The notes beneath the pieces are model-generated. The model had not been told where the DNA came from. It did not search any database and saw only the letters and a program-made list of their open reading frames with translations. A DNA stretch of 64,000 nucleotides from Devosia sp. FJ2-5-3 (GTDB lineage Bacteria > Pseudomonadota > Alphaproteobacteria > Rhizobiales > Devosiaceae). Positions 1 through 64,000 of the stretch are shown here, piece after piece (position 1 is the stretch's first letter; the number at the start of each line of letters is the position of its first letter). The position numbers and the translations under genes were made by a program. Location: contig NZ_CP104007.1 of the NCBI RefSeq assembly GCF_029201545.1, positions 1,274,501-1,338,500 of the forward strand, read 5' to 3'.

Positions 1-420
1 CCGGATGTGGTGATCACCTCGTTCCACGGCATGCCGGTGGAGTATCTGCAGAAGGGCGACCCGTACCACTGCCAGTGTTTCAAGACCACGCGGCTGGTGC
101 GGGAATATCTCGGCTGGCCGAAGGAAAAGCTGATGGTGACCTTCCAGAGCCGGTTCGGGCCGACGGAATGGCTGCAGCCCTATACCGATGTGACCCTGGG
201 CGAGCTGCCCAAGAAGGGCATCAAGAAGGTGGCGATCCTGGCTCCGGCGTTCTCGGCCGACTGTATCGAGACGCTGGAAGAAATCGCCATTGGCGGCAAG
301 GAGACCTTCCTTGAGGCCGGCGGCGAGAACTATGCCTATATTCCCTGCCTCAACGACAGCGTCGAAGGCATGGACATGATCGAGTCCATGGTGCGCCGGG
401 AACTGTCCGGCTGGCTCTAG
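1..420 (+). CDS. hemH: ferrochelatase, C-terminal part (5' end outside window)
   Basis: Ferrochelatase inserts ferrous iron into protoporphyrin IX, the last step of heme synthesis. The frame is open from the first base, so the gene begins upstream; about 139 C-terminal residues are visible. The SFHGMP segment near the start matches the family motif that carries the metal-handling histidine. The later run [12 protein letters not shown] matches the conserved region with the acidic residue of the active site. The protein ends normally at TAG. Only a repeat-bearing spacer follows, so no operon partner is seen downstream. Confidence 0.93.
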
Positions 421-450
421 GGCCTAGAAGTTACCGCAAGCGCGACGTGA

Positions 451-558
451 CACCCCCACCCTTGATCCCTCCCCACAAGGGGGACGGAGACGACGGAGCC
501 GAGACGGTTGTGCTAGCGCCTCCCTCCCCTCGATGGGGAGGGAATGAGGGTGGGGTGA
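451..558. repeat. imperfect inverted repeat after hemH
   Basis: The left arm (451-474) and right arm (535-557) are C-rich and G-rich near-complements (CACCCCCACCCTTGATCCC against GGGAATGAGGGTGGGGTG). The spacing is about 60 bp, with smaller palindromes inside. It looks like an intergenic repeat of the same general kind as those at 2.2-3.0 kb. It may also act as a weak terminator between the converging genes, but no clear T-run is present. Confidence 0.6.
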
Positions 559-578
559 TAGCCTAGGATTATCTGCCC

Positions 579-962
579 TTACCACCCCGGCCCGTTGAAG
601 TCGGGCGGGGTGACGTTGACGAGGCCGCGGCCGACGATGTAGCTGCGCAGTACCCAGCCAGTGTCCGGAATATGGCACCACTGGGTGGCGTTGCGGCCGC
701 GGAGGGCGTGGCCGGCATCGCCGAAAAAGCTGCCAAAACGGGAATCGCTGTCGTTCTGCGTGCAGCGGTCGATGGGGATTTCCATGCCATCGGCGACGCG
801 GCCGATAATGGCGTAGCCATCGCCGGGGCCGGAATGAATGGCGATATTGCCGCCGGATACCCGGGCCGTCACTGTCAGCGCCTGGGTGGGCAGGGCGAGG
901 GCGAGGCTCGCGACAAGGCTTGTCACGAGGGCAAGTCCGGTTTTTTTCGCAGGGGCGCGCAT
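579..962 (-). CDS. secreted bacterial SH3 (SH3b) domain protein
   Basis: 127 residues. A signal peptide covers about residues 1-28: a basic start, a hydrophobic stretch, then an Ala-x-Ala type end at PTQA. The mature part is one SH3b-like domain (TARVSGGNIAIHSGPGDGYAIIGRV), a fold that often binds cell-wall peptides. Two cysteines (in DRCTQN and TQWCHIP) could form a periplasmic disulfide. It converges on hemH. Three larger SH3 proteins lie at 18.5-20.6 kb. The substrate is unknown. Confidence 0.75.
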   Translation of the reverse strand: MRAPAKKTGLALVTSLVASLALALPTQALTVTARVSGGNIAIHSGPGDGYAIIGRVADGMEIPIDRCTQNDSDSRFGSFFGDAGHALRGRNATQWCHIPDTGWVLRSYIVGRGLVNVTPPDFNGPGW

Positions 963-1416
963 TTTGTTCGGCTCCTCAGGGGGCTTCGGGAGTCAATGCG
1001 CCAAAGCCGGCAGCGTTGCAAGCTTGGGGCAGGCGTGCCAAAGCGCCGCCCGGCTCGGAGGGAGCGTCGCGGGTGCAGGGTCGCGATGCCCTAGGGCACG
1101 CGGTGAAAAGCGGCTTTCGCCCCGAATTGAAAAAGAGTGAAAGAGGCGAAAGCCGCTTTCCACGACCGGTTTTTTGGGCGCATGTCTTGAGCGGCCCCCT
1201 TGCGGGTGGTGCTGGGAACTGCGTCGAGGCATGACCCCGAAAGGCAGAACCGGCGCCGGCCGGTGGTCGACATCCACGCCCCCGCCCAGGCGACCCCGTG
1301 CGGCCCGTCTCCCCGCCCGACGCTTCGTCGGCGCCGCGTGTTGTCGGCGGGAACGGGCGGATGATGGCATGGAACATTGAGGACGGGGATAAGTGGGATT
1401 CTTTTGCACCCTCGAT

Positions 1417-1495
1417 GTCATTCCCGCGGAAGCGGGAACCTCTGTTGTACTGTGGAGGAAGGGGAAACGGAGGTCCCCGCGTGCGCGGGGATGAC
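1417..1495. repeat. dispersed palindrome, copy 1
   Basis: Begins GTCATTCCCGCGGAAGCGGG and ends with the reverse-complement type GCGCGGGGATGAC. It is a long imperfect hairpin with two nested GC-rich stems. A second copy with the same ends is at 1626-1700. Such elements are common between genes in Alphaproteobacteria. Confidence 0.75.
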
Positions 1496-1625
1496 ATAGT
1501 GGTTGGGGCGGGCGGCGATGACGAATGGTGGGGTGGGAAAGGCCCCTCACCCCAACCCTCTCCCCGGAGGGGCGAGGGGGCGCAGGAGCGGAGGGGCTTG
1601 GGGAGGAGCTGTTAACCCCCGCGGT

Positions 1626-1700
1626 GTCATTCCCGCGAAAGCGGGAACCCCTGTTGGGTCGCCCCAAGGAAACTGGGGTCCCCGCTTTCGCGGGGATGAC
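1626..1700. repeat. dispersed palindrome, copy 2
   Basis: Begins GTCATTCCCGCGAAAGCGGG and ends CCGCTTTCGCGGGGATGAC. The ends are close to copy 1 at 1417-1495 while the middle differs, which suggests mobile or recombining ends with a free centre. Confidence 0.75.
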
Positions 1701-1726
1701 AGGGTGAGGGGGCGAGCAAGAAGGGG

Positions 1727-2086
1727 CTAAAAATCCTCCTCGATCACGAACCCATCCTCGCGCTCGGAAAATTCGGAGGAATGGAGTTTTCGGAACTGGC
1801 CGAGCGCCAGCCTGGATTCGTGCAGGAGGGCGATCAGACAGGCGCGATCGAGCGGCGGCGCGGGGAATTTTTCGAGCGCCCGCCCAAAGTTTTCGCGCGA
1901 CAGGAAGCGGTAGAGCTTTGTCCGGTGCTGGCGCACCAGCTCGACCAGCAGGCCGGACGGCGGCGTCTGCCGCGGCAATTCATCGAGCTCGAAGACAAAT
2001 TCCTCCAGCTCGGTTTGAAGGCGTTGCCACACGATGACCTGACGGAGAGCGATCGGGCTGAGTTTCGGCGGATCGGGTGGTCGCAT
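1727..2086 (-). CDS. hypothetical protein, 119 aa
   Basis: I do not recognise a family. The protein is soluble, rich in Leu, Glu and Arg, and looks mostly helical (repeated LEEFVFELDELP and LVELVRQHRTKLYRFL patterns), with an acidic tail. It starts at ATG 2086 with only a weak purine stretch upstream. A longer frame on the other strand runs into repeat DNA and has no credible start, so this strand is preferred. It could still be spurious. Confidence 0.5.
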   Translation of the reverse strand: MRPPDPPKLSPIALRQVIVWQRLQTELEEFVFELDELPRQTPPSGLLVELVRQHRTKLYRFLSRENFGRALEKFPAPPLDRACLIALLHESRLALGQFRKLHSSEFSEREDGFVIEEDF

Positions 2087-2180
2087 TTAGTGGGTGGTCC
2101 CTGGCTGATGATTTTTCGTGCAGCCAGTGTGGGGCAGGGCAGAGGGGCGGGGATTAGTTTTGGTTTTGGGTGTTGGGGCC

Positions 2181-2294
2181 GACCCCCACCTAGCCTCCCC
2201 CTTGCCAGGGGGAGGGACCGATCGGGTTTGTGGCGCGATCTGTGGGGCCCCTTCTTCCCCTCCCCCTCGTCCAGGGGGAGGCCGGGTGGGGGTG
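2181..2294. repeat. tandem intergenic repeat, unit A
   Basis: First of three units with the order: GACCCCCACCTAGCCTCCC, a CTTGCCAGGGGGAGG stem, a conserved core (TCGGGTTTGTGGCGCGATCT), then a second hairpin ending AGGCCGGGTGGGGGTG. About 27 bp separate it from unit B. Confidence 0.85.
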
Positions 2295-2320
2295 TTATGT
2301 TTGTCTGGCTTGCGTCAGTC

Positions 2321-2435
2321 GCCCCCCACCTAACCTCCCCCTTGCCAGGGGGAGGGACGGATCGGGTTTGTGGCGCGATCTGGGAGAGCCCCTTTCTTCT
2401 CCTCCCCCTCCCTCAGGGGGAGGCCGGGTGGGGGT
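2321..2435. repeat. tandem intergenic repeat, unit B
   Basis: Near copy of unit A, with the same two hairpins and the same TCGGGTTTGTGGCGCGATCT core. It follows the spacer ending CGTCAGTCG and lies just upstream of the DUF559 gene. Confidence 0.85.
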
Positions 2436-2482
2436 CTTCTCACCATCCCCACACCTGCTACTCTCCCCTTTGAGGGAACACC

Positions 2483-2833
2483 ATGAAAGACCGGACCGCC
2501 TTTGCCCGCGCCCTGCGCCGGGAGCAGACGCCCGCCGAGCGCGCCTTCTGGGCGCTGCTCCATCCCTGGCGCGAGCGCGGCATGCACTGGCGGCGGCAGG
2601 CGCCGATCGGTCCCTATGTCGTGGATTTTTGCTGCAAGAGCCGGAAACTCGTCGTCGAGATAGATGGCGACAGCCATTTTCCCGACGCGGGGATTTCACG
2701 TGACGCGGTTCGCACGGATTTTCTGCGCCAGCGCGGTTTTACGGTGCTGCGCTTCACCAATGTCGATGTGCTGGAAAGCGACGAGGGTGTTTTTGAGATT
2801 TTGCGTGGCGTGCTCGGCGAGCCCGACGCCTAA
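2483..2833 (+). CDS. DUF559 (Vsr-like) endonuclease-fold protein
   Basis: 116 residues. DUF559 proteins share the fold of very-short-patch repair endonucleases; the substrate is not known. Seen here: an N-terminal TPAERAFWALL helix, then VVDFCCKSRKLVVEIDGDSH, which holds the Asp/Glu/His residues expected of a PD-(D/E)xK-like centre, then a FLRQRGFTVLRF strand-turn. It starts at ATG 2483 after GAGGGAA. Repeat units A/B lie on the left and C/D on the right, so the gene is embedded in the repeat array. A role as a repeat-associated nuclease is speculative. Confidence 0.85.
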   Translation: MKDRTAFARALRREQTPAERAFWALLHPWRERGMHWRRQAPIGPYVVDFCCKSRKLVVEIDGDSHFPDAGISRDAVRTDFLRQRGFTVLRFTNVDVLESDEGVFEILRGVLGEPDA

Positions 2834-2850
2834 GCCCGAGAGCCGCAATC

Positions 2851-2890
2851 TTCCCCTCCCCCTTCTTCAGGGGGAGGCCGGGTGGGGGTG
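2851..2890. repeat. tandem intergenic repeat, partial unit D
   Basis: Only the right half of the unit is present (CTCCCCCTTCTTCAGGGGGAGG hairpin type, then GCCGGGTGGGGGTG). The same type of spacer ending CGTCAGTCG leads into unit C. Confidence 0.75.
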
Positions 2891-2917
2891 TTTTGCTTCT
2901 CTCGATCTTCGTCAGTC

Positions 2918-3029
2918 GACCCCCACCTAACCTCCCCCTTGCCAGGGGGAGGGACGCATCGCGTTTGTGTCGCGATCTGCGGGAGCCCCGATCTTCTCCT
3001 CCCGCTCCTACAGGGGGAGGCCTGCTGGC
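2918..3029. repeat. tandem intergenic repeat, unit C (right end degraded)
   Basis: Starts GACCCCCACCTAACCTCCC like the other units. The core has drifted (TCGCGTTTGTGTCGCGATCT), and the right end breaks down after CAGGGGGAGG where AT-rich DNA begins. This marks the left boundary of the 3.0-4.8 kb island. Confidence 0.75.
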
Positions 3030-3199
3030 GGCAGACCTCGGCTGGCAGTAACTCGATAAGAATCTATATGACCGCGACGAGGTTATTGCTTTAGCTGCGG
3101 AAGATTTTCTATCATTCTCTAACAAAGAAGCTGGCACTCTGAAGGGCCATAAGGTGCAATTAAAATAGACTCAAGAATACATCTTAAATATATTATATT

Positions 3200-3853
3200 G
3201 TGAGAATAGATCGAAAATCGGTGTGCGAACTACTGGGGTTGACTGTGGCTAAATATTTCTACGTTTGCATGTATAAAAACGCGTCGAATCCGGGAAAATA
3301 CTCGGCTCATGCCATTTCTAGTGATGGCGAATTTATGGATAGCGTGGATGAGCAAAGAGAAAAAACGGAACAAATAAAAGAGGCTTCGGAAAAAAAGGTT
3401 TCTTCTGAGTTCTCTAGTTTTCGGGAGGTGTTCAGTGATTTTTCTAGCTCGATGATGGGATATCTGGAAATGCTTCCATTGGTTGCCGCAATCGGGAACT
3501 CCATCTCGAACTCTGTTTCAAATGGAGCTGTTAAGTCGTTCGTTTCTCGACATGGAGATCTGCACGAAAATAACGAATATAAGGAGGTTTACAGGATCCA
3601 TTCTGGTCACTTTCCAACGTATAGCAATATAAATAGCAAAAGAGGTAACGCTGTTCGTCTGGGTAAGAAAGTCCCTCCAATGCTTTTGCTTGGCGTTGTT
3701 AGTAGCTTCGAATACCATTTTTCAACGTTATTGAAATGTATCCTGAGTAATAGGCCAGAAATATTGAACTCCAAGGCTATTGAGTTGACCTTGGAAGGGA
3801 TATCCTCGTTTGGCGATATTGAATCGATAAAGTCATATTACATCTCTCAGTAG
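3200..3853 (+). CDS. HEPN-like protein, N-terminal fragment before in-frame TAG
   Basis: 217 codons from the GTG at 3200. A better start may be GTG 3245, which has GGGG six bases upstream and gives VAKYFYVCMYKN. No close family is recognised for this half; it has a charged region (EQREKTEQIKEASEKK) and a helical segment (LLLGVVSSFEYHFSTLLKC). It stops at TAG 3851-3853, and the next open stretch continues in the same frame with no gap. The two together would form one protein of about 506 residues. Base composition is far more AT-rich than the rest of the window, which suggests transfer. Confidence 0.6.
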   Translation: MRIDRKSVCELLGLTVAKYFYVCMYKNASNPGKYSAHAISSDGEFMDSVDEQREKTEQIKEASEKKVSSEFSSFREVFSDFSSSMMGYLEMLPLVAAIGNSISNSVSNGAVKSFVSRHGDLHENNEYKEVYRIHSGHFPTYSNINSKRGNAVRLGKKVPPMLLLGVVSSFEYHFSTLLKCILSNRPEILNSKAIELTLEGISSFGDIESIKSYYISQ

Positions 3854-4720
3854 GTGGAAGGGGTTATGCGGGACAGTTTTTCTAAACAAGTCTCAGTTTT
3901 TGAAGGTTATCTGGGAATAAAAAAGGGCATAAGCGGTCAGTATAAGAAGTGGGATGACTTGGTTGAGGTATTTGAGCGCCGGAATTTATTTGCGCACGCT
4001 GACGGTGTAGTTAATGGGATATATTTGAACAATGTAGAGAATTCGGATAAAAATATCGGAGACAGGTTGTCTGTTGGTTCTAAGTACTTCTCTCGATCTA
4101 TAATAAATATGTATGATTTTGGTGCAAAGCTTGTTTTTGTAGCTTGGAGGCGGCAGTGCCCAGATGACCTGGAGCAAATAGACCAAATTCTTGGCGAGTT
4201 TTGCTATGATTTGGTTGAAGCTCGACAGTATGAGCTAGCAGAGCAATTGCTCCTATTCTCCATGATGGAGGCGAAGCCGATTAAGATGGATCGGCAGATG
4301 ATGAATGTGGTCAATCTTGGAAACTGCTACCGACTTCAGGGAGACGAAAAAAAGTCTAAAGAGGTTCTAGACTCGGTTGATTGGAGCGCGGCCCGAGATG
4401 AATTTCAGATTTGTGTGAGTGCGATCAAGGGGGATGTGCTTCATGTGACAAGCCTTATGCCTCGAATATCAGAAGATACTATAAGCGCGCACAACTACGA
4501 AAGTTGGCCGGCGTTTTACAGGGTACGAGAAGATGAGCGCTTCGCGAAATCTTTCGAGGAGGTATTTGGCCGTCCATTCAGTCCTGCAGCGGAGGACCGT
4601 CACAGCTTTATGCAACTTATGAGTCTGGTGCATGAAGACGAAGAACGCGCGCAGTTAGGGATTGGTGAGGTGGCTTTGCCTGTCGAAGACAGTAAAAGCC
4701 AAAACTCTACGCTGAATTAG
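3854..4720 (+). CDS. HEPN-like protein, C-terminal fragment after in-frame TAG
   Basis: 288 codons in the same frame as the preceding fragment, opening directly after its TAG. It could restart at GTG 3854 or ATG 3866. The segment FERRNLFAHADGVVNGIYL has the Arg-x4-His signature of HEPN domains, many of which are RNases in toxin or abortive-infection systems. The C-terminal half is helical with a TPR-like stretch (VNLGNCYRLQGDEKKSKEVL) and ends in a WPAFYRVREDERFAKSFEEVFG segment. The HEPN assignment rests on the motif only. As an unbroken gene it would be a candidate defence protein; as it stands it is probably a pseudogene. Confidence 0.6.
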   Translation: MEGVMRDSFSKQVSVFEGYLGIKKGISGQYKKWDDLVEVFERRNLFAHADGVVNGIYLNNVENSDKNIGDRLSVGSKYFSRSIINMYDFGAKLVFVAWRRQCPDDLEQIDQILGEFCYDLVEARQYELAEQLLLFSMMEAKPIKMDRQMMNVVNLGNCYRLQGDEKKSKEVLDSVDWSAARDEFQICVSAIKGDVLHVTSLMPRISEDTISAHNYESWPAFYRVREDERFAKSFEEVFGRPFSPAAEDRHSFMQLMSLVHEDEERAQLGIGEVALPVEDSKSQNSTLN

Positions 4721-4909
4721 GTTGCGACAGGATCGGCATATCGGCAGTCGCTGTCGTCGAGATAAGTTGGACCGCTTGTACGTAACTATGAGCTCTTTCA
4801 CCTGAAATGCTTAATTAGAGCGTTTCGGCACTCATGGCAGATTTTTTGGTCGGGTGAGGGACTCCCACCCGGCGCTGCGCGCAGACCTCTCCCCGGCGGG
4901 GAGAGGTGA

Positions 4910-7546
<2,637 letters not shown>

Positions 7547-7822
7547 GGCGCGCTCGCGATCAGCAGAAGGGGGACAGTGGAACCCATAGATGGGTGCTCT
7601 GTCACGCTATGTCAGCAGGGTAGTGGTTCACGGTTTGTAGCATTTTTGCGCGCGGCGGGGAAAGGGGTCGGTCGGTTCTTAGGGAGTGGCCGAGATATGC
7701 ACACGTCAGACGATTGCCGGCCTCGGGCCGTTCGTCGACCTTCCTCGTCATCACCATCTCGTCTTGGAAAGGCTCCGCTATCCAGGCCTTGCCCTCCTTC
7801 CCTGGAGCCGTATGCTCAACAC

Positions 7823-8383
7823 ATGCGCATTCTCAGACCCATGATCACAACTCTCGTTCTGTTGCTGGCAGTGACATCTCCCCGACTGGCAGAACACTCC
7901 ATCTGGACGCTGGGTCAAACTGAACAGCTCGACGGTCTCTTCGACCAGCTCGCCATCGCCGAGGATGAGGCAAGTGCACGAGAACTGGCCAACGAAATTT
8001 GGACTATGTGGACGCAGCCGCCGAATGAGGCCATCGCTGAGCGTATGTCGGAGATCATCCAGAATTCCGGTCTGGCTGGCCCATTCTCCCGGATGCCAGT
8101 CATCGAAAGCTTGATCATGGACTATCCGGACTACCCCGAAGGCTGGAACTTGCGAGCCACAGCCAGGTTTTTCGGCGGCGATAATGCGGGAGCTCTATCG
8201 GATATCGAGGAAGTCCTCAAACGCGAACCCAGACATTTTGGCGCCTTGGCCGGCAGGGCAGTAATTCTTCAGGCGCAGGGCAAGGGGGCAGAGGCATTGG
8301 CCGCCATGCGGGAAGCCCTTGCGATCCACCCATTTCTGCCGGAGCGGCAGCTCTTTCCAGAAACCGCCACCTCGAGCCCATAG
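7823..8383 (+). CDS. secreted TPR-repeat protein
   Basis: 186 residues from ATG 7823. The open frame extends much further upstream, but that part is antisense to uvrB. The N-terminus has a signal-like hydrophobic stretch (MITTLVLLLAVTSPRLA). The C-terminal half holds two TPR-like helix pairs (PEGWNLRATARFFGGDNAGAL and HFGALAGRAVILQAQGKGAEAL). Similar small periplasmic TPR proteins are common in Hyphomicrobiales; partners are unknown. Confidence 0.75.
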   Translation: MRILRPMITTLVLLLAVTSPRLAEHSIWTLGQTEQLDGLFDQLAIAEDEASARELANEIWTMWTQPPNEAIAERMSEIIQNSGLAGPFSRMPVIESLIMDYPDYPEGWNLRATARFFGGDNAGALSDIEEVLKREPRHFGALAGRAVILQAQGKGAEALAAMREALAIHPFLPERQLFPETATSSP

Positions 8384-8564
8384 GGACGAGCCTTAAAGCC
8401 TGAGAAGCTCCGTATTCCAGACGCGCCTTCTGGAAAACCTCCGAAACCGGCATGGCGGGAAAGCATTCGTCCCCCCGACGGAGTTGGGGTGGTTACCCGT
8501 CGGTCCGCTTTCGGGAAAACGGTTTAAGAAGCAGACGTGAACCCTGCCTTCGGTGAGGTTTGCT

Positions 8565-9212
8565 TCACATACTCGACGAGGGTGATTTCGTCAGGTTGCC
8601 AGGTCGCCAGGGCTCATCGACGTGCGTAAGCCAAACCGCTTCGGGATTTAAGGACAGCACGCGGAATTGACCTTCGGAAGTCGGCTCATCCAACTCACCA
8701 AACCAAACCGCAACGTCGCCGCCGATCACGATCGGTCGTCCACCTGTTTCGATGACAACGACCTGCATGCCGTCCGAATGCCCTGGAGCAGGAACCAGGC
8801 GAATGCCAGGCAGAAGTAGATGCTCGCCGTTGACGGGCACATACTTGACGCCTGGTGAATCGACCCACTCACGAATGGTGTAGTCGTCCGTGTTGAGTGC
8901 GTCGTCCAGTTCGCGCTGCTGCACATATATCGGCCTGCCGGCGAAGCGATGATTGTTGCCACAGTGATCGAAGTGCAGGTGCGTGTTGACGACTATGTCG
9001 ATGCCGGCGAAGTCAAAGTTCAGTTCACTCAACGGGTAGAGACGAGGCTCCATATCTGCTGCGGCCGGATGCAGTTCTCGAATGCCCGTATCGACAAGGA
9101 TATTTGCGTCCGGATGCGCGATAACATGCACATTTACAGGGATGCGATGACCGTCGACGAGCAGATCAGCGACTGTGTAGCGCTTGATGGGTACAGAGAA
9201 GCCGGACTTCAT
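8565..9212 (-). CDS. metallo-beta-lactamase-fold hydrolase, AHL-lactonase-like
   Basis: 215 residues. HLHFDHCGNN is the HxHxDH zinc motif. PGHSDG and IGGD supply further zinc ligands, and a late His in WLTHVDEP closes the site. The order and DTGI start resemble the N-acyl homoserine lactonase (AttM/AiiA-like) group, which opens the lactone ring of quorum signals. Substrate cannot be fixed from sequence. Its start overlaps the stop of the upstream DoxX gene by 4 bp (ATGA), so the two are probably co-transcribed. Confidence 0.82.
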   Translation of the reverse strand: MKSGFSVPIKRYTVADLLVDGHRIPVNVHVIAHPDANILVDTGIRELHPAAADMEPRLYPLSELNFDFAGIDIVVNTHLHFDHCGNNHRFAGRPIYVQQRELDDALNTDDYTIREWVDSPGVKYVPVNGEHLLLPGIRLVPAPGHSDGMQVVVIETGGRPIVIGGDVAVWFGELDEPTSEGQFRVLSLNPEAVWLTHVDEPWRPGNLTKSPSSSM

Positions 9213-9634
9213 CCCTGCACCTGCTTCAAAATTTTAGGTGACTTGCCGAAAGCAAATAGAGGGACATTTGGAGACGCAACCTTGCGCCCCGCGTTCTGGG
9301 TCAGGAAAGAAACCGCCAGCAGGGCTAGGGCAAGAAGCGCTGGAACGAACCCCATGTCGACAACGCTCAAATGGGCCGAAATAGCCAGAAGGAGGTGAAA
9401 GAGCATACCAGCGTAAGCCAGATCGCTGAGCTGCACTGAAAAGCGTGTCAGGATCGTTAGGGGCGCGGCAATCTTGGCTACGATCAACACACTGACCAAA
9501 TAGGCCGGATAACCGAAATACCCAAACCCCTCTTCAACTAGCGGCCGCTGCAGAATGTACATGATCGCACCCGATCCATAGATCATGCACAGCAAAACGG
9601 TGCTGATCCAGTACGCAACTTTGCTTTTGTTCAT
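9209..9634 (-). CDS. DoxX-like membrane protein
   Basis: About 141 residues from ATG 9634 (MNKSKVAYW), chosen because AGGGGA lies about 10 bases upstream; seven more codons are open upstream. Four hydrophobic helices are visible, including IVAKIAAPLTILTR and YAGMLFHLLLAISAHL, the pattern of the DoxX_2 group. These are small inner-membrane proteins with poorly known roles in redox or quinone handling. It overlaps the following hydrolase gene by 4 bp. Confidence 0.7.
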   Translation of the reverse strand: MNKSKVAYWISTVLLCMIYGSGAIMYILQRPLVEEGFGYFGYPAYLVSVLIVAKIAAPLTILTRFSVQLSDLAYAGMLFHLLLAISAHLSVVDMGFVPALLALALLAVSFLTQNAGRKVASPNVPLFAFGKSPKILKQVQG

Positions 9635-9850
9635 GGCGTCAAGTTCCCCTGTCATTTGCCTTTATCGGCGCGTGGGTATGTGTGCAGGTGCACGACCGCC
9701 TGCATGGAAGTTCATTGATTATTGTATTGGTCGGCCGCCCAAGCTCGCCGATTGAGGCAACATCAGGCACGACAATTCTTGCACTGGTGCATGCTCGCAC
9801 TCTTCGGCAGTCAAAGTTGCCCGGCGAGAATCCGCTGGGTGGTCCCGCAC

Positions 9851-10384
9851 TCAGACTGGGGTGTAACTGAGCCTCAATACATTGTCGTCGATTTGCTCAT
9901 AGCTGGCTAAACGCAATGGCGGGCGCGCTTCTGCGAAGAAGGGGGTGCCGTGGCCGAGAACCTCCGGATGCAGATAGATGCGGTATTCGTCGATAAGGCC
10001 AAGTTGGGTCAGGGTACGCGCCAACTTGGGACCACCAATTTCGATCTCACCTTCGATCTCGGTCTTTAGCCGGCGTACTTCTGTTTCGAGGTCGCCGCGC
10101 AACAGTGTTGCATTGGGTCCGACCGCCTGCAGTGTGCTCGACACAATCCATTTTGGCGACTTGCGCCACGCCGCTGCAAATGCGCGGTGATCCGCGTCCC
10201 AGCCTTGCTGGTCTTCATCCCAATAGGTCATCAGCCCATAAAGAGTTCGGCCATAGAGGCTACCGGCAAGAGCATCTGTTTGCTCGACGAAATGACGGAA
10301 CAGCTTGGGACTGGGTGATCCTACCCTTGTGTGGTCGACATAGCCATCTAGCGACTGGTTCATTCCGAAGAAAAGCTTGGCCAT
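9851..10384 (-). CDS. dihydrofolate reductase family (RibD C-terminal-like) protein
   Basis: 177 residues. The start MAKLFFGMNQSLDGYVD and the internal GRTLYGLMTYW and IEIGGPKLARTL segments are typical of the RibD_C/DHFR-like group, which binds NADPH. True substrates of these stand-alone members are mostly unknown. It is transcribed away from an HxlR-type regulator, a pairing often seen for this family, so it is probably the regulator's target. Confidence 0.85.
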   Translation of the reverse strand: MAKLFFGMNQSLDGYVDHTRVGSPSPKLFRHFVEQTDALAGSLYGRTLYGLMTYWDEDQQGWDADHRAFAAAWRKSPKWIVSSTLQAVGPNATLLRGDLETEVRRLKTEIEGEIEIGGPKLARTLTQLGLIDEYRIYLHPEVLGHGTPFFAEARPPLRLASYEQIDDNVLRLSYTPV

Positions 10385-10464
10385 TCCCTACCATCCGTTA
10401 GCGACACAATTTCCGTGACACTGAGTTCAGTTCTTCCAAGGACTATGGTAGCAGTCGACGCGAT

Positions 10465-10486
10465 GCAAAAACCACCTCTTTTTTGC
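10465..10486. promoter_or_regulatory. palindrome between reductase and HxlR genes
   Basis: Inverted repeat GCAAAAA at 10465-10471 against TTTTTGC at 10480-10486 with an 8-bp centre, about 20 bp before the HxlR start and within the divergent spacer. It is a plausible operator for the regulator. This is inference from position and symmetry only. Confidence 0.45.
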
Positions 10487-10505
10487 AACCAGTTTGGAGA
10501 GCCCA

Positions 10506-10991
10506 ATGAGATTGAAGCGCTCGGGATGCCCGATCAATCTGACTTTGGAAACCTTTGGCGATCGATGGAGCCTGATCATTCTGCGTGACACCATGTTCGG
10601 TGGTCGTCGTCGAAGCTTCCGATCGTTTCTGACCGAAAGTATGGAAGGCATCGCTTCCAACATCCTTTCAGATCGCCTGCAGCGGTTAACCGCAAGCGGA
10701 CTTCTCACACGTGCCGCTGACCCTGGTCACAAGCAACGGGTTGTTTATAGCTTGACAGAAAGCGCCATAGAGCTGGTTCCGCTCATGGCCTTTATGGGAA
10801 CCTGGGGCATTCGCCATGCCTTACCGTCCATCGAGCTATCAACGCGTGCACAGGTCCTTGAAGATGGCGGCCCTCAACTCTGGGCAGAGTTCATGGATGA
10901 GCTGCGGCACATTCATTTGGGTTCGCCAGCGCCGCAATGCTCCGCTCTGGCAAAGATGCAGTCGGCTTACGAAGCCTCCATTCTTGCATAG
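10506..10991 (+). CDS. HxlR family transcriptional regulator
   Basis: 161 residues from ATG 10506, with GGAGAG 5 bases upstream. The winged-helix core is clear: CPINLTLETFGDRWSLIILRD, then RRSFRSFL and IASNILSDRLQRLTASGLL, the recognition helix region, then a wing (HKQRVVYSLTESA). The single Cys near the N-terminus is where redox- or aldehyde-sensing HxlR members have their reactive Cys. It is divergent from the reductase gene. Confidence 0.9.
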   Translation: MRLKRSGCPINLTLETFGDRWSLIILRDTMFGGRRRSFRSFLTESMEGIASNILSDRLQRLTASGLLTRAADPGHKQRVVYSLTESAIELVPLMAFMGTWGIRHALPSIELSTRAQVLEDGGPQLWAEFMDELRHIHLGSPAPQCSALAKMQSAYEASILA

Positions 10992-11211
10992 CATGGAACA
11001 GTCTTATTGGCAGAACTTGCAGCAGCACTAACCTTCACAAATGGGGTGAAATGCGGATCGTCTACTTCTGGTATGTGGCGGGGTAAACCGGACACTACCC
11101 AAATTTCGTATTGAGTTGGATTTGCACCGGAGTTGTTCACCATCGAGGCTATTGCGATTGCCGGATAGGGAAAGTGGTGCAGAAATCCTGATTTTGAACT
11201 ACGCTAGGAGA

Positions 11212-11616
11212 ATGCAGGAGCTGCTCTCGACATATCAGTCTTATCTCGATTGTCTCAACGCACAGGATTGGTCTCGTCTTGGCGATTTCGTGCATGACGA
11301 GGTAAGCCATAATGGGCGACTGTTTGGACTAGCAGGCTACCGTGTGATGCTGGAAAACGATTTTCAGCAAATACCCGATCTCCAATTTAGGGCTGAACTG
11401 CTAGTCTGTGAGCCGCCCTTCGTCGCAGCTCGCCTTTGGTTCAATTGCTCGCCAAAGGGTAATTTCCTCGGGCTCGCACTTAACGGCAGGACCGTGTCGT
11501 TCGCTGAAAACATTTTCTACGAGTTTGACGGCGACAAAATCAAAACAGCGTGGTCGGTGTCGATAAAACTGCCATCGAAGATCAGCTTCCATAGTGAACA
11601 TTGCCCGCCAGGGTGA
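11212..11616 (+). CDS. SnoaL-like ester cyclase family protein
   Basis: 134 residues from ATG 11212. The start MQELLSTYQSYLDCLNAQDW is typical of this family, though AGGAG sits very close to the ATG; the frame is open further upstream. SnoaL-like proteins have a cone-shaped alpha+beta barrel fold, and their substrates vary widely. Seen here: the helix with DWSRLGDFV, the HNGRLFGLAGYRVML segment and a closing strand set. No linked pathway is visible. Confidence 0.75.
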   Translation: MQELLSTYQSYLDCLNAQDWSRLGDFVHDEVSHNGRLFGLAGYRVMLENDFQQIPDLQFRAELLVCEPPFVAARLWFNCSPKGNFLGLALNGRTVSFAENIFYEFDGDKIKTAWSVSIKLPSKISFHSEHCPPG

Positions 11617-11816
11617 GGCAGCTTTCGGGATTGCTGATCGCAAACTTGAACGGCCGAGATGGGGTCGAAAACCGCCGTTTGAGAGATACATCAAAACCGG
11701 CGATGCAGCGAGTGAGTTGGGCTGCTTCTTGGTTCGGTCGAGACGTTCGAGACAAGTCAGGGCGGTGACCAGGGTTGGACCAGGGTTGACCCGGCCTTCG
11801 GACCGCAAATGCGAAA

Positions 11817-11841
11817 ACACCGCAGCCGGGGGCTGCGGTGT
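11817..11841 (-). terminator. intrinsic terminator of the pnt operon
   Basis: Perfect 11-bp stem (ACACCGCAGCC at 11817-11827, GGCTGCGGTGT at 11831-11841) with a 3-nt loop, followed on the minus strand by TTTT. It lies 27 bp past the pntB stop. Confidence 0.8.
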
Positions 11842-11867
11842 GGGAGGTGTTGGCGCTGTGAGAAGTT

Positions 11868-13259
11868 TCAGGCTTCCTTGACTTCGGCGGCGAGCTGGAT
11901 CAGCGACTGCTTGGCGTCGCCGAAGAGCATGGAGGTCTTGGGGTCGAAGAACAGATCGTTCTCGACGCCCGAAAAACCCTTGCCCGGACCGCGCTTCATG
12001 GCGATGACGCTCTGGGCTTCCGAGACCTTGAGGATCGGCATGCCGTAGATCGGCGAGGACGGGTTGGTGTTGGCAGCCGGGTTGACCACGTCGTTGGCGC
12101 CGATGACGAGCACGACGTCGGTCTCGGCGAACTTCTCGTTGATCTCGTCCATGTCGATGAGCTTGTCATAAGCCACACCGGCTTCGGCGAGCAGCACGTT
12201 CATGTGGCCGGGCATGCGGCCGGCAACGGGGTGGATCGCAAATTTTACGTCGCCACCGCGCTTTTCGATGAGATCGGCAAGCTCACGCACCTGATGCTGG
12301 GCCTGGCTGACGGCGAGGCCGTAGCCGGGGACGATCACCACGCGCTTGGCATAGGCGAGGCGCAGGGCAGCGTCTTCGGACGACACCGCGGACATTTCGC
12401 CACCGGTCGCGCCGGCCGGGCCGGCGGCAGCGGCGGTTGCGTCGGAGCCAAAGGCGCCGAACAGGACGTTGGCAAAGGACCGGTTCATGGCCTTGGACAT
12501 GGCGATGGAGAGGATGATGCCGCTGGCGCCATCGAGTGCGCCGACGATGATCAGGATGTTGTTGTTGAGCGCGAAACCGGTCGCCACGGCGGCAAGGCCG
12601 GCATAGGCGTTGAGCAGCGAGACCACCACCGGCATGTCGGCGCCACCGATCGGCAGAACGATGAGCACGCCGATGGCCAGCGACACGATCAGCATGACGA
12701 TGAAGATCGGCCAGGCATCGGGAACAATGATCATCCAGACCAGCCCGGCGACGGCGATGCCGAGCAGGATGAAGTTGGAGATGTTCTGGAAGGGGAAGGT
12801 GATCGGCTTTTGCGGCAACCAGCCTTGCAGCTTGCCGGCGGCCATGATCGAGCCGGTCACGGTCAGGCCACCGAGCAGCACTTCGAGGGCGAGGGCGGCA
12901 ACGTGGCCGCTATCGAGGTGATTGGTGGTGAAGCCGTGGTGGTATTCGCCCAGACCCACGAGGGTTGCGGCAAGCGCGCCGAAGGCGTGGCTGATGGCGA
13001 TACGCTGCGGCATGGCCGTCATCGGCACGAACATGCCGAGCGGATAGCCGATGGCGGCACCGGCGACGATGCCGACGACGATCCATTGATATTCAATGAT
13101 GCGGGCGTGGAAGAGCGTTGCCACAACGGCGATGAGCATGCCGAGGGCGGCCATCTGCATGCCGCGGCGCGCCGTTTCCGGGCGACCGAGCACGCGCAGC
13201 GCGTTGATGAAGAAGAATGCCGCTACAAGGTAGGCGAGCTGAATAAAGATATCGGTCAT
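11868..13259 (-). CDS. pntB: NAD(P) transhydrogenase subunit beta
   Basis: 463 residues. With PntAA and PntAB it forms the proton-pumping transhydrogenase of the inner membrane, which uses the proton gradient to make NADPH from NADH. The N-terminal half has about nine hydrophobic helices; the C-terminal third is the NADP-binding domain III (VIVPGYGLAVSQAQ, then HPVAGRMPGHMNVLLAEA and VLVIGANDVVNPAA). Its start overlaps the pntAB stop by 4 bp. Confidence 0.96.
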   Translation of the reverse strand: MTDIFIQLAYLVAAFFFINALRVLGRPETARRGMQMAALGMLIAVVATLFHARIIEYQWIVVGIVAGAAIGYPLGMFVPMTAMPQRIAISHAFGALAATLVGLGEYHHGFTTNHLDSGHVAALALEVLLGGLTVTGSIMAAGKLQGWLPQKPITFPFQNISNFILLGIAVAGLVWMIIVPDAWPIFIVMLIVSLAIGVLIVLPIGGADMPVVVSLLNAYAGLAAVATGFALNNNILIIVGALDGASGIILSIAMSKAMNRSFANVLFGAFGSDATAAAAGPAGATGGEMSAVSSEDAALRLAYAKRVVIVPGYGLAVSQAQHQVRELADLIEKRGGDVKFAIHPVAGRMPGHMNVLLAEAGVAYDKLIDMDEINEKFAETDVVLVIGANDVVNPAANTNPSSPIYGMPILKVSEAQSVIAMKRGPGKGFSGVENDLFFDPKTSMLFGDAKQSLIQLAAEVKEA

Positions 13260-13564
13260 TTCGCTGCCTTATCGGCCTTCTTGTTGTCGGACTTGAACAT
13301 GGCCAGCATGCGGTCGGTGATCAGGAAGCCGCCGACGACGTTGGCCATGGCCATGGCCACGGCGATGGTGCCGAAAATGGTGCCGAGCCAGCCGTGATTG
13401 GCGCCGGCCAGAACCAGCGATGCCACGAGCGAAATGCCGGACATGGCGTTGGTGGCGGCCATCAGCGGGGTGTGCAGGAGCGGGGGGACGCGGTGGATGG
13501 TCATGAGGCCAACAAAGCTGGCCAGCAGGAACACGAAGAGTTGGATGATTGTCGTTTCGGGCAT
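13256..13564 (-). CDS. pntAB: NAD(P) transhydrogenase alpha subunit, membrane part
   Basis: 102 residues with three hydrophobic helices (FVFLLASFVGLMTIHRVPPLLHT at the start), matching the membrane tail that is fused to PntA in E. coli but separate in many Alphaproteobacteria. It sits between pntAA and pntB and overlaps pntB by 4 bp, which fixes its role. Confidence 0.93.
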   Translation of the reverse strand: MPETTIIQLFVFLLASFVGLMTIHRVPPLLHTPLMAATNAMSGISLVASLVLAGANHGWLGTIFGTIAVAMAMANVVGGFLITDRMLAMFKSDNKKADKAAK

Positions 13565-13579
13565 GATCCTGCCTCCGGG

Positions 13580-14689
13580 TTAAGCGGCCGCGCGAGCAGG
13601 CATTGCCTGGCCGCCAGCGAGGGCATCGAGGATTTCGTCGCCGGCTGTGAGGTTGAGCGCGCCGTCCTTGCAGAGGTGCGTCAGAAGCGTGCGCATATTG
13701 CCGCTGTAGAGGCGGCTTGAATCGGTGGGCGCGGCGCTCGGCAGATTGGTCGGGCCCAGAACGGTGACGCGGCCGTGGCGCACGACTTCGTCGGGCTGGG
13801 TGATGGTGACATTGCCGCCGGTTTCGGCAGCCATGTCCACGATCACCGTGCCCGGGGTCATGGCGGCGATGGTTTCATCGTCGATCAGGATGGGCGCGGC
13901 GCGGCCGGGGATCTGGGCGCTGGTGATGATCAGATTTGTGCGCGACAGCGAGGCGGTCAGGGCGCGGCGGAGGCGGGCCTGCTGATCGTCGCTCTGGGCG
14001 GCCGCATAGCCACCGGTGCCTTCGGCCTTTGCGTCGGGAACGTCGGGGAAGACGAACTCGGCGCCAAGGCTTTCCACCTGCTCGCGGGCCGCTTCACGAA
14101 CGTCAAAGCCATAGGTGACGGCGCCGAGGCGGCGGGCGGTGGCGAGGGCCTGAAGGCCGGCAACGCCGGCGCCGAGCGCGATCATCTTCGCCGGGCGAAC
14201 GATGCCGGCAGCCGTGGTCATCATCGGCAGGAGGGTGTCGAGGTAGCGGGCGCCTTCGAGTACGGCTGCGTAGCCGGCTATGGACGCCTGGGAGGAGAGG
14301 ACGTCCATGCTCTGGGCGCGGGTGATGCGCGGGAGGCGCTCCATGCCGAGATGGAGGATCTGGGCCTTGGCGGCCGCCTCGGTGACGGCAGTGTCGCGTC
14401 CGCCGAGCGAAATCAGCACCTTGCCAGGGACAAAGCCGGCAAAATCGGGCGCGCGCACGGAAAGGACAAGGTCGGCGCCGGCAATGGCTTCGGCGCGGGT
14501 CGAAATCCGGCCGCCCGCAGTGGTGTAGTCGTCGTCGATGAAGCCGGCGTTCAGGCCTGCGCCTGCCTCAACGACGATGTCGTATTGGCTGAGCTTGCCG
14601 ATGTCTGCCGGCACAAGCGCCACGCGGCGTTCGCCCTGCGCCGTCTCTTTCAGCACTGCGACGACGGGCTTTCGCGTGATGTGTACCAT
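13580..14689 (-). CDS. pntAA: NAD(P) transhydrogenase alpha subunit, NAD-binding part
   Basis: 369 residues; soluble domain I that binds NAD(H). The start KETAQGERRVALVPADI and the Rossmann turn ALGAGVAGLQALATARRLGA are those of the alanine dehydrogenase/PNT family. The protein stops before any membrane segment, the split form. ATG 14689 is preceded by GGAGAGGA at a good distance. First gene of pntAA-pntAB-pntB. Confidence 0.95.
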   Translation of the reverse strand: MVHITRKPVVAVLKETAQGERRVALVPADIGKLSQYDIVVEAGAGLNAGFIDDDYTTAGGRISTRAEAIAGADLVLSVRAPDFAGFVPGKVLISLGGRDTAVTEAAAKAQILHLGMERLPRITRAQSMDVLSSQASIAGYAAVLEGARYLDTLLPMMTTAAGIVRPAKMIALGAGVAGLQALATARRLGAVTYGFDVREAAREQVESLGAEFVFPDVPDAKAEGTGGYAAAQSDDQQARLRRALTASLSRTNLIITSAQIPGRAAPILIDDETIAAMTPGTVIVDMAAETGGNVTITQPDEVVRHGRVTVLGPTNLPSAAPTDSSRLYSGNMRTLLTHLCKDGALNLTAGDEILDALAGGQAMPARAAA

Positions 14690-15279
14690 TAGAAATCCTC
14701 TCCAAAAGCCGTGGCGCGCGAACGCAGCCCTACTGGCAGCCGGGGAGTATTTCCATGTCAGGCAGAGTCGTCTCCTCGCCGAAGGGCGTAAGACGTTGGG
14801 CGTAAAAAACTATTAATGGACGTTTTTGGTTTCGGTCGTTCGATCGTGGCTCGTCGGCACACATTCGCGTGATCGCGCCGGCCGGAGCAGAGCATTGAGA
14901 CGAGACCGAAAGTCGCACGAGCCGCTTGTCGCTGCGGTCTAGTCTTTGCCGGATTGCCTGCAAGACCAAGAGGAGCGCCGGCTGAAAGATCGATTGCTGG
15001 GCGGGTCCCTAGAGCGGCAAAGCAAAACGCGCCGCTATACTGGCCGTCGCCGGCGTCGATATTGTCGTTTCGCGCTGCCCCAAGCGGAGTTTTTGCCGAA
15101 GTTATCCCCAGCAGGGGACCGATAGGGCAAGCATAGTAGAATCGGCAGGCTTCATCAGATGCCAATCGGAGATGGCGGCATCTGCTCTCGGCACCAGTCG
15201 GATGGGAGCCCACAGAATGCGCCCGTCAATTGGGTCCTTGGCCCGATGCAAAAAATTCCGAAAGATGTGTTGGCTTAAG
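14690..15279. other. 590-bp spacer without a convincing gene
   Basis: Lies between the divergent pntAA and diguanylate cyclase genes and must hold both promoters. The open frames in it have no family features or ribosome sites. No strong hairpin or repeat was noticed. Confidence 0.5.
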
Positions 15280-16116
15280 ATGGTCGAGGCAGGAGGACAT
15301 GGGATTGGGTTTGGTCGTCTGGATCTTCAGGCACGGTTGAATGCCTGGCTGCTCCGTGTGGGCAAATGGCGGGTCGTGGCCGCGATCACCATGCTCTGCG
15401 TCGTTGCCTCCGTGTTGATGACCTGGTTTGCCAATGCAGTCTTCATGCCCCATGTTCCGGTCGAGGAGCGGCTCTACATCTCGGCCGTGGCGCCCCTGAT
15501 CATTGCACCGCCGATCAGCGCCGCGGTGCTTTCGCTGCTCTACCAGCTGGCCGAGGCGCGGGCTGCGCTCGTGACCATGTCGGAAACCGATCCGCTGACC
15601 GGGGTGGGCAATCGGCGGTATTTTCTCGAACGGGCCCGGCTGGCCCTCGCGGAGAGTGCGGCCAATGGCAAGTCGGCCAGCATCATCCTGCTCGATATCG
15701 ACAAATTCAAACGTCTCAACGACAGCTATGGCCATGCCCTGGGCGACGAGGCGATCATGGTGGTAGCCAATGTCTGCCGGCAGGGCCTGCGGGCGGGGGA
15801 CGTCTTCTGCCGCTGGGGCGGGGAAGAGTTCATCGTGCTGCTTCCCGCTGCGGGGCTCAGAGCGGCTTGCGGCCTGGCAGAGCGGCTGCGGGCCAGCGTT
15901 GCCGCGACCGCCATAAAGGGTGTGCCCGAAGGCGTAACGATCAGCCTGGGTGTCGCCGAGTTGCGCAGCGGCACGGAAACGCTCGACCAGATGATCGCCA
16001 ATGCCGATCGCCAGCTCTACCTGGCCAAGGATCTGGGGCGGAACCGGGTTGAGCCGATGGACCCCGCCTGGGCGCTCGAGGGATCAAACGCGCGGATCAG
16101 ATCGCCGGAAGACTGA
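15280..16116 (+). CDS. membrane diguanylate cyclase (GGDEF)
   Basis: About 278 residues if it starts at ATG 15280. The start is uncertain: the ribosome site is weak, an AGGAGG lies inside the frame at 15291, and the frame is open to 15172. Two hydrophobic helices (VVAAITMLCVVASVLMTW and ISAVAPLIIAPPISAAVL) precede the domain. DPLTGVGNRR opens the GGDEF domain. The active loop is GGEEF, with the inhibitory RAGD site exactly five residues before it. It should make cyclic di-GMP and be subject to product inhibition. Confidence 0.9.
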   Translation: MVEAGGHGIGFGRLDLQARLNAWLLRVGKWRVVAAITMLCVVASVLMTWFANAVFMPHVPVEERLYISAVAPLIIAPPISAAVLSLLYQLAEARAALVTMSETDPLTGVGNRRYFLERARLALAESAANGKSASIILLDIDKFKRLNDSYGHALGDEAIMVVANVCRQGLRAGDVFCRWGGEEFIVLLPAAGLRAACGLAERLRASVAATAIKGVPEGVTISLGVAELRSGTETLDQMIANADRQLYLAKDLGRNRVEPMDPAWALEGSNARIRSPED

Positions 16117-16173
16117 GCCACAGCCGGGCAATCCGGCCTGCCTGATATCACGACAGGCCGGATATATCAGATG

Positions 16174-16572
16174 TCAGGCGGCCAGAGGCGAGCGGGCGGC
16201 GCTGGGTGCTGGGGACCAGACAATCCAGGCGAAGATGAGCACGCCGAGGAAGGTCAGCAGCGAGCTGCCGGCCACGATCGGCACCATGGCGGCATTGCCC
16301 AGAAGCAGGAAATAGAGCGACAGGCTCATGACGAAGACGCCGACGGTATAGACGAGGTATTGCGCCATCGGCAGGCGGCCCGCGGCCTTGGCCGGGTTCA
16401 ATGCGTAATAGCCGCCGAACAGCGCGCTGGTGACCCAGCCGAGCAGGTTGATATGGGCGTGCGCGCCGATGACGTTGTGCTCGCCACTAATCGACATCAT
16501 CAGACCAAGGCCGATCCCGGCGATCAGGAATAATATAGCCGTGCGGAAATAGAGATTTGATATGTTTGGCAT
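16174..16572 (-). CDS. small heme-copper oxidase subunit I-like membrane protein
   Basis: 132 residues with four hydrophobic helices. The segment EHNVIGAHAHINLLGW resembles the heme-ligand helix region of the cytochrome oxidase/NorB subunit I family, though the protein is far too short for a complete subunit. Such orphan proteins are known in Alphaproteobacteria without an assigned function. ATG 16572 has a strong GGGAGGAG site. No oxidase genes lie nearby. Confidence 0.7.
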   Translation of the reverse strand: MPNISNLYFRTAILFLIAGIGLGLMMSISGEHNVIGAHAHINLLGWVTSALFGGYYALNPAKAAGRLPMAQYLVYTVGVFVMSLSLYFLLLGNAAMVPIVAGSSLLTFLGVLIFAWIVWSPAPSAARSPLAA

Positions 16573-16724
16573 GAAGCTCCTCCCAGAGCGGGCACGGGAT
16601 CTCGATCTGCCGTGCCGCTGGGCAAATCTATGCCGTTTTCATGCCCTCGGGAAGCCAGCTCAGTTGGCCCCCATTGCCCCTGAGGCCCGCTGGCGTGCGG
16701 CGCCAGCAGGCCCAGGTGAAGGGT

Positions 16725-17213
16725 TCAATCCAGAAGCGTATCGGGCACCTTGCCGCCATTGGCGGCGATCTGGGCGAGGACCTGCTTATGGAGCCAGATA
16801 TTCATCGTGGCGCTGTCGGATTTGTCGCCGCTATAGCCGAGTTCGTCGGCCAGTTCCTTGCGCGCCGTCAGGGAGGAATCAACGCCGATTGCCTTGAGCA
16901 GGTCGACGATGGAGGTTTTCCAGTTCAGCGTCTGGCCCGATGCGGCGACTGCGGCATCGAGGATTGCAGCGACATCGACCTGCGTGGCGGCCACTGGACT
17001 AGCCGATGGAGCCGGGGCAGTGCCGGCAGGCGCTGGCTGTCCGGCGTTGGCCGGGGCTTGCTGCGGGGAGGGCGCGGCAGTGGGGGCCGTGGCGGCGGCC
17101 GGGGCCGCTGGTGACGAGGCGGGTGCGGCCGCCGGCTTCGCAGCGGCGACGGGAATGGCCGCAGATGCGGGAGTTCCGAAGATCTTGGCCTTGATATCGT
17201 CCAGGAAGCCCAT
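16725..17213 (-). CDS. DUF3597 family protein
   Basis: 162 residues from ATG 17213 (MGFLDDIKAKIFG), preceded by AGAGGT. An open frame upstream is ignored because it has no start signal. The first third ends in an Ala/Pro-rich linker of about 60 residues. The C-terminal part (VDVAAILDAAVAASGQTLNW to the end) is the DUF3597 domain, a compact helical unit of unknown function with an NMR structure in the family. Confidence 0.88.
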   Translation of the reverse strand: MGFLDDIKAKIFGTPASAAIPVAAAKPAAAPASSPAAPAAATAPTAAPSPQQAPANAGQPAPAGTAPAPSASPVAATQVDVAAILDAAVAASGQTLNWKTSIVDLLKAIGVDSSLTARKELADELGYSGDKSDSATMNIWLHKQVLAQIAANGGKVPDTLLD

Positions 17214-17388
17214 GGTGTAACCTCTGTGTTGATGCCGTTGAACTGAAGGAAAGTCTGACGGCGAAATAAAGGCGGGGTGCTTTCTTGCCAAAATGGCTGC
17301 GAGCGCCCTGTCGGGCGAGTCTGGATCGAGGCGGCTCGTTCGTCGTGAGCACAGGGCGGGGCAAGGGGCCGCCGCGGGAGAGACAAAG

Positions 17389-17760
17389 ATGAAGATTGCA
17401 GGTTGGGTATTGAGCGGGCTGATCGGGCTGTTCCTGGCAATCGCCTCGGCGGGGCCGAAAATCATGGGGATCGAGGCGGCACTGGAGCCGATGGAAGTGG
17501 TGGGCTGGCCTATCAAATATCTGCCGTTGATCGCGGCGATCGAGATCGGATGCGTGATCCTCTTTCTCATTCCGCGCACGGCGCTGCTGGGTGCCGTGCT
17601 GACCACGGGATTGCTGGGCGCAGCTTTGGCGGCCAATCTGCGGGTCGACAATCCGCTCTTCAGCCATACCCTGTTCAGCATCTATCTGGGCATTGCGGTG
17701 TGGGTGGCGCTGTGGATGCGCGATGACCGGGTTCGGCAGGTGTTCCCGCTCGTGGCCTGA
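17389..17760 (+). CDS. DoxX-like membrane protein
   Basis: 123 residues from ATG 17389 after GGGAGAG. Four hydrophobic helices are evident (start MKIAGWVLSGLIGLFLAIA, then YLPLIAAIEIGCVILFLI, ALLGAVLTTGLLGAALAA and SIYLGIAVWVALWM). The pattern fits DoxX_2-like proteins of unknown function. It is divergent from the DUF3597 gene. Confidence 0.75.
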   Translation: MKIAGWVLSGLIGLFLAIASAGPKIMGIEAALEPMEVVGWPIKYLPLIAAIEIGCVILFLIPRTALLGAVLTTGLLGAALAANLRVDNPLFSHTLFSIYLGIAVWVALWMRDDRVRQVFPLVA

Positions 17761-17768
17761 GCCGGAGT

Positions 17769-18506
17769 TCAGCCCGGCACGAACCGGCGCATGGCGCTGG
17801 CGTGCTGGGCGGCGAATTCGAGGCGACGGATCCATTGCACGGGGTCTTCGTCCCCGCTATCCGCGTCAGCGCCGAATTCCTCCAGCGTTCGGTAGAAGAG
17901 GGCGTCGGACTGGGTATAGCCGAGCGAGAGGCCGGCGCGCCGCGCCAGAAGTGGCCACTCCACGTCATTGGCGAGGGTATCGACCCGGCTCTCAGCGACT
18001 ATCAACGCGATGGCCCGGGGCGAGAGGCGCCGAATGGCGAACATCAGATCCCAATTGTCGCCGGTCAGCAGGGCATGGGCGTGGTTGACGAGCGCCTCGG
18101 TTTCGCGAAGGCGACGGGGCTCCGCCGCAAGGGCCCGGGGCGAACGCCCGACGACGAGACAATCGAGATCTGGCTGCAGGTCGAGGACGCGCTGCAGATC
18201 GCCCGGTCCGTGATGCAGCCAACGCAGGACATGATCGAAATCGGTATAGAGCGCCGCATTTTCCGCTCCGGCCAAGGCCAGGGCATCCCGCCGCGCCTTG
18301 CCGATCATGGCTTCGCTGGCGGGGTGGACCATAATGGCTCCGCCGGTCTGGCCCAGGGCGTCGATGGTTCTGGGATCCGTGGCGTCGGAAACGTTGAAGG
18401 CGAGGTGCGCGAAACTGGAACGCAGGGGCCCCGACAAGGAAACGGTCGCCTCTGCGAGGCGACCGATGGGGTCGTGGACGGTTGCGGCCAGGGCAACCAA
18501 GCTCAT
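17769..18506 (-). CDS. conserved hypothetical protein, possibly GT-A-like
   Basis: 245 residues, family not recognised. A central stretch with AALYTDFDHVLRWLHH and LDCLVVGRSPRAL recalls nucleotide-sugar-binding folds, where a D-x-D pair binds metal, but the similarity is weak. No signal peptide is present. It starts 3 bp after the stop of the SH3/crystallin-like gene and so may share its transcript. Confidence 0.65.
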   Translation of the reverse strand: MSLVALAATVHDPIGRLAEATVSLSGPLRSSFAHLAFNVSDATDPRTIDALGQTGGAIMVHPASEAMIGKARRDALALAGAENAALYTDFDHVLRWLHHGPGDLQRVLDLQPDLDCLVVGRSPRALAAEPRRLRETEALVNHAHALLTGDNWDLMFAIRRLSPRAIALIVAESRVDTLANDVEWPLLARRAGLSLGYTQSDALFYRTLEEFGADADSGDEDPVQWIRRLEFAAQHASAMRRFVPG

Positions 18507-18509
18507 GGA

Positions 18510-19082
18510 TCAGTAGACGCGGATCGAGGAGAGATTGCGGTTCAGATAGCGATCAAGGACCAGCTGGCTCTCGACAATGCGCTCGCAATAGGAGTGGAAC
18601 TTGCGCTCGCGGCAGGCGGCGGCGGAAACATTGCCGCTGATCTTGACTGAGGCGAAGCTGTTGTCGACGCCGTGCAGGGCCAGATCGGGGAAGACTTCGC
18701 CGGGACCGGCGCAGAAGGAGGAGCCGGAATAATTGGTGCCCGTGTAAAAGCACGCGGAGCCGGGGCCGCCAGCGGGATAATTGGGCTGGATGGCAAATAG
18801 CGGGCCTTCTGGCGACAGGCCGAAGCCGACGCGTTCAAGGGACGTCCAGCCGCGCCCGCCAGGGCCATCAACGAGGCACCAGACCTTCTGGCAGCGCAGA
18901 ACCTTGATGGCGGCGTTTTCGGCGATATTGCCGGTGACCGCATAGGCCGCGCCCGGTCCGTCGCGCAGGCTGAGGGGCTGACGAGCCCAACCATGCGAGC
19001 CGGTGACCGATTCCGCCATGGAAGGCGAAACGACGGAGACCATAATCGTCAGGGCGAGGAGGAGGCGCTGGAACAGTTTCAT
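18510..19082 (-). CDS. secreted SH3b protein with beta/gamma-crystallin-like C-terminus (copy 1)
   Basis: 190 residues from ATG 19082 (MKLFQRLLLALTI), chosen because it opens a clear signal peptide ending PSMA. Next comes an SH3b domain (RQPLSLRDGPGAAYAV), then a cysteine-bearing domain starting ACFYTGTNYSGSSFC and ending NRNLSSIRVY. That pattern (CFY-x-NF-x-G-x-SFC ... SV.V) matches beta/gamma-crystallin folds, including I36-type peptidase inhibitors. It is the third of three consecutive paralogs on this strand. Confidence 0.78.
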   Translation of the reverse strand: MKLFQRLLLALTIMVSVVSPSMAESVTGSHGWARQPLSLRDGPGAAYAVTGNIAENAAIKVLRCQKVWCLVDGPGGRGWTSLERVGFGLSPEGPLFAIQPNYPAGGPGSACFYTGTNYSGSSFCAGPGEVFPDLALHGVDNSFASVKISGNVSAAACRERKFHSYCERIVESQLVLDRYLNRNLSSIRVY

Positions 19083-19156
19083 TGAAGCGTCCGATTGCGA
19101 ATGTGGCGCGGACATTAACGCTTCATCGGCGATTGTCAAAGAGGCATAGCGAAAAA

Positions 19157-19182
19157 GCATCGCCTCCCGAAGGAGGCGATGC
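19157..19182 (-). terminator. intrinsic terminator between SH3 genes
   Basis: Perfect 11-bp stem (GCATCGCCTCC at 19157-19167, GGAGGCGATGC at 19172-19182), a 4-nt loop and TTTTT on the minus strand. It ends the transcript of the gene at 19200-19844. Confidence 0.85.
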
Positions 19183-19199
19183 CCTGTCGCAGCAAGGGG

Positions 19200-19844
19200 T
19201 CAACGGACGCGGACCGAGATGATGTAATCGTCGAAATCACCCAGCGAAGTGGCGCTGGTGGTGTAGGTGCGGCAATCGCGGTAATTGGCTTCCGCGCAGA
19301 CCTGAACTGAGTAGCCGCCGGGGTTGTCGATCGAGGAGATGCGGTCGGCCCAGTCGCGCAGGTCACGTGTGCTTTCGCCCGGGCCCATGCAGAAGCTGGT
19401 GCCGCGGAAATTGGTGCGATCGTAGAAGCAGACATCGCTGACGGGGGCGGGCTGCGGACGGACCACGACGGGCGGGCGCTGATCGCCGACGCCGATATTG
19501 ATCGAGGGGCCGCCGGGGACATTGAAGCCGAAGGAAATGCCTGGCTGGGCCGGGTTTACGGTGCGGCCGCCGGCATTGAGATAGGTGGCGGACACCCAGC
19601 CGTCAGGGCCGGGCTTGCTGATGTAGCACCAGGAGCCATCGCAACGCTGCACATCGACCTGCTGGCCGCGGCGGGCGGTGTCGACAACAGCATAATTGGT
19701 GCCGGGGCCGGAGCGCACATTCACATTGCTCGTAATGGTCCCTGGCGCAGCCTGGGCGGCGGGAAGGAAGACGACGACGGCAGTGGCGGCGACGGCAATG
19801 CCGGTGGCGAAATTGAGCAATTTCTTGCGGGTGTAGCGGTTCAT
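19200..19844 (-). CDS. secreted SH3b protein with beta/gamma-crystallin-like C-terminus (copy 2)
   Basis: 214 residues from ATG 19844 (MNRYTRKKLLNFATG). The signal peptide ends AAQA. An SH3b domain (SNVNVRSGPGTNYAVV), a Gly/Pro-rich linker and the crystallin-like domain (VCFYDRTNFRGTSFCMG ... DDYIISVRVR) follow in order. Four or more cysteines suggest disulfides in the periplasm or outside the cell. Function unknown; inhibitor or wall-binding roles are possible. Confidence 0.78.
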   Translation of the reverse strand: MNRYTRKKLLNFATGIAVAATAVVVFLPAAQAAPGTITSNVNVRSGPGTNYAVVDTARRGQQVDVQRCDGSWCYISKPGPDGWVSATYLNAGGRTVNPAQPGISFGFNVPGGPSINIGVGDQRPPVVVRPQPAPVSDVCFYDRTNFRGTSFCMGPGESTRDLRDWADRISSIDNPGGYSVQVCAEANYRDCRTYTTSATSLGDFDDYIISVRVR

Positions 19845-19928
19845 GACGATCCCTTTGCGCCAATTCTTGCGGGCGTGACAACGCAATCAGACGTCAGCCC
19901 GGCTTCAGCTTTGATTTGTGAGGATAGA

Positions 19929-19961
19929 ACGGGTCTGGACCGGCATCGGTTCCAGACCCGT
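19929..19961 (-). terminator. terminator-like hairpin
   Basis: 11-bp perfect stem (ACGGGTCTGGA at 19929-19939, TCCAGACCCGT at 19951-19961) just past the stop of the gene at 19973-20644. No T-run follows on the minus strand, so it may only stabilise the mRNA end. Confidence 0.5.
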
Positions 19962-19972
19962 CGATAGAGCGG

Positions 19973-20644
19973 TTAGTAGACGTCGATCGAGGAGACGCGA
20001 CGATCAATACCCGAGGGCAGGCGCGACTGGTCCGAGCGGACGGTCACGCAATTGCCGTAGAAACCATTGTCAGAGCAGAGATCCACCTGGGCGCGGCCGA
20101 AAACCTGGACCGAGCGGATGACGTCATTCCAGCCGCGCGGCATGCGGGTGTATTCCTGACCCCGCTCGACGCAGAAGCTCGAGCCGCGGAAGTTGCGTTC
20201 GGTGAAGAAGCAAGCGCCGGACTGGCGGGACGGCTGCGGACGGGTCTGCGGCGGCGTGCCGAAGTTGAAATCGAACGAGAAGCCGGGGCCGCTATTGTTG
20301 CCACCGGGACGCGGGGGCTGGGGCTGTGGGCCGGGACCGGGCTGCGGGCCGGGACGAGGCGGCTGCGGCATGGCAGAGCCATCGGTGAAGGCCACGAGCG
20401 AAGCGGAAATCCAGCCGCTGACGCCATTGAAATTGCCGGTGCCGTTTACCTGGCACCATCCCTGATCATAGCAATTGGCATCGAGCGTGGCGCCGGCCGG
20501 CAGCGAGGTCAGCACCGGGGCGGTGGCCGAAGCGCCCTGGCGCACATTGGCGTTGCCGGTCGTTATCGCCGGGGCGGCGAGGGCCGTGGCAATGCCGCCG
20601 AGCAAAGTCATGGCGAGGGCAGCGGCGAATTTTGCGGACTTCAT
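19973..20644 (-). CDS. secreted SH3b protein with beta/gamma-crystallin-like C-terminus (copy 3)
   Basis: 223 residues. Signal peptide MKSAKFAAALAMTLLGG ends near ALAAP. The SH3b domain contains GNANVRQGASATAPVL. The linker is very Pro/Gly/Gln-rich (PPRPGPQPGPGPQPQPPRPG). The C-terminal domain ACFFTERNFRGSSFC ... RRVSSIDVY is again crystallin-like. It is the first gene of the three-copy array, and each copy has diverged strongly outside the key residues. Confidence 0.8.
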   Translation of the reverse strand: MKSAKFAAALAMTLLGGIATALAAPAITTGNANVRQGASATAPVLTSLPAGATLDANCYDQGWCQVNGTGNFNGVSGWISASLVAFTDGSAMPQPPRPGPQPGPGPQPQPPRPGGNNSGPGFSFDFNFGTPPQTRPQPSRQSGACFFTERNFRGSSFCVERGQEYTRMPRGWNDVIRSVQVFGRAQVDLCSDNGFYGNCVTVRSDQSRLPSGIDRRVSSIDVY

Positions 20645-20745
20645 CGATCTTTGCTCCGGGACGGGCTTCGTTTTGTTGATGCCATACTAATCATGAGGCG
20701 GCTGAACGCAGTCTGAACGATTTCGTTCAGATTGGGAGCGGGACG

Positions 20746-21138
20746 TTAGTCTTTGGGTATGGCTCGCTTCTGGCCGTTTTCATCAAGGGACACGTAGACA
20801 AAGCGCGCCTCGGTGACCTTCTGTCGGTCATCGAGCCGGTTGCGGCGCACCCAGGCTTCGAGGGCGATGGTGATGGAGGTGGTGCCGACGCGATCGACCT
20901 TGGTATAGACGCACAGAATATCGCCAACCTTGACCGGCGCGATGAAGGTCATGGCTTCCACCGCGACGGTCACGACGCGACCCCTGACGCGCTCGACGGC
21001 GGCGATGGCGCCGGCCAGATCCATCTGGCTCATCACCCAGCCACCGAAAATATCCCCGGCGGGATTGGTATCGGCCGGCATGGCGATGGTGCGGATGGTG
21101 AGGGCACCATCGGGTTCGGCGGATTCGACGATCATCAT
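20746..21138 (-). CDS. acyl-CoA thioesterase (hotdog fold)
   Basis: 130 residues from ATG 21138; the upstream open frame is inside tdk. NPAGDIFGGWVMSQMDLAGAIAA is the hotdog helix with the catalytic Asp of the YciA-like group. The later VKVGDILCVYTKVDRVGTTS strands fit the same group, which hydrolyses short- and medium-chain acyl-CoA. The start overlaps the tdk stop by 4 bp, so the two genes are translationally coupled. Confidence 0.88.
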   Translation of the reverse strand: MMIVESAEPDGALTIRTIAMPADTNPAGDIFGGWVMSQMDLAGAIAAVERVRGRVVTVAVEAMTFIAPVKVGDILCVYTKVDRVGTTSITIALEAWVRRNRLDDRQKVTEARFVYVSLDENGQKRAIPKD

Positions 21139-21731
21139 GCAGGTCCTTTCACCGGCCAGCGGCCAACAGCCTCTTCCCAATGCTTGCGGCAAAGGGAGAG
21201 ATAAACGGATTTTTCGATTGCAACCTGGTCGCCATCGGTGAGGACACGGCCCGACATGTCCTGGCGGACAACCATTGTCGCCTTGGCGCCGCAAGTACAG
21301 ATGGTGCGGATCTCGCGCAGGATATCGGCTATCGCGAGGAGCTCCATGGAGCCGGGAAAGAGCTTGCCCTGGAAATCGGTGCGCAGGCCATAGCACATGA
21401 CCGGGATCTTCAGCCGGTCGGATACGCGGGCGAGGCCCCAGACCTGGTCGCGCGTGAGGAACTGTGCCTCATCGACGAAAACGCAATCGACCTTGGATTC
21501 CTCGTCGAAGTCCCGGACCGATTGGTAGAGGTCATCGCCGGCGGAGTAGAGTTCGGCGGGCTCGGAAATGCCGATGCGAGAGGAGATGAAGCCCTCACCA
21601 CCCTCCGCGTAGAGGGCGGAAGTATAGAGCAGGGGGCGCATGCCGCGTTCGCGGTAATTATAGGCGGCCTGCAACAGCAGCGTGGATTTGCCCGCATTCA
21701 TCGCCGCATAGGAAAAATAGAGCTTGGCCAC
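21135..21731 (-). CDS. tdk: thymidine kinase
   Basis: 198 residues from GTG 21731, which gives the usual start (V/M)AKLYFSYAAMNAGKST with the P-loop; AGGA lies upstream. VFVDEAQFL carries the catalytic Glu, and CTCGAKATMVVR supplies zinc-ribbon cysteines. It phosphorylates thymidine in the salvage pathway. The type II (bacterial/poxviral) family is usually about 190-200 residues, as here. Coupled to the thioesterase gene. Confidence 0.93.
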   Translation of the reverse strand: MAKLYFSYAAMNAGKSTLLLQAAYNYRERGMRPLLYTSALYAEGGEGFISSRIGISEPAELYSAGDDLYQSVRDFDEESKVDCVFVDEAQFLTRDQVWGLARVSDRLKIPVMCYGLRTDFQGKLFPGSMELLAIADILREIRTICTCGAKATMVVRQDMSGRVLTDGDQVAIEKSVYLSLCRKHWEEAVGRWPVKGPA

Positions 21732-21833
21732 GAATTGATCCTGAGCGGAAGTTGGTGTTGTAAGCCAATAGCGCCTCGTGTCCCCACGATGAAGGGCCGG
21801 GGCGCGCGGATCAACAATAGATTGTGGGAGACC

Positions 21834-22283
21834 ATGTCCAAACTTCTCATCCGCCAGGCCCGGCCGGGCGATTCCGACGCGCTCAAGATGCTGCTGGACA
21901 ATTCCTGGCGGACGCATTGGGGGCCGCATGTGAACCCGGAGGGCCGCGCCCGCTATGACAGGGAAATGCCCGCCCATGGCTATGTCGAAGCTTGCCTGGG
22001 GTCATTCGTCGTGGCCGAGCGCGATGGCAGGATCGCCGGGATGTATCATCTCGACGGCGATTACCTCCATGCCATCCATGTGGCCGTCGACGATATTGGC
22101 AGCGGCGTGGGCTCGGCGCTGATGGCAGAGGCCGAGGCAGATGGCGCGGCAAGGCTCGACGTGCGGGCCTTCAATAGCCGCGCGCGGGCCTTTTACACGG
22201 CACGAGGGTGGCGCGAAACGGAGGAGCGCGACGATGTGGAAATGGGAACAAGAGTGCGCAGCATCATCATGGTGAAGGGTTAG
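21834..22283 (+). CDS. GNAT family N-acetyltransferase
   Basis: 149 residues from ATG 21834 with GGGAG upstream; the longer open frame is antisense to tdk. HAIHVAVDDIGSGVGSALMAEAE is the acetyl-CoA-binding motif A, and DVRAFNSRARAFYTARGW is motif B. The acceptor substrate is unknown. Confidence 0.88.
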   Translation: MSKLLIRQARPGDSDALKMLLDNSWRTHWGPHVNPEGRARYDREMPAHGYVEACLGSFVVAERDGRIAGMYHLDGDYLHAIHVAVDDIGSGVGSALMAEAEADGAARLDVRAFNSRARAFYTARGWRETEERDDVEMGTRVRSIIMVKG

Positions 22284-22380
22284 CAAGCCGGCCGTGGAGC
22301 ACAAAAGCGGGTACCACGCCATTCAGGAGCGGTTCAGGCGCGGGGGCCCACATTTGCCTGGTTCTTGTATGGAGTGCCCA

Positions 22381-22758
22381 ATGTTTCGATTTGTTTTCGG
22401 CGTCGCCCTTGCCGCCCTTGCCAGCGTTCCGGCCATGGCCTCACCTGATGGTGTGTGGGAAATCGAAATGCGGGATTCGCGTTACAAGGTGGAAATGTGC
22501 GGAGACGGCAGCCAGTTCTGCGCCGAGCTGATCTGGCTGGGCAATGGCGCCGACAATGCCGATAACCTGCCCTATCTCAACACGATGTTGATCGACCACG
22601 CGGTCCAGACCCGTCCCAACCAGTGGAAGGGCGAACTGAATATCTATGGGCAGAAGGCTGCGGGCACCATCACCCAGGTGAGCGCGGATCAGATAACGCT
22701 GAAGGGTTGCGTAGCCTTCGTGATGTGCAAGACCTACCAGATGAATCGCTATCAGTAG
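22381..22758 (+). CDS. DUF2147 family secreted protein
   Basis: 125 residues from ATG 22381, with GGAG upstream. Signal peptide MFRFVFGVALAALASVPAMA. The mature part opens SPDGVWEIEMRDSRYKVEMC and carries cysteines at positions common in the DUF2147 family. Related proteins have been suggested to help with envelope stress; the molecular role is not known. Confidence 0.75.
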   Translation: MFRFVFGVALAALASVPAMASPDGVWEIEMRDSRYKVEMCGDGSQFCAELIWLGNGADNADNLPYLNTMLIDHAVQTRPNQWKGELNIYGQKAAGTITQVSADQITLKGCVAFVMCKTYQMNRYQ

Positions 22759-22967
22759 GGGACTTCAGCCTAGTGGACACGCCTCTTTGTGGGGGAGTGT
22801 CGACAGTTGAGGTTTTAGCGCGGCTTTCACGTGCACTGAGCTTGCCTTGGGCTCGCCCGAGTGTCTCTAACCACATGCCAGTTGTCGCTATGGGGCTCGC
22901 GAAGTGGCCCTCGGGTTAAGCCCGAGGGAAGCCTGACGCCCGATTGAAGGATGCGGGCAATCTCACG

Positions 22968-23873
22968 TCAGTTCGTGGTGCGGGGGATGTGGCTGCGGCG
23001 GCGGGCCCAGAGTGGGGGCAGGGCCTCGACCAACAGGATGGCCGCGAAGATCAGCGTGGCGCCGGCATAACCGACGAGCGGCAGGCGCTCGCCGAGAATG
23101 AGCGCACCGCCCAGTGCCGCGAAGAGGCTTTCGGCCGAGAGGATGATCGCCGCATTGGCCGGGGGGACGTGTTCCTGGCCGACGGCCTGGAGGGTGAAGC
23201 CGACCGCGGTGGAGAGCACGGCGGCATAGGCGATTTCCATCCAGCCCGATGAAATGGCCGCGATGGTCGGTGCCTCAGTGCCCAGGGCGATGGCGCTTGC
23301 GGCGATGCCGGCGACCAGGAAACTGACGCAGGAGACGAAAATGGGCAGGCCGGTCATGCGGGCCACATGACCCAGCAGGATGACATGCATGGCCCAGAAG
23401 ACCGCGCTGCCGACGATGAGCCAATCGCCGGAATTGAAGCTGTCGAGACCCCCGCCATTGAGGAAATAAATGCCGATGAGCGCCAACGGCACGCCGGCGA
23501 AGATGATCGGATGGGGGCGGGTGCGGAACAGCACATAGCCCAGGAGCGGGACGAAAAAGACGTAGAGACCGGTAAGGAAGCCGCCATTGGTGGCGGTGGT
23601 GGTGGCCAGACCCGCCTGCTGCAGCCAGGAGCCGAGGAAAAACACCGTGCTCATGGCGAGGATGAACAGCCAATGAGTGCGGGTGAGCGCGATGGGCCGG
23701 CGGCGGCGTTCATGAAGGGCGAGCGGCAGCACGAGCAGGCCCCCGAGCAGATAGCGCACACCGGCAAAGGTCAGCGGGCCCATGCTGTCCATGGCAGATT
23801 TCTGCGCGATGAAGGCAAAGCCCCAGAACATGGTGCAAATAAGAAGCAGGGCGGTGGCGACGGGGCGGGACAT
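22968..23873 (-). CDS. DMT family transporter (EamA)
   Basis: 301 residues with ten hydrophobic helices in two EamA repeats: the first opens ALLLICTMFWGFAFIAQK, the second begins near GDWLIVGSAVFWAMHVIL. These inner-membrane carriers mostly export amino acids or metabolites; the substrate here cannot be told. No strong ribosome site is seen before ATG 23873. Confidence 0.88.
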   Translation of the reverse strand: MSRPVATALLLICTMFWGFAFIAQKSAMDSMGPLTFAGVRYLLGGLLVLPLALHERRRRPIALTRTHWLFILAMSTVFFLGSWLQQAGLATTTATNGGFLTGLYVFFVPLLGYVLFRTRPHPIIFAGVPLALIGIYFLNGGGLDSFNSGDWLIVGSAVFWAMHVILLGHVARMTGLPIFVSCVSFLVAGIAASAIALGTEAPTIAAISSGWMEIAYAAVLSTAVGFTLQAVGQEHVPPANAAIILSAESLFAALGGALILGERLPLVGYAGATLIFAAILLVEALPPLWARRRSHIPRTTN

Positions 23874-24033
23874 TTTCTTTGGAGGCTCTGGGGATTGCGC
23901 GATGGTGTTGAGGGTGTGGCTCCACCCCCTCCCGGCCTCCCCCTACAAGGGGGAGGTGCAGGTTTGAGCGTGTGGCTGCAACTGGCATGCATTGCCGCCT
24001 CCCGACAGGAAACGGCAGGTGCGTGCCAAAGGC

Positions 24034-25263
24034 CTAGAGCTCGGCGTCGAGGGCGCGGATGAGTTGCTGGATTTCCTCGGGTGTCGTGTAGTGCACGAAG
24101 GACAGGCGCAGGACGCCGTGATTGGGGTCGATCCCCAGCGCTTCGAGCAGGCGCCAGGCGTAGAAATGGCCGCCGCCGGCCATCACGCCGTGGGTGGCGA
24201 GGCGCTTGGCGAGTTCCAGTCCCGGCAGGCTGTGGCGAAGGGCGATGGTTGGGGCGCGCCGCTCGGGATCATCGGGGCCAATGAGCTGGATATCGTTGCG
24301 GCTGCGGAGGAATTCGAGCAGCGGGGCGGCGAGGGCTATTTCCTGCGCGCGCATTGCGGCGTGGGCGCGACGGAAGGGATTTTCGCCCTCAACTGATGTT
24401 CCGGCGATATCGGCGACGGCTTCAAGGTAATCGACGATGCCGGCGCTGGCGGCGATCTGGGCGTGGTCCGGGCCTGCCGGGGTCAGGCGATAGCGCGGCT
24501 TGATATCGTTGAAGAAATGCCCCTGGTTCGGCAATTGTGCCGCGAGGTCAGGGCGGATGGCCATGACGCCCTGGTGGGGGCCATAGGTCTTATAGGCCGA
24601 GAAAAAGTAGATGTCGGCGCCCAGCGCAGCGAGATCGGGCAGGCCATGGGGAGCATAGCTGACACCATCGACGGCGAGGACGGCCCCCAGCGCGCGGGTG
24701 CGAATGGCCACTTCGGAGACAGGGTTTATTTCGCCGACGATGTTGGAACACTGGGTCATGGCGACGAGACGGATCTTGTCGTCGAGCAGTGCATCCAGCG
24801 TGTCGAGCGACAATTGGCCGGTGCGGGGATCGACGCCCCATTCGCGCACCTCGACGCCGTGCTGGGCGAGACGGCGCCAGGCCCCGGTATTGGCCTCGTG
24901 GTCCTGATTGGTGACGACGATGGCATCGCCCGGCTTCAGCCAGCCAGAAAAGGCGTGGCCGAGGACATAGGTGTTGGCGGAACTCGAGGGGCCGAAATGG
25001 ATCCAGTCGGTCGAGACATTAAGGGCCTCTGCAATGCGCGCATAGGCCAGGTCCATCGCCTGGCCTGCCGCGATCGAGGCCGGGTAGGCGCCATAGGGCT
25101 GAAGCTTGTTGGCGCGATAATAGGTGTCGAGGCGATCGAGCACGGGCCTTGCGGTGTAGGAGCCGCCCGCGTTTTCGAAAAAGGCCTGGCCGGAAAGGCC
25201 AGGTTCGGAAAAGGCGGGGAACAGAGCGCGAATACGCGCCGGGTCGAGGGGCAGGGTGGTCAT
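24034..25263 (-). CDS. cysteine desulfurase-like PLP enzyme (class V aminotransferase fold)
   Basis: 409 residues. FFENAGGSYTARPVLDRL, FGPSSSANTYVLG and DHEANTGAWRRLA follow the order of the cysteine desulfurase-like group related to SufS. FFSAYKTYGPHQG holds the PLP-binding lysine. No suf or isc genes lie nearby, so a role in Fe-S cluster assembly is doubtful; other C-S lyase or transamination activities are possible. Confidence 0.86.
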   Translation of the reverse strand: MTTLPLDPARIRALFPAFSEPGLSGQAFFENAGGSYTARPVLDRLDTYYRANKLQPYGAYPASIAAGQAMDLAYARIAEALNVSTDWIHFGPSSSANTYVLGHAFSGWLKPGDAIVVTNQDHEANTGAWRRLAQHGVEVREWGVDPRTGQLSLDTLDALLDDKIRLVAMTQCSNIVGEINPVSEVAIRTRALGAVLAVDGVSYAPHGLPDLAALGADIYFFSAYKTYGPHQGVMAIRPDLAAQLPNQGHFFNDIKPRYRLTPAGPDHAQIAASAGIVDYLEAVADIAGTSVEGENPFRRAHAAMRAQEIALAAPLLEFLRSRNDIQLIGPDDPERRAPTIALRHSLPGLELAKRLATHGVMAGGGHFYAWRLLEALGIDPNHGVLRLSFVHYTTPEEIQQLIRALDAEL

Positions 25264-25394
25264 GCGCGGTCCGTCTACGGTTTTCCGAACGGTATGGCAG
25301 GCGCATGAAAAAGCAAAGCCCGGGACATGCCTGCGGCCGCGAATATGCGCAGGAGAATGTCACCCTGCGAACAAAAGCCGAGACGAGAGGCTGT

Positions 25395-25823
25395 CTAGCT
25401 GGCGATATAGTCGCGCAACGCTTCGGCTTCGTGCTCGACTTCCTCGATCTTGATCTTGACCACATCACCTATGGAGACGATGCCGACAAGGCTCGTGCCG
25501 TCGAGAACTGGCATGTGCCTCACGCGGCGACGGGTCATGCGGTCCATAATGTGGTCGATCGGCGTATCGCGGGTGCAGGTGACGAGATCGGCGGTCATGA
25601 TCTGGCGTACCGAGCGGGCGAGGGCAGCGGCCGGGTCGGTGCCAAGCTGGCGGACGATGTCGCGCTCGGACAGGATGCCGACAACGGTGTCGCCACTGCC
25701 GGTGATGACGAGGGCACCAATATTGTGGGCGTTGAGCATGGCGACGGCCTCAGCCAGCGTCGCGGTTTCGGGCAGGGTGAAAACCGTCGTGCCTTTGGCC
25801 TGCAGGATGGTCTCGACATACAT
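25395..25823 (-). CDS. tandem CBS-domain protein
   Basis: 142 residues. ATG 25823 is favoured because AAGGAGG lies 8 bases before it; another ATG sits two codons earlier but too close to that site. Two CBS domains fill the protein (ATLAEAVAMLNAHNIGALVI with GILSERDIVRQL; TPIDHIMDRMTRRRVRHMPV with GIVSIGDVVK). Such stand-alone pairs bind adenine nucleotides and modulate partners that are not visible here. Confidence 0.88.
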   Translation of the reverse strand: MYVETILQAKGTTVFTLPETATLAEAVAMLNAHNIGALVITGSGDTVVGILSERDIVRQLGTDPAAALARSVRQIMTADLVTCTRDTPIDHIMDRMTRRRVRHMPVLDGTSLVGIVSIGDVVKIKIEEVEHEAEALRDYIAS

Positions 25824-25900
25824 GGTCATATCCTCCTTGCTGGAAGGAGTGTGCGCCCGCCATGGGAGTGGCGCAAGTCACCAAAAGTCGAGCAAAAAAA

Positions 25901-25919
25901 GGCCGGCAAAATGCCGGCC
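25901..25919 (-). terminator. intrinsic terminator
   Basis: 8-bp stem GGCCGGCA/TGCCGGCC with a 3-nt loop, followed on the minus strand by a 7-T run (complement of 25894-25900). It ends the small membrane-protein gene at 25959-26255. Confidence 0.88.
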
Positions 25920-25958
25920 AGTCAGTCAGGGAGGTCGGAGAAAAGGCAGGCGAAACCG

Positions 25959-26255
25959 CTAGTTGCGCCCCTGCCAATGCGTCTGAAGGGAACGCTTCGC
26001 CGGCGTTTGAACCGGGATGCGGCCGCGCCAGATGAAGCGGGCGGCTTCGAAAAGCAGGGCCATCAGCAAGAGCGTCACAGGGACCATGAACACGGCGATC
26101 TGGGCGTCTGGCTGGCTGGCAATATTGGCCGCCACGGCCGGCGTAACACCGCCCAGGAGGGCGACAGAAGCCGCGCCAAGCCCGACCAGGCTGGAGCCGA
26201 GCGCTACGGCGAGGCGGACTTTCTTGCGACGTGGTGTGGCTTTGGAAGGCTGCAT
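25959..26255 (-). CDS. small membrane protein, 98 aa, unknown
   Basis: Starts at ATG 26255 (MQPSKATPRRKKVRLAVAL). A basic N-terminus and two hydrophobic helices (VALGSSLVGLGAASVALLGG and IAVFMVPVTLLLMALLFEAA) are present. No ribosome site is obvious, and the frame is open upstream to a TTG at 26291. A strong terminator follows, which supports a real gene. Family not recognised. Confidence 0.6.
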   Translation of the reverse strand: MQPSKATPRRKKVRLAVALGSSLVGLGAASVALLGGVTPAVAANIASQPDAQIAVFMVPVTLLLMALLFEAARFIWRGRIPVQTPAKRSLQTHWQGRN

Positions 26256-26370
26256 GGGACTGAAACTTTTAATCACTTCCGATGCTGGCAATAAACCATC
26301 CGAATAGGGTTCGACTAAGGAGGCCGAGCGGCAATTTGGGGGCAGAAGTGTGGCCGTTCGACCTTATGGG

Positions 26371-26553
26371 TTAGCGAAATGTTACCATTTGGCGCCGGAA
26401 AATGCTGTTCAGAGCGGAAAGGGCGAGGGCCATTGAGATGGGATGGCCGGTGCGCGGGGGGCGCTTTTCCTCGCTCTCCTTGCTCTCCTCGGGCCCGGCG
26501 TGGTCCCAGGTGTCGTGGTAGATTGTCTTGAAGAGATAGCTGGCGGGTATCAT
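26371..26553 (-). CDS. 60-aa protein divergent from LacI regulator
   Basis: Starts at ATG 26553 (MIPASYLFKTIYHDTWDHAG), with GAGGAG six bases upstream, one of the best ribosome sites in the window. It has an acidic/basic middle (EESKESEEKRPPR) and a C-terminal amphipathic helix. Family unknown. The operator-like palindromes between it and the regulator suggest it is under the same control. Confidence 0.6.
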   Translation of the reverse strand: MIPASYLFKTIYHDTWDHAGPEESKESEEKRPPRTGHPISMALALSALNSIFRRQMVTFR

Positions 26554-26578
26554 TTTCAACTCCTCATTCGGCTACATG

Positions 26579-26674
26579 TTGAATCGATTCAAAGCGAGGG
26601 TGAATGCCTTTCTTGAATCGGTTCAATATTGCGCCGTGGCAGGTGGGAGTCAAGCAGAAATTGAACCGATCCAA
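26579..26674. promoter_or_regulatory. three LacI-type operator palindromes
   Basis: TTGAATCGATTCAA at 26579-26592 is a perfect 14-bp palindrome. TTGAATCGGTTCAA (26613-26626) and TTGAACCGATCCAA (26661-26674) are close copies with one and three changes from symmetry. The central CG and arms fit LacI/GalR-family operators. All lie between the divergent 60-aa gene and the LacI-type gene, so autoregulation is likely. Confidence 0.75.
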
Positions 26675-26710
26675 GAATTGACCTAAGCTGGGTGCGAACG
26701 GAGTAATGGC

Positions 26711-27772
26711 ATGGCCGAAAAGGAACTGGTGCGGCTGCGGGACGTGGCGCGGGAGGCCGGGGTTTCACAGGGCACGGCATCAAATGTGTTCAACCGTCCG
26801 GAGGTTGTCCGCGAAGAAGTGCGCGAGCGCGTTTTGAAGGCTGCCGGCAAGCTGGGATATGGCGGGCCGAGCGTTGCCGGCCGGCTGCTGCGGGCCGGAC
26901 GGGTCAATGCGGTGGGGGTCGCGGCGATCGAGCCGCTGAGCTATTTCTTCGAGGATCTGTGGGCGCGGCATCTGCTGGCCGAGATTTCCGAAATCTGCGA
27001 CGCGCAGGGCGCGGGCGTGGCACTGGTGTCGGCGCAAAGTGACGAGCGGCTGGACTGGAACATCGGTTCCGCCGTGGTGGATGGGTTCATCCTGCTTTGC
27101 GTCGAGGGCGGAGAGCGTCTGGTCGAGATCACGAGGGCGCGCAGGCTTCCCTTTGTAGCGCTGGCCATCGGGGCGGCAGATCAGACCATCCCTGCCATCG
27201 GGGTCGACAATGTCGGCGGTGCGCGCCTGGCGGCGGAGCATCTCATCGGCCTTGGCCATCGGCGGCTCGCCATCCTCTCCACCCAGCTCGATGACGATCT
27301 CGTCGGTCCGGCAAGCGAGGCGCAGATGCGGGCGGCGAAATACTCGACCTCCAGGGACCGGGCCTTCGGCTATTGGCAGGCCATGGAGGCTGCGGGGATC
27401 GACATCGCCAGCGTGCCGATCATGGTGACGCAGGAAGACGCCGGGAGCACGCAGGAGAGCATGGCGGCGCTGTTCGGCAGCGGGGAGCGGCCGAGCGCTA
27501 TTCTTGCCATGTCGGACAAGATTGCCATGTGGGCGGTGGACTGGCTGATCCGCAACGGGCTGAGCGTGCCGGGCGACGTGTCTGTCGTCGGCTTTGACGG
27601 CGTGCCCGAATCTGCGGTGGCAACGCCCAAACTGACCACGGTTCAGCAGCCCATGAAGGACATTGCGCGGTTGGCGGTTGAGGCCGCTCTCGGAGGCGAG
27701 CAGGTGGAGGGCCGGCGTATATTGCCCGCCGCACTCGTGGTGCGCGAGACGACGGCGCCACCCCGCCAATAG
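26711..27772 (+). CDS. LacI family transcriptional regulator
   Basis: 353 residues. The helix-turn-helix LRDVAREAGVSQGTASNVFN with the hinge helix (VAGRLLRAGRVNAVGV) is standard. The periplasmic-binding-protein-like core follows (GVDNVGGARLAAEHLIGLGHRRLAIL, then SVVGFDGVPESAVATPKLTTVQQP). The ligand is probably a sugar or nucleoside but is not identifiable. No transport genes are linked; its only clear target is the operator cluster upstream. Confidence 0.93.
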   Translation: MAEKELVRLRDVAREAGVSQGTASNVFNRPEVVREEVRERVLKAAGKLGYGGPSVAGRLLRAGRVNAVGVAAIEPLSYFFEDLWARHLLAEISEICDAQGAGVALVSAQSDERLDWNIGSAVVDGFILLCVEGGERLVEITRARRLPFVALAIGAADQTIPAIGVDNVGGARLAAEHLIGLGHRRLAILSTQLDDDLVGPASEAQMRAAKYSTSRDRAFGYWQAMEAAGIDIASVPIMVTQEDAGSTQESMAALFGSGERPSAILAMSDKIAMWAVDWLIRNGLSVPGDVSVVGFDGVPESAVATPKLTTVQQPMKDIARLAVEAALGGEQVEGRRILPAALVVRETTAPPRQ

Positions 27773-29034
<1,262 letters not shown>

Positions 29035-29035
<1 letters not shown>

Positions 29036-29553
29036 TGGCGATCGCCGTATCGCTTCTCTTCGACCCCGAGGTCGACGGCGCGGTACGGCGTGTCTGGCAG
29101 GCGCTGGCAGACAGTGGCATCTGCAGCGCCATGGACAATCTTGGCTATGCCCCGCATGTGTCGCTGATCGTCTCGGACGATGATGATCTGGCCACTTCGC
29201 TCAGCGGCGCCATTGATGCAATGGCAGGCGAGCGAGGACTTGACCTGTCGCTTGGGCCTGCCCGGCAATTTCCCGATACGAGCATCGTCTGGCTTGCCTG
29301 CGACGGCGGGGCAGCGCTTTTCGACCTCCAGCAGCGGATCGCCGACGTCGTGCCGGTGGATCGTATCCGTCCCCATTATCGTCCTGGCCAGTGGACGCCC
29401 CATGTCACGGTCGAAATGGCGGGCGATGCCGCAGAGGGCCTGCGGCTCGCAAACCAGCTTTGGCCGGAGGTTCGGAAAGCACGTTCCGTGCGATTGGAGC
29501 TGGCCCAGTTCATGCCGGTCCGACCGCTCTCAGGCGTGGATCTTGCCGATTAA
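29035..29553 (+). CDS. 2'-5' RNA ligase (2H phosphoesterase) family protein
   Basis: 172 residues. The two His-x-Ser/Thr motifs of the 2H fold are present: HVSL in the first half and HVTV in the second. Enzymes of this type act on 2',3'- or 2',5'-phosphodiester bonds; the substrate here is unknown. The ATG overlaps the aminotransferase stop (TAATG), so translation is coupled. Confidence 0.85.
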
Positions 29554-30653
29554 CTTCCCAGAAGGCCGGCGAGGCCGCTGGATTTGGCTGTGGGGCCGCT
29601 GGCGCCGAGTTCGGTGAACATCTGCATGAGCTTGCTGGAGGTGTTGTAGTTGGCGATTGCGGCTTCGTAGAGCTTGTCGGACCAGCCGGCGGCCTGGCGC
29701 TCCTCGGGGCTGAGCGAGGAGAAGGCGGCGATGACGTTCTGGCTGAAGGCGCTGGGGTCGCCCGACTGGCCGGCGGATTTGAGGCCGGCCATCAGCGCCG
29801 CGCTGGACTTGGTCCGCAAGGTCGATTGAGCGGCCTTGATCTCGTCGGTGCTGAACTGGCCGCCCTCGTTGAGGACGATGGCCGAGAGCGAACGGCTCGA
29901 CAGATCCGAGAGGTCGATGAGCGCGCCGCGCGATGAATAGGGATTGAATGTGGGTGTCTTGCCCGCCGCCTGTGCGTCGGCATAGCGCTTGTCGAGCACG
30001 GCGCGGGCATTGGCGGCAAGGGTGACCATGCTCTGCTGGCCGGTGGCGTCCTTGGCCTCGACAAGGGCGATATAGAGGGCGACGGGATCATCTTCGCCGG
30101 CATCGGGGAACCGCTTTGGATCGGCCTGCAATTGCTTGAGGCCTTCGGTGAGGGCGTCCCGGCCGGCCTTCCAGTCGGCGCTGGCTTTTTCCTCGGGGCC
30201 GAGAGTGTCGAAATAGCTGGCGGCGGCCTTATAGAGGCCGGTGAAGTCGCCGGTCACATCGGCGATGGCGAGGGGGCCGGCCAAGGCGGCTTCCAGGCGG
30301 CGCTGCATTTCAAGGGTTGCGGCCTCGCTCTCATCCGCCTTCGAATTCTTGTCGCTGGCCAGGGCATAGAGCTCGCGTGCATCAAGGCTCGAGAGATCAA
30401 GCGCCAGTTCGTCGCCCTCGAGGGGTGAGGTGCGGCCCACTTCCTCGAGCAATTTGGCGAGCTTGGCCCGAGCATCGCTGACCACTGTCAGGAGATCGCG
30501 CTCGGCGAGGGCGGCGCGGGCCGCATCGGATAGAGTGACGGAAGTTGCTGCGGTGGTCGCCGCGCCTGTGGCCGCCGTGCCGGCCTTGCTGGCCGCGGAC
30601 GAATAGGACGTGCTCGTATAGCTGGAATAATAGGTGGAGGTGACGGCGACCAT
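29550..30653 (-). CDS. hypothetical protein, 367 aa, Ser/Thr/Tyr-rich start
   Basis: Family not recognised. The first 35 residues are low complexity (TSTYYSSYTSTSYSSAASKA); the rest is mainly Ala-rich helix with repeated acidic turns. There is no signal peptide or membrane helix. The flexible start followed by a helical rod recalls proteins secreted without a cleaved signal, but this is only an impression. ATG 30653 has AAGGAG seven bases upstream. Convergent with the 2H gene (stops overlap by 4 bp). Confidence 0.72.
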   Translation of the reverse strand: MVAVTSTYYSSYTSTSYSSAASKAGTAATGAATTAATSVTLSDAARAALAERDLLTVVSDARAKLAKLLEEVGRTSPLEGDELALDLSSLDARELYALASDKNSKADESEAATLEMQRRLEAALAGPLAIADVTGDFTGLYKAAASYFDTLGPEEKASADWKAGRDALTEGLKQLQADPKRFPDAGEDDPVALYIALVEAKDATGQQSMVTLAANARAVLDKRYADAQAAGKTPTFNPYSSRGALIDLSDLSSRSLSAIVLNEGGQFSTDEIKAAQSTLRTKSSAALMAGLKSAGQSGDPSAFSQNVIAAFSSLSPEERQAAGWSDKLYEAAIANYNTSSKLMQMFTELGASGPTAKSSGLAGLLGS

Positions 30654-30782
30654 GGCAAAGCTCCTTGCTGAAAATGGTTAAGCAAGTGTTGTGCCGAAAA
30701 ATTATCTTTTGATTTCAATGGCGAGGGAGGTCGGGGACGGAGGCGTCGGCAAAGTTTGCCGGGCTGATTCTGCCGAAACCCT

Positions 30783-30880
30783 GAAATAAAGAAGCCCCGC
30801 CCGAGGGGATGGGCGGGGCTAGAGGTCTTTAGCAAGAGCTTCCGACCTTGGAGGAAGCGGGTCACCACGATCCCGCTTTC
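30783..30880 (-). ncRNA. small RNA unit 4, degenerate anti-SD type
   Basis: Inferred transcript. TTGTGC (complement of 30910-30915) is 17 bp from CATATT (complement of 30887-30892), the same spacing as in units 1-3. A first hairpin (AGCGGG 30856-30861 with CCCGCT 30872-30877) is followed by CTTCCTCC, a weakened form of the anti-Shine-Dalgarno motif. A 10-bp stem (30793-30802 with 30811-30820) then TTCTTTATTT form the terminator. It lacks the upstream box of the other units. Confidence 0.55.
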
Positions 30881-31017
30881 GCGCGAAATATGCGACGTTC
30901 TGAAGCGGCGCACAAACGCGCAATGGGAAGTGCTGCCATGCAGATTCGCGCCGCTCGCTGTTTCGTTGCGCAGGCGAAATGCTCGATTTGTTTTTCCGGA
31001 CCGCGGGTGGTGCAGGC

Positions 31018-31212
31018 AAAAAAAGAGGCTCCAACCGAAGTTGGAGCCTTATGATAGGGCCGAAGCCAAATCGAGAGTTTTGGCCCCGCGCAAGGGAGGA
31101 GGATATGCGCAGAACCGGTGGGCCCCAGCCGAGGGAGGAGGATACGGCTGAAACCCGGTGCCGAGCGTCGCGGGTCCTAGGGAGGAGGAGAAGGAGCGGC
31201 GTCGCGTCGACA
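31018..31212 (-). ncRNA. small RNA unit 3, three anti-SD hairpin loops
   Basis: Inferred transcript of about 195 nt. Three copies of CCTCCTCCC (complements of 31180-31188, 31133-31141, 31094-31102) each lie in a loop: stems TCCT/AGGA, CAGCCG/CGGCTG (31126-31131 with 31145-31150) and GCGCA/TGCGC (31088-31092 with 31106-31110). Two of the loops are identical (TATCCTCCTCCCT). The terminator has a 10-bp stem (31026-31035 with 31040-31049), a TTCG loop and 7 T. It resembles alphaproteobacterial CcsR/cuckoo and alpha-r14 RNAs, which are proposed to pair with ribosome sites of many mRNAs. Confidence 0.8.
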
Positions 31213-31218
31213 AGGAGC

Positions 31219-31273
31219 AATATAGATTTTGACCGTCTGGTCAGCAATGCAGAAGTGAGCATGTCAGCTATGC
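31219..31273 (-). promoter_or_regulatory. promoter and upstream box of small RNA unit 3
   Basis: TTGCTG (complement 31242-31247), 17-bp spacer, TATATT (complement 31219-31224). The box GCATAGCTGACATG (complement 31260-31273) is 12 bp upstream of the -35 element. A palindrome TGACCGTCTGGTCA lies in the spacer and overlaps the -35 element. Confidence 0.65.
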
Positions 31274-31370
31274 ATTAGGCACAGCGTCAATCTGTCCATT
31301 TCTTAGGCAGATTGTCGCACCCCTCTCCTGGCGGTGAAAAAGCGGCGCGAGGGAGGTGGGGGCGGGGAGA

Positions 31371-31585
31371 GAAAAAAAGGGCTCCAACCGAAGTTGGAGC
31401 CCGATGATCGGCAGGCCAGATCAAAGATGATCGGCAGATCCAGATCGAAAGTGGGGCAGAAGGGCAAGGGAGGAGGAGTATGCCATTCTGCCAAGAGCCT
31501 TGGATCAGGGAGGAGGAGAGATCCGCAACTCAGTGTCGCGATACAGAGTTCCGAGGGAGGAGGTTCGGAAGAACGTCTCAGCGAC
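31371..31585 (-). ncRNA. small RNA unit 2, three anti-SD hairpin loops
   Basis: Inferred transcript of about 215 nt. Three CCTCCTCCC copies (complements of 31555-31563, 31508-31516, 31468-31476) are in loops closed by TTCCGA/TCGGAA, GGATC/GATCC and a longer stem (GGCAGAA with TTCTGCC, plus an inner TGCC/GGCA). The terminator at 31379-31402 has a 10-bp stem, a loop containing TTCG and 7 T. Its stem sequence is almost that of unit 3, so the two are recent duplicates at that end. Confidence 0.8.
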
Positions 31586-31591
31586 ACGCCC

Positions 31592-31646
31592 TATATGTAC
31601 TCTACCAGTTCAGTAGGCAATAGGCGCCGTCACATGTCAGCTATGC
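31592..31646 (-). promoter_or_regulatory. promoter and upstream box of small RNA unit 2
   Basis: TTGCCT (complement 31615-31620), 17-bp spacer, CATATA (complement 31592-31597). The box GCATAGCTGACATG (complement 31633-31646) is 12 bp upstream of the -35 element and identical to that of unit 3. Confidence 0.65.
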
Positions 31647-31666
31647 AAATTCGCATGGCACAAGAC

Positions 31667-31783
31667 AAAAAAATGGCTCCGCCCGAGGGGAGAGCGGAGC
31701 CACCAGGGTCGCGAGCCAAAAGCCCGCTAGGAGGGAACGCAGCGCGTTGCAAGGGAGGAGGGAGAAAACAAGCGCGCTGTGAT
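31667..31783 (-). ncRNA. small RNA unit 1, one anti-SD hairpin loop
   Basis: Inferred transcript of about 117 nt. One CCTCCTCCC (complement 31753-31761) lies in the loop of an AGCGCG/CGCGCT stem (31741-31746 with 31773-31778). A shorter CCCTCC follows at 31730-31735. The terminator is a 9-bp stem (31674-31682 with 31694-31702) plus 7 T. With a single loop plus terminator it has the basic layout described for CcsR/cuckoo RNAs. Confidence 0.75.
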
Positions 31784-31789
31784 GTGCTG

Positions 31790-31844
31790 CATATATGGGC
31801 GGGATGCCTATTCGCCAACCAGTCCACTGACATGTCAGATATGC
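31790..31844 (-). promoter_or_regulatory. promoter and upstream box of small RNA unit 1
   Basis: TTGGCG (complement 31813-31818), 17-bp spacer, TATATG (complement 31790-31795). The box GCATATCTGACATG (complement 31831-31844) differs by one base from units 2 and 3 and has the same 12-bp distance to the -35 element. Confidence 0.65.
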
Positions 31845-32012
31845 GCCTCTCGCATGGCGGACGAAATAGGCAAGCAAAATCAAGGATTAGATGGCCTAGA
31901 ACTGCGAAGTTTGCCGCGCATATTTCTTGTGCGCGCCCGATCTCAACATTGCCAAAGTCTTAATCAGCGATTGCCCGAGCTAGGTCGCTCACGAGAGGCG
32001 GGACGAAGCAGA

Positions 32013-32720
32013 TCAGGGCGCGTGGGTGAAAGCGGCCAGGGTCGCTTCGAGAAGCCCCAGATGCTCGATCCGGGCATAGCGCGGGGATGCCGGCGGTTCC
32101 TCGGCGTGCTCATAGGACCAAGTGAGGTCGTGTGGCACATAGACGCCGAAGGCACCGGCTTCGAGGGCCGGAAGGATATCGGAGCGCAGGGAATTGCCGA
32201 CCATGACGGTGTGCTCAGCACCTTCGGTATGGCGGGCGAAGAGGCGCTCATAGGTGGCTGCGGTCTTGTCTGCGACGATTTCGATGGCGGCAAAATAGTC
32301 GGCAAGCCCGGAGGCGGCGAGCTTGCGCTCCTGGTCGAAGATATCGCCCTTGGTGATCAGGATCAGCCGATAGTCGCGTTCGAGGCCGGCCAGCGCCTGA
32401 TCGACATAGGGCAGGGTTTCGATCGGGTAGGTCAGCAATTCGCGGCCGGCGGCGAGGATTTCGGCAATGACCGTGCCGGGGACGCGATGTTCGGTGACCT
32501 CAAGGGCCGTTTCGACCATGGAGAGGGCAAAGCCCTTCATGCCGAAACCGTAAAAGCGCAGATTGCGCTTGGTGGATTCGATGAGGCGCTCAACCAGGTC
32601 CGGCGCGTCGGTATAGGGCGCCAGAAGGGCGGCGAAGCGCTGTTCTGTCAGGCGGAAATAGCGCTCGTTTTGCCACAACGTATCATCGGCATCGAAGGCG
32701 ATGGTGGTTATGCGGGGCAA
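32013..32720 (-). CDS. HAD family hydrolase
   Basis: 235 residues. Motif I FDADDTLWQ has the nucleophile Asp. LILITKGD is motif II, and VGNSLRSDILPALEAGAFGV is motif IV with the metal-binding Asp. The cap lies between motifs I and II, as in C1-type phosphatases. Substrate unknown. It follows the LysR-type gene after 1 bp on the same strand and lies between it and the small-RNA array. Confidence 0.9.
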   Translation of the reverse strand: MPRITTIAFDADDTLWQNERYFRLTEQRFAALLAPYTDAPDLVERLIESTKRNLRFYGFGMKGFALSMVETALEVTEHRVPGTVIAEILAAGRELLTYPIETLPYVDQALAGLERDYRLILITKGDIFDQERKLAASGLADYFAAIEIVADKTAATYERLFARHTEGAEHTVMVGNSLRSDILPALEAGAFGVYVPHDLTWSYEHAEEPPASPRYARIEHLGLLEATLAAFTHAP

Positions 32721-32721
32721 A

Positions 32722-33621
32722 TCAGAACGACCATTCCCGTGCCTTGGAAACGAGGAAGTCGCGGAAGACGCCGACGCGCTTGGAATTCTTCAAGGCCGGT
32801 GGATAGACGAAATAGGCCTCGTAGGCGGGCAGCTCGATCTCGGGCAGGACCTGGACGAGACCGTCTTCCTTTTCGGTCACATAGGCAGGCAGCATGGCGA
32901 CACCGATGCCGGCGCGGCAGGCCTGCATCATGCCATAGATGGCGTTGACCTTGAGCACGGCGCGGCGCGGGCTGGAATCGGGACGGCCGAGGCGCTCGAG
33001 ATAGTTGATGTCGCCGAGATAGGACGGGACCGGCTCGCCGAAGCTGATGATGCGGTGCTCGTCCAGGTCGTCAACGGCCTTGGGCATGCCGTGATCTTCG
33101 ATATAGGAGGAGCTGGCATAGAAATGGTTGTGCACGGTGAACAGCTTGCGCTGGATCATCTCGGACTGGTTGGGCCGGTGCAGCCGAATGGCCACGTCGG
33201 CCTCGCGCATGGCGAGGTCGAGTTCGGCGTCATTGAGGCGGATTTCGAGCTGGATCAGCGGATAGAGCTGCAAGAACTCATCGAGTCGCGACGATAGCCA
33301 GGTCGAGCCGATGCCGACCGTGGTGGTGACGATGAGCGGGCCAGTGGGTTCGTCCTGGCTCTCGGACATCTGCGTCTCGACCTGCTGCAATTCCCAGTGC
33401 ATGCGATGGGCGGTGCGGAACAATTGTTCGCCCACCTCGGTGAGCACCAGGCCGCGTGCATGGCGGATGAAAAGCTTGAGGCCCAGATCGTCCTCGAGCG
33501 CCGAGATCTGCCGGCTGACGGCAGACTGGCTCATGCCCAGCTTTTCGGCAGCGTGGGTGAAAGAGCCCGACTCAGCGGCGGTGTGGAAAATCCGGAGCTT
33601 GTCCCAGTCGAGCATTTTCAT
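32722..33621 (-). CDS. lsrB: LysR-type regulator, LsrB/VtlR-like
   Basis: 299 residues. The winged helix (WDKLRIFHTAAESGSFTHAA, then LGMSQSAVSRQISALEDDLG) is followed by a LysR substrate domain. The start WDKLRIFH, the KLFTVHNHFYAS segment and the C-terminal FRDFLVSKAREWSF fit my recollection of the LsrB/VtlR group of Hyphomicrobiales. LsrB of Sinorhizobium lies beside trxB, as this gene does. In that group the regulator controls small RNAs and redox or cell-surface genes. The name is inferred from similarity and gene order, not from a search. Confidence 0.8.
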   Translation of the reverse strand: MKMLDWDKLRIFHTAAESGSFTHAAEKLGMSQSAVSRQISALEDDLGLKLFIRHARGLVLTEVGEQLFRTAHRMHWELQQVETQMSESQDEPTGPLIVTTTVGIGSTWLSSRLDEFLQLYPLIQLEIRLNDAELDLAMREADVAIRLHRPNQSEMIQRKLFTVHNHFYASSSYIEDHGMPKAVDDLDEHRIISFGEPVPSYLGDINYLERLGRPDSSPRRAVLKVNAIYGMMQACRAGIGVAMLPAYVTEKEDGLVQVLPEIELPAYEAYFVYPPALKNSKRVGVFRDFLVSKAREWSF

Positions 33622-33733
33622 TGACGCTTTCTTTGTGCTGATCAGCCGGGTGAAGGAACTCGCCCCGCCTTAGACGACAGACGGGAAGTCATTGTGACGG
33701 TTTGAAGTTTTACCCCGGACATGCTGTCGCAGC

Positions 33734-34684
33734 CTATTCCGCAGCTTCGGCAAGTTCATGTTCGGCAAGGAAGCGCTCGGCGTCGAGCGCAGCCATGCAG
33801 CCCATGCCTGCGGCAGTGACGGCCTGTCGATAGACGTCGTCAGTGACGTCGCCGGCCGCAAAGACGCCGGGGATATTGGTTTCGGTGGTGCCGGGCTTCA
33901 CCTGCAGATACCCGCCCGGCTTCATGTCGAGCTTGCCGGCAAAGATCGACGTTGCCGGTGCGTGGCCGATGGCCACGAAGATGCCGTCGATCGGCTGGTC
34001 ATAATTCTCGCCGGTGACCCGGTTGTGCAGGCGGACCGTATTGACCGAGGGCGGCATCGGCGCGCCGCCGACTTCGACAACTTCGGTGTTCCAGCGCACT
34101 TCGATTTTCGGGTTCTTGAACAGGCGATCCTGCAGGATGCGCTCGGCGCGGAATTCGTCGCGGCGATGCACGACGATGACCTTTTCGGCGAAATTGGTGA
34201 GGAAGAGCGCTTCCTCGACGGCCGTGTTGCCGCCGCCGACCACGAGGACCTGCTTGCCGCGATAGAAAAAGCCATCGCAGGTCGCACAGGCGGAAACGCC
34301 AAAGCCCTGGAATTTCTGCTCGGAGGGTAGGCCCAGCCATTTGGCCTGGGCGCCCGTGGCGATGATGATGCTGTCTGCCGTGTAACTTGTGCCGCTATCG
34401 GAGGTGAGCACGAAGGGACGACGATCGAAATCGACATGGGTGATGATGTCGTTGACGATCTTTGTGCCGACATGCTCGGCCTGCGCCTTCATCTGCTCCA
34501 TCAGCCAGGGGCCCTGGATGACGTCGGCAAAGCCGGGATAGTTCTCGACATCGGTGGTGATGGTGAGCTGGCCGCCGGGCTGGAGGCCCTGGATCATCAC
34601 GGGTTCGAGCATGGCGCGCGCCGCATAGATGGCCGCCGTATATCCAGCAGGACCGGAACCGATGATGATGACTTTCGCGTGCAT
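33734..34684 (-). CDS. trxB: thioredoxin-disulfide reductase
   Basis: 316 residues. It transfers electrons from NADPH to thioredoxin. GSGPAGYTAAIYAARA binds FAD, CATCDGFF has the redox-active disulfide, GGGNTAVEEALFL binds NADPH, and GVFAAGDVTDDVYRQAVTAAG is the second FAD motif. Length is normal. The neighbouring LsrB-like regulator fits a redox context. Confidence 0.96.
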   Translation of the reverse strand: MHAKVIIIGSGPAGYTAAIYAARAMLEPVMIQGLQPGGQLTITTDVENYPGFADVIQGPWLMEQMKAQAEHVGTKIVNDIITHVDFDRRPFVLTSDSGTSYTADSIIIATGAQAKWLGLPSEQKFQGFGVSACATCDGFFYRGKQVLVVGGGNTAVEEALFLTNFAEKVIVVHRRDEFRAERILQDRLFKNPKIEVRWNTEVVEVGGAPMPPSVNTVRLHNRVTGENYDQPIDGIFVAIGHAPATSIFAGKLDMKPGGYLQVKPGTTETNIPGVFAAGDVTDDVYRQAVTAAGMGCMAALDAERFLAEHELAEAAE

Positions 34685-34817
34685 CGCGACAGGTCTCCGT
34701 AAGACAAAGGAATTATCCCTCGCCCCTAGTTAAGGGGCGAAGCAGGGAGGTTTCAAGGCGCTGTGTGAACCGGGTGGCAGACAATGACCCGTTTATGCGC
34801 GAAAGACACAGAAGAAA

Positions 34818-34831
34818 GGGGCCGAAGCCCC
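34818..34831 (-). terminator. intrinsic terminator of greA
   Basis: GGGGC stem with a TTCG loop and GCCCC on the minus strand, then TTTCTTCT. It lies 11 bp past the greA stop. Confidence 0.7.
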
Positions 34832-34841
34832 AATCCGGGTG

Positions 34842-35315
34842 TCAGATATAGCGCACCTTGAGGATTTCGTAGCTGCGCGAGCCGCCGGGGGCAGCCACTT
34901 CAAACGAATCGCCCACGGACTTGCCTATCATGGCGCGCGCAAGCGGGGAGGAGATCGAGATACGGCCGGCCGACGCGTCGGCCTCGGGATCGCCCACGAT
35001 CTGGTAGGTCTTTTCTTCCTCGGTGTCCTCGTCGATATAGGTGACGGTAGCGCCGAACTTGACCGTGGTGCCGCTCAGCTTGCTGACATCGATGATATCA
35101 GCCAGGGCAAGGATGGTCTCGAGCTCCTTGATGCGGCCTTCATTGAGGCTCTGCTGCTCCTTGGCGGCGTGATATTCAGCATTCTCCGAAAGATCGCCAT
35201 GCGCGCGGGCTTCTGCGATCGCTTCGATAATGCGGCGCCGTTCGGTTGCAGTGCGGTGTTCGAACTCAACGCCCAGGGCCTTGTGGCCCTGAACCGTCAT
35301 CGGGATCTTGTCCAT
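34842..35315 (-). CDS. greA: transcription elongation factor GreA
   Basis: 157 residues from ATG 35315, with GGAGG upstream. GreA rescues backtracked RNA polymerase by stimulating cleavage of the transcript end. The N-terminal coiled coil carries [16 protein letters not shown] with the acidic tip residues. The C-terminal FKBP-like domain ends [20 protein letters not shown]. Standard length. A 39-codon open extension upstream is not used. Confidence 0.95.
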
Positions 35316-35608
35316 ATCGTCTCGCCTCCAGTGGGCTCGGCAAAGAAATCCGGCGCGCCACGGCATCTCTGAAGAGAAACACCATGACGCGCCACGAATG
35401 AGTGTGGGCTGGCGCGCACCTGTCGGGCGCATCCAGCATGTTGTCCCCTCGCCAAACTGCGTTCGGCCTCCGCTTCACGACAAGTTTTTAGGAAGACATG
35501 CGCAACTTGCCCGCACGGCGCGTTCCGGTCAAGCGGATGTGCGCAACAGGAGATAGGCTGATCCTGTCGCCGTTCAAGATGTCGGATCAAATAGTGGAAG
35601 GGACGTTC

Positions 35609-36757
35609 ATGACAATCTCTGGCTTTGGAACGCCTGTGGCAATTTTACTGGCTGTTGTCGTCAGCCACGGGTCGGCCGTGGCCCAGACCATCGACAGCAG
35701 TGCCGGCCCGCTGACGGCCAATGTTGTGGCAGAGGGCCTCGATCATCCCTGGGCACTGGGGTTTCTCGATGATGGCAGGTTCCTCGTGACCGAACGCAGC
35801 GGGCAATTGCGCATCGTCGATGATGGCGTGGTCGGTCCGCCGATCGAGGGCGTGCCCGAGGTGGTTGCGGTCGGGCAGGGCGGTTTGCTGGACCTGGCGC
35901 TGGCACCCGATTTTGCAACGAGCGGACGGATTTTTCTCACCTTCGCCGAACCGGCGGCGAGCGCGGGCCTGCAGCGCGGCACCGGGACGGCAGTTATGGC
36001 GGCGCGACTTGTGCTGGAGGGCGATGGTGGCCGGCTGGAGGACCAGGCCGTCATCTTCCGCATGAACAATTTCAACAATTCCAATCGCCACTTCGGGTCG
36101 CGCATCGCCATCGGCACTGATGGCAATCTGTTCGTGACACTTGGGGAGCGAGGCGACATGGAAAGGGCGCAGGACCCGCAGGACCTCGCCGGTGGCGTGG
36201 TGCGGATTGCCCCGGACGGAAGCATTCCGCAGGACAATCCCAAGATCGAGGGTTGGCATCCGGCGTTCTGGAGCATCGGCCATCGCAACCCGCAGGGTGC
36301 CACAGTGCGGGAAGAGGATGGTGCGCTCTTTACTGTCGAGCATGGTGCGCGCGGTGGCGACGAGGTGAACAAGCCTGAAGCGGGCAAGAATTATGGCTGG
36401 CCAGTTATTACCTATGGCCGCGACTATTCGGGACTGGCGATCGGCGAGGGCACGACAAAAGAGGGGCTGGAGCAGCCGCTGCACTATTGGGATCCATCCA
36501 TTTCGCCGTCGGGACTGGACTTCTATGATGGCGATCTCATTGCCGGATGGCAGGGCGATCTGCTCGCCGGCGGGCTCAGCGGCAATGTGCTGGTGCGCAT
36601 CGACATGGAGGGGGATGCCGTGCAGCAAGTGGAGCCGCTGTTCGAAGGGCAGTTGGGGCGCATCCGCGACGTGCGAACAGGCGCTGACGGGGCAATCTAC
36701 CTCCTCACGGATGAGGCCAATGGACGCCTGATCCGGGTCGCGCCCGAGGGTCTTTAG
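35609..36757 (+). CDS. PQQ-dependent sugar dehydrogenase (soluble aldose dehydrogenase-like)
   Basis: 382 residues from ATG 35609; a signal peptide ends SAVAQ. The six-bladed propeller family features are visible: LDHPWALGFLDDGRFLVTER at the start, QGGLLDLALAPDF, IGHRNPQGA, and EHGARGGDEVN with the catalytic and PQQ-binding residues. It should oxidise sugars in the periplasm using PQQ. No pqq genes are in the window. Confidence 0.9.
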   Translation: MTISGFGTPVAILLAVVVSHGSAVAQTIDSSAGPLTANVVAEGLDHPWALGFLDDGRFLVTERSGQLRIVDDGVVGPPIEGVPEVVAVGQGGLLDLALAPDFATSGRIFLTFAEPAASAGLQRGTGTAVMAARLVLEGDGGRLEDQAVIFRMNNFNNSNRHFGSRIAIGTDGNLFVTLGERGDMERAQDPQDLAGGVVRIAPDGSIPQDNPKIEGWHPAFWSIGHRNPQGATVREEDGALFTVEHGARGGDEVNKPEAGKNYGWPVITYGRDYSGLAIGEGTTKEGLEQPLHYWDPSISPSGLDFYDGDLIAGWQGDLLAGGLSGNVLVRIDMEGDAVQQVEPLFEGQLGRIRDVRTGADGAIYLLTDEANGRLIRVAPEGL

Positions 36758-36764
36758 AAAAGAA

Positions 36765-36798
36765 AAAGGGCGCGCCCCTCCAAGAGGACGCGCCCTTT
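36765..36798. terminator. shared bidirectional terminator
   Basis: 10-bp stem AAAGGGCGCG (36765-36774) with CGCGCCCTTT (36789-36798) between the convergent sugar dehydrogenase and cspA genes. T-runs follow on both strands. Confidence 0.85.
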
Positions 36799-36813
36799 TA
36801 CTTGCAATGGTGC

Positions 36814-37023
36814 TTAGCTGGCCTGGAGGTTGTCGGCGGCGGACTTGCCAGTCCGCTTGTCCTTGACGATCTCGTAGGTAACTTTCTGGCCTTCATCCAG
36901 GCCGTTCAGGCCCGAACGCTGGACAGCGGAGATATGGACGAAAACGTCCGCACCACCCTCATCCGGCTGGATGAAACCATAACCTTTTTGGCCATTGAAC
37001 CACTTAACGGTGCCCGTTGCCAT
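36814..37023 (-). CDS. cspA: cold-shock protein, CspA family
   Basis: 69 residues, one cold-shock domain. RNP1 KGYGFIQP and RNP2 VFVHIS bind single-stranded RNA or DNA. ATG 37023 has GAGGGAA upstream. The 5' side is a gene-free stretch of about 500 bp, which leaves room for a long leader as in other csp genes. Confidence 0.95.
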
Positions 37024-37533
37024 ATGCGCGTTCCCTCGTGCAGTCGATGCTGTAGGCGACCCAGACCGTGCCCGGTCGTGATCTTAGTTGATATCGAAAT
37101 ATCGGTAGATGACTTCAGCAATGGCGAATGGCAATTCGTCTTCAGATCAGTCGGCCGCAATATTCGATAATTTGAACCTAGCGTGAATTTGATCGCACTT
37201 CAATATGGCGAATGCTCACGACAAAAGGCCCGGAGAAGGACATGCCTTTTCCAGGTTAAACCATTTCCAGCCGTCAAAAAACTCCGATCCGGGAGGGGTC
37301 GAAGCAACTGCCCGCAAAGGGGCACAGAGTCTGGATTGTGGGGGTGCGGTCCGAAACTGTGGCGCCGCTCCAGAGTCTGGTGAGGGCTATTCTATACCAC
37401 TTGTATAGAGAAGAAAGGCCTTCCTGTATTTTCCATGATGTGGATGCGCAATTTTCTTGAAAACGGCGATGAAATCCTGCAAATCCCGCGCGCTGCGCCA
37501 GCCCGGCCGGTGATTTCATGAAAGTTCCCTCTC
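37024..37533. other. 510-bp spacer upstream of cspA
   Basis: No gene is supported. The half near cspA is relatively AT-rich and probably holds the cspA promoter and leader. The other half must supply the start signals of the methyltransferase gene. I see no clear riboswitch or strong hairpin. Confidence 0.5.
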
Positions 37534-38511
37534 TTGAGCAAGTCGTTTCACTCTTCGGGTGATGTGATTGCCGACCGGCGTGCCGACTATGCCCGTGCGC
37601 TGGCGGAAGGCGGCGAGCATGATGCAGCCGCCGAGTTGATGATGCAGGCGCTCGAAATCGCGCCGGACTGGGCAGGCGGCTGGGACCTGGCGGGCGCCTA
37701 TCACGAGAAGGCGGGCAATGTGTCGGGAGCGATTTCGGCCTGGCGGCGGCTGGAAGCGCTCGACGACGACGGCATTTTCGGCGCGACGCTGAAACTGGCG
37801 GCCCATGATGCGGGGCCCGCCGGTCAGGGGACCGCGGTCGGCTATGTCGAAGCGCTGTTCGATCAATATGCGCCCCAATTCGAGCAGTCGCTGGTCGGCA
37901 AGCTCGGCTATCGGGTGCCCGACCTGCTCGACGAAATGGTCAGCCAGGAGATGGCGACGCTGGGCATCGCCCGATTTGCCAAGGCCATCGATCTCGGTTG
38001 CGGCACCGGGTTGATGGGCGAGCGGGTGCGCGCCAAGGTGGATCATCTCGAAGGGGTCGATATTTCGGCAGCGATGATTGCCGAAACGGCGCGCAAGGGG
38101 ATCTATGACAGCCTGCAGAAGGCCGAGCTCGTGGCCGCGCTCAACACAAGGCGCGCCGACGCAGATCTCGTGACGGCCGCGGATGTGTTCATCTATTGCG
38201 GCGCGTTGCAGCCGGTGCTCGCCGCGCTGATGCCAGCGCTTCGGCCCGGAGGGCTCGTTGCCTTTTCGCTCGAGGCGCATGATGGCGAGGAGCCGGTGTT
38301 CCTGCGCCCCAGCCTGCGCTACGCCCATGGGGTGCAGGCGACGCGGGACGCGCTCGTGGTGGCGGGCCTCGAGGTGTTGCGCTTCGAGACCGCGGTGCTG
38401 CGTCTCGATCGCGGGGCGCCGATCAACGGAATTTTGGTGGTGGCGCGCAAACCGGGCATGGAGCTGACCGCTGCCAATGACGGCAGCGAAGATGGGGACG
38501 TTGCGGCCTAG
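37534..38511 (+). CDS. SAM-dependent methyltransferase with N-terminal TPR region
   Basis: 325 residues from TTG 37534 (MSKSFHSSGDVIADRR); the ribosome site is poor, so the start is uncertain, and GTG 37564 is an alternative. Residues about 15-95 form TPR-like helix pairs (ELMMQALEIAPDWAGGWDLAGAY). The methyltransferase core follows: AIDLGCGTGLMGERV binds SAM and VEGVDIS-type EGVDISAAMI follows. The same two-part layout occurs in proteins of other rhizobia-like bacteria; substrate unknown. Confidence 0.82.
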   Translation: MSKSFHSSGDVIADRRADYARALAEGGEHDAAAELMMQALEIAPDWAGGWDLAGAYHEKAGNVSGAISAWRRLEALDDDGIFGATLKLAAHDAGPAGQGTAVGYVEALFDQYAPQFEQSLVGKLGYRVPDLLDEMVSQEMATLGIARFAKAIDLGCGTGLMGERVRAKVDHLEGVDISAAMIAETARKGIYDSLQKAELVAALNTRRADADLVTAADVFIYCGALQPVLAALMPALRPGGLVAFSLEAHDGEEPVFLRPSLRYAHGVQATRDALVVAGLEVLRFETAVLRLDRGAPINGILVVARKPGMELTAANDGSEDGDVAA

Positions 38512-38561
38512 CGGAAATTGAGCCTGCTTGGCACATAGAAGGGGTTCGCCAGGAGAGCCCC

Positions 38562-39584
38562 ATGAATTCGATTCGCCACGATTTCCGTTCCGACACTGTC
38601 ACCAAGCCGACCGAGGCCATGCGTGCGGCCATGGCGGCAGCGGAAGTGGGCGACGACGTCTATGGCGACGACCCGAGCGTCAATCTGCTCGAACAGCGCA
38701 TGGCCGGAATGCTGGGCAAGGAAGCGGCGATTTTCGTGCCTTCAGGGACCCAATCGAACCTCCTGGCACTGATGAGCCATTGCGGGCGCGGCGACGAATT
38801 CATCGCCGGCCAGAATGCGCATTGCTACAAATACGAGGCAGGCGGCGCGGCTGTGCTGGGGTCGATCCAGCCCCAACCGATCGCACATCGCCCGGACGGC
38901 ACCATGGACCCCAAGGAGGTCGAGGACGCGATCAAGGCGCCGGGCGACAGCCATTTCGCCGTGACGCGGGTGATCGCGCTCGAGAACACCTTTGGAGGCC
39001 GCGTCCTGCCTTTCGCCTATATGGAAGAGATCGCGGGCATCGCACAAAAACACGGGCTGGGGCTGCATCTCGACGGCGCGCGGGCCTTCAATGCCTGCGT
39101 GGCGCTGGGGATGGACATTGGCGCCTTCACCGCGCCGTTCGACAGCGTCTCGATCTGCCTGTCCAAGGGGCTGGGAGCGCCAGTGGGTTCGGTGCTGGTG
39201 GGGCGCGGCGATCTCATCGAGACGGCGCGACGGCATCGCAAGATGCTGGGCGGCGGGATGCGCCAGGCAGGGATTCTGGCGGCGGCGGGGCTGCATGCGC
39301 TCGATCACCACGTCGAACGGCTGGCCGAGGATCATCGCCGCGCCAAGGCATTGGCCGAGGGGCTGGGCAAGCACAAGGCGCTGCGAGTAACGCAGCCGGA
39401 TACCAATATTTTGTGGGTGGACAGCGAGGCGGCGTTGGAAGAGCGGCTGACGGCCTTTCTCACCGAGAATGGGGTGGGCGTCAGCGGGCGCTATGGCCAG
39501 CAGCGCTGGGTGACGCACCTCGATGTGACGGATGAAGACATAAAGGGCGCGCTGGATCTGGTGGGCCGGTTCTTCGCCGCCTGA
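38562..39584 (+). CDS. ltaE: low-specificity L-threonine aldolase
   Basis: 340 residues. It cleaves threonine or allo-threonine to glycine and acetaldehyde with PLP. FRSDTVTKPT at the start, EVGDDVYGDDPS, LHLDGARAFNA and SICLSKGLGAPVGS with the PLP lysine match the family. ATG 38562 follows AGGAGAG. A different beta-eliminating lyase is less likely. Confidence 0.9.
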   Translation: MNSIRHDFRSDTVTKPTEAMRAAMAAAEVGDDVYGDDPSVNLLEQRMAGMLGKEAAIFVPSGTQSNLLALMSHCGRGDEFIAGQNAHCYKYEAGGAAVLGSIQPQPIAHRPDGTMDPKEVEDAIKAPGDSHFAVTRVIALENTFGGRVLPFAYMEEIAGIAQKHGLGLHLDGARAFNACVALGMDIGAFTAPFDSVSICLSKGLGAPVGSVLVGRGDLIETARRHRKMLGGGMRQAGILAAAGLHALDHHVERLAEDHRRAKALAEGLGKHKALRVTQPDTNILWVDSEAALEERLTAFLTENGVGVSGRYGQQRWVTHLDVTDEDIKGALDLVGRFFAA

Positions 39585-39618
39585 GGCGCTGCCCGGGAAG
39601 CCCGGGCAGCGCTGAGCC

Positions 39619-40242
39619 CTATTGGCGCTGCCAGAAGGCGTAGAGGCTCGCAATGTCGGCCGATGTCAGCAATGGCATGGCATCGGTGAGATCTTCGGCC
39701 GGCCAGTCCCACCACTTCATCTCAAGGAGGAGCGCGATGTCCTCATCGGCGAAGCGCTTGCGGATGGGTCTTGCCGGATTGCCGCCGACAATGGTGTAGG
39801 GCTCGACATCCCTTGTCACCAAAGCCCTTGTGCCGATGACGGCGCCATCGCCGACTTTTACGCCCGGCATGATGATGGCCTCCGAACCGATCCAGACGTC
39901 ATTGCCGATGATCGTATCGCCAGCGGGCTGGAAGGCATTGTTGGCCGTGGCGAATTCAGGCGCATCCGGCACGAAGGCGAAGGGGAAGGTTGAGACCCAG
40001 TCGTTTCGGTGGCCCTGATTGCCGGCCATGATGAAGGCGGCGCCAGAGCCGATGGAGCAGAAGGCGCCGATGATCAGCCGATCGACGCCCGGGGTGGTCA
40101 TCAGGTAGCGGGCGCAATCGTCGAAGCCGTGGCCGTGATAATAGCCGGAATAATAGCTGTAACGGCCGACGATGATATTGGGATTGGTGACCTGACGATC
40201 GAGCGGAATGCCCAGGAACGGGCTTTCGAAGTAATTGGACAT
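39619..40242 (-). CDS. CatB-type xenobiotic O-acetyltransferase
   Basis: 207 residues from ATG 40242 ([15 protein letters not shown]). A left-handed beta-helix with hexapeptide repeats ([27 protein letters not shown]) is clear. NQGHRNDW carries the catalytic His region of the Vat/CatB group, and [15 protein letters not shown] closes the helix. Members inactivate chloramphenicol or streptogramins, but chromosomal copies are often not linked with resistance. Confidence 0.88.
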
Positions 40243-40445
40243 GATTGATCCATGAAGATTTGGCCGCAGGGGCGGCACGAATTGCGGAATATTTTGGGAG
40301 GACCGGTGGGCGCGCAGCAGTGTGCGCCGGCGCGTTTGGCCGGTTTGAAAGGCGTTCCCTCGGCGCGTGTCAGGCGCGCAGGAACGCTATGGCGCTGGTT
40401 CGGTCTGCGGACTTCATGGTGGGCTGTGATTTAGCCCAAGAAAAA

Positions 40446-40469
40446 GGGGGTGTCGAGATCGACACCCCC
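40446..40469 (-). terminator. intrinsic terminator of carB
   Basis: 11-bp perfect stem GGGGGTGTCGA/TCGACACCCCC with a 2-nt centre, then TTTTT on the minus strand. It lies 43 bp after the carB stop. Confidence 0.85.
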
Positions 40470-40511
40470 TTCGAGCCCCCCGCGAAGGGGAGGTGCAAGG
40501 TCGTTAGCGGC

Positions 40512-43500
40512 TCAGGCCACGAAATAATCCTGCAGGGGACGGACCTGCAGATTGCCCTGGCGATAGGCGATGATGCCTTCGACCGCGGCCATGGCGCCGT
40601 CGATGGTGGTGTAATAGGGGATCTTGGCGAGCAGCGCGGTGCGACGGATGTCGCGGCTGTCGGAGATCGACTTCAGACCATCGGTGGTGTTGATCACGAG
40701 CTGCACGCCGCCATTCTTCATCGAGTCGACGATGTGCGGACGGCCTTCGAGCACCTTGTTGATCTTGGTGGCGGCAATGTTGTTGTCGACGAGATAACGC
40801 TGGGTGCCTTCGGTGGCGAGGATCTCGAAGCCGGCTTCGACGAGATGGCGGGCCATGTCGATGATGTCGGGCTTGTCCTGATCGCGAACCGAGATGAAGG
40901 CCTTGCCGGACGTCGGCACCTTCTGGCCGGCGCCGAGCTGGGATTTTGCGAAGGCGATGGCGAAATCGGTGTCGAGACCGATGACTTCGCCGGTCGACTT
41001 CATCTCGGGACCGAGAACCGTGTCGACACCGGGGAAGCGGTTGAACGGGAACACGGCTTCCTTGATGGCGATGTGCTTGAGCTTTTTCTCGACGAGATTG
41101 AAGCTCTCAAGGCTCTCACCGGCCATGATGCGCGAGGCGATCTTGGCGATGGGTTCGCCGATGACCTTGGCGACGAAGGGCACGGTGCGGGAGGCACGCG
41201 GGTTCACTTCGAGCAGGTAGATGACGTCGTCCTTGATGGCGAACTGGACGTTCATCAGGCCGCCGACCTTGAGCGCGAATGCGAGTTCAGCGGTCTGGCG
41301 CTTCAACTCGGCGATGATCTCGGGCGAGAGGGTGCGCGGGGGCAGGGAGCAGGCGCTGTCACCGGAGTGAATGCCGGCTTCCTCGATGTGCTCCATGATG
41401 CCGGCCACGAACACGGTCTTGCCGTCGCAGAGGCAGTCGACGTCGACTTCTGTGGCGCCCGAGAGATAGGCGTCAAACAGCAGCGGGTTATCGGAGAGGA
41501 CCGAGTTGATCTGGCCGGTCTTGTCGTTGGGGTAGCGCTGCAGGATGTCTGGCGGCACGAGGCCGGTCAGGGTGTCCTGGATATAGGTCTCGAATTCCTT
41601 GGCCGAATGAACGATGGCCATGGCGCGACCACCCAAAACGTAGGACGGGCGGATCACCAGCGGATAGCCCAGCCGTTCGGCAACAAGGCGCGACTGTTCC
41701 AGCGAATAGGCGATGCCATTCTTGGGCTGGGTCAGCTCCAGCTTGTTGAGAAGCTTGGAGAAGAGATCGCGGTCTTCGGCGAGATCAATGGCGTCGGGCT
41801 GGGTGCCGAGGATCGGAACGCCGGCCTTGAGCACAGCCTCTGCCAAATTGAGCGGGGTCTGGCCGCCGAACTGGACGATGACGCCGTGGAGCGTGCCGTT
41901 CTGCTTTTCGGTCTCGAGAATCTCGATGACGTCCTCTTCGGTCAGCGGCTCGAAATAGAGGCGGTCCGAGGTGTCGTAGTCGGTCGAGACGGTCTCCGGG
42001 TTGCAGTTGACCATGATGGTTTCGTAGCCGGCATCAGCCAGCGCGAAGGCGGCATGACAGCAGCAATAATCGAACTCGATGCCCTGGCCGATACGGTTCG
42101 GGCCACCGCCGAGAATGACGACCTTCTTGCGATCGGACGGGCGGGCCTCGTCGTCGACCTTGCCGCCGAAGGGCACTTCATAGGTCGAATACATATAGGC
42201 GGTGGGCGAGGCGAACTCGGCCGCGGAGGTGTCGATGCGCTTGAAGGCAGGGCGCACTTCGAGGCTATGGCGCAGCTTGCGCACGTCGGACGCCTTGAGG
42301 CCGGCCAATTGGGCCAGACGGGCGTCGGAGAAGCCCATGGATTTCAGCTGACGCAGATTGACGGCGTCCTTGGGCAGGCCGAATTCCTTGACCTTGGCTT
42401 CCATGTCGACGATGCCGCGCATCTGCTCGAGGAACCACGGATCGATCTTGCAGGCTTCGAAGATGTCTTCGTTGGAAACGCCGAGACGCATGGCTTCGGC
42501 GACGTGCAGAAGGCGGTTTGGCGTCGGGGTGCCGAGGGCGGCCTTGATGGCGTTCTTGTCTTCGCCTTCGCCGAGGCCGGGAATGCCGATCTCGTTGAGG
42601 CCGGTAAGACCGGTTTCGAGCGAGCGCAGCGCCTTCTGAAGCGATTCCTGGAAGGTACGGCCGATGGCCATGGCCTCGCCGACCGACTTCATGGCGGTGG
42701 TCAGACGATTGTCGGCGCCCGGGAATTTCTCGAAGGCGAAACGCGGGATCTTGGTGACGACATAGTCGATGGTCGGCTCGAACGAGGCCGGGGTCATGCC
42801 GCCGGTGATGTCATTGTCCAATTCATCGAGCGTGTAGCCGACGGCGAGACGGGCTGCGACCTTGGCGATCGGGAAGCCGGTGGCCTTGGAGGCGAGCGCG
42901 GACGAACGGGACACGCGCGGGTTCATTTCGATGACAACCATGCGGCCGTCAGCCGGGTTGATGCCGAACTGGACGTTGGAGCCCCCGGTTTCCACACCGA
43001 TCTCGCGCAGGACCGCCAGCGAGGCGTCGCGCATGATCTGGTATTCCTTGTCGGTCAGCGTCAGGGCCGGCGCGACGGTGATCGAGTCGCCGGTGTGTAC
43101 GCCCATCGGATCGATGTTCTCGATCGAGCAGATGATGATGCAGTTGTCCTTCTTGTCGCGGACAACTTCCATCTCGTATTCCTTCCAGCCGAGGACGCTT
43201 TCCTCGACCAGAACTTCATTGGTGGGCGAAGCGTCGATGCCGCTTTCGCAGATGGCGAGATATTCCTCGCGATTGTAGGCGATGCCGCCGCCGGTGCCGC
43301 CCAGGGTGAAGGACGGGCGGATAATGCAGGGAAGGCCGATGACCTCGAGCGCCTGAAGGGCTTCGATGGAATTGTGGGCCAGCATGGAGCGCGGGGTTTC
43401 AAGCCCGATCTTCTTCATGGCGTCGCGGAAGAGCTCGCGGTCCTCGGCCTTGTCGATGGCTTCGGCGGTGGCGCCGATCATCTCGACATTGTACTTTTCG

Positions 43501-43823
43501 AGGACGCCCATCTTGCGCAGCGAGAGCGCGCAATTGAGGGCCGTCTGACCGCCCATGGTGGGCAGGAGCGCATCGGGGCGCTCTTTCTCGATGATCTTGG
43601 CAACCACTTCAGGCGTGATCGGCTCCATATAGGTGGCGTCGGCAAGATCGGGATCGGTCATGATCGTCGCCGGATTGGAGTTCACCAGAATGATCCGGTA
43701 GCCCTCTTCCTTGAGCGCCTTGCACGCCTGGGTGCCGGAATAGTCGAACTCGCAAGCCTGCCCGATGATGATGGGGCCCGCGCCGATGATGAGGATCGAT
43801 TTTATGTCGGTACGCTTCGGCAT
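40512..43823 (-). CDS. carB: carbamoyl-phosphate synthase large chain
   Basis: 1103 residues from ATG 43823 ([18 protein letters not shown]). It makes carbamoyl phosphate for arginine and pyrimidine synthesis, with ammonia from CarA. The two homologous ATP-grasp halves are visible: [17 protein letters not shown] in the first, [17 protein letters not shown] in the second, and the MNPRVSRSS and VNPRASRTV metal-binding motifs. A C-terminal MGS-like domain ends the protein. carA is about 16.6 kb away at 60.4 kb, so the usual carAB pair is split. Confidence 0.97.
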
Positions 43824-44115
43824 TCGGGGCTCGCTCTGCTCTGATCTTACTGAGGCGGGCGAGGGGAAGAATCGCCCGGACACACCTGTCCGCGCGAAAC
43901 CCGCGTGGCAGTTGAGCACTGCAGCGCAGGGGAAAAGACCGAACATGGTGGTTAAGCGGGCGGTTTAGCGGAAGAGTCGGCGGAAGGGAAGGGGGAACGG
44001 TGCGCAAGAGAGCCGCTATAAGACATTGGCTGCCGCCCCGGGCGCTCAAATCGGAATGGCAGGATGATGTTCGCACGGCCCTATCGACGCCGCATTGAGC
44101 GGTAAAACAACGAGC

Positions 44116-44370
44116 ATGATCCATGCACTGACCAAATTCTCTCTTGTTCCTCTTGTTGTGGCGATGATCGCAGGGCCGGCATATGCGCAGGGCATGCTGG
44201 CTTCGGAGGCGACATTGTGCCGCTCTCAGCTGGATTTGCTGGTGGAAGGGGAAAAGCTGACCGAGGACGAGCAATTGCGCTTCGAGGAACAATGCGATTG
44301 CCTTGAGCGCGCGGCGGCCGAGGGGGCCGTCGTGGGCAAGGTCGCCTGCGCAGACGAGGAAAATGAGTGA
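44116..44370 (+). CDS. small secreted protein, 84 aa, unknown
   Basis: Starts at ATG 44116. Signal peptide ends AGPAYAQG. The short mature part is acidic with four cysteines (TLCRSQ, EQCDCLERA, VACADEE), so a disulfide-bonded periplasmic protein is likely. Its stop overlaps the next start by one base (TGATG), which suggests a two-gene unit. Confidence 0.65.
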   Translation: MIHALTKFSLVPLVVAMIAGPAYAQGMLASEATLCRSQLDLLVEGEKLTEDEQLRFEEQCDCLERAAAEGAVVGKVACADEENE

Positions 44371-44693
44371 TGCGTCCTGGCCTCGCTCTCGTCCTGCTGC
44401 TGGCGCTTGGCTCCCATGCGCCAGCCGAGGAAACGGCAAGCGCCTGGCAGCAGCAGAAATGCAGTCTTTACGAGAAGGCGTGGGGGCGGGCCATCGACCA
44501 GGTCGGGTCGGATGATCTGAACTACAATTTCATCGCGATGAACGAGAACTTCATTGCCTCTGGCTGCCGCGACAATAGCCGCGCCTGCCCGCAGTCGATC
44601 GAAGAGATCGAGATCGCCAATTTGCTCTCGATCGTGATGATGAACGAGGGCGTGGCCAGTACCTTCCTGCCGTTCGGGTGCGCGTCGCAGTGA
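44370..44693 (+). CDS. small secreted protein, 107 aa, unknown
   Basis: Starts at ATG 44370 (MRPGLALVLLLALGSHAPA, a signal peptide). The mature part has four or more cysteines (QKCSLYEKAW, SGCRDNSRACPQS, FGCASQ). Family not recognised. It is coupled to the preceding small secreted protein, with which it may form a pair. Confidence 0.68.
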   Translation: MRPGLALVLLLALGSHAPAEETASAWQQQKCSLYEKAWGRAIDQVGSDDLNYNFIAMNENFIASGCRDNSRACPQSIEEIEIANLLSIVMMNEGVASTFLPFGCASQ

Positions 44694-44798
44694 AGGGCGA
44701 GGGCTTCCGGTTTGCCCTGCGATGGTTTTTTGGCCCCGGGCCCACCCTGCGCGCTATCGCCTTGCGGGGGCGCTTTTCCCCGGGAGGAAGAAAGCGTG

Positions 44799-44833
44799 CC
44801 CATCCCCTCTTGCCGGAAGGGCGAGGGGATGGG
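44799..44833. repeat. palindrome between secreted-protein and SDR genes
   Basis: 11-bp perfect arms CCCATCCCCTC (44799-44809) and GAGGGGATGGG (44823-44833) between two convergent genes. It could work as a terminator but has no T-run; it resembles the GC-rich intergenic palindromes elsewhere in the window. Confidence 0.55.
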
Positions 44834-44849
44834 CCGCCAGGCGGTGCAA

Positions 44850-45581
44850 TCACCAAGGGGTTTCAGCGCCGGGTTCAAGGAAGCGGCCAGTGACCGGGGC
44901 TTCATCCTGGAGGGCATATTGGACCGGAAGGCGCGCGCCTTCCTCTGGGGTCATATAGCCATTGAAACCGGTGAGGTCGGTCTTCACGTATCCGGGGCTC
45001 ACCGAATTGACGGTGATGCCGGTGCCAGCCAGTTCGGCAGCGAGCTGGATGGTCAGCATGTTGAGGGCGGCCTTGGAGGCGTTGTAGCCAATAAGACGGG
45101 CCGAATAATAGGGCGAGGTGGGATCGCTGTTGACCGCCAGCGAGCCCAATGAGCTCGAAAGATTGACGATGCGGGCGGCCGGGGCCCTGCGCAGGAGCGG
45201 GAGCACGGCCTGGGTAACGCCGAGCGCGCCGACGAAATTGGTGTCCATGAGGCGGCGGACCGCGTCGAGCGAGGCGCTGCCGGGGGGAGCATCGGCAGGA
45301 TCGACGATGCCGGCATTGTTGACGAGGATATCGAGGTGGTCGTGGGTGGCGGCGAGCACTGCTGCCGCTGCGACGATGCTGGCTTCGTCGGTAACGTCAA
45401 GCACTAGGCTTTTTGCGGCCAGGCCTTCGGCAGCGAGGCTGGAGGCACCGGCCTCGCCACGGGCGGGATCGCGGGCGCCGATATAGACGATGATGCCTTC
45501 GGAGGCGAGTTGGCGGGCGATTTCGAGGCCGATGCCCTTGTTGGCGCCGGTGACGAGGGCAATGCGGGGAGAGGCGGTCAT
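44850..45581 (-). CDS. SDR family oxidoreductase
   Basis: 243 residues. TGANKGIGLEIA is the cofactor-binding TGxxxGxG motif, NNAGIV the structural NNAG, and YNASKAAL the catalytic YxxxK with the preceding Ser. Probably NADP-dependent; the substrate is unknown. It is divergent from a TetR-type regulator, its likely controller. Confidence 0.9.
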   Translation of the reverse strand: MTASPRIALVTGANKGIGLEIARQLASEGIIVYIGARDPARGEAGASSLAAEGLAAKSLVLDVTDEASIVAAAAVLAATHDHLDILVNNAGIVDPADAPPGSASLDAVRRLMDTNFVGALGVTQAVLPLLRRAPAARIVNLSSSLGSLAVNSDPTSPYYSARLIGYNASKAALNMLTIQLAAELAGTGITVNSVSPGYVKTDLTGFNGYMTPEEGARLPVQYALQDEAPVTGRFLEPGAETPW

Positions 45582-45652
45582 GAAGGATTCGTTCCTTTGT
45601 CCTGAAGATGGAACGGAGTATATGAAGGATCATTCAGTTTGAGGATTCGCAT

Positions 45653-46300
45653 ATGGACGCCGCACATCCCAGCCATCTGGAGGCCCGCAAAAAGCCTGTT
45701 CAGCGGCGCGCCAGCGTGACGCTTAACGCGATTTTCGAGGCCAGCATTCAGGTTTTGCTCAAGGAGGGACAGACGCGGCTGACGACGACGCGGGTGGCCG
45801 AGAGGGCCGGTGTGTCAGTTGGGACGATGTACCAATATTTTCCGCACAAGCAGGCGCTCATCTACGCGCTCAACGAGCGCTATCTCGATTTTGTCGCCGA
45901 GAAGGTGGAGGCGGTTTGTTCGGCGCGGCACGGTGCGCCGGTCGGTGAGATGGTGCACGCGCTGGTCAACGCCTATTGGGACGCCAAGACCGAGCGAAGC
46001 GAGGTGACGCGGGCGCTCTACCAATCGGCGGTGGAACTCGACAATGACGCGCTCGTCGAGGCTTTTGCGCGGCGAACCGATGCGGCCACGCTTGCCATGT
46101 TCAGGAGTGCCAGCGATGCGCAATTCACTGATCTGGAGCTCGTCAACCTGACGTTGCTGTCGGTGATTTTCGGCACGGTGCGCAATGTGTTCGAGCGCAA
46201 TTTGCCGGTCAAGCGGCAGGCCGACGTGCGGGAACAGGTGATTGCGATGTGCCTTGCCTATCTCGACATTGTGCGCGCACGGCAGGCCGAGGGCGCGTAG
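45653..46300 (+). CDS. TetR/AcrR family transcriptional regulator
   Basis: 215 residues. The N-terminal helix-turn-helix TTTRVAERAGVSVGTMYQYFPHKQALIYAL is typical of the family. The helical ligand domain (residues about 75-215) is not informative. The 71-bp gap to the divergent SDR gene contains TGAAGGATCATTCA, a partly symmetric stretch that could be the operator. Confidence 0.88.
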   Translation: MDAAHPSHLEARKKPVQRRASVTLNAIFEASIQVLLKEGQTRLTTTRVAERAGVSVGTMYQYFPHKQALIYALNERYLDFVAEKVEAVCSARHGAPVGEMVHALVNAYWDAKTERSEVTRALYQSAVELDNDALVEAFARRTDAATLAMFRSASDAQFTDLELVNLTLLSVIFGTVRNVFERNLPVKRQADVREQVIAMCLAYLDIVRARQAEGA

Positions 46301-46308
46301 CGACCGGC

Positions 46309-46677
46309 TCAGGCCGCGCGGGCGGTGCGCTGGCGCTCCAGCGCCGAGAGTATGTCTTCGACGCGATAGGGCTTGGGCAGGAAGATCGCGCCGGGTGGGA
46401 GGTCGTCGCTCTTGGGCCGGACGCCACCCGACACGACAACGATCGGCAGGCCGGGGCGCAGCCGGGCCGTGAGCCGGGCGAGTTGCAGGCCGCTATAATT
46501 GCCCGGCAGTTCAATATCGGTGACCAGAGCGTCGATGCCAGTATCGAGCAGGCTGACAGCGGCACGGGCGCTGGTGACCGGGACGGCCTCGTGACCGTAC
46601 TCGGCAAGGCCGTCGACGAGCGACAGAAGCAACAGAATTTCGTCCTCGGCTACGAGGATGCGCGAAAGGTCCGACAT
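46309..46677 (-). CDS. single-domain response regulator
   Basis: 122 residues from ATG 46677 (MSDLSRILVAEDE). A lone receiver domain: the acidic pair in VAEDE, the phospho-Asp in ALVTDIELPG, the switch Ser in VVSGG and the Lys in LPKPYR. No output domain and no linked kinase. It probably relays phosphate or acts by binding partners. Confidence 0.88.
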   Translation of the reverse strand: MSDLSRILVAEDEILLLLSLVDGLAEYGHEAVPVTSARAAVSLLDTGIDALVTDIELPGNYSGLQLARLTARLRPGLPIVVVSGGVRPKSDDLPPGAIFLPKPYRVEDILSALERQRTARAA

Positions 46678-46817
46678 GGCTGGGGTCCTTGGCTGGTGAC
46701 GACCAGAATCAAGATGATGCCAAAGCAAGCCATTTTGGGGGCAATGGTTGCGTGCGCTGGGCGCAGAGCTGCCATTATGGTTAGCAATTGGTTCAAATTT
46801 TACGCAATTCCGCGCGC

Positions 46818-47930
46818 TCAGAGCGGGCCGGTGCGGTAGAGCGCGACGCGGATGCCGCCATGAAGAACGGCTGGCAACATGGGCTGGAAGGAGAGCCCGG
46901 TGGCCTGGGCGAGGGATTTGTCAGCGGTGACGATGCCGACGCGCCAGCCCTTGAACCGGGTCTTGAGGACAGTGCCCATGGTGCGGTGGAGGGGGACCAA
47001 GGGCGCGCGGTCGCCAATGCGGGTGCCATAGGGCGGATTGACCATGACGAGGCCGGGAGGACCGGCCGGAGGCTCAAGGTTTTCAATAGTTTGCGTCTGG
47101 AACTCGATCAGTTCGGCCAGGCCTGCCCGGTCCGCGTTTTCTTTTGCCATGCGGATGGCGCCGGCATCGCGGTCGGAGCCGTGAAAACGGTGCTCGGGTG
47201 TGGCGAGGGGGCCGGGGCGGCGCATCTCAGCCCAGGCGGCGCGGTTGAAGGAGGGGAGGTGCTCGAAGGCGAAGTCCCTGGCGCGGCCGGGCAGGAGGCC
47301 CGCAGCGATCTCGGCGGCTTCGATGACGAAGGTGCCGGAGCCGCACATCGGGTCGAGCACGGGCTCGGCGCCGGAGTAGCCGCATTGAGCCAGGAACATG
47401 GCAGCCATGGTTTCGCGCATGGGGGCCTTGGCGACGCCCTCCTTGAAGCCGCGCTTGTGCAGGGACTGCCCGCTCGTGTCGATGCTGATGGTGACCAGAT
47501 CGTCCTCGATGCGCACCATGATGCGCAGGGCCGCGTCTTCGGTGATGGTAGCGCCCAGAGTGTCCTCGAGCGCCTTGGACACGCGTTGGGCGGCCGCGCC
47601 ATCGTGATAGATGCGCGAGCGCTTGCAGCTGGCTTCAACCCGCAACGGCGTGCCCGGGACGAGAAAATCGGACCAGGGGAGCTTGTGGGCCCGCTTGTCC
47701 AGTTGCGCCAGATGCATGGCGCGAAACTCGGCGATGCGGGCAAGGACGCGTGTCGCGCCGCGCAATTGCAGATTGGCGCGCCAGACATCGTGCCAGGAGC
47801 CGGCAAATGACACGCCGCCCTCGACGACCCTGGCGTCGTTGAAGCCGGCGGAGCGCGCCTCTTCGGCCAGCGGCGCCTCAAGGCCCGGTGTGGCGACGAG
47901 ATAGATGGAGAGAGGCGCAGCAGCAGTCAT
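46818..47930 (-). CDS. THUMP-domain class I RNA methyltransferase (RlmL-like)
   Basis: 370 residues. The first 160 residues include a THUMP RNA-binding domain. The Rossmann methyltransferase follows: LDPMCGSGTFVIEAAEIA binds SAM, and VNPPYGTRIG is the N6-adenine/N2-guanine type catalytic NPPY motif. This matches the N-terminal half of E. coli RlmL, an rRNA m2G methyltransferase. rRNA is the likely substrate. Confidence 0.88.
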   Translation of the reverse strand: MTAAAPLSIYLVATPGLEAPLAEEARSAGFNDARVVEGGVSFAGSWHDVWRANLQLRGATRVLARIAEFRAMHLAQLDKRAHKLPWSDFLVPGTPLRVEASCKRSRIYHDGAAAQRVSKALEDTLGATITEDAALRIMVRIEDDLVTISIDTSGQSLHKRGFKEGVAKAPMRETMAAMFLAQCGYSGAEPVLDPMCGSGTFVIEAAEIAAGLLPGRARDFAFEHLPSFNRAAWAEMRRPGPLATPEHRFHGSDRDAGAIRMAKENADRAGLAELIEFQTQTIENLEPPAGPPGLVMVNPPYGTRIGDRAPLVPLHRTMGTVLKTRFKGWRVGIVTADKSLAQATGLSFQPMLPAVLHGGIRVALYRTGPL

Positions 47931-48137
47931 GACATCGCCGGGTTCGGGAAAGGGTGTGGGGTTAGCACGATACTGAGCCTGCTGTCATGGGGAGGGTAAA
48001 AAGCGGGTCCCGACCGCCATGTGCACCACTATACACCCGCTGTTAAGGCTAAACCCGGCATTGTCGGGGCGCTGGAGTAGGCAGAGTCAACGCTGCCGCA
48101 CCCCGCTCAGTTTAGTGTTGCGTCCAGGTCGGGTCCC

Positions 48138-49001
48138 ATGCGTCTCATAATCGGTGTCATTTTTGTGTTTGCCTGCGTGCTCGGCGGGTACGCCGCTATG
48201 GGCGGACATGTCGAGGTATTGTGGCAGCCCTGGGAATTCGTGATCATCCTGGGCGCGGCGATCGGGGCCTATATCATTGGCAACGGGGCGCCTGTGCTCA
48301 AGCAGACCGGCTTTATCTTCAAGACCCTGATCCGCGGCCCACGCTATAGCAAGGCGGCCCATGTCGAATTGCTCGGCCTGCAGTTCAGCCTTTACAAGCT
48401 GATCCAGTCCAAGGGCGTGCTGGCGATCGAAGCGCATATCGAGAACCCGCACGAATCCGAGCTGTTCAACCGCTTTCCGACATTTGCCCAGAACCATCAC
48501 GCGGTCGAGTTCATGTGCGACTATCTGCGCATGGTGACCATGGGCACCAACAACGCCCACGAGATGGAAGCGTTGATGGACGAGGAACTCGAGACCCATC
48601 ACCAGGAGCAGGAACGCCTCGTGAGTGCCGTGCAGGCGCTGGCGGACGGAACACCCGCACTGGGTATTGTCGCCGCCGTTCTGGGCGTGATCAAGACCAT
48701 GGGCGCGATTACCGAGCCGCCTGAAGTGCTGGGCCATCTGATCGGCGGCGCGTTGGTCGGCACGTTCTTCGGCGTGTTCGTGGCCTATGGCTTCTTCGGG
48801 CCTATGGCGCAGTCGCTGCGCAGCACATTCGAAGCGGAGTCGAAATATTTCCTCTCCATGAAGGTTGGCCTGCTGGCTCATATCGGCGGCCAGCCGCCGG
48901 TCATGGCCGTGGAATTTGCGCGCAAGGCGCTGATGAGCGAAGTGCGCCCGAGCTTTGAAGAGGTCGAAGAAGCCACTGCGGCCCTGCCGGCGGCCACTTG
49001 A
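48138..49001 (+). CDS. motA: flagellar motor stator protein MotA
   Basis: 287 residues. It forms the proton channel of the flagellar stator with MotB. Helices at the start (MRLIIGVIFVFACVLGGYAAMG and PWEFVIILGAAIGAYII) and in the middle (GTPALGIVAAVLGVIKTMGAI, IGGALVGTFFGVFVAYGFFGP) match MotA. The conserved prolines of the cytoplasmic loop boundaries are present. It precedes motB by 24 bp. No other flagellar genes are in the window. Confidence 0.95.
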   Translation: MRLIIGVIFVFACVLGGYAAMGGHVEVLWQPWEFVIILGAAIGAYIIGNGAPVLKQTGFIFKTLIRGPRYSKAAHVELLGLQFSLYKLIQSKGVLAIEAHIENPHESELFNRFPTFAQNHHAVEFMCDYLRMVTMGTNNAHEMEALMDEELETHHQEQERLVSAVQALADGTPALGIVAAVLGVIKTMGAITEPPEVLGHLIGGALVGTFFGVFVAYGFFGPMAQSLRSTFEAESKYFLSMKVGLLAHIGGQPPVMAVEFARKALMSEVRPSFEEVEEATAALPAAT

Positions 49002-49025
49002 TAGATATCGTATAAGGCGCCCGCC

Positions 49026-49946
49026 ATGGCCAATTTCCAGCAGCCGATCATCATCAAGAAGGTCAAGAAGCATAAGCATGCCCACCATGGTGGCGCGTGG
49101 AAGATCGCCTATGCCGATTTCGTGACGGCGATGATGGCCTTCTTCCTTCTGATGTGGCTGATCAACATGACCACCGCCGAGCAGAAGCAGGGGCTGGCCG
49201 ACTATTTCTCACCGCCCTCGATCAGCACTGCGACAAGCGGTGCCGGCGGGGTGATGGGCGGCATTGCCATGGTCAATGACGGTGCCGCCATGTCCGGTTC
49301 GGCCGCAGATATAACGGCGCGTGAACCCGCATCGCCGGACAATGCGACGACGGGCGAAGCTGACCTCGATACGGGCGGACAGGCGCAGGAAAACGGCAGC
49401 GAGCGGCAGGCGTCCAGCGATTCCGAGTTCGATCTCAAATCCCGTGATGCGCAGGATTTCCATTCGGCGGCCGCCAGCATTCGTCAGGCCTGGCAATCCA
49501 TGCCGGAGCTGACGCCCTTTATCGACAATCTCATGGTGGAAGAGACCGAGGACGGGCTCGATATCCAGATTGTCGATCAGCAGGGACGGCGGATGTTTCC
49601 CGAAGGCTCGAAATATCCCGTCGAAGTGACGCGCGCCGCCGTCGCCGCCATGGCCCCGGTGCTGCAGAAACTCAATGCGCAGATGACTGTCTCGGGACAT
49701 ACGGCAGCGGGTACGCGATATGAAAATCCGCGCTATGGCGCCTGGGAGCTGTCGGCAGACCGCGCCAATGTGGTGCGCTCGATCCTCGGAGAGTTCGGAC
49801 TTTCCGATGACCGGATCAAGGCCGTGACCGGACGCGCAACGGACGAGCCGTTCTTCCCCAATGATCCCTACATGGCCGCCAATGAGCGGGTGCGCATTAC
49901 CGTGCTCAAGACGCCTCCGCCCGTACCGGTTGGATTGGCTCCCTAG
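49026..49946 (+). CDS. motB: flagellar motor protein MotB
   Basis: 306 residues. The single N-terminal helix contains the proton-binding Asp in WKIAYADFVTAMMAFFLLMW. An Ala/Gly/Ser-rich linker of about 70 residues is followed by a C-terminal OmpA-like peptidoglycan-binding domain (VSGHTAAGTRYENPRYG, then SADRANVVRSIL and ANERVRITVLK). It anchors the stator to the cell wall. Confidence 0.94.
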   Translation: MANFQQPIIIKKVKKHKHAHHGGAWKIAYADFVTAMMAFFLLMWLINMTTAEQKQGLADYFSPPSISTATSGAGGVMGGIAMVNDGAAMSGSAADITAREPASPDNATTGEADLDTGGQAQENGSERQASSDSEFDLKSRDAQDFHSAAASIRQAWQSMPELTPFIDNLMVEETEDGLDIQIVDQQGRRMFPEGSKYPVEVTRAAVAAMAPVLQKLNAQMTVSGHTAAGTRYENPRYGAWELSADRANVVRSILGEFGLSDDRIKAVTGRATDEPFFPNDPYMAANERVRITVLKTPPPVPVGLAP

Positions 49947-50005
49947 GGAACACAAATGCGCGGCGTGACGTTTTCTGCAAGGATCATCCAAATGCAGGAC
50001 GCGTC

Positions 50006-50179
50006 ATGCTGCAACTTCTCCTTATTCTGATCGTCGTCGCCGTCGTCTCGGGAGCCATGGGCTTTACCGGGGTATCGGCCGGGGCCGCGGGCCTGGCCAA
50101 GATCGTCTTCGTGCTGATGTTGATCGGGATCGGCATCATCGTGCTGCTGGCAGTGATGGGCCTCGCCATTCTGTTCTAG
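50006..50179 (+). CDS. DUF1328 (UPF0391) small membrane protein
   Basis: 57 residues (MLQLLLILIVVAVVSGAMGF ... LAVMGLAILF). Two hydrophobic helices are separated by a GVSAGAAGLAKI turn, the hallmark of the DUF1328 family. Members are short envelope proteins of unknown function, often raised under stress. The gene is shorter than the usual cut-off for automatic gene lists. It lies 59 bp after motB. Confidence 0.85.
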   Translation: MLQLLLILIVVAVVSGAMGFTGVSAGAAGLAKIVFVLMLIGIGIIVLLAVMGLAILF

Positions 50180-50276
50180 AGCATTCACCGCGTTATTGCG
50201 GCGATGAAATTACTCCAAGTCAGTCTTGGTCGCGCTTTCGAACTGGAAAAGTGCTGTCCACTTTTCCTGTAAACGC
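50180..50276. repeat. Hyphomicrobiales intergenic repeat, copy 1
   Basis: Runs from AGAGCATTCACCGCGTTATT to the end of a hairpin GGAAAAGTG ... CACTTTTCC, with GGTCGCGCTTTCGAACTGG between. The same layout is found at 58391-58494. Similar 100-bp elements are common between genes in rhizobia-like genomes. Confidence 0.78.
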
Positions 50277-50285
50277 GCTAAGCGC

Positions 50286-50744
50286 TCAGAAATAGAGCTT
50301 GAAGCCTTCATGGGTCGCCTCGAAGCCGAGGCGGGAATAGAAGCGGTGCGCGTCGAGGCGCAGCTTGTTCGAGGTCAACTGGACCATTGAACAGCCGAGG
50401 TCACGGCAGTGCGCGATGGCCCAATTCATCATTTCCGTGCCGATGCCCGCGCCGCGATGATCGGGGTCGACGAAGACGTTTTCGAGCATGGCGCGGCAGG
50501 TGCCGAGGCGAGAGAGGCCGGGGACGCGGGTGATCTGGAGCGTCCCCACAACCTGGCCATTGTGCTCGGCGACGTAGAGCCAGTTATTGGGGTCGGCGGA
50601 AATAGTGTCGAAAGCCTGCCGGTAGCGAAGATCGGATAGGCTATCTGTATCGAGGGGTGGCGTTTCCGCACCGCGGGCGTCGCCAGCGTGGGCGAGGATG
50701 AGCATGACAGGAATGTCGTCGGGGCGTGCTTCACGCATCAGCAT
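50286..50744 (-). CDS. GNAT family N-acetyltransferase
   Basis: 152 residues. LENVFVDPDHRGAGIGTEMM is the acetyl-CoA-binding motif A. NKLRLDAHRFYSRLGFEATH is motif B. The acceptor is unknown. Its start overlaps the preceding ABC permease gene by 14 bp, so it is the last gene of a three-gene unit. Start may be ATG 50744 or ATG 50738. Confidence 0.88.
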   Translation of the reverse strand: MLMREARPDDIPVMLILAHAGDARGAETPPLDTDSLSDLRYRQAFDTISADPNNWLYVAEHNGQVVGTLQITRVPGLSRLGTCRAMLENVFVDPDHRGAGIGTEMMNWAIAHCRDLGCSMVQLTSNKLRLDAHRFYSRLGFEATHEGFKLYF

Positions 50745-52287
50745 TGGGAATATCCTGAATTCGTCGCGGCGCGAGCGCCCGTGCTATGCCGAGAACCAGA
50801 AGCGCCAGAAAGCCCGGTAGTATCGCAAGGACGGTGCCGGCGGCCAACGCCGCGCCCGTCCCCGCCCACAGGATTGAGGCAAAGGCCTCGCTTATGGTGG
50901 CAGCGCGAGAGGCGGTCTGGCGCCGCCGGAACAAAGCGCGGCGCGAGGGGACCAGGAACCAGGTTTGTATGGCCGTGGCCGAGGCGGCGGACAGGCCCGC
51001 AAAGAGCGCGGTGATGCCGGCCATGGGCGGGGAGAGCCACGCCAGAACCAGCAACAAGGGGGCCAGGACGATGGCGATGATGGCCAGCACCGCTTCTATC
51101 TTGGCACGCAGAATGGTGCTGGGAGGAAGAGGCGCGGTGTTGACGAGGTCGAATGCGTCTTCGCCGGAAAGAGCGAGCCAGGCGAGGCCACCCGCCAATT
51201 GGCCCGAGGCCATGACGATAACTGGGACCACGACGATGTAGCTGTTGATGCTTTGCCCGTAATTGACCCAGAGCAGCAGGGCCGGGGGCAAGAGATAGAG
51301 CAATTGCATCAGGGTTTGCGACAGAAGCCAGGGATCGCGGCGCAGCAGGCGCCATTCCTTGAGGCGAAGTGACTGGCGCTGCGAGCGGGGACGGAATTGG
51401 GCGCGGGCGCGACGCTGGCGGCTTCTGGCCTGGCCGACACCGGCGGTGGAGAGCGCGAGATCCTGGTAGCTGCCGGCAAAGGCGGACACGGACAAGACCA
51501 GAAGCGCCAGGCCGCCGAGCAGAACCGCAAAGGCGGCGAAGGGATCGCCCATGGCGCCGCGCGCGGGGAGCCAGAGAAGATTGTCGAGCGACGGGCTGGC
51601 CGCGATCAGGGCTTCGGACTGGAACAGGGCATAGCGCGAAAAATCATCGAGCGAGATGATGGCGACGGCCTGGATGCCGATGACGAAGCCGGCGCCGATG
51701 ATGGCGGCGACGATCTGGGCGATGAGGCGCGTTCGCTTGGGGCCGACAAGCGCGAAAAGGGCGCGGGTGACGGCAATGGCGATCGAAACGGCCAAGGCCG
51801 AGAGGGCGATGACGACAAGATAGGCGAGCAGCCATTGCGGGCCGGACAGAGCCGCGAGCGCATTGATGAGGGGGCTGAACAGCAGGCAACTCAGCGCCAT
51901 TGTCGAAACCGCCGTGGCGCAGGCGCGGACTGCAAAAACGCGGCGGCTCGAGGCCGGGGAGCTGAGGATCAGATCGAGATCGGCGCGGGCGTAATAGACC
52001 CTGGTGATCGATTCCAGCGCCTGGGACAGCATGACCGCGAAAAAGAGGAGGCCGAGGCCAGATACGAGCACGAGGGTTGGCTTGTCGGCCGAAACGCCGT
52101 CGGCGAGGGCGGTCGAGACCAGAGAAGCGGCGATCAGGTGGAGAATGGCGTAGACGATCAGTCCGCCGAGGACGAGGCCGAAAGCGCGGCGTCTCTTGCC
52201 GCCTGACATCATGGCAAGCCAGTCGCGCCAGGCGAGACGGAACTCGTGATGGGCGAACCAGAGGATCGAGCTTGAGGGGAGGGTCAC
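50731..52287 (-). CDS. ABC exporter permease
   Basis: 518 residues with about twelve hydrophobic helices, including AFGLVLGGLIVYAILHLIAA near the start and LAIIAIVLAPLLLVLAWL late. It has no ATPase motifs. It overlaps the ATPase gene by 4 bp (ATGA), so it is the membrane partner of that protein. Substrate unknown. Confidence 0.82.
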   Translation of the reverse strand: MTLPSSSILWFAHHEFRLAWRDWLAMMSGGKRRRAFGLVLGGLIVYAILHLIAASLVSTALADGVSADKPTLVLVSGLGLLFFAVMLSQALESITRVYYARADLDLILSSPASSRRVFAVRACATAVSTMALSCLLFSPLINALAALSGPQWLLAYLVVIALSALAVSIAIAVTRALFALVGPKRTRLIAQIVAAIIGAGFVIGIQAVAIISLDDFSRYALFQSEALIAASPSLDNLLWLPARGAMGDPFAAFAVLLGGLALLVLSVSAFAGSYQDLALSTAGVGQARSRQRRARAQFRPRSQRQSLRLKEWRLLRRDPWLLSQTLMQLLYLLPPALLLWVNYGQSINSYIVVVPVIVMASGQLAGGLAWLALSGEDAFDLVNTAPLPPSTILRAKIEAVLAIIAIVLAPLLLVLAWLSPPMAGITALFAGLSAASATAIQTWFLVPSRRALFRRRQTASRAATISEAFASILWAGTGAALAAGTVLAILPGFLALLVLGIARALAPRRIQDIPNADA

Positions 52288-53024
52288 GCGGCGCTGTCCT
52301 CGGCGACGAGGCCGAGAAAGATTTCCTCGAGCGTTCCATCATGACCATTGCGGGCACGGAGCTCTTCCAGCGTTCCCTCGGCGATGAGACGGCCCTGGGC
52401 GATGACCCCAATCCGCTCGGCCATACGCTCTGCCACTTCGAGAATGTGGGTGGTCATGATGATCGTGCAGCCCTGGCGCACCTTTTCGAGGAGCACGTCC
52501 TTGACCTGACGGGCGGAGCCGGCATCAAGCCCGGTGAGGGGTTCATCGAGGATGATGAGGCTTGGATCGTGCACCAAGGCGCCGGCAAGGGCGACCTTCT
52601 GAAGCATGCCCTTGGAAAAACTGCCACAAAGGTCGTCGGCGTGAGGCTTGAGGCCCAGCCAGTCGATGAGATCGTGGGCGGAGCGCTCGGCCCTGCCTGG
52701 CTCGACCTGCCAGAGGCCGGCGACGAATTCGAGATATTCGAGCGGGGTCAGTCGCTCATAGACCATGGGCTCGTCGGAGACCCAGGCCATCAGCCGCTTG
52801 GCGGCGACGGGATCGCGGCGGGCGTCGATGCCGAAAATTTCGATGGAGCCTGCGTCCGGAGGCAGGAGCCCGGCCACCATGCGCAAGGTCGTGGTCTTGC
52901 CCGCGCCATTGGGGCCAAGCAGGGCATAGAACTCACCAGCGGGGATGGTTAGGTCGAGATCGTGCAGGACCGGCCGGCCGAAGGATTTCGACAGGCCCTT
53001 GAGGGCAAGGGCAGGAGGGCTCAT
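52284..53024 (-). CDS. ABC transporter ATP-binding protein
   Basis: 246 residues. LLGPNGAGKTTTLRMVAGLL is the Walker A region, CGSFSKGMLQKVALAGALV the signature, and LIILDEPLTGLD Walker B with the D-loop. TTHILE carries the switch His. It belongs to the CcmA/DRA-type exporter ATPases. First gene of the ATPase-permease-GNAT unit. Confidence 0.93.
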   Translation of the reverse strand: MSPPALALKGLSKSFGRPVLHDLDLTIPAGEFYALLGPNGAGKTTTLRMVAGLLPPDAGSIEIFGIDARRDPVAAKRLMAWVSDEPMVYERLTPLEYLEFVAGLWQVEPGRAERSAHDLIDWLGLKPHADDLCGSFSKGMLQKVALAGALVHDPSLIILDEPLTGLDAGSARQVKDVLLEKVRQGCTIIMTTHILEVAERMAERIGVIAQGRLIAEGTLEELRARNGHDGTLEEIFLGLVAEDSAA

Positions 53025-53140
53025 GGCGGGCTCCGGGAGGGATCGGGACCAGCCTAAGGCTCGATAGCTTCATGGCGCGTTTATGCGCATCGTTAAGACA
53101 AGGTTGCGCGCGGGCGGGCCGTCCGCGCGCGGTGTCCCGA

Positions 53141-53569
53141 TCAGAGGACCGTCAAGGTGACGTCGATATTGCCGCGCGTGGCATTGGAATAGGGGCAGAC
53201 CTGATGGGCCTTGGCGACGAGGTCTTCGGCCTGGGCGCGCTCGAAGCCGGGGAGGGTGATCTGCAGCTCGGCAGCGATGGCAAAGCCCACGCCCTTGGCA
53301 TTCTCGCCGATGGAGACAGAGGCGTCGATGGTCGCCTCATCCGGGATCTTCACCTTATCGGCGCGGGCCACAGCCTTGAGCGCGCCGAGGAAGCAGGCGG
53401 AATAGCCGGCGGCAAAAAGCTGCTCGGGATTGGTGCCGGCGCCATCATTACCGCCGAGGGCCTTGGGGGTGTCGAGGGTGAGAGACAGGCGCCCGTCATC
53501 GGTGGTGCTGGTGCCGGTGCGGCCACCGGTGGTGTGGGCGTGAGCGGTGTAAAGTGCTGACTTGATCAT
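53141..53569 (-). CDS. ohr: organic hydroperoxide resistance protein Ohr
   Basis: 142 residues from ATG 53569 ([20 protein letters not shown]). Thiol peroxidase that detoxifies organic and lipid hydroperoxides. The two catalytic cysteines are in GYSACFLGA and [12 protein letters not shown], spaced as in Ohr rather than OsmC. It is divergent from an OhrR-type repressor with a palindromic operator between. Confidence 0.94.
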
Positions 53570-53599
53570 CGGGGCATCCCTTCGTTTTGATGGCATATG

Positions 53600-53628
53600 T
53601 ATTGCGCACAATTAAATTGCACGCAATA
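53600..53628. promoter_or_regulatory. OhrR operator-like palindrome
   Basis: Near-symmetric 29 bp with outer arms TATTGCG/CGCAATA and the core ACAATTAAATTG. The core matches the AT-rich OhrR sites known from other bacteria. It lies between the divergent ohr and ohrR genes. Confidence 0.8.
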
Positions 53629-53673
53629 GAATTTTTCATGCTAGATTTTGTTCGCCGCCGCTGAGGATGAAAT

Positions 53674-54114
53674 GTGACCCGATCGTCCATGCCGAAAATC
53701 GACCAGATGCTATGCTTCGCCGTCTATTCGGCAGGGCATGCCTTCACCCGCTTTTACAAGCCGAGGCTGGATGCTCTGGACCTGACCTATCCGCAGTATC
53801 TGGTGTTGCTGGTGCTGTGGGAAAAGGATGACATAACCGTCAAGGGTCTGGGGGATCAGCTGTTTCTGGATTCAGGCACGATCACGCCGCTGGTCAAGCG
53901 GCTCGAGGCACGCGGGCTGGTTGCCCGCCGGAGGGACGAGGACGACGAGCGGCAGGTGCGCATCACCCTGACCGAGGCAGGGCGGGCGCTCGAGGCCAAG
54001 GCCATGTCCATTCCCCTGGCCGCGGCAGGGGGCACGGGTCTCACCGAAGCCGGCGCAGAAAGCCTGCGGCGGGAATTGCTGGCGCTGCGCAGCCGACTGG
54101 ATGGCGGAGACTGA
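53674..54114 (+). CDS. ohrR: MarR-family organic hydroperoxide sensor OhrR
   Basis: 146 residues from GTG 53674, with AGGA upstream; ATG 53689 is an alternative. MLCFAVYSAGHAFTRFY has the N-terminal reactive cysteine used by OhrR to sense peroxides. The winged helix contains TVKGLGDQLFLDSGTITPLV and RRRDEDDERQVRITLT. It probably represses ohr and itself through the palindrome at 53600-53628. Confidence 0.93.
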   Translation: MTRSSMPKIDQMLCFAVYSAGHAFTRFYKPRLDALDLTYPQYLVLLVLWEKDDITVKGLGDQLFLDSGTITPLVKRLEARGLVARRRDEDDERQVRITLTEAGRALEAKAMSIPLAAAGGTGLTEAGAESLRRELLALRSRLDGGD

Positions 54115-54125
54115 GCCTTGAGCGG

Positions 54126-55112
54126 TTAGCGCAGGCCGACGGCGTCGACCTGGCCTGAGCGGCAGCCGCCGTCGGTGGGGCTGGCGGCGTGGATGAGCCT
54201 GGCAAGGGAGTCGGGCCCGTCGATGGTGCCGGTGAGGCCGATAGTCAGCTCGGTGATGATGGTCCGGTTGCCGTCCTGCGCGCAGGAGACGTTGACACGT
54301 TCGCCGGCGCCGCGTCCAAAACCCTCGTCAAAGGCAGCGCGGATCTGGGCGAGGGTGATGCGCTTGCCGATATTGGCGGCGAAGAGCTCGGCGATTGGCG
54401 ACGCATTGAGGGCGAGCATGAGATCGAGGGAATCCGCGTAATACTGATCCGCCGATTGGCCGTAGCAGGTGCCGTGCTTGGTCCATTCGTGGCGATCCAG
54501 GCCCGACAGGCTGCCGGGCATGACCTGTTCCAGCTCGCGCCGAAGGGCCATGGGCAGGTCGATGCGGGGGAGATCGCGCCAGCGGCCGTCCTGGCTGGCA
54601 TAGCGTTCACCGGGGGTGACATCGCAATATTGATTGTTGCGTGGCTGCGGCCAGAGACCGTGCAGCGTGAAATTGGTGGCCTCAAAACTGTTGGGCTTCT
54701 GGTTGCGGCATTCGCTGGCCCGCGGAGTGGTTTCACAGAAGGCCGGCTGCCAGTTGACGGCGAGGATATATTGGGTGCCGCGATAGGTGGACGGTGCGGG
54801 CGAAGGTGGCGGCGCATCGACCCGGCCTTCGGCGTCGACAGCGCGGGTGCCGCAATCGACGGCGACCCATCGACGCTCAGGAGTGGCACCGGGGACCGCG
54901 ATCCAGAGATGAGTGGGCTGCGCCGTGTTGCCGGCCAGGAGATCGTAGGCCGTGCCGGGCCTTGTTTGAATATTGCCGGGATTGGTCTGGCGATTGATCG
55001 ATTGATAGGCGGGGCAGGACTTGCTGGCGGTGAAATAGCCGGTGAGCGGGACTTCGGCCTGGGCGGGCAGGGCGAGAAATGCAAGGGTCATGGCGAGGAC
55101 GGCGCGCAGCAA
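54126..55112 (-). CDS. secreted RNase T2 family ribonuclease with extra N-terminal domain
   Basis: 328 residues from TTG 55112, chosen because GGGAGGT lies six bases upstream; ATG 55091 is an alternative. A signal peptide ends LPAQA. Residues about 25-95 form a small SH3-like region (GYFTASKSCPAYQSINRQTN, then WVAVDCG). The RNase T2 domain has CAS I FTLHGLWPQ and CAS II HEWTKHGTC with the catalytic histidines. It cuts single-stranded RNA through 2',3'-cyclic phosphates. Confidence 0.9.
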   Translation of the reverse strand: MLRAVLAMTLAFLALPAQAEVPLTGYFTASKSCPAYQSINRQTNPGNIQTRPGTAYDLLAGNTAQPTHLWIAVPGATPERRWVAVDCGTRAVDAEGRVDAPPPSPAPSTYRGTQYILAVNWQPAFCETTPRASECRNQKPNSFEATNFTLHGLWPQPRNNQYCDVTPGERYASQDGRWRDLPRIDLPMALRRELEQVMPGSLSGLDRHEWTKHGTCYGQSADQYYADSLDLMLALNASPIAELFAANIGKRITLAQIRAAFDEGFGRGAGERVNVSCAQDGNRTIITELTIGLTGTIDGPDSLARLIHAASPTDGGCRSGQVDAVGLR

Positions 55113-55136
55113 GGGTAGACCTCCCGACAAAGAGAT

Positions 55137-55159
55137 AAGGGAGCCTTAGCGGCTCCCTT
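55137..55159 (-). terminator. hairpin after cpdB
   Basis: 9-bp stem AAGGGAGCC/GGCTCCCTT with a 5-nt loop, 31 bp past the cpdB stop. The T-run on the minus strand is weak (ATCTCTTTG), so termination may be partial. Confidence 0.6.
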
Positions 55160-55189
55160 AAGGCTTGAACAGACCGGATCTGGCTCTGC

Positions 55190-57169
55190 CTAGAGGGCGA
55201 TCCGGTAGATGCCGAAGCCGTCTGCGTCGGTGTCGCCCGTTGGCTCGATGCTGACGGCGGTAACGTCGGCCACGTGTTCGGCAGCTTTCGGCCCGGTGGC
55301 GAAGAGGACCGTGGTGTCGCCGATTGGGGCGAGGGACCAATTGCTGTCGGCCTTGGGGTTTATCGTGCCGTTTTCGACGATATAGCGGATGATGATATCG
55401 CGATTGGTGTCGGGGCCGATGAAGGCGATGACGTCGGGGCCGATGCCGGGGAAACTGCCGCCGCCGCCGGCGCGATAATTGTTGGTCGCGACGACGAATT
55501 TCTGGGCGGGATCGATGGGCTTTCCGTCATACATCAGGTCGACGATGCGGCTGGCGTCCGGATTGATCTCCTCCTTGCCATCCGCAGAGTATTTCGATGG
55601 CTGGGTGATATCGATCTTGTAGGTCACGCCGTCGATGACGTCGAAATTGTAGGACGGGAAGGTCAGGTCGATCAGTTCGGCATCGGTGGCGCCTTTTTCG
55701 ACCTGTTTGAAGATACCGGCTGACCGTTCGAGCCAATTTTTAACATCGGCGCCGGTGATGACCACGGCCTGGATGGTGTTGGGGTAGAGATAGAGATCGG
55801 CCACGTTCTTGATGGCGACCGGCCCGACCGGGACGTCGGTGTAATAATCCGGACCACCGCGACCGCCTGCCTTGAACGGGGCCGCTGCCGAGAGGGTAGG
55901 GAGCCCCTCGTTCTCGGTGCCCTTCATCATCTGCTCGATATACCAGGTCTGGGCCTGGCTCACGATCTGGACGGAGGGGTCGTCGGCCACAAGGGCGAAG
56001 TAGGAGTGCAGCGGTGCGGCGGTCTGGCCTACAGGGCGGCGCACATATTCGAGCGTTTCCTCGTGGTCCTCCTGGGCTGCAGCGACCACCTCCGGATCGT
56101 CCTCGACCAGCGGGTTCACCTTGCCATCGACGCGCTCGAAGATCGGTCGGGCTTCGGAAGTGTGCGAGACGATGGCCCATTTGCCGTCCGCGTCCTGCTC
56201 GAGCAGGAGGTCGATGAGGCCCATATGCGAACCCCAGAAGCCGGGCATGACGGCGGGCTTGCCGCTGAGCGTGCCAGCGGAAACGTCGACGCCTTCGATC
56301 CCCTCATGGTCTGTACCCGGGAAGACCAGATGCTGGTGCCCGGTGAAGACGACGTCTATGCCTTCGACGGCGGCAAGCTGAAGGGCGGCGTTTTCGGCCC
56401 CCGGACCCTGATCGGGCGCAATGCCGGAATGGGACAGGGCGACGATGATGTCGGCCCCTTCCTCGCGCATTTTCGGAGCGTAGGCCCTTGCGGTTTCGAC
56501 AATGTCGCGGACCGAGACCTTGCCGGCGAGATGGGTGGCGTCCCAGGTGAGGATCTGCGGCGGCAGGAAACCGATGAGACCGACCTTGACGGTGCGCGTG
56601 CCGCCGCCGCCATCGGTCAGTTCCTTTTCGACAATGAGATAGGGGGCGATGTAGGTGTCGTCCTGGAGCGCATCGGCCGCCAGCGTGCCGCGGACCAGAT
56701 TGGCCGAGACGAAGGGGAATTCGGCGCCTTCGAGAGCGCGATCGAGATAGTCGAGGCCGTAGTTGAACTCGTGATTGCCCAGAGTGGCGGCTTCGTAACC
56801 AAGCACGTTCATGGCGGCGATGATGGGGTGCACATCGCCCTGATTGAGGCCTTTTTCGTAGGCGTAATAGTCACCCATGGGGTTGCCCTGGATAATGTCG
56901 CCATTGTCCATCAGCATGGCATTGCCGGCTTCGGAGCGGATCTGCTCGATGATCGAGGCGGTGCGCGCCAGGCCCATCGTATCGTTGGGGGCGTCGCTGA
57001 AATAGTCATAGGGAAAGACCGCCACATGCAAATCGGTCGTCTCCATCAGCCGCAGATGGGCCTGATTGGACTGAGCCATGACGGCGAAGGGATGCATGGC
57101 GGCCATGGCGCCAAGGCTGGCCGAACCGGCCAAGAAGCCCCGACGAGAAATCCTGGGTAGGAAGTTCAT
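55190..57169 (-). CDS. cpdB: 2',3'-cyclic-nucleotide 2'-phosphodiesterase/3'-nucleotidase
   Basis: 659 residues from ATG 57169, with GGAGA seven bases upstream. The N-terminus [17 protein letters not shown] is a Tat-type signal. The metallophosphatase domain has [29 protein letters not shown] and HSG plus GHQH, the metal-binding set. The C-terminal 5'-nucleotidase domain ([18 protein letters not shown]) binds the nucleotide. It can use the 2',3'-cyclic products of the neighbouring RNase T2, and both enzymes are predicted to be exported. Confidence 0.93.
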
Positions 57170-57317
57170 CAAAAATCTCCATGTGAGAAGGGTCGCGCCG
57201 GGGGCAAGGCTCCCGGGCAGCCGGCTTGCGACCGGCCCTTGTCGCTCATGACGAGCAGCCTGCTCATGCCTCTACCAGTTGACGCTGGCATGACGGAGGT
57301 AGGCTGAGGCTAGGGAG

Positions 57318-57334
57318 TTTTGACCGTGTGGTCA
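57318..57334. promoter_or_regulatory. TetR-like palindrome upstream of cpdB
   Basis: TTTTGACCGTGTGGTCA contains a TTGACC/GGTCAA inverted repeat. It lies about 150 bp upstream of cpdB and about 100 bp upstream of the divergent zinc peptidase gene. A 16-of-17 match is in the promoter of small RNA unit 3 (31227-31243). Confidence 0.45.
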
Positions 57335-57432
57335 ATTTGCGGCAAGGTCGGATTGCCGGGAGACCGTTGCAACCTGTTTCCCAAGTTAGCGCTTATGCTA
57401 GCTGTCGGGGCAGATAGAGAAGGCGACTGAAC

Positions 57433-58356
57433 ATGAAATGGCGTGGGCGCGAGCGCAGCAGCAATATCGAGGATCGTCGGGGTCAGGCTGGGGGCGGTCT
57501 GGGTGGCCTCGGCGGATTGGGAGGCATGGGCCGCGGCGGCGGCATCCGCATTCCCTCAGGGGGTGGCTCGCGCGGCGGGATTGGCGGGGTCATCGGCATC
57601 GTGGTGGTGCTCGGCATCCTGTGGCTGGTGACCGGGCAGAACCCGCTCGACATGCTCACCGATGGGCAGAGCAGCGCGCCATCCACCGCATCCTCTCGTC
57701 AATTGCCAGCCGAAGGGCAGGATGAACTTGCCGATTTCGTCGGCGTCGTGGTCAAGGAAACGGAAGACCTCTGGGGTGAGGTCTTTGCGGCTTCCGGCAG
57801 CGATTATCCCGAGCCAAGGGTCGTGCTGTTCACCAACCAGGTCGATACGGCCTGCGGCATGGCCGATTCGGGCGTGGGACCCTTCTATTGTCCGGGCGAT
57901 TCGCGGGTCTATATCGATCTGAGCTTTTATGACCAATTGCACCGCCAGTTTGGTGCACCGGGCGATTTTGCCCAGGCCTATGTGCTGGCGCACGAAGTTG
58001 GTCACCACGTCCAGAATTTGACGGGCGTCCTGCCCGAATTCAACCGGCGCCGTCAGGCGATGAGCGCGACCGAGGCCAATGCCTATTCGGTTCGGGTCGA
58101 ATTGCAGGCCGATTGTTATGCAGGTGTCTGGGCCAATTATGCCGGCCAGCAGAATTTGCTCGAAGCGGGCGATTTCGAGGAAGCGCTCAATGCGGCCAAC
58201 CAGATCGGGGACGATACACTGCAAAAGCGGATGCAGGGATTTGCCGTGCCCAAGACGTTCAACCATGGCACGTCGGCGCAGCGGAAGGCGTGGTTCGAAC
58301 GCGGTTACCGCACCGGCAATCCGGCGGACTGCGACACATTTTCGGCAAGCATCTGA
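57433..58356 (+). CDS. YpfJ-type neutral zinc metallopeptidase
   Basis: 307 residues. A Gly-rich start (residues 20-50) precedes one hydrophobic helix (GVIGIVVVLGILWLV), so the catalytic part faces the periplasm. LAHEVGHHVQNL is the HExxH zinc motif. A later ELQADCYAGVWA contributes the third ligand region. Proteins of this family are widespread and little studied. The CDS is divergent from cpdB. Confidence 0.9.
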   Translation: MKWRGRERSSNIEDRRGQAGGGLGGLGGLGGMGRGGGIRIPSGGGSRGGIGGVIGIVVVLGILWLVTGQNPLDMLTDGQSSAPSTASSRQLPAEGQDELADFVGVVVKETEDLWGEVFAASGSDYPEPRVVLFTNQVDTACGMADSGVGPFYCPGDSRVYIDLSFYDQLHRQFGAPGDFAQAYVLAHEVGHHVQNLTGVLPEFNRRRQAMSATEANAYSVRVELQADCYAGVWANYAGQQNLLEAGDFEEALNAANQIGDDTLQKRMQGFAVPKTFNHGTSAQRKAWFERGYRTGNPADCDTFSASI

Positions 58357-58390
58357 CACGGTGATGGTTTATGGCTCCGGCGCATTCCTA

Positions 58391-58494
58391 GAGCATTTCA
58401 CCGTGTCGTCGACACGATGACATCACTCTAAGTCCTTGTTTTGTCGCGCTTCCGAACCGGAAAAGTGGTGCCCACTTTTCCTGGAAACGCTCTC
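58391..58494. repeat. Hyphomicrobiales intergenic repeat, copy 2
   Basis: Runs from AGAGCATTTCACCGTGTCGT through TTTTGTCGCGCTTCCGAACC to the hairpin GGAAAAGTGG/CCACTTTTCC. It is the same element as at 50180-50276, placed between the zinc peptidase and glycosyltransferase genes. Confidence 0.8.
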
Positions 58495-58508
58495 GTGCCG
58501 GAGCCTCG

Positions 58509-60035
58509 ATGACCATCCCGAAGATCATCCACTTCACCTGGAAGACCAAGACGCTCACGCGGTTTGCGCAGCGCACCTGGGATGAATGGAAGCGCACCCA
58601 TCCCGATTATGAGCTGAAGCTGTGGGATGATGCCGATATTCGCGCATTGGTGGAAGCGCACTATCCCGAGCATCTGGCGACTTTCGACGGCTATCGCTCG
58701 GGGATCTTTCGCGCCGACGCCTGGCGTTTTTTCGTGCTGCACCATGAGGGTGGCATCTATGCCGACCTCGATATGTGGCCCAAGGGGCGGATCGATCGCC
58801 TGTGCTTGGAGAGCGCGTGTTTCGTAGGGGCCGAGCCGGAAATCCATGTCGAGGAGAATGACGGGCGCTATCGCGGCATGCCTTTCCTCCTGTGCAACGC
58901 CTTCATGGGGTCCGAGCCGGGCCATGTGTTCTGGCAGCGATGCATCGACGAGATGGCGCGCTGTTCGGCGACCGAGGATGTGGTGGATGCGACCGGACCG
59001 CGTTTCGTCAACGGGATCGGCCTTCGTGTGCCGCGCGAGGAGCGGCCCGATGTGCTGCTGCCCAATTTCTGGAGCCCGCTGTCGGGATGGGGCAAGCCGG
59101 CGCCCACCTCTGAGGCCTATGCGGATGCAGTGGCGGAGGAATTCACGACCATCGGGCGCGGCGAACCGGCGCTGGTTTCCCATCTGTGGCGAAATTCCTG
59201 GCTTATGCCGGTCTACTACAAGGGGCCGCGTTTCTGGCGCATACCGAACCGGGTGCAATGGTGGTGGCGCGGCCGCCAACACGCGGATCTGGCGGGGCTG
59301 GATTTCGGTAAGCCGAGCCGAAGCTATGCGCGCCAGGTGATCGACCCCCCTGCCACCTGGCCGGAAATTTTTGTCGCCGTTGATCTCAGCGCGGGGACCC
59401 AGGCTGTCGCGTCGGTTCTCAAGTCCATCAGCTATCCCAAGGACAAACTTTCGATCGGTCTTTTCGGCAGCGATGCGGGCGCGATTGGGGCGGCCAGCGC
59501 GACGCTCGCCGAATCTGGCCTCGGCTTTGAGGTGTTTCCCGCCGTTGAGGAGGAGAACAGCCGTCGCAATGGCATGCTCGAGGCGGGGCGGGGAAGGCAT
59601 TGCGTCGTGCTCGACGGGCGTGTGACCGCGGTTCCCGCCGGGACGCTCGAAGCCATGGTGTCGGCGGATCGTCCGGTTGTGACTGTCGAGGTGGTCGACG
59701 CGCAGGGCAGGGATCGCAATGAAGCGACCATGCTCTACACGCAGGATATCTTCAAATCGCTCTATCGGGCCGGCGGTCGCGAGGCGGATGCGCGATTGCC
59801 AGTCAGTGGGGCGGTGCGACCGCTGGTTGATTTCCGCTATCTCAATGTTGCGCCGGTGACTGTCGTGGGGTGCGATCTGCTGCTGGTGCGCGCGGACGTG
59901 ATTGAAGCGGGCGCGCGGTTTCCTGACAAAGCCTACAAGGCGCACAATGGCAGCCGGGCCTTTGCGCTGTTGGCGCGGAATCTGGGATTTGAGGTTGCAG
60001 CCTTGCCCAACCGGACGATTGTTACCGCGCGATAG
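58509..60035 (+). CDS. glycosyltransferase with DXD sugar-binding motif (OCH1-like), extended C-terminus
   Basis: 508 residues. The first 230 residues are a GT32-type domain: IPKIIHFTWKTK, then FRADAWRFFVLHHEGGIYAD and LDMWP, with the DLD metal-binding site. The remaining 250 residues form a second domain that begins WPEIFVAVDLSAGTQAVASV and looks like a separate GT-A fold (ADRPVVTVEVVDAQGRDRNE). The acceptor is unknown; polysaccharide or glycolipid synthesis is likely. Confidence 0.85.
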   Translation: MTIPKIIHFTWKTKTLTRFAQRTWDEWKRTHPDYELKLWDDADIRALVEAHYPEHLATFDGYRSGIFRADAWRFFVLHHEGGIYADLDMWPKGRIDRLCLESACFVGAEPEIHVEENDGRYRGMPFLLCNAFMGSEPGHVFWQRCIDEMARCSATEDVVDATGPRFVNGIGLRVPREERPDVLLPNFWSPLSGWGKPAPTSEAYADAVAEEFTTIGRGEPALVSHLWRNSWLMPVYYKGPRFWRIPNRVQWWWRGRQHADLAGLDFGKPSRSYARQVIDPPATWPEIFVAVDLSAGTQAVASVLKSISYPKDKLSIGLFGSDAGAIGAASATLAESGLGFEVFPAVEEENSRRNGMLEAGRGRHCVVLDGRVTAVPAGTLEAMVSADRPVVTVEVVDAQGRDRNEATMLYTQDIFKSLYRAGGREADARLPVSGAVRPLVDFRYLNVAPVTVVGCDLLLVRADVIEAGARFPDKAYKAHNGSRAFALLARNLGFEVAALPNRTIVTAR

Positions 60036-60125
60036 GAAAGCCTGGCTGGAGCAGAAGAGAGGGGTCCGCTTGTGAACCGCGGGTCAGGGGAATGCGTTCT
60101 TCTTTCCAGAGAGAAGGAGAGTGAG

Positions 60126-60302
60126 ATGACCGAGAAAAAGACGAAGGGTTTGCCCGATTCGACGCCCGCGGAAAGCGCGGAGAAGGAGCGCAAATCGGCC
60201 CAGACGAAAGACAGCAAGCTGCCCGAACCCAAGGATGACGGCGACATGCCGGGCGCGGATGGGCGACTTTCGGCACGCGCCGACGAAGACACCTACGACT
60301 GA
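60126..60302 (+). CDS. small charged protein, 58 aa, unknown
   Basis: Starts at ATG 60126 with GGAG six bases upstream. Nearly half the residues are charged, with many Pro and Ser, and no hydrophobic core is present, so it is probably disordered. Family not recognised. The good ribosome site and an intact frame argue for a real gene. Confidence 0.55.
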   Translation: MTEKKTKGLPDSTPAESAEKERKSAQTKDSKLPEPKDDGDMPGADGRLSARADEDTYD

Positions 60303-60331
60303 CCGCGCCGGTGTCGGTTCTCAAAAAGACA

Positions 60332-60357
60332 AAGGGCGCGGTGTGAACCACGCCCTT
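60332..60357 (-). terminator. terminator of carA
   Basis: AAGGGCG/CGCCCTT stem with an inner GGT/ACC step, then TTGTCTTTTTG on the minus strand. It lies 45 bp after the carA stop. Confidence 0.75.
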
Positions 60358-60402
60358 CGGTATTTTCGCATGCGTTCAGGGCTGGCGCCCCGGCGCTGAC
60401 AC

Positions 60403-61614
60403 TCAGGCGGCGGCGCCGGGAGCGACATATTCCGGCTTTTCCTCGACACCCTTCTGCTTGCGCACATGGTTGAGGAAACGCGTGAACAGATAGTGGCTGT
60501 CCTGCGGACCCGGATTGGCCTCGGGGTGGTACTGGACCGAGAAGATCGGCTTGCCATCGACAGCCAGACCGGCATTCGACCCGTCGAACAGCGAGATGTG
60601 GGTCTGGGTGACGCCAGCAGGCAGTGAGGCGGCGTCGACCGCAAAGCCGTGGTTCATGGAGGTGATCTCCACTTTGCCGGTGGTGAGGTCCTTGACCGGG
60701 TGATTGGCGCCGTGGTGCCCCTGATGCATCTTCGAGGTGGTGCCACCCAATGCTCGGCCGAGCAGCTGGTGACCCAGGCAGATGCCGAAGATCGGCTTGC
60801 CGGTTTCCATCAGCTTCTGGATGGTCGGTACCGCGTATTTGCCGGTGGCTGCCGGATCGCCGGGGCCATTGGACAGGAAAATCCCATCGGGATTATGGGC
60901 CAGGATGTCGGCGGCAGTCGCCGTGGCGGGCACGACGGTGACCTTGGCGCCCTGGTCGGCGAGGCAGCGCAGAATGTTGCGCTTGGCACCGAAGTCGACG
61001 GCGACGACATGGAACTCTGGATTGTCGAGCGTGCCGTAGCCCTTGTTCCATTCCCAGCTGGTCTGGTCCCAGTGGTAGGTCTGGGCGGTGGTCACTTCCT
61101 TGGCAAGGTCGAGACCTTCGAGGCCGGGGAAGGCGTCAAGCTCTGCCTGGATAGAGGGTTCGTCGAACATGCCGGACGGTTCATGGGAGATGACGCCGTT
61201 GGGCATGCCATTTTCACGGATGAGGGCAGTCAGCGCACGGGTGTCGATGCCGGTGATGCCGACGATGTTGCGCTTCTTGAGCCAGGCATCGAGCTTTTCG
61301 GCGGCGCGATAATTGGACGGGTTGGTAATGTCAGCCTTGAGGACCACGCCCCGGACGCCGGACAGGGCGGCCATGTTGACCGTCTCGATGTCTTCGTCAT
61401 TGGTGCCGACATTGCCGATATGGGGGAAGGTGAAGGTGATGATCTGTCCGGCATAGGACGGATCGGTCAGCACTTCCTGATATCCGGTCATCGCCGTGTT
61501 GAAGCAGACTTCGCCGGCTGCGTGGCCGACGGCGCCGATGCCGCGACCCTCGAGGCGCGTTCCATCAGCCAGAATTAGCACTGCGGTCGCGGGGGATTGC
61601 TGCCAGCCGGTCAC
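60403..61614 (-). CDS. carA: carbamoyl-phosphate synthase small chain
   Basis: 403 residues from GTG 61614, with GGAGA upstream. It hydrolyses glutamine and passes ammonia to CarB. The N-terminal CPSase domain has CFNTAMTGYQEVLTDPSYAG. The C-terminal class I glutaminase has the nucleophile in GICLGHQLLG and the His/Glu pair in VQYHPEANPGP. Divergent from the YqeY-like gene; carB is elsewhere at 40.5 kb. Confidence 0.97.
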   Translation of the reverse strand: MTGWQQSPATAVLILADGTRLEGRGIGAVGHAAGEVCFNTAMTGYQEVLTDPSYAGQIITFTFPHIGNVGTNDEDIETVNMAALSGVRGVVLKADITNPSNYRAAEKLDAWLKKRNIVGITGIDTRALTALIRENGMPNGVISHEPSGMFDEPSIQAELDAFPGLEGLDLAKEVTTAQTYHWDQTSWEWNKGYGTLDNPEFHVVAVDFGAKRNILRCLADQGAKVTVVPATATAADILAHNPDGIFLSNGPGDPAATGKYAVPTIQKLMETGKPIFGICLGHQLLGRALGGTTSKMHQGHHGANHPVKDLTTGKVEITSMNHGFAVDAASLPAGVTQTHISLFDGSNAGLAVDGKPIFSVQYHPEANPGPQDSHYLFTRFLNHVRKQKGVEEKPEYVAPGAAA

Positions 61615-61803
61615 GGTCGGTCTCCACTGTTGGTTCGATAAGGTCGCGCGACAAACCGGGTGGGCGGAGCCGTCCCCGATCAGTTTGCGAAGATGTAGGT
61701 TAAGGCCTCCTCTTAGAAGCCTGCGCCCGATAGCGCAAGTAGCGCGCCCGGCGTTTCATGCCTATATGGGGGCGATAAATTGCATAGCAAGGAGCGTTTT
61801 CTC

Positions 61804-62256
61804 ATGCGTGAAACGATCAGCGAAGGTCTCAAACTTGCGCTAAAAGCCCGCGATCAGCGCCGGACCGGCACGCTGCGCGCCATAAATGCGGCGATCAAGG
61901 ACCGGGATATCGCTAATCGCGGCGACGGCAAGGGGCCGGCCACGCAGGACGAGATTCTGGCCATCATCCAGAAGATGGTCAAGCAGCGCGAAGAGAGCTT
62001 TGCCATCTATGCGCAGGCCGGTCGCTCGGATCTGGCGACGGTGGAAAAGGAAGAGATCGATATTCTCAACGAATTCCTGCCCAAGCGCCTTACAGACGAG
62101 GAAGTCGCCGCCGCAATTACCGCTGCAATCGCCACGGTCGGGGCGGCCGGACCGCAGGACATGGGGAAGGTCATCGGCCAGCTCAAGGTGGATTATCCGG
62201 GCCGGATCGACTTCGGCAAGGTCAGCGGGCAGGTGCGCGCGGCACTGACTGCCTGA
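61804..62256 (+). CDS. GatB/YqeY domain protein
   Basis: 150 residues from ATG 61804, after AAGGAG. A helical protein related to the tail domain of the tRNA amidotransferase subunit GatB: MKARDQRR-like ALKARDQRRTGTLRAINAAI, then QKMVKQREESFAIYAQAGRSDL and EFLPKRLTDEEV. It may bind tRNA, but the cellular role is open. The carA-yqeY divergent order is common in Alphaproteobacteria. Confidence 0.9.
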   Translation: MRETISEGLKLALKARDQRRTGTLRAINAAIKDRDIANRGDGKGPATQDEILAIIQKMVKQREESFAIYAQAGRSDLATVEKEEIDILNEFLPKRLTDEEVAAAITAAIATVGAAGPQDMGKVIGQLKVDYPGRIDFGKVSGQVRAALTA

Positions 62257-63405
62257 TCAGGCCACGAGGCGGAGTGCGGCCAGTTGTACCTGGTTGCGCC
62301 CGCTCCTCTTGGCCTTGTAAAGCGCCGCGTCGGCACGGCTGAGCAGCGAGCTGAAAGTTTCCTCGCCACCGCCCGATGCAAGCCCGGCACTGACCGTAGC
62401 GATGCCATTGTCGTGACCTGTGGGAATGGCCTTTGCCGCGAAGGCCGCGCGAATGCGCTCGGCAATGACGAGCGCCGCCTCCCGGTCGAGGCCCGGAAAT
62501 ACCACGCAGAATTCCTCTCCACCCAACCGGGCCGGAATGTCCGCCCCGCGAGTCTCGGCCCGGAGGGTCTGGGCGAAGCTCTGCAACACCTTGTCGCCGG
62601 CAGCGTGGCCGCGACGGTCGTTTATCTGCTTGAAATGGTCGAGATCGAACATGGCAACGACCAGTTCGGGCACGATTTCGTCCTCGGGGAAATGGGTGAA
62701 TAGCGCGCGGCGGTTGAGAACACCGGTCAGAGAGTCAGTGTTTGCCTCGTGCCGGTGGCGGCGGGCAGCGCGGGCATGGTGCAGGGTGAGGGTTATGGCG
62801 CCGATGCCTGTCAGGCCAACAATCGACATGATGAGGTTGAAGTGCTCTGCCCAATTGTCGGGAGGGGCGTCTATAATTGCCCGGCCGTCGATGATCAGCA
62901 TGATCGCGGCAGCGACGAAAGACGTCGAGACGAGGACGTAAAGGATCGTGTTGGCGACAAGAGCGACGGGCGCTTCGTGGCGGCCGCGCCAGTATTCCCA
63001 AGCGCAGAGCAGCATATAGGCCGCGGCGATCCAGTTGAGGATGAGGGTGCCGGTGCCCGAATAGCCGGCGATCAGCGGGATGGAGAGGCTGACCACGGAT
63101 ACGGCCCAGGTGATGATCGGGGACCTGAAGGTGCTGGCGGCGTTGCGGAACTGGCGGGCGCCTGCATAGATGAAGCTCATCCCCGAAATCAGCAGGAAAT
63201 AGGGGACGAACTGGATGGTGAAGTCATAGGCGCCGTTGCGCAGGCCGAGAATGGCCATGCTCACCACGATCAGTCCGATGCCCGCAGCGCCGAGGGCAAG
63301 GTACTTTTCCCCACGCGCATTGTACCAGCCGATAATGAGAGCCCCCATCAGGGCCACGCTGGAAAACGTGATTGCGATCAACAATGACGCATTGTCGATG
63401 ATCAT
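62257..63405 (-). CDS. membrane diguanylate cyclase (GGDEF), second copy
   Basis: 382 residues. About six hydrophobic helices in the first 215 residues form a sensor part of unknown ligand. The GGDEF domain follows (DSLTGVLNRRALFTHF, AMFDLDHFKQINDRRGHAAG) with an active loop GGEEF. The five-upstream inhibition site is RGAD, which fits RxxD. It should make cyclic di-GMP. It converges on the YqeY-like gene with no gap. Confidence 0.92.
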   Translation of the reverse strand: MIIDNASLLIAITFSSVALMGALIIGWYNARGEKYLALGAAGIGLIVVSMAILGLRNGAYDFTIQFVPYFLLISGMSFIYAGARQFRNAASTFRSPIITWAVSVVSLSIPLIAGYSGTGTLILNWIAAAYMLLCAWEYWRGRHEAPVALVANTILYVLVSTSFVAAAIMLIIDGRAIIDAPPDNWAEHFNLIMSIVGLTGIGAITLTLHHARAARRHRHEANTDSLTGVLNRRALFTHFPEDEIVPELVVAMFDLDHFKQINDRRGHAAGDKVLQSFAQTLRAETRGADIPARLGGEEFCVVFPGLDREAALVIAERIRAAFAAKAIPTGHDNGIATVSAGLASGGGEETFSSLLSRADAALYKAKRSGRNQVQLAALRLVA

Positions 63406-63506
63406 GTGGCTCCCCCTCGCTCCCTTGCTGGTTGGTAACCTCCATTGTGGAAGTTTCCGTTACCAAACCCACGCAATTGCAATGGAGCGAGACGAGCCGT
63501 CGGCGG

Positions 63507-64000
63507 CTAACCGGCCAGGGTAGAAACCGGCGGGATCGCGCTGCTGCGTCGTTCTGCAAGATGCGAGCCGATGGCCAGGAGTACGGACAGGCTTGAGGCC
63601 GCCGCCCCGATGAAGGGCAAATTGGCGTAGCCGAAATTGGCTTCGAGCAGGACGGCGCCAAGGATAGCGCCAATGGCGATGCCGACATTATAGGCGGTGG
63701 GAATAAGCGAGGACGCCAGGTTCGGGGCGTCACTGGCCCAGGTGAGGATCCGGGCCTGCAGCGGCGAGCCGAAGGCGAAATTGGTGCCGCCCCACAAGAG
63801 GGCCAGAAACGCCATCGGCACCGCATAGGGGCTGACGAGGTGCACGATGATGAACAGCACGGCCTGGGCGGTGAGGATCACGGTGAGAGATCGCATCATG
63901 TTCCAGTCGGCGAGGCGCCCGCCGATGAACACGCCCGCAGTGGAGCCGACGCCGTAAAGCAGCAACATCCATGGCACAGTGCCGGTATCGAGGCGCGTCA
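63507..64000 (-). CDS. MFS transporter, C-terminal part (5' end outside window)
   Basis: The frame is still open at the window edge, so the gene starts beyond 64000. About 164 residues are visible, with four or five hydrophobic helices. GVFIGGRLADWN is the MFS loop motif between helices 8 and 9 (GGRLAD type), so this is the second half of a DHA1-like drug or sugar efflux protein. Substrate unknown. Confidence 0.85.
   Translation of the reverse strand, partial: TRLDTGTVPWMLLLYGVGSTAGVFIGGRLADWNMMRSLTVILTAQAVLFIIVHLVSPYAVPMAFLALLWGGTNFAFGSPLQARILTWASDAPNLASSLIPTAYNVGIAIGAILGAVLLEANFGYANLPFIGAAASSLSVLLAIGSHLAERRSSAIPPVSTLAG

Follow-up and report, generated by a model that had tools for sequence, protein, structure and literature searches.

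The small RNAs AbcR1 and AbcR2 (alpha-r15, RF02345) of the Rhizobiaceae are reported to be encoded behind trxB–lsrB in Agrobacterium and Sinorhizobium, and the published arrangement has trxB directly upstream of lsrB. The box of the LysR-type regulator VtlR, GCAT-N3-TG-N3-T, is described at -61 to -49 of abcR1 (PMC7486931, PMC8844928), and the M2 motif of AbcR is given as GUUCCC (PMC5461406). For NfeR1 (alpha-r14, RF02344) the published box is TGCA-N6-GCAT at -72 to -60 (PMC10746234); comparison with the cuckoo RNAs is based here on PMC3927594. In the published accounts, NfeR1 and the AbcR RNAs each have a defined set of target mRNAs, most of them for ABC transport, and the two kinds are treated as separate families that have LsrB and transport targets in common. 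Two further systems are relevant. CcsR1–4 (RF02791) and CIN1 form clusters of RNAs with CCUCCUCCC loops; according to the published description, an RpoH promoter drives a single transcript that also encodes a DUF1127 protein, and the CcsR RNAs are processed from it. VrsA of Agrobacterium tumefaciens, which we liken by description, is reported as a single small RNA, far from vtlR, that is directly activated by VtlR via the same box.

The window, meaning the whole 64,000-nucleotide stretch of Devosia sp. FJ2-5-3 analysed here, carries an array at 31854-30786 on the minus strand that probably represents the Devosiaceae form of the trxB–lsrB(vtlR)–abcR locus, in which LsrB would activate the array and the RNA loops would block translation of many uptake genes. 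Its building blocks are known; what is unusual is the presence of both RNA kinds together and their fixed linkage to lsrB. In the literature as far as it was searched, the combination of AbcR-like and alpha-r14/cuckoo-type RNAs in one array was not found, and the best matches of a literature search included no paper on Devosia with AbcR, NfeR1, CcsR or anti-Shine–Dalgarno. A preliminary description, made from the letters alone, had recognized four minus-strand units, each with a TTGNNN-17-NATATN promoter and a terminator, between a HAD gene and a protein gene of no known family. This was borne out, as detailed below: the flanking genes encode a HAD-type hydrolase (32013..32720, minus strand, Pfam PF00702) and a 367-aa protein (29550-30653) that matches nothing in Pfam or NCBIfam. 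In 38 of 79 related loci, a homolog of the latter is encoded downstream of the LysR gene. The description was nevertheless incomplete, having missed the trxB–lsrB neighbourhood and the LsrB-type box before each unit.

A pattern search places the promoters of units 1–4 at 31790..31818 (TTGGCG-17-TATATG), 31592..31620 (TTGCCT-17-CATATA), 31219..31247 (TTGCTG-17-TATATT) and 30887..30915 (TTGTGC-17-CATATT), all of alphaproteobacterial type; a scan for the E. coli-type promoter consensus gave no sites. The four strong terminators lie at 31704-31672, 31402-31379, 31049-31026 and 30820-30793, and the scan returned five terminator-like sites compared with 1.5 in shuffled sequence. From folds and alignments, the predicted RNAs extend over 31667..31783 (unit 1, AbcR-like; family alignment A5), 31373..31585 and 31020..31212 (units 2 and 3, of a three-loop alpha-r14/cuckoo type) and 30786..30880 (unit 4, short; alignment A3), all on the minus strand. 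The 9-mer CCTCCTCCC occurs once in unit 1 (31753..31761), three times in unit 2 (31555..31563, 31508..31516 and 31468..31476), three times in unit 3 (31180..31188, 31133..31141 and 31094..31102) and not at all in unit 4. As had been proposed, all seven copies are perfect and sit in hairpin loops, with an unpaired probability of 1.0 in the predicted folds. Open frames exist on both strands; a protein-coding reading was nonetheless rejected, because the loops are conserved and the stems covary.

The seven exact copies, all on the minus strand between 31094 and 31761, are the only ones in the window. Shuffled windows contain 1.24 on average and none of 100 shuffles reached seven, while 0.045 would be expected from an order-1 Markov model with the composition of the array itself. 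Taken singly, the 9-mer is not enriched in the genome as a whole: it occurs 56 times and its reversed pattern 59 times. Pairs of 9-mers within 20-50 nt of each other are found four times genome-wide, each time in the array, and never in the reversed control.

No Rfam model matches the array at its gathering threshold. Below it, RF02344 (ar14) matches unit 3 with 37.9 bits and unit 2 with 35.5 bits (cut-off 58.8), and RF02791 (CcsR1) reaches 30.1 bits (cut-off 65.3); it is units 2 and 3 that these two models match. Weak suhB/mmgR matches of 15-21 bits, against a cut-off of 41, were rejected, as were those of sX13, 6C and anti-hemB, all below cut-off. Units 2 and 3 each consist of adjacent hairpins, three as in alpha-r14, with CCUCCUCCC open in every loop, and both are preceded by an LsrB-type box as in NfeR1; the variable stems with compensating changes that mark alpha-r14/cuckoo RNAs are found in unit 3. 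We therefore regard the two units, from their sequence and predicted structure, as alpha-r14/cuckoo-type, and do not count them as Rfam members because they fall short of the RF02344 gathering score. They differ from NfeR1 in standing next to each other at the lsrB locus, where each has a promoter and a terminator to itself, and in showing no sign of an ntrB target: ntrB, a target of NfeR1 in Sinorhizobium meliloti, has no GGGAGGA before the starts looked at in this genome. In contrast to CcsR, the array has no DUF1127 gene directly upstream, the genome's three DUF1127 genes all being far off. The kinship with cuckoo, alpha-r14 and CcsR RNAs suggested in the preliminary description is thus retained for units 2 and 3; unit 1 follows the plan of AbcR instead, and unit 4 resembles unit 1.

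Of 150 genomes sampled from the order, 27 contain doubled CCTCCTCCC motifs, five of them Devosiaceae and 22 others, although two (G072 and G124) look like chance repeats and the reversed pattern occurs once each in five genomes. The motifs lie near lsrB in all five sampled Devosiaceae and within 6 kb of it in none of the 22 others. Among 13 loci looked at before such RNAs, eight contained DUF1127-like frames, and all eight proved to be DUF1127, which is the CIN1 arrangement. These anti-Shine–Dalgarno RNAs directly 3′ of DUF1127 genes (L170, L171, L173, L184, L187, L188, L193 and L194) come from four other families. In one further genome, G159, three clusters of two motifs each follow one another at intervals of about 180 bases. 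The tandem arrangement, which had been thought unusual, is accordingly not so in itself, tandem RNAs being known from AbcR1/2, CcsR1–4 and the G159 clusters; what sets this array apart is that it mixes the two kinds and is constantly linked to lsrB.

What the loops might bind can be approached through ribosome-binding sites. In the genome, GGGAGGA stands 4-12 nt before an ATG 101 times, compared with 12 times for the reversed motif. Of these sites 100 were listed; two antisense to the array and three duplicates were dropped, and then 24 of the remaining 95 with frames below 80 aa, leaving 71 usable genes. Solute-binding proteins account for 33 of the 71, and two permeases and two ATPases are found in addition. 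The 33 comprise 29 genes in four homology clusters (12, 9, 5 and 3), which agree with the Pfam tallies for SBP_bac_1, Peripla_BP_4, SBP_bac_5 and DctP (members were not scanned singly), and four solute-binding singletons. Only about two of 92 random ORFs encode solute-binding proteins; this background was picked, with mostly longer frames, from 150 listed of 184 ORFs in eight of ten 20-kb stretches. Its Pfam tally covers the top 25 of 98 families and possibly hides single solute-binding families, for which reason Fisher's test was run with 5/92 (p 3e-8). A second motif, AAAGGAG, gave 3/35 solute-binding genes after like filters had removed 18 of 53 sites; it is a poor control, since chance accounts for the majority of its sites (53 versus 32 reversed), and with about 14 real genes the difference would not be significant. 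SBP_bac_1 genes were therefore taken by family instead, using the 30 of 40 with loci: GGGAGG precedes the start in 13 of the 30, as against 6 of 92 ORFs (p 1e-5).

Since the loops are complementary to Shine–Dalgarno sequences as such, the RNAs could instead be general competitors of the ribosome, in which many 16S-like anti-Shine–Dalgarno copies occupy any strong site and bring about a broad slowing of translation under stress, with no preferred targets. Solute-binding genes do have stronger sites than other ORFs (median 16S pairing -10.5 versus -8.05), and the preference in energy for the loop over 16S rRNA, significant in the unmatched sets (p 0.006), is not significant once the sets are matched for 16S rRNA pairing (p 0.12). 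GGGAGG nevertheless remains in 12 of 22 matched SBP_bac_1 genes versus 3 of 31 ORFs (p 6e-4), and the published NfeR1 and AbcR RNAs have their defined mRNAs, so that we consider general competition unlikely. These values depend on start sites chosen by rule, a second rule having been applied after the first had clearly missed starts; under the earlier rule GGGAGG was found in 9 of 30 (matched p 0.026) and the energy preference gave p 0.06 unmatched and 0.25 matched. With Shine–Dalgarno strength matched, the solute-binding excess persists by motif, whereas by pairing energy it is only weak. The duplex energies of the GGGAGGA genes themselves were not counted, because they follow from the way in which the genes were selected.

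The array was matched at the DNA level in all 24 genomes of the same genus and in none of 16 genomes of other families. A total of 79 named loci, found via the LysR gene, represent Devosia, Pelagibacterium, Maritalea, Arsenicitalea and some unplaced MAGs. At least one CCTCCTCCC occurs on the same strand within 6 kb in 74 of these 79 LsrB loci, so that the conservation of the loops in related genomes, which had been set as a test, is upheld; of the five loci without it, three have fewer than 600 bases of contig left and two have about 2.4-2.5 kb. Among the 74, two three-loop units are present in 46, three in one, one in 20 and none in seven. The invariance of the loops is in part by construction, because the units were gathered by exact CCTCCTCCC. 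In the stems of unit 3, 94.5% of cells are paired and 19 of 25 pairs show changes on both sides, compared with 5-12 in slid controls, although the structure was derived from the same alignment, which favours a positive result. Unit 2 was aligned only (alignment A2), covariation being shown for unit 3. Unit 4 is conserved, with covariation in hairpin 2 and the terminator (8 of 17 pairs).

There is some precedent for an array that is active only in part, the remainder being near-silent copies: of six NfeR1 loci reported in S. meliloti, one was reliably detected (PMC7143759), and unit 4 here lacks the 9-mer loop and has a box that deviates at one position. Throughout the family, however, promoter, operator and the order of the units are kept. 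The AbcR-like unit, typed in 55 of the 79 loci, stands first in all 55, and the order AbcR-like, three-loop, three-loop, unit 4 is complete in 27, with the typing overlooking loci whose -35 has no TTG. Partial silence on this scale seems improbable, and an array whose units are all expressed is the reading that we prefer. Loop number varies. In L061 (11953-12971), whose LysR protein is 98% identical, a third three-loop unit brings the total to ten loops; because its units 2 and 3 have their first 30 bases in common, the sequence suggests a recent duplication. G016 has ten loops as well.

The relationship of unit 1 to AbcR is one of place and build. It lies behind trxB–lsrB/vtlR, as the AbcR RNAs do, with the box at the same position in a tandem of RNAs, and its predicted targets, like theirs, are uptake genes. 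It carries CUCCCUCCUCCC in the C-rich loop of hairpin 1, followed by a single-stranded GUUCCC between hairpins 1 and 2 (31733..31738, minus strand) that equals the M2 motif of AbcR. At the M1 motif, CUCCCA in the loop of hairpin 1, unit 1 has CUCCCU instead, and S. meliloti AbcR2 departs from M1 in the same letter. There are two RNAs in the AbcR locus, whereas here there are four units, two of which have three identical loops. RF02345 had no match in the Devosia genome and none in 14 control genomes either, and the search was therefore repeated over the order. None of the five Devosiaceae gave a match; 18 of the 150 genomes did, five of them over the cut-off, and in 14 of the 18 (compared by eye) the LysR gene is followed on its own strand, at a distance of about 100-800 nt, by a match. 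GCAT-N22-TTG is found behind the LysR gene in 13 of 25 non-Devosiaceae loci examined.

In 19 aligned AbcR-like RNAs or RF02345 matches of other families, CCUCCC and GUUCCCCUC are present throughout, the latter mostly between hairpins 1 and 2 but in some cases inside a hairpin. A model of these 19 RNAs (R1) kept only four base pairs and a model of 28 units 1 (R2) only seven, so that both are mostly sequence profiles. In 289 kb of Devosiaceae DNA the two best matches of R1 are unit 1 of L117 (E 4.7e-4) and of L126 (1.3e-3); unit 1 of the present genome is not found, and the third best match is L098:14154-14312. R2 matches RNAs of L252 (3e-4) and L250 (6e-4). Unit 4 of the window is matched as well (3e-8; 28.2 bits), although the R2 pairs sit in the terminator and part of the unit 4 match may be carried by them. 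A further R2 match, of 14.2 bits (E 0.0018), lies where unit 3 ends. We term unit 1 AbcR-like on these sequence features and do not class it as a family member, because RF02345 does not recognize it. Unit 4 resembles unit 1, with a single-stranded CCTCC 5′ of hairpin 2. At 30780-30880, CGTGGTG and CTCCAAGGTC are kept in most aligned relatives and have no known counterpart.

The gene next upstream of the HAD gene encodes a LysR-type regulator, the presumed activator of the array (32722..33621, minus strand), which matches PDB 9HH1, A. tumefaciens LsrB (PMC11975290), over its full length with 375.8 bits. Directly upstream of it is trxB, for thioredoxin reductase (33734..34684, minus strand; TIGR01292 411.9 bits, over cut-off), a neighbourhood found in 77 of the 79 loci, whereas the HAD gene is not constant, directly following the LysR gene and thus intervening before the array in 33. 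Full-length similarity and the adjoining trxB identify 32722-33621 as an LsrB/VtlR ortholog by sequence; identity to Agrobacterium LsrB/VtlR is 51-58% over 77 loci, and among the 150 genomes of the order, 139 gave a match to this LysR at E 1e-60. Peroxide sensing by A. tumefaciens LsrB is reported to involve C144/C273 and C236/C244; C144/C273 is the reported sensor of that protein and does not define the family. In 77 of the 79 loci (L133, partial, and L134, with a short frame, were dropped), C144 is absent from every protein (V or I in 77/77) and C273 is present in one (V in the other 76), while C244 is M in all 77 and C236 is kept in 50. The LsrB of the window has a single cysteine. With both cysteines missing, the reported C144–C273 redox switch, as judged from the aligned proteins, cannot work in the LsrB of Devosiaceae.

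A full VtlR box stands before units 1–3 only, at -61 to -49 from the predicted starts: the operators, found by pattern search on the minus strand, lie at 31831..31854 (unit 1, TGCG-N6-GCAT-N3-TG-N3-T-G), 31633..31656 (unit 2) and 31260..31283 (unit 3). The operator-like site of unit 4 (30928..30951, minus strand), GCAT-N3-AG-N3-T, has one mismatch to the box. In all four units GCAT begins 61 bases before the predicted start, which is the published place. A search of both strands of the window for GCAT-N22-TTG-N20-NATA gives exactly four occurrences, one before each unit, with 0.033 expected by chance per strand. Across the family, the operator is present in 179 of 191 units at a fixed distance from the -35. 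In the consensus of 179 units, from which 12 of the 191 were excluded as having no TTG-type promoter, GCAT is kept at 97-99% and the final T at 98%; TG is more variable (T 77%, G 81%), as is the upstream TGC (58-80%). Allowing up to one mismatch, GCATRGCTGRCATG has 15 occurrences within the genome, three of them in the array, and TTG is at the right distance in none of the 12 others. The T-N11-A frame that LysR sites have in general is present in the box, which could be used by another LysR-type regulator, the linkage to lsrB being an inherited position only, but its sequence and position equal those where LsrB/VtlR acts in other Rhizobiales, which makes such a regulator very unlikely. Outside the Devosiaceae, a VtlR box lies upstream of the RNAs in 4 of 23 loci (L179–L182), all of one family (f43) and far from lsrB, and because of these boxes the LsrB regulon may include anti-Shine–Dalgarno RNAs in a wider range of bacteria.

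In the mechanism that we favour, LsrB would bind the box 49-61 nt before each start and activate four separately terminated small RNAs, namely the AbcR-like unit 1, the alpha-r14/cuckoo-type units 2 and 3 with three identical anti-Shine–Dalgarno loops each, and unit 4, which is related to unit 1 but shorter. The loops would pair with extended Shine–Dalgarno sites (GGGAGGA and longer), chiefly those of periplasmic solute-binding proteins, and block ribosome entry, so that uptake of many substrates would be lowered together. The array is thus probably one switch for many uptake systems. This predicts a concrete set of targets, the 33 solute-binding protein genes, and an LsrB that in Devosiaceae does not sense redox via the reported C144–C273 pair. 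More tentatively, AbcR and alpha-r14/cuckoo RNAs might be branches of one LsrB-driven family, of which the Devosiaceae keep the joint locus; their LsrB, stripped of its reported redox cysteines, would then read another signal and dose seven to ten identical loops that may tune solute uptake as a unit. If this is true, the number of loops per locus would be an evolving parameter. Across the family the two kinds of RNA are neighbours at the lsrB locus, with an LsrB-type box for each unit, and they offer a natural test both of their kinship and of the multiplication of loops.
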